This document shows, in pieces, positions 1 to 33,382 of a DNA stretch of 33,382 nucleotides (position 1 is the stretch's first letter; every line of letters starts with the position of its first letter). A model generated the notes under the pieces. It was given only the letters and a program-made list of their open reading frames with translations. It made no database searches and was not told the DNA's origin. A program made the position numbers and the translations under genes. Where the stretch lies: NCBI GenBank assembly GCA_020437905.1, contig JAGQVN010000319.1, positions 1-33,382 on the forward strand, written 5' to 3'. Source of the DNA: Flavobacteriales bacterium (GTDB lineage: Bacteria > Bacteroidota > Bacteroidia > Flavobacteriales_F > PHOS-HE28).

Positions 1-147
1 CACCCCTTTGAACACGTCGAACAACGCCGGTATGCTGCCATTGCGACCCAGCATGGCGATGCGGAACCGTTCCACCTCTTCTGCCGTGCTGGCCGCCGCG
101 GCGGCCACTTCGGCCTCCAGGGCCTCGATCCGTTCCTTCAGGCTCAT
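1..147 (-). CDS. pheS: Phenylalanine--tRNA ligase alpha subunit, N-terminal fragment
   Basis: This is the first 49 codons of a gene that runs off the left edge of the window. The minus-strand translation begins MSLKERIEALEAEVAAA, continues through ERFRIAMLGRNGSIPALFDV and ends in the window at FKGV. This matches the N-terminal coiled-coil arm of bacterial PheS, in which a Glu/Ala-rich helix is followed by the conserved FLGRKG-like turn. PheS forms the alpha2-beta2 enzyme that charges tRNA-Phe; the catalytic core lies outside the window. The ATG overlaps the TGA of the upstream cyclophilin gene (ATGA), so the two are probably cotranscribed and translationally coupled. Too little is visible to exclude an anomaly further downstream, but the start and family are well supported. 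Confidence 0.85.
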   Translation of the reverse strand, partial: MSLKERIEALEAEVAAAAASTAEEVERFRIAMLGRNGSIPALFDVFKGV

Positions 148-842
148 TTCCTGCGGCGCATCCACATGTGTATGTCGGTCAGTGGCCGGTCGCTGGCGTT
201 GCAGGCCTGCATGGCGATCATGTCGATCACATCCAGGCCCTCCACTACCTCGCCGAACACGGTGTAGCCACCGTCCAGATGCGGAGCACCCCCTGCGGTC
301 GCGTAGCGCTGGCGAGCTTCTTCGCTGTACTCAACGGGTTGACCCAGGCGAGCCATACGCTGGGCCAGCATGTCCAGTTCGTTCGAGCGGAAGGTCTTAC
401 CATGAACGATATAGAACTGACTGCCGCTGCTGCGTTTCTCCGGGTTCACATCGTCAGCCTGACGGGCCGCGGCCAGTGCGCCTTTGGTGTGGTACAGGCC
501 GGGTACGATCTCGGCAGGCAGCGTATACCCCGGTCCTCCCTGTCCCAGCATGGATCCGGCCCCGGCACTCCTGCTGTCCGGATCCCCTCCTTGCACCATG
601 AACTGGGGGATCACCCGGTGGAACAACAGGCTGTCGTAAAAGCCCTCCTCCACAAGCTTCAGGAAATTGTCACGGTGCCCGGGGGTCTCGTTGTACAAGG
701 CCACCACCATGATGCCCACCTCGGTGCGGATCTCGACCAAGGGTCGCGTTTGCTCTTTCGTCTCCTGGGCGAACAGGCCCAACGGAAGCATCAGGATCAG
801 CAGGCAAGCAAGCAACTTGGAGGGGTCGGGTTGCGGGAACAT
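144..842 (-). CDS. Secreted cyclophilin-type peptidyl-prolyl cis-trans isomerase
   Basis: The protein of 232 residues catalyses cis-trans isomerisation of X-Pro bonds and should act in the periplasm. A hydrophobic signal peptide near residues 9-25 ends in LGLFAQ. The cyclophilin core shows the catalytic block FHRVIPQFMVQGGDP (FHR arginine and the QGGD glutamine), then SGSQFYIVHG and GGYTVFGEVVEGLDVID. Between the last two lies an insert of about 35 residues, which I recall as common in Bacteroidota cyclophilins. The usual cyclosporin-binding tryptophan is not obvious. The start chosen (ATG at 842) places the signal peptide at the N-terminus; ATG at 878 would add MARRSSKVTFHR, giving a more basic n-region. 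The stop overlaps the pheS start. A TACTTTTG element on the minus strand at 904-897 is a candidate promoter. Confidence 0.9.
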   Translation of the reverse strand: MFPQPDPSKLLACLLILMLPLGLFAQETKEQTRPLVEIRTEVGIMVVALYNETPGHRDNFLKLVEEGFYDSLLFHRVIPQFMVQGGDPDSRSAGAGSMLGQGGPGYTLPAEIVPGLYHTKGALAAARQADDVNPEKRSSGSQFYIVHGKTFRSNELDMLAQRMARLGQPVEYSEEARQRYATAGGAPHLDGGYTVFGEVVEGLDVIDMIAMQACNASDRPLTDIHMWMRRRK

Positions 843-862
843 GCGGTGGAACGTTACTTTTG
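831..862 (+). promoter_or_regulatory. Bacteroidota-type promoter for the lipoprotein gene
   Basis: TACTTTTG at 855-862 matches the Bacteroidota -7 consensus TAnnTTTG exactly. A TTG at 831-833 lies 21 bases upstream, within the usual -33 spacing. Transcription would begin near 868, 8 bases before the ATG at 877 and about 40 before the ATG at 910. Confidence 0.5.
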
Positions 863-896
863 AACTTCGCCGAGCCATGAACAGCGGCAAGGCCAG

Positions 897-904
897 CAAA
901 AGTA
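897..904 (-). promoter_or_regulatory. Bacteroidota-type -7 element for the cyclophilin-pheS operon
   Basis: The minus strand reads TACTTTTG from 904 to 897, an exact TAnnTTTG match and identical to the plus-strand element at 855-862. I see no clear -33 TTTG partner. A start of transcription near 890 would serve either cyclophilin start codon (878 or 842). Confidence 0.4.
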
Positions 905-909
905 AGCGT

Positions 910-1302
910 ATGGCACGTAGCTCTTTCCGTTCCGTAACCGGCATGCTGCTGGTGCTTTGCCTGTGGGTCGTGCTTCCCGCTTGCAACAAGGAGAAGCCGA
1001 CCACGGCCATCATCACCATCCAGAAGGAGAACGGAACGGTGATCCCAGGGGCCTATGTCCGCTTATACGCCAATCCGACCTTTCCCCTCGGCGATCCTTC
1101 CCGCTTGACGATGGAGAAGTTGACCGACAGCCAGGGCCGCGCCGAGTTCGATTACAGCAGCTTCTATGAGCAGGGCCAGGCCGGCTTCGCTGTGCTGGAC
1201 ATCGTGAGCTTCAAGGACAGCATGGTGGGCGAGGGGATCATCAAGATCCTGGAGGAAGAGACCAACGAGGAGACCGTGGTGCTCGTGCCGGTGACGCCCT
1301 GA
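910..1302 (+). CDS. Small lipoprotein with a carboxypeptidase-regulatory-like domain
   Basis: The 130-residue protein has a lipoprotein signal peptide ending in the lipobox VLPAC, so it should be lipidated at that cysteine (about residue 25) and anchored in the envelope. The mature part (TAIITIQKENGTVIPGAYVR, then LTDSQGRAEFDY) resembles the Ig-like/transthyretin-like regulatory domain found in many Bacteroidota surface lipoproteins: a strand, a xGxPIxGAxV-type turn, then TDxxGxAxF. No enzymatic residues are recognisable. An earlier in-frame ATG at 877 would add 11 residues; 910 is preferred because the candidate promoter at 855-862 then leaves a leader and the n-region is a normal length. 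The gene is divergent from the cyclophilin gene and tail-to-tail with the next, 7 bases apart. Its function is unknown. Confidence 0.75.
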   Translation: MARSSFRSVTGMLLVLCLWVVLPACNKEKPTTAIITIQKENGTVIPGAYVRLYANPTFPLGDPSRLTMEKLTDSQGRAEFDYSSFYEQGQAGFAVLDIVSFKDSMVGEGIIKILEEETNEETVVLVPVTP

Positions 1303-1309
1303 TCGGCGC

Positions 1310-1639
1310 TCAGCGATCGAAGTAGTCCAATACCGCTTCCTGCATCAGGCGTTGCTGCTCTTTTTCCGAGAGCGGCGGCAGGTCCATGACCTTCTCGAAA
1401 TGCGGCCAGCCATCGGCATCGCGGCCCAGCTCCTTGTAGTAGCCGTAGGGGGTCAGTAGCACGCACACGGCGATGTGCATCAGCTCCAGCTTCTCGTCCT
1501 TCTTGTAGTCGCGCACATCCAGCCCCAGCTCCTGTACGCCGATCAGGAAGATGACCCCGTTCAGGTCCAGCGGCTGCCCGAAGCGCTCGGACAGCGAGCT
1601 GAGCAGGTCGTTCCAGCGCTTATTGAACTGCAGGTCCAT
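1310..1639 (-). CDS. Conserved hypothetical protein, Bacteroidota
   Basis: This 109-residue soluble protein has no signal peptide and no membrane segment. It begins MDLQFNKRWNDLLSSL and carries DLNGVIFLIGVQELGLDVRD followed by KDEKLELMHIAVC and TPYGYYKELGRDADGWPHFE. I recognise the layout (an FLIGVQELG core, then a helix with LMHIA) as that of a small conserved Bacteroidota protein without an assigned function. A TTG at 1651 would add four residues, but the ATG at 1639 fits better. A CATCTTTG element at 1656-1649 on the same strand sits 9 bases before this ATG. It does not resemble a toxin, antitoxin or DNA-binding protein, and I do not assign a role. Confidence 0.7.
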   Translation of the reverse strand: MDLQFNKRWNDLLSSLSERFGQPLDLNGVIFLIGVQELGLDVRDYKKDEKLELMHIAVCVLLTPYGYYKELGRDADGWPHFEKVMDLPPLSEKEQQRLMQEAVLDYFDR

Positions 1640-1648
1640 GGGGGTGCG

Positions 1649-1656
1649 CAAAGATG
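1649..1656 (-). promoter_or_regulatory. Candidate -7 element for the small conserved protein
   Basis: The minus strand reads CATCTTTG, one mismatch from TAnnTTTG, ending 9 bases before the ATG at 1639. The element is supported mainly by similarity in sequence and position to the elements upstream of holB, ricT and lipB. Confidence 0.3.
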
Positions 1657-1703
1657 GGGAGGGGATGGTTGGGGGCGCAGGGACTGCTTGAGGAAGGTTG
1701 AAT

Positions 1704-1711
1704 GTATCTTG
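1704..1711 (+). promoter_or_regulatory. Weak candidate -7 element before the Asp-box protein
   Basis: TATCTTGG differs from TAnnTTTG at one position. It lies 35 bases before the ATG at 1747 and only 2 before the ATG at 1714. No good -33 element is visible, so this is a weak call. Confidence 0.2.
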
Positions 1712-1746
1712 GTATGACGAAGCCTCAGGCTTCTCAGATCCGCTCC

Positions 1747-3129
1747 ATGCATCCTAGCTCTCACCCAAACCACAAGTGGACCGTTTGTCTGCACGTTAGC
1801 AAGCGAATAGGGAACACATTTAGGAATTGGCGTGCTGGAAAATCAGGTTCAGCGATCAGCGTGTTGAGCGCGATATTATTATTCACGCAACCGTCGTTCG
1901 CGCAATGGGTTCATGTGCCGATTTCGTTACCGGCTTGGAGCGAGTATTGGGCAGCCAATACAAGGAAAGGTGCAGGGCTCATGACCGGTGACGGCACCGG
2001 TTACTGGCAACAGAGGCTCATAGGCCAGCCTTCACCAAGTTCTGGGATTCCCTATCGCCTTTATTACACAGAATCGGATTGGGACATCTCCCAATTAGTG
2101 TTGTCAGGGGGAGGCGGGCTTGGCTGCTGCATGCATACATTGATCGATGTGGTCCCCTCAGGGAGGTTGTTCTACATGATAAACAACCAGGGTTATAGAA
2201 AGCTTTGGACCATCTCTGTGATTGGCAATGATGTTGTTCATCAAGAGTTATCAGCCTTGATCGCTGGGCCCACGCTCGGCTTCTCCGTTATGAATGACTC
2301 CACGTGTGCGGTTGCCCAAATGAATTTAAACTCATCAGCCCGGTTCTCTGTCTCATCTCCTGGTTCCTTAGAGCTGAGAGACACGCTTTCTCATTACCCT
2401 GTAAGGGATGTTGCTCTAGCTTTTTATAATGAGCAGATAGGAGCGGCTTTGATACAAACAGAATCAATGGGTCAGTGGATAAGAGTTACGGAGGACGGGG
2501 GTTGGACATGGGAACACGTATTTAACGCGCCTGATTCGACCTTTATTGATCTGGAGTGGCTCGACGTAGAAACTTTGTATGTGGTCGGGGAACAGGGTGC
2601 GATGATCAGAACAAGCGACAACGGCTTCAATTGGGATACTGTTCAGATACCGACAAGCAACAATATTCACGAGGTCGTTGGGTATGGACCGGACTCTATC
2701 TGGGTCGGGGGCGATAATGGAACGGTACTGGTATCTGGTGATGCCGGGCAGAGCTGGGAGGATATCTCCGTTGGAGAGGGGTCCATAGTTCGCATCCAAG
2801 TATTGGAGGGCGCGGTTTATGCTTATACTCGTATTCCCGACGGTGAATGGTCCTACGCCTATCGCTTGTACAAATTGAATTCTAAGCCACATCAAGCTAA
2901 TGCCCACAGCACATTTTGGAGCATCAATGGAAATGGCGTCGAACTCCATCTAATGGATGGAGAAAGAATAGAGTATATCACAATCACAGACCTTGGAGGC
3001 CGGGTTGTTCCATTTTCACAAACTGGCGAGCAACTTGGAATGGACATTGTAGCAAGCGGCGTTTATATTATCCATATACGAACTGATAAGAGGACCGGAG
3101 TGGCTAAGCTCACTTGGGTACGACAGTAG
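1747..3129 (+). CDS. Secreted Asp-box (Ycf48/BNR-like) protein with T9SS C-terminal domain
   Basis: The 460-residue protein has a signal sequence ending in TQPSFAQ, preceded by an unusually long polar N-terminal stretch. The central part is a beta-propeller-like region with three Asp-box repeats about 41 residues apart: EDGGWTW (about residue 249), SDNGFNW (about 290) and GDAGQSW (about 331). Such repeats occur in Ycf48-like and sialidase/BNR proteins. The last 65 residues, containing ITDLGGRVVPF and ASGVYIIHIRT and ending KLTWVRQ, fit a type A T9SS sorting domain, so the protein is probably exported through the outer membrane and surface-anchored or released. ATGs at 1702 and 1714 are alternative starts. 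The gene is visibly AT-richer than its neighbours, which suggests acquisition or relaxed constraint. No catalytic function is assigned. Confidence 0.75.
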   Translation: MHPSSHPNHKWTVCLHVSKRIGNTFRNWRAGKSGSAISVLSAILLFTQPSFAQWVHVPISLPAWSEYWAANTRKGAGLMTGDGTGYWQQRLIGQPSPSSGIPYRLYYTESDWDISQLVLSGGGGLGCCMHTLIDVVPSGRLFYMINNQGYRKLWTISVIGNDVVHQELSALIAGPTLGFSVMNDSTCAVAQMNLNSSARFSVSSPGSLELRDTLSHYPVRDVALAFYNEQIGAALIQTESMGQWIRVTEDGGWTWEHVFNAPDSTFIDLEWLDVETLYVVGEQGAMIRTSDNGFNWDTVQIPTSNNIHEVVGYGPDSIWVGGDNGTVLVSGDAGQSWEDISVGEGSIVRIQVLEGAVYAYTRIPDGEWSYAYRLYKLNSKPHQANAHSTFWSINGNGVELHLMDGERIEYITITDLGGRVVPFSQTGEQLGMDIVASGVYIIHIRTDKRTGVAKLTWVRQ

Positions 3130-3142
3130 TAATCTGTCCTTC

Positions 3143-3171
3143 CTTCGCCCGCGTTAAGCACGCGGGCGAGG
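3143..3171 (+). terminator. GC-rich hairpin after the Asp-box gene
   Basis: A 10-bp perfect stem (TCGCCCGCGT at 3145-3154 with its complement at 3160-3169) closes a 5-base loop, and two further pairs (one G-T) extend it. It starts 13 bases after the stop codon. There is no T-run behind it, so it is either a U-tract-independent terminator or an mRNA 3'-end stabiliser. Confidence 0.5.
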
Positions 3172-3327
3172 AGTATCTCACTCAGCGGATCCCGAGGATG
3201 TTCGATCGATAGAAAGCAGCGAGGCTCCCATGGGCTCGTCCTTGTTGGGGCGTCCGATCGCGTCTGCCCATTTGCATCCCCGCGCTCCCCTTCGCACCTT
3301 GCCCATGCATCCGTTCGCCCCAAGAAC

Positions 3328-3843
3328 ATGCTGGATCTCATCATCGGAGCGGTTGTCGTCCTTGCGGCGATCAAGGGCTTCAGCCGTGGTGGCATCGTGG
3401 AGGTGGCCTCGCTGCTGGCATTGGTCGCGGCCATTTGGGCGGGGGTCCATCTGAACGAGCGGGTCACGGCCGCTCTCGGGCTGGAGATCGACCATGAGGC
3501 CCTGGCCTTCCTGATCACCTTCGTGCTGGTCCTGGTGGCCGTTCACCTCTTGGCGCGCTTCCTCACCACGCTGATCGACCTGGCGCAAATGGGCCTGATG
3601 AACAAGCTCGCAGGAGTGCTCGTCGCAGCGCTGCGCAGTGTCTTCGTGCTGAGCGTGCTACTGAACCTGCTGCTAACGGTCGGTGACGGGAAATGGCCCG
3701 GCAAGGACATGCGCGCGGGTTCCACGCTCTACGGTCCTGTCAGTGCGGTGGCACCTTTCGTATTCCCGCAGCTGGGCAACAGCAAGTGGCTCCAGCGCAC
3801 CGTGGAGCGGGTCAAAGAAGCGGGAAAGGATCTGGTGGAATAA
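3328..3843 (+). CDS. CvpA family inner-membrane protein
   Basis: The 171-residue protein has four hydrophobic segments (about 1-20, 27-43, 59-80 and 92-112). Its start, MLDLIIGAVVVLAAIKGFSR, followed by GGIVEVASLLALVAAIWAG, is typical of the CvpA (colicin V production) family, where the D-IIG-V--L-A--G--RG pattern marks the first hairpin. The family is widespread and linked to envelope stress and biofilm traits, but its molecular function is unsettled. The C-terminal tail, with a Trp-Leu and a run of charged residues, is probably cytoplasmic. The 198-base gap upstream holds the hairpin at 3143-3171; I find no convincing promoter element in it. The gene is tail-to-tail with the cold-shock gene, 3 bases apart. 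Confidence 0.8.
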   Translation: MLDLIIGAVVVLAAIKGFSRGGIVEVASLLALVAAIWAGVHLNERVTAALGLEIDHEALAFLITFVLVLVAVHLLARFLTTLIDLAQMGLMNKLAGVLVAALRSVFVLSVLLNLLLTVGDGKWPGKDMRAGSTLYGPVSAVAPFVFPQLGNSKWLQRTVERVKEAGKDLVE

Positions 3844-3846
3844 GGC

Positions 3847-4293
3847 TCAGACCTTCTTCACGCGCACGGCGTTCAGGCCCTTCAAGCCCTGCTCCAGCTC
3901 AAAGCTGACCTTGTTGCCGGGGATCACTTCGTCCTCCAGACCGGTGACGTGTACGAAGAAGCGCTCCTGCGTCCCGATCTCCTTGATGAAGCCGAAGCCC
4001 TTGGTCTCGTCGAAGAAATCGATGATCCCTTCGCGCACCGTGGGCTCGTCGCTCTCCTCCTTCTTGGGCACACCGATCACAATGCTTTCGGCGTCGACCT
4101 CCTCGAAATTACTGGGATCCGGTGGCGTATCGGTGATCACGCCGTTCTCATCCACATAGGCCATCATGTTCTCCAGGCCCCCTCCCTGCGAGTTGGCTTT
4201 GCGCTCTTCCTTGCGCGCCGCTTTTTCTTCACGCTTTTTCTGGCGTTTTTTCTCTTTCTCGCGTTTGCTGAAGGTGGTCTGTGATCTTCCCAT
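3847..4293 (-). CDS. Cold-shock-domain protein with basic N-terminal extension
   Basis: The 148-residue protein combines a highly charged N-terminal helix (residues 9-33, Lys/Arg/Glu-rich) with a C-terminal cold-shock domain (about 86-148). The nucleic-acid-binding motifs are RNP1 KGFGFI (98-103) and RNP2 FFVHV (112-116), and the domain ends GLKGLNAVRVKKV. The linker AYVDENGVITDTPPDP is characteristic of the Bacteroidota form of this protein. It should bind single-stranded RNA or DNA and act as an RNA chaperone. The start at 4293 (MGRSQTTFSK) matches the family N-terminus; an upstream ATG at 4350 would add an atypical extension. A TATCTTCG element at 4375-4368 implies a leader of about 65-70 bases, in keeping with the long 5' leaders of cold-shock genes. 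Confidence 0.88.
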   Translation of the reverse strand: MGRSQTTFSKREKEKKRQKKREEKAARKEERKANSQGGGLENMMAYVDENGVITDTPPDPSNFEEVDAESIVIGVPKKEESDEPTVREGIIDFFDETKGFGFIKEIGTQERFFVHVTGLEDEVIPGNKVSFELEQGLKGLNAVRVKKV

Positions 4294-4367
4294 GTGGTCG
4301 TTGGATGCGTTGCTTTTGAGGTCCGCAGCATGCTGGCCAGCAGAATGCACGGACGCGTTGGTCGGCG

Positions 4368-4375
4368 CGAAGATA
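4368..4375 (-). promoter_or_regulatory. Candidate -7 element of the cold-shock gene
   Basis: The minus strand reads TATCTTCG, the same 8-mer found before ricT (6945-6952) and scoA (11143-11150). It lies 74 bases before the ATG at 4293, so the transcript would carry a leader of roughly 65-70 bases. Confidence 0.4.
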
Positions 4376-4470
4376 CGAAGCGCCCGCCATTGCAGGCATG
4401 AGCGAGGTCAGAGTATGCTTCGCACAGGCCTGCACATGGAATAAACCATGTATGGCTTGCCGAGGCACAT

Positions 4471-4504
4471 ATATCCATACGGATATGGTGCGGTCATGAG
4501 ACCG
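4471..4504 (-). terminator. Pair of short inverted repeats downstream of pgk
   Basis: Two small hairpins follow pgk: GACCG/CGGTC with a 4-base loop (4491-4504) and ATATCC/GGATAT with a 4-base loop (4471-4486). Both stems are short (5-6 bp) and no T-run follows, so a termination role is tentative. Confidence 0.25.
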
Positions 4505-4550
4505 GTATAGGGGTCTTTCGAGCCCCCCAGAGAGCGTCCATGGTCGGCCC

Positions 4551-5741
4551 TCAACCGCGAACGGCCGCGATACCCGGCAGCACTTTGCCTTCCAGGTATT
4601 CCAGCATGGCCCCGCCGCCAGTACTTACGTAGCTCACCTGATCGGCCAGTCCGAACCGGTTCACGGCCGCCACGCTATCGCCACCACCCACCAGCGAAAA
4701 GGCCCCGTTCCGGGTGGACTCCGCGATGGCCTTCGCGATGGCGATCGTACCCTGTTGGAAGGGCGTCATCTCGAAGACACCCATCGGTCCGTTCCAAAGG
4801 ATGGTGCGGGCGCGAAGGATCACTTCCCGGAACGCTGTGATGCTTTCCGGGCCGATATCCAGTGCCATCCAGCCATCGGGTACCGCATTTGCCGCGCACT
4901 GGTCCGTGTTTGCGGACTCGTTGAAGGCATCTGCGACCACCGCATCGCTCGGCAGGTGCAGCTTGACACCCTTTTCTTCAGCAGCTTTCACAACCGCACT
5001 CGCTGTATCCAAGAGGTCTTCTTCCACCAGGCTGGCCCCCGTATTCCCTCCCAGGGCTTTGACGAAGGTGTTCGCCATGCCCCCTCCCACGATCAGTTCA
5101 TCACAGCGGTCCAACAGGTTCCGAAGCACATCGAGCTTGCTGCTCACCTTGCTTCCGCCAACAATGGCGAGCAGCGGCCGTTCGGGCTTGTCCAGCACCT
5201 TGGTGAGGCTGTCCACTTCGCTTTGCAGCAACATGCCGAATAGCTTGTCGTTCGGAAAGGAACGCGCTACGATGGTCGTGCTGGCATGGGCCCTGTGCGC
5301 GGTACCGAAGGCATCGTTCACGTACACGTCACCCAGGGACGCAAGCTGTTCACTGAACACCGGGTCGCCGGCCTCCTCCTCGGGGTGGAAGCGCAGGTTC
5401 TCCAGGACGAGCACCTCGCCCGGCTTCAAGGCTGCCGCCTTGGTTTGTGCATCGGAGCCCACACAGTCCGTTGCCTGGATCACCGGACGGCCCAGCAGTT
5501 CGCTCAAGCATTCGGAGACCGGGGCCAGGCTCATGGTCGGCACCACCTTGCCTTTGGGACGGCCCAGGTGGCTCATCAGAATGGCACTTCCGCCATCGGC
5601 CAGCACCTTGTTCACGGTGGGTAGGATGGCCCGCAGGCGGGTGTCGTCGGTCACGCTGCCCCCCTCATCCTGGGGCACGTTCATGTCCACGCGGATCAGG
5701 GCTTTCTTATTGGCGAAGGAATAGGTGTCCATGGTCAGCAT
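4551..5741 (-). CDS. pgk: Phosphoglycerate kinase
   Basis: The enzyme transfers a phosphate from 1,3-bisphosphoglycerate to ADP in glycolysis and works in reverse in gluconeogenesis; it is cytosolic. The 396-residue protein is of normal family length. Signature blocks appear in order: RVDMNVPQDEGG, SHLGRPKG, LENLRFHPEEE, VNDAFGTAHRAHAS, VGGSKVSSK, WNGPMGVFE, GGGDSVAAV and STGGGAMLEYLEGK. These cover the 3-phosphoglycerate-binding arginines and the nucleotide-binding glycine loops. Starts at 5741 (MLTMDTYS) or 5732 (MDTYS) are both plausible. A TACTTTCG element at 5754-5747 ends 5 bases before the first of these, so the mRNA may be leaderless or have a very short leader. The gene is divergent from holB. 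Confidence 0.97.
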   Translation of the reverse strand: MLTMDTYSFANKKALIRVDMNVPQDEGGSVTDDTRLRAILPTVNKVLADGGSAILMSHLGRPKGKVVPTMSLAPVSECLSELLGRPVIQATDCVGSDAQTKAAALKPGEVLVLENLRFHPEEEAGDPVFSEQLASLGDVYVNDAFGTAHRAHASTTIVARSFPNDKLFGMLLQSEVDSLTKVLDKPERPLLAIVGGSKVSSKLDVLRNLLDRCDELIVGGGMANTFVKALGGNTGASLVEEDLLDTASAVVKAAEEKGVKLHLPSDAVVADAFNESANTDQCAANAVPDGWMALDIGPESITAFREVILRARTILWNGPMGVFEMTPFQQGTIAIAKAIAESTRNGAFSLVGGGDSVAAVNRFGLADQVSYVSTGGGAMLEYLEGKVLPGIAAVRG

Positions 5742-5746
5742 GGCCG

Positions 5747-5754
5747 CGAAAGTA
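5747..5754 (-). promoter_or_regulatory. -7 element of pgk
   Basis: TACTTTCG on the minus strand (TAnnTTTG with one T-to-C change) ends 5 bases before the ATG at 5741. No -33 TTTG is visible at the usual spacing. Confidence 0.45.
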
Positions 5755-5790
5755 CCGGTCGCTCCCGATCCTATGGAAGGAACGCGCGGA

Positions 5791-5798
5791 TACCTTTG
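5791..5798 (+). promoter_or_regulatory. -7 element of holB
   Basis: TACCTTTG is an exact TAnnTTTG match ending 4 bases before the ATG at 5803. It forms a divergent pair with the pgk element at 5747-5754. The spacing leaves almost no room for a leader. Confidence 0.5.
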
Positions 5799-5802
5799 TG
5801 CC

Positions 5803-6918
5803 ATGCGCTTCGCAGCGATCGCCGACCGGTCTGCGCTCAAGGCCAAGATGATCCACAACATCCGCGAAGGACGGGTGCCGCACGCTCAGCTGATCCTTGG
5901 TCCGCGTGGCTCCGGTATTCTGCCGCTGGCTCTGGCCTATGCCACTTACCTGCTGTGCCGTGACCAGCAAGCCTCGGATAGCTGCGGCGTCTGCCCGTCG
6001 TGTCTGCAGGCCGCGAAACTGGCACACCCTGACCTGCACCTGCATTTTCCCATCTATCTGTCCGAAGGGAGGCGCACATGCTCTGCCTATGTTTCGGAGT
6101 GGCGGACGGCTGTGCTGCGCGAACCCTTCCTGGATGAGCAGCTCTGGCGGGAAGGCCTGCAAGGCGAGAACAAGCAGCTGCGCATGGGCGTGGATGTGGC
6201 GGCAGAGATCAACCATACGTTGGGGCTCCGGGCACATCAGGGAGGTTGGAAGGTGATCTTGATCTGGCTGCCGGAGCGAATGGATGCGGTGGCAGCCAAC
6301 AAGCTGTTGAAGTCCCTTGAGGAACCTGAGCCAAGGACCCTTTTCCTGATGGTGAGCCATGATGCGGAGCATCTGCTACCGACCATCTTGAGCCGGACCC
6401 AATTGATCAAAGTACCGGCATTGTCGCACGAAGCGGTGGAACAGGAACTGCTGGCCCGCCTTCCGGACCTTGATCCCAAGGAGGCCCGCTCGGTAGCGGT
6501 GCGCAGTGGCGGGGATCTGTTGGAGGCGCTGGCGCTGGTCCATGGCGGCGATGGACCCGTGTTCGAATTGTTCAGGGATTGGTTGCGTGCTTGCTACTCA
6601 TTGAAGGTGCCCGAAACACAAGGCTATGCCGATGCCTTCCATGTGATGGGGCGGGAACGACAAAAGGGCCTGATCCGCTACGGCATGCATGCGGTGCGAT
6701 CGGGCATGTTGCAGGGTGAAGGAGCAGGACAGCTGGTGCATGCCGAAGGAGAGGAGCTGCGGTTCTCCATGGACTTGGGTAGGTTGCTGGATACCGAAAG
6801 CACCCGTGGCATCCACCAGGAGCTCGAAAAGGCCCACGCCCACCTGGAGCGTAATGCCAATCCGAAGGTGCTGTTCATGGACCTGAGCTATCGGATGCAT
6901 GAACTGCTGAGGGGGTGA
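5803..6918 (+). CDS. holB: DNA polymerase III delta' subunit
   Basis: Delta' is the stator of the clamp-loader complex that places the sliding clamp on DNA. The 371-residue protein begins MRFAAIADRSALKAKMIHNI and continues HAQLILGPRGSG; the P-loop lysine is replaced (GPRGSGI), as expected for a clamp-loader subunit that does not bind ATP productively. A zinc-module-like cysteine set follows (DSCGVCPSCLQAAKLAHPD). The AAA+ core shows KVILIWLPERMDAVAANKLL, then KSLEEPEPRTLFLMVSHD and the sensor region TILSRTQLIKVP. The start at 5803 is chosen because the family N-terminus begins here and a -7 element lies directly upstream; an in-frame frame upstream antisense to pgk is not needed. It is first in the run holB-ricT-gldH-PBP1A. 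Confidence 0.88.
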   Translation: MRFAAIADRSALKAKMIHNIREGRVPHAQLILGPRGSGILPLALAYATYLLCRDQQASDSCGVCPSCLQAAKLAHPDLHLHFPIYLSEGRRTCSAYVSEWRTAVLREPFLDEQLWREGLQGENKQLRMGVDVAAEINHTLGLRAHQGGWKVILIWLPERMDAVAANKLLKSLEEPEPRTLFLMVSHDAEHLLPTILSRTQLIKVPALSHEAVEQELLARLPDLDPKEARSVAVRSGGDLLEALALVHGGDGPVFELFRDWLRACYSLKVPETQGYADAFHVMGRERQKGLIRYGMHAVRSGMLQGEGAGQLVHAEGEELRFSMDLGRLLDTESTRGIHQELEKAHAHLERNANPKVLFMDLSYRMHELLRG

Positions 6919-6944
6919 ACCTTCGCCTGCCCTGAGACCTGCTC

Positions 6945-6952
6945 TATCTTCG
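6945..6952 (+). promoter_or_regulatory. -7 element of ricT
   Basis: TATCTTCG ends 6 bases before the ATG at 6959. A TTCG at 6922-6925, 19 bases upstream, could be a GC-shifted -33 element. It would give ricT-gldH-PBP1A a promoter separate from that of holB. Confidence 0.4.
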
Positions 6953-6958
6953 CCGATC

Positions 6959-8224
6959 ATGTCCTGTGCCACCTGCAGCAACAACACCGGGGGCGCCCCA
7001 CGCGGATGCAAGAACAACGGCCATTGCGAGTCCGGAGGATGCTCCAAGCTGGAGGTCTTTGACTGGCTTTCCGGGGTCCCGATGCCTGCCGGGTACCAGG
7101 TCTTCGATGGCATCGAGGTCCGCTTCAAGAACACCCGAAAGCAATTCTATCGCTGCCCACCAACGATCCGGGTGCATGGTGGCGACCTGGTCGTGGTGGA
7201 TGCATCACCCGGCCACGATGTGGGGGTGGTGACTTTGACCGGAGAACTGGTGCGGGCCCAAATGGCACGGCGCGGTGCCACCACGGACACCTTTGAGCTT
7301 CGCACTGTGCTGCGCAAAGCGGAGCAGCAGGATATTGACCGGTGGCACGAGGCGCGTGGAAGAGAGGATGAGACCCTCTTCGCAGCTCGGCGCATGGTAC
7401 ACGATGCGGGTCTCGACATGAAGGTCACGGACGTGGAGTATATGGGTGATGGCACCAAAGCCATCTTTTATTACACAGCCGAGGAACGCATTGATTTCCG
7501 TGGATTGGTGCGGCGCTTTTCCGACCGATTCGGGGTGCGGGTGGAGATGAAGCAGATCGGGGCCCGGCAGGAGGCGGGACGGATCGGAGGCATCGGCAGC
7601 TGCGGTCGGGAACTATGCTGCAGCAGTTGGCTCACCGATTTCCGTAGCGTGACCACCAAGGCGGCGCGCTACCAGCAACTTGCGCTGAATCCACAGAAGC
7701 TGGCAGGCCAGTGCGGCAAGCTGAAGTGCTGCCTGAACTACGAGCTGGACATGTACATTGAGGCGATCAAGAGCTATCCCTCGCAGAACGCGAAGCTGAG
7801 GACCCAGCAAGGGACCGGTACGCACATCAAAACGGACATCTTCCAGGAGAAGATGTGGTACATGTTCAAGAAGCCAGGGACCGTCCCTGTCATGGCTGGA
7901 TTCCCCATCGAAAAGGTCCGTGAGATACAGTCCAAGAACAAGGCCGGGGAAGAACCGTTCGTGGACCTGGAAATGGTGGAGGAACCGAGCACCCCATTGA
8001 AGACCCCGGACTATGAGAACGTCGTGGGGCAGGATGACCTGACGCGGTTCGACAAGAAGATGAAAGGCCCATCGCGCAAGCGCGGTGGGAAGAAGCGCAA
8101 GCGTTCCGCGTCCGGGAGCAAGGAAAAGGAACAGGGAGAAGCCCCACGCAAAGAGGGCAAAGAAGGAGGCAGGCGCAAGCGCGGCCGTGGGGGCAGGAAC
8201 AAGCCCAAGCCACCCGCATCGTGA
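6959..8224 (+). CDS. ricT: PSP1/RicT family protein
   Basis: The 421-residue protein belongs to the PSP1 C-terminal domain family; in Bacillus, RicT (YaaT) acts with RicA and RicF as a cysteine-bound iron-sulphur complex affecting RNA maturation. The N-terminus is Cys-rich (CATCSNN, GCKNNGHCESGGCSK). The core shows VEYMGDGTKAIFYYTAEERI, DFRGLVRRFSDRFGVRVEM, KQIGARQEAGRIGGIGSCGR, ELCCSSWL and GQCGKLKCCLNYELD, with the conserved paired cysteines. The last 70 residues are a Lys/Arg/Gly-rich tail that may bind RNA. In Bacteroidota this gene commonly lies next to gldH, as here: its stop overlaps the GTG start of gldH by 4 bases. No RicA or RicF homologue is visible in the window. Confidence 0.88.
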   Translation: MSCATCSNNTGGAPRGCKNNGHCESGGCSKLEVFDWLSGVPMPAGYQVFDGIEVRFKNTRKQFYRCPPTIRVHGGDLVVVDASPGHDVGVVTLTGELVRAQMARRGATTDTFELRTVLRKAEQQDIDRWHEARGREDETLFAARRMVHDAGLDMKVTDVEYMGDGTKAIFYYTAEERIDFRGLVRRFSDRFGVRVEMKQIGARQEAGRIGGIGSCGRELCCSSWLTDFRSVTTKAARYQQLALNPQKLAGQCGKLKCCLNYELDMYIEAIKSYPSQNAKLRTQQGTGTHIKTDIFQEKMWYMFKKPGTVPVMAGFPIEKVREIQSKNKAGEEPFVDLEMVEEPSTPLKTPDYENVVGQDDLTRFDKKMKGPSRKRGGKKRKRSASGSKEKEQGEAPRKEGKEGGRRKRGRGGRNKPKPPAS

Positions 8225-8709
8225 TCACGTTCAACAGAACGACCATTGTATCGCTGGGCCTCATCCTGGGGGGCTGTACCGGTGAGGTTGTATTCGTGGC
8301 CGACCAGGCCATATCGGCATCGGGATGGTCCAGTACCGATCGTCCGGAGTTCTGTTTCGACATCTCCGATACCCTTGTCAGGCATGATGTGTTCATCGAT
8401 GTGCGGCATACGGGTGATTATCCCTTCAGTGATCTGTACGTCTTCGTGGATCTTGATGGCCCTGGCAACCTGCACATCCGTGATACGGTCGAATGCATTC
8501 TTGCCGATGCATCAGGCAATTGGTTCGGAAAAGGGACCGGATTTGTCGTGACCGATGCCTACCGCGCTCACGTGCTCTACAAATTGGGCAATAGGTTCCC
8601 CCGCAAGGGACGTTACTGTATGCGACTGGAGCAGGCCATGCGCACGGATCCATTGCCCGAGATACTGGATGTGGGCATCACCATAGCGCGCTCGGAGCGA
8701 ACGCGATGA
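8221..8709 (+). CDS. gldH: Gliding motility lipoprotein GldH
   Basis: GldH is a lipoprotein required for gliding in Flavobacterium and is part of the conserved gliding/T9SS gene set of Bacteroidota. The 162-residue protein begins with a GTG overlapping the ricT stop. It has a lipoprotein signal with lipobox LGGC (Cys19). Family hallmarks follow: SSTDRPEFCFDISDT, VFIDVRHTGDYPFSDLYVFV, RDTVECILADASGNWFGKG and RLEQAMRTDPLPEILDVGI. It should sit in the periplasm, anchored to a membrane. The stop overlaps the PBP1A start (ATGA). It agrees with the T9SS cargo domain at 1747-3129. Presence of gldH does not prove gliding, since non-gliding Bacteroidota also keep it. Confidence 0.92.
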   Translation: MITFNRTTIVSLGLILGGCTGEVVFVADQAISASGWSSTDRPEFCFDISDTLVRHDVFIDVRHTGDYPFSDLYVFVDLDGPGNLHIRDTVECILADASGNWFGKGTGFVVTDAYRAHVLYKLGNRFPRKGRYCMRLEQAMRTDPLPEILDVGITIARSERTR

Positions 8710-11138
8710 ACGATAAGGGGACCACAGCCTCAGCGAGCCTGAAAGGGCGATGGGTCCGTTGGGCCGTGTTGGGCGCGTGGGTGCTGCTGCTTGGCCCGAT
8801 CCTGGGGCTGGTGTTCATGTTGGTGCTGGCCTCTCAAAGCGATCTTCCCAGTACCGAGGACCTGGAGAACCCGCGAAGCGACCTGGCGACCGCCGTGCTG
8901 TTCAGCGATGGCACCCAAATGGGCCAATACTACCGTGAGAACCGGATCCCGGTGGACTACACGAAGCTCTCTCCACACCTGGTGGATGCGCTTATCGCCA
9001 CGGAGGACGAACGGTTCCGGGAACACAGTGGGGTCGATCTGCGCGGCACGCTGCGCGCTGCGGTCTATATGGGCAGAAAGGGAGGAGCCAGTACCATTAC
9101 GCAACAGTTGGCCAAGATGCTCTTCACCAACAAGCCGGCAAGCTCGGTCAAACGGGTGTTCCAGAAGTTCCAGGAATGGATCATCGCGGCCCGCTTGGAG
9201 CGCCAGTATACCAAGCACGAGATCATCGCCATGTACCTGAACCGGTTCGATTGGATCAATCAGGCGGTCGGCATCCATTCCGCATCGCGGGTCTATTTCA
9301 GCACCACTCCCGATTCACTGCGCATCGAGGAGGCGGCCATGTTGGTGGGCATGTGCAAGAACCCCGCGTTGTTCAACCCACTTCGCCGTCCGGACACGAC
9401 AGAGCATCGTCGTATGGTGGTGCTGGCGCAGATGCTGAAGAACGGCTTGCTCGACCAGCAACAGTACGACTCGCTCAAAAGCCTTCCCCTGGGGCTCCGC
9501 TTCCAACGCGTGGACCACACGGAAGGTCCGGCGCCCTACTTCCGTGAGACCCTGCGGGCTCGCTTGCAGGCCTTGCTGGACGAACGTGATGAGGATGGGC
9601 GACCCCTTCTCGCCAAGGCGGACGGTGAACCGTACGATCTCTACACGGATGGCTTGAAGGTGTATACCACACTGGATCGCCGCATGCAATCGTACGGGGA
9701 ATGGGCCATGCGGGAGCATTTGGCCACTGAACTACAGCCGGACTTCTTCAAGGACCTTGCGCGCAAAAAGAACGACCCGTTCGATCGGTTGGTGTCGCAG
9801 GATGAGATCGAGGGGATCATGAACGCTGCCATGAAGCGAAGCGTCCGGTACCGTGTGCTCAAGGGCAGGCAGTGCCCCAACTGCGAACGCCCTGCGAGCT
9901 ACATCGTGAATGACGTGCATGAGGGTGTGGAACAGTTCCACTGTGACCCCAAGGCCGGCGGCTGCGATACGCATTGGCCCGTGCTGGATGCGAGCGGCAT
10001 CCAAGCGAACTTCAATACACCGACCCCGATGCGGGTGTTCACCTGGCATGGTGAAGTGGATACGTTGTTGAGCCCCATGGATTCGATCCGATACTACAAA
10101 CGCTTTCTTCAGAGCGGCCTGCTGTGCATGGATCCGCGTACTGGATTCGTCAAGGCATGGGTGGGTGGGATCGACTTCAAGCACTTCCAATACGATCACG
10201 TGGACCAGGCACGCAGACAGGTGGGCAGTACGTTCAAGCCTTTCGTTTATGCCACGGCGATTCGAGAAGGCCTGGATCCGTGCATGGAATTTCCCAATCA
10301 AAAGGTATGCTTTGATATGCCTGAGCCGCAACCTCAATGGTGCCCGAAGAACAGCGATGCGGAGTATGGAGGGATGGTTACCATGCGCTACGCCCTGGCC
10401 AATTCGATCAACACCGTGACCGCCTGGCTGATGAAGCAATACAGCCCACAGGCGGTGACCGTCCTGGCCCGCAACATGGGCGTGAAGAGCCCCCTGGAAC
10501 CGGTCCCCTCCTTGTGTCTCGGTGTGGCCGACCTCACGCTTTCAGAGATGACCGCGGCCTTTTCGGCCTTTGTGAACTCCGGCGTGTACATCGAACCCAT
10601 CCTGTTCACCCGGATCGAGGACAAGAACGGCAACGCGATATACGATGTGGTACCCCACACCGTGGAGGCTCTGGATGAGAGGACGTCCTACATCGTGCTG
10701 GACCTGATGAAGGGGGTCGTGGACGGCGCCTATAACAAGGGCACAGGCAAGACCGTGGGTACCGGCATGCGCATCCGGACCAGCTGGGGTAACCGGGCGC
10801 GTTATGCGAACATCAAGTACCCCATGGCCGGTAAGACGGGCACCACACAGAACAACAGCGATGGCTGGTTCATCGGCATGACCCCGGACCTGGTCACCGG
10901 TGTGTGGACCGGGGCGGAGGACCGCAGCGTGCGGTTCAGCACGACCGACAAGGGACAGGGGGCCAACATGGCGCTTCCGATCTATGGCTACTACATGAAC
11001 CGGGTGTATGCGGACAGCACCATCCAGATCTCCAGGGGCGACTTTGAGCGGCCGGCAGGTTTCGACATGACCCTGCTGAACTGCCGCGAGCGGATCGCGA
11101 ACGGGGGTGCCGATAAGCAAGGCCCCAAGTGGGAGTAG
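8706..11138 (+). CDS. Class A penicillin-binding protein 1A with a four-cysteine insert
   Basis: This bifunctional peptidoglycan synthase has 810 residues. A signal anchor spans about residues 18-42. The GT51 glycosyltransferase domain follows, with catalytic Glu100 in [14 protein letters not shown] and the motif [13 protein letters not shown] (128-140). The transpeptidase domain has S508-x-x-K (GSTFKPFVY), S567-I-N and K710-T-G. Between the two domains, residues 381-430 carry a four-cysteine element: Cys390-x2-Cys393-x19-Cys413-x6-Cys420. It is placed between RYRVLKG and [10 protein letters not shown], which in the relatives I recall are joined by a short linker. It resembles a zinc ribbon, although periplasmic cysteines could instead form disulphides. 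The gene is last in the holB-ricT-gldH run, overlapping gldH by 4 bases. Confidence 0.95.
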
Positions 11139-11142
11139 CGGC

Positions 11143-11150
11143 TATCTTCG
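11143..11150 (+). promoter_or_regulatory. -7 element of scoA
   Basis: TATCTTCG lies 22 bases before the ATG at 11173, so the transcript would have a short leader of about 16 bases. The leader contains GCAAGG just before the ATG, a weak ribosome-binding-like site. No -33 element is clear. Confidence 0.4.
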
Positions 11151-11172
11151 CTCCATAAGCGTTGGAGCAAGG

Positions 11173-11871
11173 ATGAACAAGGTGGTAGGTGGCGCCGACG
11201 AGGCGATCCAAGGCATTCAGGACGGAATGACATTGATGCTGGGAGGCTTCGGGCTTTGCGGCATCCCGGAGAACTGCATCGCAGCTCTGGTAAAAGCCGG
11301 TATCAAAGACCTTACCTGCATCAGCAACAACGCCGGGGTCGATGATTTTGGATTGGGTCTGTTGTTGCAGCGCAAGCAGATCCGGAAGATGATCAGCAGT
11401 TACGTGGGTGAGAACGATGAGTTCGAGCGGCAAATGCTGAGCGGGGAGTTGGAGGTGGACCTCATCCCGCAGGGCTCACTGGCCGAACGCTGCCGGGCCG
11501 GTGGTGCGGGCATTCCAGCGTTCTTCACCCCGGCCGGGTACGGCACGGAGGTGGCGGAAGGCAAGGAGACCCGGGAGTACGACGGCAAGATGTACGTGCT
11601 GGAGCGCTGGCTGCGTTCTGACTTCAGCATCGTGAAAGCGTGGAAGGGTGATCGGCTGGGCAATCTGGTTTACAAGCACACGGCGCGCAACTTCAACCCG
11701 CTGATGGCCATGGCCGGCAAGGTGACCATCGCCGAAGTGGAGGAGCTTGTCGAGCCCGGCGAACTTGACCCCAATGCGATCCATACGCCTGGGATCTTCG
11801 TGCACCGCATCTTCCAGGGCGAACGCTACGAGAAGCGCATCGAACAGCGCACGGTGAGGCAAAAGGCCTGA
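11173..11871 (+). CDS. scoA: Succinyl-CoA:3-ketoacid CoA-transferase subunit A
   Basis: Subunit A of the heteromeric type I CoA-transferase, which moves CoA between succinate and acetoacetate (or related 3-oxoacids) in ketone-body and amino-acid catabolism. The 232-residue protein is of normal length. Motifs are the glycine-rich loop [13 protein letters not shown] (about 21-33), [37 protein letters not shown] and [13 protein letters not shown]. The catalytic glutamate is in subunit B. The start at 11173 gives the family N-terminus [12 protein letters not shown]. The next gene is not scoB, as is usual, but an unrelated membrane protein starting 7 bases after this stop; scoB follows at 13664. 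ScoA is preferred to AtoD-type transferases on motif similarity, but the acceptor acid cannot be fixed from sequence alone. Confidence 0.92.
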
Positions 11872-11878
11872 ACGGCCC

Positions 11879-13618
11879 ATGCGCGCGACCATCGCACTGG
11901 CTGTCGCGGTCCTGGTCTATGTGACCATTCGGGCCGCCTGGATGCCGACGGTACATGATGAAGCCCGGACCTTCCAGCAGTATGTGCAGACCGGGGAGTT
12001 CCTGCCCTTTGCCTCCCATTGGGACGCCGGGAACCATTTGCTCGTGACCACATGGGGGAACCTGGTCGCCCCGTTTTTCGGACCCGATCGGTTGGCACTT
12101 CGTGCCATCTCGTTGGTGGGGGCGCTCCTGTATCTCGCCTATGCTGCCCTGTTGACCCGGCGGCTAATGGACCCCTTCGTTCGGACCTGCACCGCAGCCG
12201 CGCTCATGGCCTGCCCTTTCTTGATCGACTTCTTCTCGTTGTTCCGTGGCTACGGCATTTCGCTCGGGTTCTTCCTGATGGCCCTGTATCACATCGGGTC
12301 GCTGCAACGCGGCACGCGGGAACGCGATCTGGCGCTTGCGCTGTTGGCATGCGTAGGCATGGTCTGGGCCAACCTGAACCTGTTGCTGATCGCGGGACCG
12401 ATGCTCGCGATCATGCTCCATGCATCGCGCTCGGCCATCCCGAAGTGGCGCATGTTGCGCGTGTTGATCCCGACCGCGGCCGCGTTGCTGTTCTTCGGGA
12501 CCTATGCCCTGGAGTTGCGCGAACGCGGCACACTCTACTACGGCCTGGAGACCGGCTTCGTACGGGGGACACTGGCATCACTGCTTACGGCCATGTTCGG
12601 CGGTGAAGCACCATGGGCCTGGGTGCCGGCCGCATCGCTCGTCGTGTTCATCGCGTTGGCATGGGTCTTCGGTCGGGACGGCACGCCACGTACTGCACTG
12701 CTGGCAGCGCTGTCTATCCTATTGGGCTTTGAGATGGTCTCTCGCACAGTGCTTCACCATGCCTTTGGCACGCCTTTTCCGGAGGATCGTACCGCGCTTC
12801 ATCTGGTCCCGCTCATGCTCCTGGCTTTTGGTTCATCACTGGATCTGCTGAAGGAGAAATGGCACATGCTCCGTTGGGTCGCCTTGTTCCTGTTGGCGCT
12901 GCCATTGCGCACGGTGCTCACTGCGAACGTCGGTACGACCAGCTTCTGGCCGGAACAGGCCATCCCTGCTGAAGTGATCCAACACGTGGCCGAACTACAA
13001 GCGGCGCACAACAGGCCCTTGGTCATCGGGGCATACCACCAAATGGCAGCGGTCTGGTCCTTCGAGCAATGGGAGCATGACCTTCTGCTGAACCCCCTAA
13101 GACCTTACAACCATCCGGACCCCCACGTCGAACTGTTGTTGCTGGACCCCTTGCATGATCGGCCGCCAGAGGGCTTCGTGAAGGAGCTGGACGCCGGTAC
13201 CGGACGCCTGGAGCTGTGGCACCATGCCGCGGCCATCCAAGTGGATAGCCTGGTGTGGGATAGCGCCTTCCACGTTGCGTTGGGTGAACGCGAATTCACG
13301 GAGGTCTGGCACCCACAGCGGACGCCTGGACCAGGAGGGTCGCATTTGTTGGAGGTCGAGCTGCTGATCGATGCACCACACCCGCTCAATGAGCTGCAGT
13401 TGGTCAGTGAATGGAGGGACGTGGATGGGGACGAGACCTTCAGTGAACGCATCCCGTTGCAGGTCATGGCCCTGGATATCCGTGGTCGGAAGCTGCACCT
13501 TGCGCGCCTGTGGCCCGCGTATTCGGAACGGATCACCCGTCGCGTGTTGTACCTGTGGTCGCCGCGCAGCGAAGCGTTGCAGGCAGCGGTCCGGCTCAAG
13601 GTCGTGGCGCTCCGATGA
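11879..13618 (+). CDS. GT-C-type polytopic membrane protein (array member A) inside the scoAB operon
   Basis: The 579-residue protein has about ten hydrophobic segments in residues 1-345, then a soluble C-terminal part of about 230 residues. The first extracytoplasmic loop carries VHDEARTF (Asp27-Glu28), the position and type of acidic pair used by GT-C glycosyltransferases that take lipid-linked sugars. The following region, FFSLFRGYGISLGFFLMALY, resembles the matching part of array member F (23871-25388; LFSLARGYGLLTGFLALALF), so the two are probably related. The C-terminus, with LLEVELLIDAPHPLNELQLV and RRVLYLWSPRSEAL, looks beta-rich, like a carbohydrate-binding sandwich. It sits between scoA (7 bases) and scoB (45 bases), an unusual place. 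Its acceptor and sugar are unknown, and an evolved non-enzymatic role is possible. Confidence 0.65.
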   Translation: MRATIALAVAVLVYVTIRAAWMPTVHDEARTFQQYVQTGEFLPFASHWDAGNHLLVTTWGNLVAPFFGPDRLALRAISLVGALLYLAYAALLTRRLMDPFVRTCTAAALMACPFLIDFFSLFRGYGISLGFFLMALYHIGSLQRGTRERDLALALLACVGMVWANLNLLLIAGPMLAIMLHASRSAIPKWRMLRVLIPTAAALLFFGTYALELRERGTLYYGLETGFVRGTLASLLTAMFGGEAPWAWVPAASLVVFIALAWVFGRDGTPRTALLAALSILLGFEMVSRTVLHHAFGTPFPEDRTALHLVPLMLLAFGSSLDLLKEKWHMLRWVALFLLALPLRTVLTANVGTTSFWPEQAIPAEVIQHVAELQAAHNRPLVIGAYHQMAAVWSFEQWEHDLLLNPLRPYNHPDPHVELLLLDPLHDRPPEGFVKELDAGTGRLELWHHAAAIQVDSLVWDSAFHVALGEREFTEVWHPQRTPGPGGSHLLEVELLIDAPHPLNELQLVSEWRDVDGDETFSERIPLQVMALDIRGRKLHLARLWPAYSERITRRVLYLWSPRSEALQAAVRLKVVALR

Positions 13619-13629
13619 GCGCAAGGAAG

Positions 13630-13637
13630 TACCTTCA
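13630..13637 (+). promoter_or_regulatory. Weak candidate -7 element before scoB
   Basis: TACCTTCA resembles TAnnTTTG with two changes and lies 26 bases before the scoB ATG. A separate scoB promoter would make sense given the inserted gene upstream, but the match is poor. Confidence 0.2.
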
Positions 13638-13663
13638 ACCCGTAGAAAAAGCGAGCAGCACCG

Positions 13664-14320
13664 ATGGCATTGACCAAGCAACAGATGGCCCAGCGCATCG
13701 CACGTGAGCTGAAGGATGGCTACTACGTGAACCTGGGCATCGGCATTCCCACCCTGGTGGCGAACTACATCCCCGAGGGCATCAGCGTGGAACTGCAGAG
13801 CGAGAACGGGATACTGGGCATGGGGCCCTTTCCCTACGAAGGCGAGGAGGATGCCGACCTGATCAATGCGGGCAAGCAGACGGTGACCCTGAAACCAGGC
13901 GCGGTGATCTTCGACAGTGCCACCAGCTTCGCGATGATCCGTGGGCAGAAGGTGCAGCTGACCGTGCTCGGTGCCATGGAAGTGGCGGACAACGGTGACA
14001 TTGCCAACTGGAAGATCCCCGGGAAAATGGTCAAGGGCATGGGCGGCGCCATGGACCTGGTGGCCAGTGCGGAGAACATCATCGTGTGCATGATGCACAC
14101 CAACAAGGCCGGGGAAAGCAAACTGCTGAAGCGCTGCACCCTGCCGCTCACCGGTGTGGCTTGCGTGAAGAAAGTGGTGACGGACCTGGGTGTCTTCGAC
14201 ATCACCCCGGAGGGCTTCAAGCTGCTGGAACGCGCGCCGGGCGTGGAGGTGGAGGAGATCAAGCAGAAGACGGAAGGTCGCCTGGTAGTGGAAGGGGACG
14301 TGCCGGAAATGGGGGTCTAG
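13664..14320 (+). CDS. scoB: Succinyl-CoA:3-ketoacid CoA-transferase subunit B
   Basis: Subunit B of the CoA-transferase carries the active-site glutamate that forms the glutamyl-CoA thioester intermediate. The 218-residue protein shows YYVNLGIGIPTLVANYIPEG, then ELQSENGILGMGPFP, where Glu47 in SENG is the catalytic residue, then FDSATSFAMIRGQKVQLTVL, GAMEVADNGDIANWKIPGK and KGMGGAMDLV. Length and motifs are complete. It pairs with scoA at 11173-11871, but 1.79 kb lies between them. Codon use and motif quality give no sign of decay in either subunit, so the enzyme is probably functional. The next gene (a GT39-like transferase) starts 22 bases downstream. Confidence 0.94.
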   Translation: MALTKQQMAQRIARELKDGYYVNLGIGIPTLVANYIPEGISVELQSENGILGMGPFPYEGEEDADLINAGKQTVTLKPGAVIFDSATSFAMIRGQKVQLTVLGAMEVADNGDIANWKIPGKMVKGMGGAMDLVASAENIIVCMMHTNKAGESKLLKRCTLPLTGVACVKKVVTDLGVFDITPEGFKLLERAPGVEVEEIKQKTEGRLVVEGDVPEMGV

Positions 14321-14342
14321 GTCCCGGGGACTCCTGTAAGCC

Positions 14343-15911
14343 GTGTTCGACAGCTACTTCACCCCGCAAGGCCAAGGGGCCATCGCGGCATCGGTGCTGT
14401 GCACGGTCGTGGCCATGGCCGCTTTCATCAAAGTGCGCGACCGCCTTGCGCTGATCGCGTTGTTTTTGGGAGCGCTAATCCTGCGCATGTTACTGATCCA
14501 GTTGGATCCCTTCCTGCATACGTGGGACGAGGTCGTCCATGCGGTCGTGGCCAAGAACATGGCGGTGGAGCCCTTACGGCCGATGTTGTTCACCGAACCC
14601 CTGCTCGCCTCCGACCACACCCATTGGACGGAGAACCACATCTGGTTGCACAAGCAGCCCTTCTTTCTCTGGTGCATGGCCTTGTCGATCAAGTTCCTGG
14701 GGTCTACAGTGCTGGCCGTGCGCCTGCCCGGGGCATTGATGACCACGCTGTTGGTGTTCTTCACCCACGGCATGGCCCGGATGCTGTACGGTCGATCGGT
14801 CGCGTTCGCAGCAGCTGTGCTGATGACCTGGGCCTACTGGCCGCTCAAGATGATGATGGGGGCCGTGGCCACCGATCACAACGACGTGTTCTTCTTGGTG
14901 CTGATCGCCGGATCCTTCTGGGCGTGGTTGAGGTACCAGCAAACGCCAACACGGGTATGGGTGGTGGCCATCGGGGTGTTCGCAGGGCTCGCTGTATTGA
15001 CCAAATGGCTTCTCGGCCTGTTGGTCTTCGGTGGCTGGGCTTGCGCGCTGTTGGCGGCTGTGGTGCGCGAACAACGTGTTGTGGAGCAGGTGCGCCATGC
15101 CGTGTTCGCCTTCGGGATCACGGCGGCCATCAGCCTGCCTTGGCAGCTCTACACCTGGCTGAACTTTCCGGTGGAAATGGCGCATGAGCAGGCCTATAAT
15201 TGGCAGCACATCATCATGCCGGTGGAAGGGCATCGGGGCGCGTGGGACTTCCATTTCAAGGCGCTGGGAGAACACCTGTATCCATTGCCGCTGTGGATCA
15301 TACTCGGTGCGTTCGCGTTCGCGCTGTTCAGTATCAAGGACATCCGAGACCGCGTTTTTGTGGGCATTGTAGTGGTCGCCGTGCATCTGTTCTTTGGGCT
15401 GTCCGCCACCAAAATGGTGAACTACACTGTGGTGCTGTTCCCCTTGTTCCTCATCGCCCTGGCCTGGGCTGTGGTGGGAGTTGTCGAACGCGTTCCACGG
15501 CGTTCGTGGCGACCGGTATTGGTCTGTGTTGCGCTGGTCGGCATCGGGTCCATGCTCCTGCAGTTCGAACGGGTCCAATTGGTCCATACCGCCCAAAGTG
15601 CGCGGGATCCCTTTCATCACTGGTATCGATCCACCCAATTGCACAACCTGGGTGCGGGTGAACGACTGGCCGAGGAGCTGTCAGGGTCCCGACCGGTCGT
15701 ATTCAACGTACCGTTCCCAGCGAACTTGAGCCTTGCTTTCTTTCAGGACATCGAAGCCAGCACGGCTCTGCCCACGAGCGCTCAAGTCGATGCGCTTCGT
15801 GAGCGTGGTTATGACGTGGTTGTGGTCGATCCGCCATGGGAAATGAGCTCCGTGGTCGCGGACAAGGTGATGATCGTGCAGATGGAAGAGCATGCGTTCA
15901 AATGGCTGTAG
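14343..15911 (+). CDS. GT39/ArnT-like glycosyltransferase (array member B)
   Basis: The 522-residue polytopic protein is the clearest member of the PMT_2 (ArnT/GT39-like) family in the window. The first loop has TWDEVVHAVVAKNM (Asp62-Glu63), the metal- and donor-binding acidic pair, and ENHIWLHKQPFFLWCMA matches the ArnT HKPPL-type motif. Further signatures are RLPGALMTTLLVFFTHGMAR and KWLLGLLVFGGW. About eleven membrane segments end near residue 420, with a soluble tail of about 100 residues. Such enzymes transfer a sugar from polyprenyl phosphate to lipid A, a protein or a glycan on the periplasmic face. The start is a GTG at 14343, 22 bases after scoB. The acceptor is not predictable here. 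Confidence 0.8.
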   Translation: MFDSYFTPQGQGAIAASVLCTVVAMAAFIKVRDRLALIALFLGALILRMLLIQLDPFLHTWDEVVHAVVAKNMAVEPLRPMLFTEPLLASDHTHWTENHIWLHKQPFFLWCMALSIKFLGSTVLAVRLPGALMTTLLVFFTHGMARMLYGRSVAFAAAVLMTWAYWPLKMMMGAVATDHNDVFFLVLIAGSFWAWLRYQQTPTRVWVVAIGVFAGLAVLTKWLLGLLVFGGWACALLAAVVREQRVVEQVRHAVFAFGITAAISLPWQLYTWLNFPVEMAHEQAYNWQHIIMPVEGHRGAWDFHFKALGEHLYPLPLWIILGAFAFALFSIKDIRDRVFVGIVVVAVHLFFGLSATKMVNYTVVLFPLFLIALAWAVVGVVERVPRRSWRPVLVCVALVGIGSMLLQFERVQLVHTAQSARDPFHHWYRSTQLHNLGAGERLAEELSGSRPVVFNVPFPANLSLAFFQDIEASTALPTSAQVDALRERGYDVVVVDPPWEMSSVVADKVMIVQMEEHAFKWL

Positions 15912-16015
15912 CGCATGAAAGCGAAGGGCAAAAGCACCGATATTCGAGGCACTTCCGCGCTCATGAAGGTGCTTAGGAAGGGTTCGTGAACATGCATGCC
16001 GGTCGACCAGGAACG

Positions 16016-17821
16016 ATGACCTCCATGCCGACCACGGTCCTCGGACGCAGTTCTGTGGCCGTGTTCGTGGTTTGGTCAGCGCTCCTCATCCTTGCCCTTC
16101 AACTGCGGTCGCGACAGGCCTTCAAATGGGATGCGTTCGGATATCATCTGTACCTGACGGCGGCCTTCGTTCATGATGATCCGTTCTTGAAGGATGGCAG
16201 CTGGGTGGATGCCGAACGGGAGCGGGTGAAGGCTTCCGGGACACTGTATCAGGTCACCCGGCTCGAGAACGGCGTGCAGGTCATCAAGTACCCGCTCGGG
16301 CTGTCCTTGCTCTGGGCCCCCTGGCATCTGGTGGGCCATGGCCTCGCGTTGCTGACCGGTCATCCGACCGATGGCTATTCGCCTCCCTATCAGCTCGCGA
16401 TCCTCACCGGGGTCTTTGTCTATTTGCTGTGCGCCCTGTTGGTCCTGTTCCGCGTGCTGCGCATGTATTTCCAGGTGCCCTTGGCCATCGCGCTTCTGGT
16501 GCTGGTCTTTTTTGGGACCAACCTGCTGGATCAGGCCATCAGCGGATGGGCCATGCCGCATGTCATGCTGTTCTGCGGATACTGCCTGCTCCTGGACCGA
16601 ACGATCGTGTGGAAGAAGCATGACCGACAGATCGATGCAGTCCGGATCGCGATCATTGTCGGTCTGATGGCCCTGATCCGGCCCACGGAGATCCTGGCCA
16701 TCCTGATACCCCTGCTTTGGGTTAATACGAGCGGAATGGCTGCTGTGCGCAAGGACTTACAGGAAAGACGACAGCACTGGAATCGGGTGTTCCTGATCCT
16801 CGCCATGATGGGATGCATCCAGTTCGCGTACTGGTGGATCGCCACCGGCCAGCCTTTGGTGGATACCTATGCCAATGCGGGCGAAGGGCTCGACCTGGCA
16901 TCCCCCCACACCCTTCCTTTCCTGTTCAGCTTCCGCAAGGGGTGGCTGATCTATACGCCGCTCATGGCGTTCGCGCTTGTTGGCCTATTGGCGCTGCGCA
17001 GGAGGATCCCCGGATCTTTTCTGGCTATTTCCCTGTTCCTAATCGCCTATGTGTACATCACTTCAAGCTGGACATGCTGGTGGTACGCCGACAGTTTCGG
17101 GTCCCGGCCCATGGTCGCGGTCTATCCGGTCCTTCTCCTACCCTTGGGCTCGCTCCTCCAGCTCCTCTGGGAACGTCGGACGATCGTGCGTATCGGGTTG
17201 GTCCTGCTGATGATGGCCCTGGTCGCGTTCAACATCTTTCAGCTCTGGCAGTATACGGTCGGCCTCATCCATCCATCCCGGATGACAGCAGTATCCTATT
17301 CGGCCGTGTTCGGGGAAACGCGCGCCCCGGAGGGGTTGTCGCACCTGTTGCTGGTCGATCGCTCGGATTCCACCGCGACCGAGGCTCCCGATCTGGCCCG
17401 CTACAGCAGCAAGCGCCTTCCCCTTCCCAATGGACCGGACGGTCCTGGGGATGAACCGGAATGGTCACTATCCAAGGATGATCCCTATTCGCCCGCAGTG
17501 CGGATCCCCTATCGCGATATCACCAAGGCCGATCATGTGCGGGTCGAGACCGAATGGCAGATCCAGGCGGAGCACGGAACTCCACTGTTATCCTCGGTCG
17601 CAGTAATGGTGCATGGTGGGAAGGAATATGGCTATTCGGCGCAGGACTTGATCGTGGACGAAGGTGGTAGCGGCACCTGGCACGTGCGCTCCACCTTCTA
17701 CCTGACCCCCGAGATCCGGGACCTGGATGATGAGCTCTCGGTATACTGTTGGTTGCGTGATACCACCCGGGTGACCGTTCGCGGACCGTTCATCACCGTT
17801 CATGAGCCGAGGTGGCCCTGA
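16016..17821 (+). CDS. GT-C-like membrane protein with C-terminal beta-rich domain (array member C)
   Basis: The 601-residue protein has a polytopic part (about 1-420) and a soluble C-terminal domain of about 180 residues. The first loop carries FKWDAFGYHLYLTAAFV, whose aspartate is at the position of the GT-C acidic motif. Conserved stretches shared with array member G (25385-27208) are TGHPTDGYSPPYQ, NAGEGLDLASPHTLPFLFSF, RKGWLIYTPLM, ITSSWTCWWYADSFGSRPM and RMTAVSYSAVFGETRAPEG. The C-terminal domain reads like a carbohydrate-binding beta-sandwich (for example TWHVRSTFYLTPEIRDLDDE). Enzyme activity is inferred only from the fold-level resemblance. GTG at 15986 and ATG at 15992 are alternative starts; 16016 aligns best with the N-terminus of member G. 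Confidence 0.7.
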   Translation: MTSMPTTVLGRSSVAVFVVWSALLILALQLRSRQAFKWDAFGYHLYLTAAFVHDDPFLKDGSWVDAERERVKASGTLYQVTRLENGVQVIKYPLGLSLLWAPWHLVGHGLALLTGHPTDGYSPPYQLAILTGVFVYLLCALLVLFRVLRMYFQVPLAIALLVLVFFGTNLLDQAISGWAMPHVMLFCGYCLLLDRTIVWKKHDRQIDAVRIAIIVGLMALIRPTEILAILIPLLWVNTSGMAAVRKDLQERRQHWNRVFLILAMMGCIQFAYWWIATGQPLVDTYANAGEGLDLASPHTLPFLFSFRKGWLIYTPLMAFALVGLLALRRRIPGSFLAISLFLIAYVYITSSWTCWWYADSFGSRPMVAVYPVLLLPLGSLLQLLWERRTIVRIGLVLLMMALVAFNIFQLWQYTVGLIHPSRMTAVSYSAVFGETRAPEGLSHLLLVDRSDSTATEAPDLARYSSKRLPLPNGPDGPGDEPEWSLSKDDPYSPAVRIPYRDITKADHVRVETEWQIQAEHGTPLLSSVAVMVHGGKEYGYSAQDLIVDEGGSGTWHVRSTFYLTPEIRDLDDELSVYCWLRDTTRVTVRGPFITVHEPRWP

Positions 17822-18048
17822 TCCACGGACCTCTTGGTGGCGGGGAGAACCGCAGATCTTACTTCAAGGATATGGAAGAACCGAACTCTTCCCGGGCCAC
17901 CACTGAAGCATTCGCATCCCTAGTTCGGAATGGACCTCGGAAGAGCGACGGATCCGTTCCTCTATTCCTTCCTGCTTCGACCTTGCGAATCGATCGAATG
18001 GCCGATATTTACACTTCTAGAGCGCCTAATAACGGCGATCTATCGGCG

Positions 18049-19395
18049 ATGGCACGGAGGTTTCGGATAGGATTTGTGATGACTTATATTTCTTCATTAT
18101 GGGGAATAATCTTTGTATATTCTATATCATTCATATTTTTTTCCATATCCTCCATCGACTATCATCGTACAGGAAGATATGAAGAAGGAAAGCACGAGCT
18201 GAATGCGGATGCAGCTGGATATTACGTCTATTTACCTGCTCTATTTGAGTTCCGCATGAATGGGAACCAAGTTCCGGATGATGTTGTCTCCCGATCCGGA
18301 GGTGGATTTAGGATCGACCATGCCGAAGGAAAGATCATCTCCAAGTACACCTGTGGGGTGGCGATGCTGTTGGCCCCTTTCTACGCGTGCGCCTCGTTCA
18401 TTGCTGGACCGACGAATTCGGATAGCTGGGGACCCACACACTATGCAGCGGTCGACGTCGCGGGCATCTTCTACTTCATACTGGGCCTGCTCCTGATCCA
18501 TTGTACGCTGATGGAGTGGGAAAAGGGGCGGAATGACCTGACCTGGCTATCCCTCGTATGTATCGCGTTTGGAACGAACCTTTTCTTCTATGCGTTTGTA
18601 GAACCGGCATTCTCCCATGTTTACTCCTTTTTTCTTGTCGCCCTTTCCTTATTTCTGGCAATCAGGTCAAGGAGAGGGCCTTGGAACATGTGGTCACTGT
18701 TCCTGTTCGCCACATCGAACGCATTGATCGTGCTGATCCGACCGGTGGACATCATTGCTGTGCTGGCGTTGTATGCACTACTATTTGTTGCTGCTCCAAA
18801 CCTACTTGGTTCAAAGCGGGTCTGGCTGGTGCAGGGGCTCATGTTCTTTATCATCTCCGCACCTCAGATGCTTTATTGGAAGCATGTTTTTGGGGAATGG
18901 GTGGTCTATTCCTATGCAGGTGAGGGATTCACCAACTGGGCGGCTCCCAAGATCGCGGAAGTGCTCGCCGCGCCGCTCAATGGATTGCTGCCACACGCAC
19001 CGGTCTTCGCACTACTCCCATTGGGGCTCTGGGCCATCCATCAGAGGGACCGGATCATGGCGCTCATATTCGCGGCCATGTTCGCTTTGATCCTATATAC
19101 CTGCGCTGCATGGCACAGTTGGCATTTCGGGTGTGCCTATGGTATGAGGCCTTTGGTCCAGTACACCCCGTTCCTGGCTCTGGGCCTGTATGCACTTTTT
19201 TGCTGGGCGAAGGACCACCGGGTCGGCTTGCTGCACGGAGCCATGCCCATGATCGTGTTGATCTGCTTCGTGAACTACCGTTTCATGCTGTACAAGGAGA
19301 TCTGTTATCCGGGCGAAACATGGGACTGGAAGTACTACGGACGTGAGCTGGCGGAAACGTTCTTTGGATCGCTTCCCACCGAGCATTACAGGTGA
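18049..19395 (+). CDS. GT-C-like membrane protein (array member D)
   Basis: The 448-residue polytopic protein begins MARRFRIGFVMTYISSLWGI. It has about ten to eleven membrane segments and no large soluble C-terminal domain. The first loop shows ELNADAAGYYVYLPALFEFR (Asp54), equivalent to the D-x-x-GYY-x-YLPA motif of members C and G, and later AWHSWHFGCAYGMRPLVQY, equivalent to their SSW..WWY..SF..RP motif. It is therefore a more distant member of the same family. Alternative starts are ATG at 17998 and GTG at 17812; neither adds recognisable sequence, and the 227 bases before 18049 look noncoding. The first 150 bases of the gene are strikingly AT-rich. The gene is followed by GT2 after 103 bases. 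Confidence 0.7.
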   Translation: MARRFRIGFVMTYISSLWGIIFVYSISFIFFSISSIDYHRTGRYEEGKHELNADAAGYYVYLPALFEFRMNGNQVPDDVVSRSGGGFRIDHAEGKIISKYTCGVAMLLAPFYACASFIAGPTNSDSWGPTHYAAVDVAGIFYFILGLLLIHCTLMEWEKGRNDLTWLSLVCIAFGTNLFFYAFVEPAFSHVYSFFLVALSLFLAIRSRRGPWNMWSLFLFATSNALIVLIRPVDIIAVLALYALLFVAAPNLLGSKRVWLVQGLMFFIISAPQMLYWKHVFGEWVVYSYAGEGFTNWAAPKIAEVLAAPLNGLLPHAPVFALLPLGLWAIHQRDRIMALIFAAMFALILYTCAAWHSWHFGCAYGMRPLVQYTPFLALGLYALFCWAKDHRVGLLHGAMPMIVLICFVNYRFMLYKEICYPGETWDWKYYGRELAETFFGSLPTEHYR

Positions 19396-19473
19396 GGGAC
19401 CTCTGCCCATTCTTGGTGAACGATCTACGGACCGGTAGTAGGGTTGAAAGCCGCCCGGAACCCACCATAAGCC

Positions 19474-19481
19474 GATATTTG
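19474..19481 (+). promoter_or_regulatory. Weak candidate -7 element before the GT2 gene
   Basis: GATATTTG (one mismatch from TAnnTTTG) lies 17 bases before the ATG at 19499. Very similar GATATTCG and GATATTTA occur before members C (15939-15946) and D (18004-18011). I find no matching -33 element. Confidence 0.25.
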
Positions 19482-19498
19482 CCACCTCGAACGACCGC

Positions 19499-20215
19499 AT
19501 GCTTCGAACGCTTTCCATCATCATCCCAGCCTACAACGAAGAACGAACGATCCACCGGATACTCGATCGGGTGAGGCTTGTCCAACTGGGCCATGGCTTC
19601 ATCAAGGAGGTCGTGATCGTGAACGACGGATCCACGGATGGCACCGTGGAGGCTGTGGAACGGTACATGGCGGAACATCCCGAGATGGGCATTCGCTTTT
19701 TTCAGCAACCGCGGAACATGGGAAAGGGGGCGGCCATTCATCGCGGCATTGCTGAAGCCACCGGCGAGTACATAATCGTTCAGGACGCTGATTTGGAATA
19801 CGACCCAAGAGAATACAACGACCTGCTTCGTCCGGTCGCCGAAGGCTTCGCGGATGTGGTCTATGGTTCACGCTTCATGGGACATCATCCGCATCGCATC
19901 CTCTTCTTCTGGCACAGCATCGGGAACAAGGTCCTCACCACCTTATCCAATGCGTTCAACAACCTGAACCTGACGGATATGGAAACGTGCTATAAGTTGA
20001 TGCGGGCGGACATCGCCAAGGGCCTTGCATTGAAGGAGAAGCGTTTCGGTTTCGAACCGGAGGTGACCGCGAAGCTGGCGCGTGTCCCAGGTATCCGGAT
20101 CTATGAGGTCGGGATCAGTTACTACGGACGTACTTACGCGGAAGGCAAGAAGATCGGTTGGAAGGACGGGCTCCGGGCCATCTGGTGCATTGTAAAATAT
20201 GGCTTAAGAGGATAA
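19499..20215 (+). CDS. GT2 family polyprenyl-phosphate sugar synthase (DPM1-like)
   Basis: The 238-residue soluble enzyme has the GT-A fold motifs of dolichol/polyprenol-phosphate mannose or glucose synthases: [18 protein letters not shown] (6-23), [12 protein letters not shown] (38-49), [20 protein letters not shown] (73-92) and the metal-binding [10 protein letters not shown] (94-103). Later, [14 protein letters not shown] and [14 protein letters not shown] match the acceptor-side region of this subfamily. It should transfer a sugar from GDP- or UDP-sugar to polyprenyl phosphate at the inner face of the membrane, making the donor used by GT-C enzymes. That fits its position within the array of such proteins. 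There is no GtrA-like flippase domain or membrane helix. Its TAA overlaps the ATG of the next gene by one base. The sugar is not predictable. Confidence 0.85.
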
Positions 20216-21678
20216 TGCGGGGGACGCTGGCATTGGTCCTACTCCTGTGCATGGGATGCACTTCGGAGGATGATGGTTTTGTGCGTCTTGTGGATGACAG
20301 TTTCCACGTGAATGGCCGGACGCTTTTCCCAGTGGTCATGAACATCCAAGTGAACGTGGTGTTTGACGGTCACTCCATGTGGCCTGCTTCGTACAGTGGG
20401 TACAATCCTGGGGATAGGTACCGTTTTCACGATGCGGATCGTTCAGCCGAACAGCTGCACGCGGAACTTGCCTTGTTGGCGCAGAATGGATTCAATACAG
20501 TGCGGGTCACCGGTTTTGTTGAGGCTCCGCATCGCTTCGGAGCAGGGATCACACCCTATCCCCTTGGGCATCGCCCCGACGGGTATCTAGAACCGCTCGA
20601 TCTGACACGAACGGAGGTGCGCGAACGATTCCTGGGCTGTCTGGACCGCTTTCTTGCGATCGCGGCTGAAGAGCGATTGCATGTGATCCTCCTGACCACG
20701 ATCTACGAGGGTCGCCCGGGTTCGCAGGAGCTTTTTGTGGACCTGGCCGAGCATTTGCGGAACAACACGACGATCCTGGCTTTCGACCTGTTCAATGAAC
20801 CGCTCTATTTCGATGTTCCTGCACGTACCAAGCAGGAGGTCCATCGGGTCGTGCGCGGGTGGCGCGAACTTGCCCGCAGACACGCACCGAACCACCTGAT
20901 CACCATCGGGCTCACCGGCATCCGCGAGACCCACGCCTGGGACCCTTCGATCTTGGATGTGGATTTCATATCCTTTCATCCGTACGAGTATGAGCCTGAC
21001 CAAGTGTTGAACGAGATCTATTGGTACGGCAGGCATGTGCCATTGCCCTGGATGATCGGCGAGACATCACTCCCCGCCGATGACGATTCCGTGAGCTATG
21101 CCGAGATGTCCCGATTCGCGAAGCGTACGTTGGAACAGACCGTGGCCTGTGGCGGCATTGGCTACTCCTGGTGGCAGTTCAAGGACGTGAGTTGGGGGCG
21201 CTTCCATTCGGACTACATGGGCCTCCTAAGCATGGAAGGCATGGAGCCGGTGAAAGACCACGACATGCTTGTGGAAGGCACCCTGAAACCCGCCGCCGAG
21301 GTGTTCCGGTCTTTCGATCCAACAACAGTTGAGGCCACTTGCGTAGAGCTACCGAATTACTTGAACTACTCGCAGCATGACCACAGCCGCTTGACAGGCC
21401 GCCTGGTGGATGAGGATGGCTTACCGATCGAAGGCGGTGTGATACTGGCCTGGAACGAGGATTTCAGTCATTCCTACCACACCACCACCCTCGCGGACGG
21501 GAGCTTTGAACTGCTCGGCGACATGTTCTTCCACCATTGGATCGCCTCTGCGATCGGGCATGAGATGGTCCGTGGGGATTGCCCTCCCAGTGGAGCGCGC
21601 AAGGACGAACGGGGTACCTACTCCTATTTCCTGGGCGAGCTTTCGGTACCTGAGCTGGGTTTCGGCGTTGTCCGCTGA
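20215..21678 (+). CDS. GH5-like glycoside hydrolase lipoprotein with C-terminal Ig-like domain
   Basis: The 487-residue lipoprotein has a signal with lipobox LCMGC (Cys15). Its catalytic domain resembles (beta/alpha)8 glycoside hydrolases of clan A, near GH5: the acid/base is Glu195 in AFDLFNEPLYFD and the nucleophile is probably Glu283 in PWMIGETSLPADD. Supporting blocks are NGFNTVRVTGFVEAP (91-105), DFISFHPYEYEPDQVLNEIY and GIGYSWWQFKD. From about residue 392, SRLTGRLVDEDGLPIEGGVI begins a carboxypeptidase-regulatory-like beta domain. It would cleave, or by transglycosylation join, beta-mannosyl or beta-glucosyl linkages at the cell surface or in the periplasm. The start overlaps the GT2 stop by one base (TAATG), so the two are translationally coupled. 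It converges on member E, 4 bases apart. Confidence 0.78.
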   Translation: MRGTLALVLLLCMGCTSEDDGFVRLVDDSFHVNGRTLFPVVMNIQVNVVFDGHSMWPASYSGYNPGDRYRFHDADRSAEQLHAELALLAQNGFNTVRVTGFVEAPHRFGAGITPYPLGHRPDGYLEPLDLTRTEVRERFLGCLDRFLAIAAEERLHVILLTTIYEGRPGSQELFVDLAEHLRNNTTILAFDLFNEPLYFDVPARTKQEVHRVVRGWRELARRHAPNHLITIGLTGIRETHAWDPSILDVDFISFHPYEYEPDQVLNEIYWYGRHVPLPWMIGETSLPADDDSVSYAEMSRFAKRTLEQTVACGGIGYSWWQFKDVSWGRFHSDYMGLLSMEGMEPVKDHDMLVEGTLKPAAEVFRSFDPTTVEATCVELPNYLNYSQHDHSRLTGRLVDEDGLPIEGGVILAWNEDFSHSYHTTTLADGSFELLGDMFFHHWIASAIGHEMVRGDCPPSGARKDERGTYSYFLGELSVPELGFGVVR

Positions 21679-21682
21679 GGCG

Positions 21683-23716
21683 CTATTTCACCCCATCGGG
21701 CAGCTCTCCGGTCCAGAACCAGAGCGCTTGGTCCAGGGAGTCGGCCGAAGCACGGAGGCCTTCACCCGGCCCGCTGGAGACCACATAGCGACCGTTCCCG
21801 GCCTGCAGCGAGAAGGCCTCGCCTTCCCTAGGGATCATGGTGAAGAGGCAGAAGTCACCGGCCGCCGGAGCATCCGCACGTAGCTCACCGTTGTGCTCAA
21901 GGTCCGCTGAAACGAATAGGCCGTTGCTGGCAAGAAAAAGGTGCCGTCCGTTCGCTAAAGTGATTCGGGTGTATGAGGCGGAAAGGTTGGCGTAGGTGAA
22001 CGCAGTATCGAGCAGTCCTGTAGGTGCCAGCCGGACGGAACGGCCATCCTCCGTCCAAAGCGTGATCGGCATCGAGGCTTCCACTGGCCAACCGATGTTG
22101 TCCATGGGTTGAATGCGCTGCGTGTCAGACCCGCTCTGCTCGAGCCAGGCGCTCAAAGAAGGGCGGTCCATGTCCTCGAAGAACATGGAAAAGCCTGACG
22201 GGTAGTTCCCGGAGTATCCGTTCACCAATGGCACACCTAGCCGTTGTGCTGCGAACATGGCGTCCAATTGAACAGCAATGGTGCCACCATGATGTCGAGC
22301 ACTTGCGATGGGTGCTCTGACCGGGCACCAAGCGATTGCTGGTGAGCTTCCATCGTATTGCTCCTGCATGTGGCGAAGCACGGTAGCGACCGCCATATCT
22401 GAATGTTCCTTGTTCCACCGTGCGGTCCATTCCGGGGCTATCCGGTGGTCCAGAACAACAAGAAGAGGCAGCGCCAAGGAAAGCCAGGTCCGTACCCGAT
22501 CTCGTTGGAACAACCTCTCCATCGGACCCATCATGATCAGAATAAAAAAGAGGGCCTGCATCTGAACGAAGCGATCGATCGAGCGCAGGGCCGAAAAGCC
22601 CGGTAGTCCATGCACCAGACCGTAGGTCGTGAAGTCACCAATCCGGATGCACAAAAGCACCGAAAGTGCGAGTGCGACCAGCCACACCAGCGGACGATGT
22701 TCCTCCTTTGCAAAAGAGGAGCGGCGGAGCAGGAGGATCGCTCCGATGAAGACGCCGACCCAAATGACGGCTCCCATGAAATGTGCATGAAGCCAAAAGG
22801 TCGGACCCTCCGCATGTGCGTGCCATGATAGGTCCCTCCATGAGATCGCTGCCGGGTCCGAGGTGAAGTACGAGATCGGTCGCGGAATGCTCTCCCATAC
22901 CTCCACCATCGTGCGCGGCCCGAACTGATCGGCGGTGTACAAGTACGGCGACGCCAGGGGTAGCAAAAGGATGCCCCCGACTCCGATCGCTCCGATGGTG
23001 GTCAATGCGCGCTTGGTGTTCATCAGCTCTTTGAGCCACGAAAAACGGCGCTGGACCAATGCGTGGGCAACGGTCAGTACGACCAGGCCATAGCACAGAA
23101 TGAACCCCAGGTACATCCCGCACCAAAACTGATACACCACCGCCAACACGGTGAGGAACCACCACTTCGCCGGAACTCCCTGCAAGACCCGCCACCAGGC
23201 CAACAAGGCGATGGGCATCATGAAACGCGGCAGCATCTGCACATGGCTCAGGTGCCCCAGCTGGTGGATGCCGAAAGCGAAGATGAACGCACCGACCGCA
23301 GCGATGATCACATCGTAACGGAAGCCTCGGAACGCCAGGAACGCCGCCCAGAAATTGAGCGCGATCAGGGCCAGGATCCAGGTCTGGAACGCGCCGTGTA
23401 CGGACCGCCCCATGGAGCGGAAGAGGCTGTACAGCGGCGCTGTGCCCAACAGGTTGTCCGAGTGGGCAATGACGTTCTCCCTCGGATACATGAAAGGCGC
23501 ACTCCAATAGTCCTCGACCTTCCCGGTGGCGTATCGATGGAAATGTTCGAGGATGTAATTGTTGAAACGGGCATCGCCCAGGTCACCCGGGATCAGCAGG
23601 TTCTCCGGCTGGAACAGGGCATAGGGAAAGGACCACATGCCCCAGCCGAAGAGCATCATTGCAACGAACACACCCCATGCATGTGAGCCAATTCCAAGGG
23701 TCGATCGCTCCTTCAT
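21683..23716 (-). CDS. GT-C-like membrane protein fused to a fascin-like beta-trefoil domain (array member E)
   Basis: The 677-residue protein begins MKERSTLGIGSHAWGVFVAM (a TTG at 23722 would add two residues). About eleven to twelve membrane segments span residues 15-425. The loop PENLLIPGDLGDARFNNYIL, followed by YWSAPFMYPRENVIAHSDN, marks a known polytopic family related to GT-C transferases. A soluble middle region has PLVNGYSGNYPSGF. The last 95 residues look like a beta-trefoil of the fascin type: ITLANGRHLFLASNGLFVSA, LRADAPAAGDFCLFTM, then FSLQAGNGRYVVSS and LRASADSLDQALWFW, two lobes of the G-x-Y-[LV]-x-[AS] plus D-x-F pattern. The domain would face outside the inner membrane and could bind sugar. 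The fusion is the unusual point. The gene converges on the GH5 gene. Confidence 0.7.
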   Translation of the reverse strand: MKERSTLGIGSHAWGVFVAMMLFGWGMWSFPYALFQPENLLIPGDLGDARFNNYILEHFHRYATGKVEDYWSAPFMYPRENVIAHSDNLLGTAPLYSLFRSMGRSVHGAFQTWILALIALNFWAAFLAFRGFRYDVIIAAVGAFIFAFGIHQLGHLSHVQMLPRFMMPIALLAWWRVLQGVPAKWWFLTVLAVVYQFWCGMYLGFILCYGLVVLTVAHALVQRRFSWLKELMNTKRALTTIGAIGVGGILLLPLASPYLYTADQFGPRTMVEVWESIPRPISYFTSDPAAISWRDLSWHAHAEGPTFWLHAHFMGAVIWVGVFIGAILLLRRSSFAKEEHRPLVWLVALALSVLLCIRIGDFTTYGLVHGLPGFSALRSIDRFVQMQALFFILIMMGPMERLFQRDRVRTWLSLALPLLVVLDHRIAPEWTARWNKEHSDMAVATVLRHMQEQYDGSSPAIAWCPVRAPIASARHHGGTIAVQLDAMFAAQRLGVPLVNGYSGNYPSGFSMFFEDMDRPSLSAWLEQSGSDTQRIQPMDNIGWPVEASMPITLWTEDGRSVRLAPTGLLDTAFTYANLSASYTRITLANGRHLFLASNGLFVSADLEHNGELRADAPAAGDFCLFTMIPREGEAFSLQAGNGRYVVSSGPGEGLRASADSLDQALWFWTGELPDGVK

Positions 23717-23843
23717 GTCCAACGCCTCATGGGTGAGGTCCTATTACCTCGCTTATCCGATGCAGCCAATGTATACAGGCCGGCGGATCGGGGCTTCAAC
23801 GGTTCAAGTGATCGACCATGAGCACGTCCATGCCAGCGAGCAA

Positions 23844-23863
23844 CACGCATGCATGGATGTGTG
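23844..23863 (-). terminator. Hairpin downstream of array member F
   Basis: CACGCAT (23844-23850) pairs with ATGTGTG (23857-23863), seven pairs including one G-T, with a 6-base loop, 7 bases past the stop of member F. No T-run is present. A second small stem, GAGGT/ACCTC, lies at 23735-23750 in the same 154-base gap, before the start of member E. Confidence 0.3.
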
Positions 23864-23870
23864 CCATGGA

Positions 23871-25388
23871 TCAGTATGACCCAGGCTCTTCCTTCCTCCA
23901 TAGCCTTGAGGCGCTTTCCGGAAAGTCCTTGACCAACGTATAGCCTGCCATGTCGCTGTGTCCCATGGTCGTCAACTCGTAGCGCATTTCATCTGTCGGG
24001 GAGAAGCCCGAGCGATCGAAAGGCGCAATGCGACCCAACCCCATCGTTTGTCGGTAGAAGTTCATGGTCGGCTCGAAGACCCAGGAGATCCCGACGTGGA
24101 GCCGTGAGGTGTCCGTGGGTAGCGCTTGGTGCTCTTGTTCCAGGAGTAGCATGACTTCCTTGGTGTTCACATCATACCGCCACTCCACGCTGCTCTTCGG
24201 GCCAAAACCCGAGAAGAAGGAAACGCCTGAGGTGAGCCCGCCGATCAGCACGATAGAAGCCGATAGGGCTCGCATGAGCGTGGATCGCGTTCCGCCCATA
24301 AGGGCAAGCAGTGAGAACAGCACGAATGGAAAAAGGAACATGGCAAAGCGCCCCTTCAACAGATCGGTTCCAGAAATGATATGTTTCAGTTCCACGATCG
24401 CGAGCGTCCCAAGGACCATCAGGATGGGCAAGGCGCTCGCTGTTCGAGGCGTCGAGCGATCATCGGGTGGATCGGATATTGCCTGACGTATCAACCAAAT
24501 GCCTGCGATCACGAGGACCATGGCGAAGGCAATGGAAGGATATACCAAGTAACCTTCCCAGCCGGAACGATAGGAGAACAAGGACAGCGACCATGTGCGG
24601 ATAGTGCCATCCCATACTCCGTACTGCTCACCGAAGTCATAGGTGTTGCTCGCAAGCGAAAGCGACAAGGGCCTGTAGAGAACGGCCATGACCAGGACGA
24701 ACGCTACCATGTGGATGCGCAGGAGCATACCGTGCAGCCAATGAACGGGTCGCCAGCCGGGTCTCCATCGGTGCTCTAACAGGAAGAATCCGATGGACAA
24801 GGAGAGGTAGGCAGGCACTCCCGCGAAGTTGCTCAGGCAGGCCAATAGACCGGAAATATGACCTGCGAGAAGGGCCCCCTTGTGCTGGCTGCGAAGAGCG
24901 CTTTGGAAAGCGAACAACGCCAAAGCCAGGAAGCCGGTCAGAAGCCCGTAACCCCTTGCCAGGCTGAATAACTCCAACAGAAAGGGGTTGGTCATCAAGA
25001 GCATTCCAACAGGCAGGGCGATCATCCATCGGGACCGCAAAAGCAAGGCGACGCAAACCGCCAGATAAATGGCCAAGGCGAACAGGTTCGGGGCGCGCAA
25101 GGCGAGTTCGCTCGTTCCGAACAGCGCGGAGGAAAGCTTCATTCCCACCGTATTCAGGATGTGGTTGTTGGAATAGGTCAGATCCCCGCGCAACAGTTCG
25201 GAATAGCCGGCATCGATGTAGAACAGGTAGGAGAAGCTTTCGTCATGGGTGAAGGAGGCCACGTACGCCCGATGAACGGTCATCCCCAGCAACACCAGTG
25301 CGAGTAGGATCAGGAAGCTCATGGTCGCTCGATCGATGATCCCGGATCGGACCGCCCTCTTTTCGTCCATCATGTAACGGTCCTTCAT
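23871..25388 (-). CDS. GT-C-type glycosyltransferase-like membrane protein (array member F)
   Basis: The 505-residue polytopic protein carries AYVASFTHDESFSYLFYI in its first loop, with the acidic pair Asp49-Glu50 typical of the GT39/GT83-like GT-C proteins. About eleven to twelve membrane segments follow to residue 390. LFSLARGYGLLTGFLALALF resembles the same position in member A (11879-13618). The C-terminal part, about 115 residues, is soluble (WRYDVNTKEVMLLLEQEHQ, SWVFEPTMNFYRQTMG). The start at 25388 overlaps the TGA of member G (ATGA), so the two are coupled; an ATG at 25400 is an alternative. It should use a polyprenyl-linked sugar on the periplasmic side, acceptor unknown. Confidence 0.72.
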   Translation of the reverse strand: MKDRYMMDEKRAVRSGIIDRATMSFLILLALVLLGMTVHRAYVASFTHDESFSYLFYIDAGYSELLRGDLTYSNNHILNTVGMKLSSALFGTSELALRAPNLFALAIYLAVCVALLLRSRWMIALPVGMLLMTNPFLLELFSLARGYGLLTGFLALALFAFQSALRSQHKGALLAGHISGLLACLSNFAGVPAYLSLSIGFFLLEHRWRPGWRPVHWLHGMLLRIHMVAFVLVMAVLYRPLSLSLASNTYDFGEQYGVWDGTIRTWSLSLFSYRSGWEGYLVYPSIAFAMVLVIAGIWLIRQAISDPPDDRSTPRTASALPILMVLGTLAIVELKHIISGTDLLKGRFAMFLFPFVLFSLLALMGGTRSTLMRALSASIVLIGGLTSGVSFFSGFGPKSSVEWRYDVNTKEVMLLLEQEHQALPTDTSRLHVGISWVFEPTMNFYRQTMGLGRIAPFDRSGFSPTDEMRYELTTMGHSDMAGYTLVKDFPESASRLWRKEEPGSY

Positions 25389-27208
25389 TCCGGCACCCAC
25401 GCTTCCATGGTCAGGTCATCGATCCACACCGGGTGCTTGCCGCGATGCCAGATATGCGCTTTGATGTCATCGCTCTGATGCCGCATGTGAGGCGTCAGGT
25501 AGTCCACCTCCACTTCCTGCCAGGATCCAAGGGGCAGGTCTTCCAGACAACGGGAGTGGTATGCATAGTCGCCGTGCTGACCGGCGATCATCATCACCGC
25601 ACAGGGTGTGGCATCCGGATGATCCTCGGGGATGAACACCCTGAACCTCATTCGGATCCAGAGGTGGTCCGTGGTGCCGATCGCGTTATAGGGACCCCTG
25701 AACTCGGGAGAAAAAGGCGTGACGCTGTCGAGTTTCAAGGCCCCACCCCGAGCACCATCGAGCCATGCCGTGTTCAAGGTGTCAGCTGGACGATCATCGA
25801 AGCGGTCCGCAAGAAGCACCGAAAGCTTGTAGCCCGTTGTGTCCTTTAGCCGGTCGTTCCCGTCGAAGCTGCGCTCAATGGTGAGCAGCTTCCAGGCGTC
25901 CTCGGGCACCTTGGTCCGACCGAACACGGCGAAGTAGAAGGGGGCGGTCATCCGATAACCCCGCAGGATGCCGGCGTTGTGCTGCCAGGTCTGGAACAGG
26001 TTCAGGCACACCAGGAAAGCAAGCAAGCCGGTCAGCACCCTTCGCCATGCCACGCGCGCCGAACGGATCTGCTTCACCACCAGGCCGAAGGGGATGGCCA
26101 ACAGCACGTAGCTGGTGATCAGCGGACGGATGCTGAAACTGGCGCCGTACCACCATTCGGTCCAACTGGAAATGATGTACAGGGTACTCAGGAAATAGAC
26201 CAGGATCGGTGCGAGGAGCTCCGGTCGCTGTTTCCACAGGTAGAAGAAACCAACCAATGCAAAGACCATGGTCGGTGTGTAGACCAGCCAGCCTTTCTGG
26301 AAACTGAACAGCATGGGCACAGTGTGCGGTGAGCCGAAGTCCAGCCCGACACCGGCGTTGATGTAGCTGTCATAGATGAAGGACCCGGTGCGGTAGTCCC
26401 AGTAGGCCAGCTGGGGAGAAATGACCAGCAGCGAGACCCCCGCTGAACCAAGGATGAAGGGCCATGTGGCACGCGTCAGGTGCAGCTTCTTCCGAATGCT
26501 GGCCCCGTCGTGCAGACCCCAGAGCACCGGAATGAGCACGCACACAAGCTCGCTGGGTTTGATCAAGGTGATCATGCCCACGGCAAAGCCCACCCACAAC
26601 AGGGGACGGCCCCGACCCGTTTCGTGCCAACGCATGGTGTTCCATACGAGCACGGTCATCAGGAAGAACAGGGTGCTGGCCGTCTCCATGTTCTTCGCGC
26701 TCATGAAATGGAGGTAGTTCGTGCCCAGTCCGAGCAACAGGATGATCCAAGCGCGTTCGGTGTCGTTGAAGAAGCGCCCAAGGATCTTCTTCCAAAGCAG
26801 GAGCCCGCCCAGGACATAGCAGAGCATGCCATAGGGGATGATCACCTGGTACGGCAGACTGAAGCCATCCGCAGGTATTCCCGAGAGCAGTGCGACCCCG
26901 TGCGCGATCAGGAAGAAAGGCAGGTAGCACAAGGCCTGGCCCATCAGGAAGAAGTAGATGGGAGTGCCGTCCGGGGCAGTTGAAAGCTGGTACAAACTGC
27001 CGGAGGCTTCGTACTTCACCATGGCCTCGCGCACCCACGATGGGTCGTTCAACAGGGGGTCGCCGTGGACGAAGGTGGCCGGCAGGTACAGGTAGTAGCC
27101 GAAAACGTCGAAGCGGAACTCGTTGCTGTCCAGGAACCAGGTGCGGAAGACCAGCGCGGCCATCATCACCACCGTCATGGCTATAGCCGAGCGATCAAGA
27201 CCGTTCAC
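25385..27208 (-). CDS. GT-C-like membrane protein with C-terminal beta-rich domain (array member G)
   Basis: The 607-residue protein is a clear paralogue of member C (16016-17821), close in length and matching along its whole extent: FRFDVFGYYLYLPATFVHGD (Asp34), SGIPADGFSLPYQV, NAGVGLDFGSPHTVPMLFSF, QKGWLVYTPTM, ISSWTEWWYGASFSIRPLI and RMTAPFYFAVFGRTKVPED. The soluble C-terminal domain (from about residue 465) includes DHLWIRMRFRVFIPEDHPDA and SWQEVEVDYLTPHMRHQSDD, again beta-sandwich-like, and probably binds glycan. The start is a GTG at 27208, chosen because it keeps the first membrane helix intact and aligns with member C; ATG at 27178 is the alternative. It lies 85 bases after the ABC ATPase gene, and its stop overlaps the start of member F. 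Confidence 0.7.
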   Translation of the reverse strand: MNGLDRSAIAMTVVMMAALVFRTWFLDSNEFRFDVFGYYLYLPATFVHGDPLLNDPSWVREAMVKYEASGSLYQLSTAPDGTPIYFFLMGQALCYLPFFLIAHGVALLSGIPADGFSLPYQVIIPYGMLCYVLGGLLLWKKILGRFFNDTERAWIILLLGLGTNYLHFMSAKNMETASTLFFLMTVLVWNTMRWHETGRGRPLLWVGFAVGMITLIKPSELVCVLIPVLWGLHDGASIRKKLHLTRATWPFILGSAGVSLLVISPQLAYWDYRTGSFIYDSYINAGVGLDFGSPHTVPMLFSFQKGWLVYTPTMVFALVGFFYLWKQRPELLAPILVYFLSTLYIISSWTEWWYGASFSIRPLITSYVLLAIPFGLVVKQIRSARVAWRRVLTGLLAFLVCLNLFQTWQHNAGILRGYRMTAPFYFAVFGRTKVPEDAWKLLTIERSFDGNDRLKDTTGYKLSVLLADRFDDRPADTLNTAWLDGARGGALKLDSVTPFSPEFRGPYNAIGTTDHLWIRMRFRVFIPEDHPDATPCAVMMIAGQHGDYAYHSRCLEDLPLGSWQEVEVDYLTPHMRHQSDDIKAHIWHRGKHPVWIDDLTMEAWVPE

Positions 27209-27293
27209 GGAAAAGGGGAGAAGCCGCACATCGAACGATTCTGCGGCTGAAGATCGGCGCTCGGCCGTGAGCCAGCAAGTCCGGGCCGCTGGA

Positions 27294-28133
27294 TCATACT
27301 GACCTGCCCGGAATGGCCGCCAGCAAACGCTTGGTCGCTTCGGCCTGCGGGTCTGCGTATACCGTTGGCGAAGGACCGATCTCGGCAATGCGCCCTTTGT
27401 CCAGCACCATGATCCGGTCACAGAAGTAGCGCACCACGTTCAGATCATGGCTGATGAACAGGTAGGTAAGCCCATATTCGTCCTTCAGGTCGTTGAGCAG
27501 GTTCAGTACCTGCGCTTGCACACTGACGTCCAGGGCCGAAACGCTCTCGTCGCAGATCACGAGCTCCGGCCCAAGGGCCATCGTGCGTGCGATCACGATC
27601 CGTTGCCGCTGCCCACCGCTGAATTGATGGGGGTAGCGGCCGAAGTGTTCGGCGCTCAGGTCGACACGCTCCAAAAGGGCGAGGATCTGCTTCTTTCTGT
27701 CCCGATCGTCGGCACCTACGCCGTGTACCTGCATGGCCTCCAGGATGGCTCGTCCGACGGTCATTTGCGGGTTCAGTGAGGCATATGGGTCCTGGAAGAT
27801 GAGCTGTACAAAGCGACGCTGCCCGCGCATTTCCCCTTCGCTCAGTGCGCAGAGGTCGCGACCCTTGTACAGCACTTGTCCATGGCCGGGACGTATCAGC
27901 TGCAGGATCGAACGACCAAGTGTCGTCTTGCCGCTGCCACTGCCCCCCACGATACCCAGGCTTTCCCCTGGGTACACCGAAAAGCCGATCTCCTCCAGAA
28001 CCGTGATGCTGTTCCTGGATCCAGCGAAGAGCCCGCCCCGAGCCGTGAAGGACTTGGAAAGCCCCGTGACCTCAAGCAATGGTGCTGCCGACATGAGCCG
28101 TTCCAGATCCGCCCGGCGTTGTTCGTCGGCCAC
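27294..28133 (-). CDS. Opp/Dpp-type ABC transporter ATP-binding protein (OppF/DppF-like)
   Basis: The 279-residue ATPase powers uptake of peptides or a related solute across the inner membrane together with the neighbouring ATPase. Walker A is GGSGSGKT (63-70); then come the Q-loop LIFQDPYASLNPQMTVG, the signature QFSGGQRQR, Walker B ELVICDESVSALDVSVQAQV and the H-loop LFISHDLNVVRYFCD. The spacing and the SALD-VS-QAQV block are typical of the OppF/DppF subfamily. The start GTG lies 3 bases after the stop of the upstream ATPase gene; the ATG at 28094 (MSAAPLLEVTGL) is an alternative that begins directly at the domain. No permease or substrate-binding protein is present in the window, so the rest of the transporter must lie elsewhere. 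Confidence 0.88.
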   Translation of the reverse strand: MADEQRRADLERLMSAAPLLEVTGLSKSFTARGGLFAGSRNSITVLEEIGFSVYPGESLGIVGGSGSGKTTLGRSILQLIRPGHGQVLYKGRDLCALSEGEMRGQRRFVQLIFQDPYASLNPQMTVGRAILEAMQVHGVGADDRDRKKQILALLERVDLSAEHFGRYPHQFSGGQRQRIVIARTMALGPELVICDESVSALDVSVQAQVLNLLNDLKDEYGLTYLFISHDLNVVRYFCDRIMVLDKGRIAEIGPSPTVYADPQAEATKRLLAAIPGRSV

Positions 28134-28136
28134 CCG

Positions 28137-28994
28137 CTAGACGTGGTCCGGGTCGAATGCTCCGGAGAGGAACTCATCCACCGTGGGCAACCGACGTGGA
28201 TGCCGCTCGCCCTCTGGTCTGCAGGCCAGCAAGCCCTTGGTGTAAGGGTGCTGAGGGGAACGGAACAGGTGCGCCGTAGCTGCGTGTTCCACGACCCGCC
28301 CTTGTTGCATCACCATCACGTGGTCCGCCACTTCGCTCACCACCCCAAGGTCATGGGTGATGAACAGCATGCCCATTTCGCGTTCCTGTTGCAGGCGACG
28401 CAGCAGCGCCAGGATCTCGCGCTGCACGAGCACATCCAGGGCCGTGGTGGGTTCGTCGCAGATCAGCACTTCCGGTTCGCAGCTCAGCGCCAGGGCGATC
28501 ACCACGCGCTGCTTCTGTCCGCCGCTGAGCTGGTGCGGGTAGCGATGCCGGATGTGCTCGGGATCGGGGAGACCCACCTCCCCGAAGAGCGCGATCACCC
28601 GTTCTCGTGAGGCGTTGCGGTCCAAGCGAAGGTGATGGCGGATGGCCTCTTCCACCTGGTCGCCGACCGTGTGTACCGGGTCCAGTGCGGTCATGGGTTC
28701 TTGGAACACCATGGCCAGTTTCCTGCCACGCATCTTTCTCAGCCCCTCGGCATCCAGCTCCAGCAGGTCGATCGCTCTTTCAGTTTGATACAGCAAAGCC
28801 GTTCCGCTCACTTCGGTACCGCTCTCGGGTAGCAGGCCCATCAGGGCCAGCGAGGTCACGGTCTTTCCCGAACCGGAGGCCCCCACGATGCCGATGCACG
28901 CGGAACGGTGCAGGGTGAAGCTGACGTCCTGAACGACCGAGTTCCCACCCAGCGCCACGCACAATCCCTCGACCTCAAGTACGGGCTCCCTCAA
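28137..28994 (-). CDS. Opp/Dpp-type ABC transporter ATP-binding protein (OppD/DppD-like)
   Basis: The 285-residue ATPase forms a natural pair with the next gene. Walker A is GASGSGKT (38-45); the Q-loop is MVFQEPMTALDPVHTVG; the signature is LSGGQKQR (156-163); Walker B is VLICDEPTTALD (177-188); His214 is in FITHDLGVVSEVADHVM. The C-terminus HPYTKGLLACRPEGERHPRR is the Opp/Dpp extension, but the cysteine cluster often seen after it in DppD-type proteins is absent. The only start that does not run far into the exonuclease gene is a TTG at 28994, whose last two bases overlap the exonuclease TGA (TTGA); an ATG far upstream is out of phase with any coding need. Expression is therefore likely coupled to the exonuclease. 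Confidence 0.85.
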   Translation of the reverse strand: MREPVLEVEGLCVALGGNSVVQDVSFTLHRSACIGIVGASGSGKTVTSLALMGLLPESGTEVSGTALLYQTERAIDLLELDAEGLRKMRGRKLAMVFQEPMTALDPVHTVGDQVEEAIRHHLRLDRNASRERVIALFGEVGLPDPEHIRHRYPHQLSGGQKQRVVIALALSCEPEVLICDEPTTALDVLVQREILALLRRLQQEREMGMLFITHDLGVVSEVADHVMVMQQGRVVEHAATAHLFRSPQHPYTKGLLACRPEGERHPRRLPTVDEFLSGAFDPDHV

Positions 28995-29716
28995 ACCTGT
29001 TCGATGTGTTCGGTCGGAATGCCCGACCTGCCGGTTAGCCTCATGAACAGCTGCGCGGTGGCCACCACATCCTTGCGGCAGTAAGCAGCAATGCGATCCA
29101 GGTCCTTGTCCTCGTAGTACACCCTGGCCACGTCCGCACCGGTGATGTCGTCCTTCGGGCTTTCGATACCGAGGATGTGCGTGAGCAAAGCCAGCGAAGT
29201 GAAGTTCTTTCGGTCGCCGAAGGACCACAGCTCCATGGTGTCCAGATGGCCGACCTCCCAGGGTTTGGCGCCGGCCACATCGAGCAGGCGCGGCAGCGGG
29301 ATCCCGTGGATCACGCAGCGCCTGGCGATGTATGGGAAGTCGAACTCCTTGCCGTTGTGCGCACACAGCCGGTGCTCCTCCCCGTGATAGTGACGGTCCA
29401 GGAGCTCGACGAAGCGCAGCAGCACGTCACGCTCGTCATCACCATGCAGGGTGGTCACGCGCAAGCGGTGAGCGTTCCCCTTCTTGTCAATGCGTCCGAC
29501 CCCGATGCAGATGATCTTTCCGAACTCGGCGAAAATGCCGGCTTCCTTGTAGACCTCCTCGGCGCTCTTACCATGGCTGGCTTGTCTGAAGCGGCTCTTC
29601 TGGTCCCATAGCACTTGCCGAGCGGGATCCACGTCGCTCCAACAGTACACTTCCGGAACAGTCTCGATGTCCAGGAAAAGCACATGGCCCAGGTCCTTGA
29701 CGCGCTCGTTCCGCAT
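28991..29716 (-). CDS. Predicted PolB-like 3'-5' exonuclease
   Basis: The 241-residue protein matches the predicted 3'-5' exonuclease family related to the proofreading domain of family B DNA polymerases (DEDDy type). The catalytic residues can be placed: Asp16 and Glu18 in LFLDIETVPEV, Asp126 in LCAHNGKEFDFPYIARR, and Tyr212-x3-Asp216 in AAYCRKDVVATAQLF. It should digest single-stranded or 3'-ended DNA with two metal ions. The domain is free-standing, with no polymerase part. The gene starts 10 bases after the small gene at 29727-30131 and its stop overlaps the start of the first ABC ATPase; this looks like operon packing and not a shared function. Its role in the cell (repair or RNA/DNA turnover) is not known to me. 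Confidence 0.87.
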   Translation of the reverse strand: MRNERVKDLGHVLFLDIETVPEVYCWSDVDPARQVLWDQKSRFRQASHGKSAEEVYKEAGIFAEFGKIICIGVGRIDKKGNAHRLRVTTLHGDDERDVLLRFVELLDRHYHGEEHRLCAHNGKEFDFPYIARRCVIHGIPLPRLLDVAGAKPWEVGHLDTMELWSFGDRKNFTSLALLTHILGIESPKDDITGADVARVYYEDKDLDRIAAYCRKDVVATAQLFMRLTGRSGIPTEHIEQV

Positions 29717-29726
29717 GGCACCTTCC

Positions 29727-30131
29727 TTAGGTGATCATGACGCCCCTTTCCTCCATCAGGGGCAGGTCCGTGAAGTGCTCCGGGTTGATGCTCTCGGGAA
29801 GGAAGATGTACTTCTTGTCGTGGATCACACCGTCCACGTAATAGCTGAGCCAATACTGGTTGTTCAGGGCAAAGACCTCCTCCATGATGCGCTCCACCTT
29901 GGCCCAGCTGCGCGGACCCAGGTTCTCCAGATAGTGCCGCATCTCGCTGGTCTCCACCTTTTCTCCGTTCACGGTGCCGTATCCACGGGAGCTGATCAGG
30001 ACGTTCTCCAGCGGCACTTCTCCGGTGTTGATCAGGAACACATACCAGCCCAGATCACCTTCCGGGTCCGGATGCTGGGTGACGGCCATGGCCACCCCTT
30101 TCACTGCCGGCCGAACGATGTCCTCCTTCAT
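29727..30131 (-). CDS. Conserved Bacteroidota protein of unknown function
   Basis: The 134-residue cytosolic protein begins MKEDIVRPAVKGVAMAV. Its body, with WYVFLINTGEVPLENVLISS, SRGYGTVNGEKVETSEMRHY and ALNNQYWLSYYVDGV, ends HDKKYIFLPES and MEERGVMIT. I recall a Bacteroidota-specific family with this layout that databases often label as a phenylalanyl-tRNA synthetase alpha subunit; nothing here resembles PheS, whose true N-terminus is at the other end of this window. The start at 30131 overlaps the TGA of the serine hydrolase (ATGA); an upstream GTG-like extension would lie inside that gene. No motif points to a biochemical role. Confidence 0.75.
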   Translation of the reverse strand: MKEDIVRPAVKGVAMAVTQHPDPEGDLGWYVFLINTGEVPLENVLISSRGYGTVNGEKVETSEMRHYLENLGPRSWAKVERIMEEVFALNNQYWLSYYVDGVIHDKKYIFLPESINPEHFTDLPLMEERGVMIT

Positions 30132-31300
30132 GCCTGACCCGCTCGCTTCACGACAGCCCGTGCTGTAGCGATCCACTCGAAAACATCATTGGGATGCCCC
30201 TCCTCGTTCACTTCCTCGCGCTTCATGCCCATGCGGACAAGCACGGTCCGTTCATGGGGGATCACCACGACATACTGGCCGTGGAATCCGCGGCAGTAAT
30301 GGATGGGCTTTCCATCCACCTCGGCCAACCACCAGTAGTAACCGTAGCGTTGGTTCGGCTTGCCCTTGTCGTCCAGGTCGGCAGGGGTGATACTAGCCTC
30401 CCAATACTCACGGGGAACGAGCTGTTGGCCTTTCCACATGCCGCTGTCCAGGTACAGTTGACCGATGCGGGCGAAGTCGCGACCGGTCGCGTAGAGGCAA
30501 CAGAAACCTTTGTAGTCCCCGTCCTCGCGGTCCTTGCCCCACCAGGCTTGGTCTTCACATCCCAATGGCCCCCAGAGCTTTTCCTGGACCAGGGCCACCA
30601 GGTCCTTGCCATACGCGGCTTCCAGGACCTCCACCATCAATTGCGTGCTACCGCTGATGTAGTCGAACTGCTCGCCAGGCTTGTCCCTGCACGGTTGCTC
30701 GATGCTCAGCCTTCGCACATCCGAGCCGTAATAGCCCTTGGCGTTGTCACTGAACGGGTCGGCACCGCTCTCGCTCCAGTCCAAGCCCGTGCTCATGGTG
30801 AGCAGGTGGTAAAGCGTGATGTCCGCGTAACAATCGACCGCATATTCAGGAATGAATTCGCCGACCTTCTGGAACACGTTATCGATGACCCCATCCCGCA
30901 TAGCGATGCCCGTAAGCACACCGATGTAGCTCTTGGCCACACTGAAAGAATTGCTCACGCTGTCCTGGTCCCATCCGTTCCAGTACTGCTCAAGGAGCAA
31001 GCTGTCGTCCTGGATCACCAGGAAGCCCACAGAGTAGAGCTCTTTCAGCCTGTCCTCTTCTTGTTGCGAAAGGGCAACCTTGCCGTATTGCTCATGCTCA
31101 GGCCAGGGCTGCGGGGTGGCGGCTGCGATCGGGTCGGAAGGGAAGAAGTCGCGGTCATCGATCTCCGGCGCACCACGACCGATGAGGTAGGTGTAGCGGA
31201 CGCCGCGCACCAGGTGATCATTGCCGGTGATGTAAGCCAGAGCGATGAGCCCGAGCAGGATGCCGACGGTCCAGAGCAGGACCTTGATAAGCGTGCGCAT
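30128..31300 (-). CDS. Serine hydrolase of the beta-lactamase class C/penicillin-binding family
   Basis: The 390-residue protein has an N-terminal membrane helix (about 4-24, LIKVLLWTVGILLGLIALAY) that anchors it in the envelope. The catalytic SxxK is Ser120-Val-Ala-Lys123 in SNSFSVAKSYIGVLTG. The second motif is YIS (Tyr214-x-Ser216) in EQFDYISGSTQLMVEV, where class C enzymes have YxN, and FHGQYVVVIPHERTVLVRMG is in the place of the third motif. This pattern belongs to the broad class C-like serine hydrolase family (esterases, D-aminopeptidases), and is not evidence for antibiotic resistance. The start at 31300 (MRTLIKVLLW) precedes the helix; a TTG at 31333 would add residues. The substrate is unknown. 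The gene is coupled to the next by an ATGA overlap. Confidence 0.82.
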   Translation of the reverse strand: MRTLIKVLLWTVGILLGLIALAYITGNDHLVRGVRYTYLIGRGAPEIDDRDFFPSDPIAAATPQPWPEHEQYGKVALSQQEEDRLKELYSVGFLVIQDDSLLLEQYWNGWDQDSVSNSFSVAKSYIGVLTGIAMRDGVIDNVFQKVGEFIPEYAVDCYADITLYHLLTMSTGLDWSESGADPFSDNAKGYYGSDVRRLSIEQPCRDKPGEQFDYISGSTQLMVEVLEAAYGKDLVALVQEKLWGPLGCEDQAWWGKDREDGDYKGFCCLYATGRDFARIGQLYLDSGMWKGQQLVPREYWEASITPADLDDKGKPNQRYGYYWWLAEVDGKPIHYCRGFHGQYVVVIPHERTVLVRMGMKREEVNEEGHPNDVFEWIATARAVVKRAGQA

Positions 31301-31329
31301 AGGGTGGAAGACAGGTTCGTTGACGAGCA

Positions 31330-31337
31330 CCAAGGTA
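31330..31337 (-). promoter_or_regulatory. Weak candidate -7 element before the serine hydrolase
   Basis: The minus strand reads TACCTTGG, one mismatch from TAnnTTTG, 29 bases before the ATG at 31300, in the 52-base gap after the DUF1648 gene. A separate promoter here would split the minus-strand run. Confidence 0.22.
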
Positions 31338-31352
31338 CGGCGACCAGAAAGC

Positions 31353-31886
31353 CTAATCGGAAGGCTGCAGCTTGGCTCGGTCCATGGCTTTCCGAGTTGA
31401 ACGCTGCAGCGGAACGATGCCTAGAAGCACGATGAGCACAAAGACCAGGACCGGCCATGCCGGCCAATGTGTGTGCGTTCCTAACGAAGTCCGAGCCAGG
31501 CCCTCCAGGATGTATCCAAAGAGAAGCAGGATCAAGATCGCTACTGAACGCAGATAGATGGCCGTAGGCATCAGCACAGTCCTTCGTGCTTCGATGGGTA
31601 AGGCCAGAAAGCGCTTTTTGTCCGGTACGTTCACGCTGTGCAGGCTGTAAGCCGCCGAACCCTCCATCCAGGCGGCCAGGGCGAACAGCACAACGGAGAG
31701 GCCCAGGCCGATCATCGGGAGCAGGGACCAGGCAGCAATGGACTTCCCCGTCCAACCATCCGGCGCCCCCGATCCGTTCATATGCAGCACGATGCGATCA
31801 GGTAGTTGTGGGTACCAATGCATTGTGCGCCACAGGATCGTTCCGACCAGGCACAGCAATACTATCGTGAGCGGACTGCGGTTCAT
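31353..31886 (-). CDS. DUF1648-domain membrane protein
   Basis: The 177-residue protein has about four hydrophobic segments (3-20, 53-72, 107-126 and 145-161). After the first helix, WYPQLPDRIVLHMNGSGAPD followed by GWTGK is the DUF1648 signature (P-x-LP--IPxHxxxxGxPDxW), seen also in SdpI-type immunity proteins. Here the domain is not followed by a second SdpI half. The protein is an inner-membrane protein of unknown function. It begins 2 bases after the lipB stop and is probably cotranscribed with lipB. Confidence 0.75.
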   Translation of the reverse strand: MNRSPLTIVLLCLVGTILWRTMHWYPQLPDRIVLHMNGSGAPDGWTGKSIAAWSLLPMIGLGLSVVLFALAAWMEGSAAYSLHSVNVPDKKRFLALPIEARRTVLMPTAIYLRSVAILILLLFGYILEGLARTSLGTHTHWPAWPVLVFVLIVLLGIVPLQRSTRKAMDRAKLQPSD

Positions 31887-31888
31887 GG

Positions 31889-32617
31889 TCAGGTCATCGT
31901 TCGTTGCACTGGATGTTCGATCAACTCAACATCGAAGAGGTCCGCCAACTCCAATTTCATGCGCGCCTTCACCCGATCCATGTCCACCGGGACACCCAGT
32001 TCCTTGGAAAGGCTGGTCACCCCTTTGTCGGGTATACCGCATGGAACGATGTGATCAAAGTAGCTGAGGTCGGTATTCACGTTGAAGGCGAAGCCGTGCA
32101 TGGTGACCCACCTGCTGGCCTTGATCCCGAACGCGGCGATCTTCCTCGCCTTGCCGGCATCATCCGCATCCAGCCAGACACCGGTGAGACCGTCGATGCG
32201 TCCTGCCTTCACGCCGAACGCTTCCAAGGTGCCGATGATGGCTTCTTCCAGCGTCCGCAGGAAGCGATGCACATCCGTGAAATGGTGATCGAGATCGACG
32301 ATCGGATATCCCACCAGCTGGCCTGGTCCATGATAGGTGATGTCCCCGCCTCGATCGATGGGAAAGAATTGGACCCCTTGCTTGGCCAGTCGGTCCTTAT
32401 CCATGAGGAGGTGTTTCTGGTCGCCGCTCTTGCCCAAGGTGTATACATGCGGGTGCTCGCAGAAGAGCAGATGGTCCTCGGTGGGGATCTGCTGCTCCTT
32501 GGGCAGGTCCCGGTTGGCCATCTTTCTGGCGATCGTTGCCTCGAACAAGCGCTTCTGATGCTCCCAGGCCGAAGCGTAGTCGATCAGGCCGAGGTCATGA
32601 TAGTGAACGGTGCGCAC
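31889..32617 (-). CDS. lipB: Octanoyl-[acyl-carrier-protein]:protein N-octanoyltransferase
   Basis: LipB moves octanoate from acyl carrier protein to lipoyl domains of 2-oxoacid dehydrogenases and the glycine cleavage system, the first step of lipoate synthesis. The 242-residue protein has RGGDITYHGPGQLVGYP (89-105), the lysine in AAFGIKASRWVTMHGFAFNV (Lys166) and the acyl-thioester cysteine in HIVPCGIPDKGVTSL (Cys193). Length is normal. The start is a GTG at 32617, unusually close to a CACCTTTG promoter-like element (4 bases), as also seen for holB. It is followed by the DUF1648 gene after 2 bases. LipA is not in this window. Confidence 0.95.
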   Translation of the reverse strand: MRTVHYHDLGLIDYASAWEHQKRLFEATIARKMANRDLPKEQQIPTEDHLLFCEHPHVYTLGKSGDQKHLLMDKDRLAKQGVQFFPIDRGGDITYHGPGQLVGYPIVDLDHHFTDVHRFLRTLEEAIIGTLEAFGVKAGRIDGLTGVWLDADDAGKARKIAAFGIKASRWVTMHGFAFNVNTDLSYFDHIVPCGIPDKGVTSLSKELGVPVDMDRVKARMKLELADLFDVELIEHPVQRTMT

Positions 32618-32621
32618 GGCG

Positions 32622-32654
32622 CAAAGGTGCGGGCAATGCGAGCAAAATGTTCAA
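32622..32654 (-). promoter_or_regulatory. lipB: Promoter of lipB
   Basis: On the minus strand TTG at 32654-32652 and CACCTTTG at 32629-32622 are 22 bases apart, close to the Bacteroidota -33/-7 arrangement. The -7 element differs from TAnnTTTG at one base and ends 4 bases before the GTG start, so the transcript should be leaderless or nearly so. Confidence 0.4.
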
Positions 32655-32720
32655 TGGGAACAATGAGCTAGGTGGTCAAAGGTCCTGCAGCGTTTCGCAC
32701 AGTCCGCTCCAGGATGAGCC

Positions 32721-33382
32721 TCACTTCACCTCCGCCAACTTCCCCTTCAGCATGTTGATCACCTCGATCTCGATCGGATCAACACCTTTCTTCTCGGCAA
32801 GGTAGTAGCTTACCCAATCGCCCAGGTGGATCAGGTAAAGCTGCCGCTCGATGGCGCTCTCACCCTGGCTCCAGACCTCATGGATATGATCGGTGTACCT
32901 GCGGAACACTTCCTTGTTGATCTCCATGCGCACCTGGGAACGTTCCTGGTCCTGCTTGTGGCGGAAGAGCACCACGGCCAGATCTTTGCTGCCGCCGGCC
33001 CAGCCGACCAGTTCATTGTGGTTCATCTCCGGGATCACATGGTGCCAGCACAGTTCCTTGCTGTTCTCGTTCAACTGCTGGCGGAAGCGGATGCTCACTC
33101 CTTCGGTGGATGCTTCGCTGTAAATGACCGTGCGCTTGCCATGCAAGACATCGGCCAATTGCTTGGCTGCATCTTGAACGGATGGTTTATTCTTCAGCAG
33201 CGTTTCCGCAGAACGTGCGATGACGGGACCCAGGTCGGTCGCAATGATGCCGAAGTGCTTCAACAGCACGAATTGCTGCACCAATGAATAGGCCAACATG
33301 GTCCGTGGCGGATTGCCTCCTGGGATGACGATGTGGTCCAAGGATCGCTCCCGCGCCAGTTCCAGCATGGTGCCCCCACTGG
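32721..33382 (-). CDS. Bifunctional phosphoglucose/phosphomannose isomerase-type SIS protein, 5'-truncated by the window
   Basis: The gene continues past the right edge; the part seen reads SGGTMLELARERSLDHIVIP and then GGNPPRTMLAYSL. This matches SIS-domain sugar isomerases of the bifunctional phosphoglucose/phosphomannose type, which interconvert fructose-6-phosphate with glucose-6-phosphate or mannose-6-phosphate. The C-terminal isomerase part shows KRTVIYSEASTEGVSIRFRQ, the conserved PEMNHNELVGW with its catalytic Glu/His, and QLYLIHLGDWVSYYLAEKKG, then DPIEIEVINMLKGKL. The 3' end is complete. The product mannose-6-phosphate could feed the GDP-mannose pool used by GT2 enzymes, but no operon link is visible. 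A 103-base gap separates it from lipB; I find nothing in it beyond the lipB promoter. Confidence 0.85.
   Translation of the reverse strand, partial: SGGTMLELARERSLDHIVIPGGNPPRTMLAYSLVQQFVLLKHFGIIATDLGPVIARSAETLLKNKPSVQDAAKQLADVLHGKRTVIYSEASTEGVSIRFRQQLNENSKELCWHHVIPEMNHNELVGWAGGSKDLAVVLFRHKQDQERSQVRMEINKEVFRRYTDHIHEVWSQGESAIERQLYLIHLGDWVSYYLAEKKGVDPIEIEVINMLKGKLAEVK

Follow-up and report, generated by a model that had tools for sequence, protein, structure and literature searches.

What is a cysteine-rich, zinc-ribbon-like stretch doing between the two catalytic domains of a Bacteroidota PBP1A, and what holds it together? The question arises from a first-pass annotation of the window, i.e. 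the whole 33,382-nucleotide stretch of DNA analysed here, which comes from a Flavobacteriales bacterium. The reading we favour, with a probability of roughly 0.6, is that a predicted C4 zinc ribbon in the interdomain turn provides a non-catalytic contact surface that steers PBP1A. The protein is of PBP1A type, combining a membrane helix with a GT51 transglycosylase and a transpeptidase domain, as laid out here together with the preceding gene:

8221..8709, + strand: gldH, lipoprotein gene (PF14109, 4.1e-32), overlapping the start of pbp1A by 4 bases
8706..11138, + strand: pbp1A open reading frame, 810 aa, class A penicillin-binding protein (PF00912, 4.3e-53; PF00905, 3.3e-19)
8742..8834, + strand: single N-terminal membrane helix, residues 13-43, from the sequence and the secondary structure of the model
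8910..9434, + strand: transglycosylase domain (GT51), residues 69-243, from Pfam
10125..10889, + strand: transpeptidase domain, residues 474-728, from Pfam

The best NCBIfam model for the protein is TIGR02074 (PBP_1a_fam), whose score of 475.6 bits does not reach the cut-off of 508.75, and the transpeptidase motifs SxxK, SxN and KTG can be found by eye as STFK (508-511), SIN (567-569) and KTGTT (710-714). Cysteines occur at residues 217, 390, 393, 413, 420, 474, 526, 535, 546, 604 and 793. By the general topology of class A penicillin-binding proteins (PBPs), the part downstream of the membrane helix should be extracytoplasmic. When the protein is aligned with solved PBP1As, residues ~338-461 form a gap between the domains, and it is inside this gap that the insert lies:

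9861..9980, + strand: zinc-ribbon-like insert, about residues 386-425, from alignments and an AlphaFold model of mean pLDDT 90.9
9873..9875, + strand: C390, knuckle 1, invariant in the profile alignments A1 and A2
9882..9884, + strand: C393, knuckle 1, invariant in A1 and A2
9888..9890, + strand: R395, two residues past C393, giving C-x-R in all ribbons of A1 and A2
9942..9944, + strand: C413, knuckle 2, invariant in A1 and A2
9963..9965, + strand: C420, knuckle 2, absent from one aligned relative (L098), which has a His at equal spacing from C413

The pattern C-x2-C-x19-C-x6-C, which the first-pass annotation had read at residues 390, 393, 413 and 420 within positions 9846-9995 (residues 381-430), is exact. 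Its placement as an insert between RYRVLKG and FNTP was borne out by an alignment check, in which the window protein has ~37 residues more than a ribbonless PBP1A of the same class (L025, RYHALKAQGLSPEEIEKNFNTP). PBP1As of other families of the class read RYxxLKxxGxSxDSIxxxFNTP or similar, with a short turn at this site. The first-pass statement that other Bacteroidota have only a short loop here thus holds for most of them, but not for all, since the insert occurs in 11 families of the class. The site also accepts unrelated modules: in the PBP1As of L027 and L030 this turn is occupied by a long helical insert.

Within the genus, a whole-genome search with the window protein yielded 20 full-length PBP1As (the window's included) and a partial one, as well as one from another family, and all of these have the four cysteines. 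Of the 45 genomes in the order, 41 have the ribbon; the four exceptions (G011, G018, G748 and G757, members of the genus, of which three are 95-97% complete) match neither the ribbon nor gldH, and because the gldH match is missing too, the absence is likely to reflect a missing segment, either a deletion or an assembly gap common to all four. In the wider class, 56 of 395 sampled genomes carry it, always at one place in PBP1A, in families f1, f5, f12, f23, f24, f33, f46, f52, f55, f65 and f75. The insert profile A1 and the broader profile A2 returned the identical 56 strong PBP1A matches, which a wide gap (from 2.6e-16 to 7e-4) separates from the next. Nearly all PBP1As of f33 align through the insert in a single alignment; in f5, 21 of 35 do so and the remaining 14 give split matches, broken at about 387/430. 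The phylum sample gave strong matches in 2 of 395 genomes. A private oddity of one genome or an assembly error is therefore ruled out by the presence of the ribbon throughout the genus and in 11 families, and the counts for class and phylum likewise rule out a general feature of Bacteroidota, which the first-pass annotation had named as something that would refute it. In the organism's own genome, the insert profile matched PBP1A and no ribbon elsewhere.

The distribution is patchy, requiring several gains or losses. On an unrooted PBP1A tree from which the insert columns had been left out, ribbon presence needs 5-6 changes by parsimony, and a single clade of ribbon-bearing PBP1As is rejected (AU test, p 2e-42), a combination that points to repeated loss or transfer. 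The consistency of the ribbon sequence argues for one origin followed by losses or transfers, rather than for repeated invention. The ribbon is a real and old module, and its conserved cysteines, together with an insert profile that matches nothing but PBP1A in the own genome, speak against chance.

The predicted fold agrees with the name given to the insert. An AlphaFold2 model of it, built on an alignment of 32 sequences (the window's and those of related loci), was confident (mean pLDDT 90.9, with the five models at 84-91) and shows first a knuckle, then a hairpin (model residues 26-31 and 34-39), the other knuckle and one more short strand (49-51), with a helix on either side (6-11 and 55-62). 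Two cysteine knuckles thus enclose a beta-hairpin, as in a C4 ribbon, with the second knuckle being C-x4-C to C-x6-C, not CxxC. The model of full-length PBP1A was poor (mean pLDDT 70.7, pTM 0.50), with the insert its best stretch (about 90), so that the arrangement of the domains cannot be read from it. No known Pfam domain accounts for the insert, none scoring above the curated cut-off, and the weak Pfam matches are largely zinc-binding: zf_CopZ, Zn_ribbon_IS1595, Zn_ribbon_recom, Zn_ribbon_Top1 and Zn_ribbon_TFIIS. Weak profile matches in the PDB include RPB9 and PhnJ. In a Foldseek search against the PDB all matches had E values of at least 0.17, none being significant singly; the best of them include several assemblies with what we take, partly by our own naming of the subunits, to be zinc-ribbon subunits, such as eIF2beta, RPP21 and ELOF1.

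Would the four cysteines bind zinc or form disulphides? We analysed 129 distinct PBP1As, of which 17 lack the ribbon. The quartet is kept in 110 of the 112 that have it; one exception (L124) has an X, a sequencing ambiguity, at one cysteine position, and the other (L098) lacks C420 and reads VCHGDEEPHIW, which places a His seven residues past C413, at the C-x6 spacing of the ligand. Besides the cysteines, Gly387 and Arg395 are invariant in a diverse set of 30 sequences, and the consensus at the first knuckle is CxNCGRRG. A second pair of cysteines, in the transpeptidase domain, behaves differently:

10308..10310, + strand: C535, partner of C546
10341..10343, + strand: C546, partner of C535

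Both members of this pair occur in 55 of the same 129 proteins, neither in 74 and one without the other in none, and because they are always present or absent together C535-C546 is a probable disulphide, so that pair and quartet offer an internal contrast within one protein. The precedent of that pair, the periplasmic location of the insert region and the fact that Bacteroidota make periplasmic disulphides (PMC12635249) all speak for two metal-free disulphides stapling an extracytoplasmic loop, the alternative that had been put forward alongside zinc. Against it stand the CxxC knuckle at ribbon spacing, the His of L098 (a single sequence), the lack of any insert-bearing sequence that has lost one pair, and our failure to find DsbA, DsbB or VKOR in the organism's own genome (92.5% complete); overall we consider two disulphides improbable. 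A Zn(Cys)4 ribbon is well ahead, if unproven: we infer zinc binding from the conserved cysteines, which are kept together as a quartet, the knuckle spacing, the confident model, the weak matches to zinc domains, the missing disulphide enzymes and the His of L098, and in this form the zinc-ribbon-like character first ascribed to the insert stands. The likely C535-C546 disulphide occurs although none of the three disulphide enzymes was found in the genome, and C526 and C793 are near-invariant together among the 129 proteins.

Like the C4 ribbons of the topoisomerase I C-terminus, TFIIS/RPB9 and the IS1595 transposase, to which it gives weak profile matches, the insert has two cysteine knuckles and a beta-hairpin; unlike the insert, those ribbons are intracellular, being cytoplasmic or nuclear domains, and no significant homology connects them to it. 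Topoisomerase I-like ribbons came up as weak matches in the ribbon profile searches, but homology with them was set aside after a direct profile comparison proved non-significant (probability 22%). The same searches weakly matched the zinc domain of L134, which, reading the name from its sequence, we take to be that of ClpX, a cytoplasmic protein. Its CSFCGRKR...FICENC shows a short resemblance to the CxNCGRRG...C-x4-C of the insert and differs in that its second knuckle is CxxC.

How might such a ribbon act? We propose that it interrupts the turn that joins two short helices (residues ~380-385 and ~429-437), between the catalytic domains and outside the inner membrane, with C390 and C393 forming one knuckle and C413 and C420 the other. 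One Zn(II) would then hold together a small beta-fold that is too short for much of a hydrophobic core, and the folded ribbon, including the invariant Arg395, could present a surface for contact with an envelope partner or of one catalytic domain with the other. This surface would steer PBP1A, as ODD and UB2H do in E. coli, where LpoA docks on ODD of PBP1A and LpoB on UB2H of PBP1B (PMC3060616); a docking role has also been proposed for further lineage-specific inserts of class A PBPs (PMC4632607). Like ODD and UB2H, the ribbon is an extra non-catalytic part between the transglycosylase and transpeptidase domains that only some lineages possess (PMC3060616, PMC4632607). It differs from them in being ~40 residues long, rich in cysteine and ribbon-like, with no sequence relation shown, and the likeness is to be taken as an analogy by position, not descent, since it is based on where the ribbon falls when the protein is aligned with solved PBP1As, in the gap between the domains. 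Because it occupies the interdomain stretch of the LpoA-docking region of E. coli PBP1A, our best guess is that it may be a lineage-specific docking or regulatory module with a presumed partner, for which GldH is a candidate; the docking role suggested in the first-pass annotation is thus plausible from position. More tentatively, PBP1A of many Bacteroidota families might have, in an extracytoplasmic Zn(Cys)4 ribbon, a part dedicated to docking or regulation that is analogous to ODD and UB2H but evolved independently of them.

The ribbonless relatives in f5 evidently manage without the ribbon, which counts against a contact surface. Together with the unrelated helical inserts of L027 and L030, which show that the site tolerates decoration, they are what could be expected if the ribbon, zinc included, were purely a structural spacer, stiffening the interdomain hinge and having no partner. 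We regard this as a serious but unlikely explanation, given that the invariance of Arg395 and Gly387 goes beyond the needs of a bare spacer and that the ribbon is kept in 11 families despite an identity to the window PBP1A of only about 50-60% outside the genus.

Zn-Cys4 sites are oxidisable, and the ribbon might instead be a sensor, in which zinc loss or oxidation of the thiols in the periplasm unfolds the ribbon and so raises or lowers the activity of PBP1A. A redox or zinc switch has been proposed for the zinc site of Acinetobacter baumannii PBP2 (PMC9974482, discussion), but neither a redox partner nor a zinc-regulated neighbour gene was seen, and we consider a sensor, the redox-sensitive role of the first-pass annotation included, improbable. 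The same enzyme is also a precedent for periplasmic zinc in a PBP, as it has a zinc site of physiological weight in its periplasmic part (PMC9974482), demonstrated there and predicted for the ribbon. In that class B protein an Asp2-His-Cys site lies inside the transpeptidase domain, ~10 A from the catalytic serine, whereas the ribbon, in a class A enzyme, would use four cysteines of an insert that stands apart between the domains.

In the open-access literature, where the control of class A PBPs in Bacteroidota is little described, we found no account of such an enzyme with a zinc ribbon. Being conserved, and sitting where an activator docks on proteobacterial PBP1A, the extra domain offers a concrete starting point in the search for a regulator. 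A periplasmic zinc ribbon, if confirmed, would already be an uncommon find, and through it the building of the cell wall would be linked to the supply of zinc, a link that has been shown for another PBP in Acinetobacter; if the ribbon is indeed a docking module, cell-wall synthesis in those Bacteroidota would depend on periplasmic zinc.

As for the locus, Pfam matches 5' of pbp1A are to the DNA polymerase III delta subunit (DNA_pol3_delta2), PSP1 and GldH, and the 3' neighbour is a CoA transferase. A gldH match was found in 98 of 112 ribbon loci and in 5 of 17 ribbonless ones, with locus flanks that differ in length. The same genome also encodes a second PBP1A-like protein, a ribbonless one, in an open frame of 763 aa (G000:C146:8901-10913).
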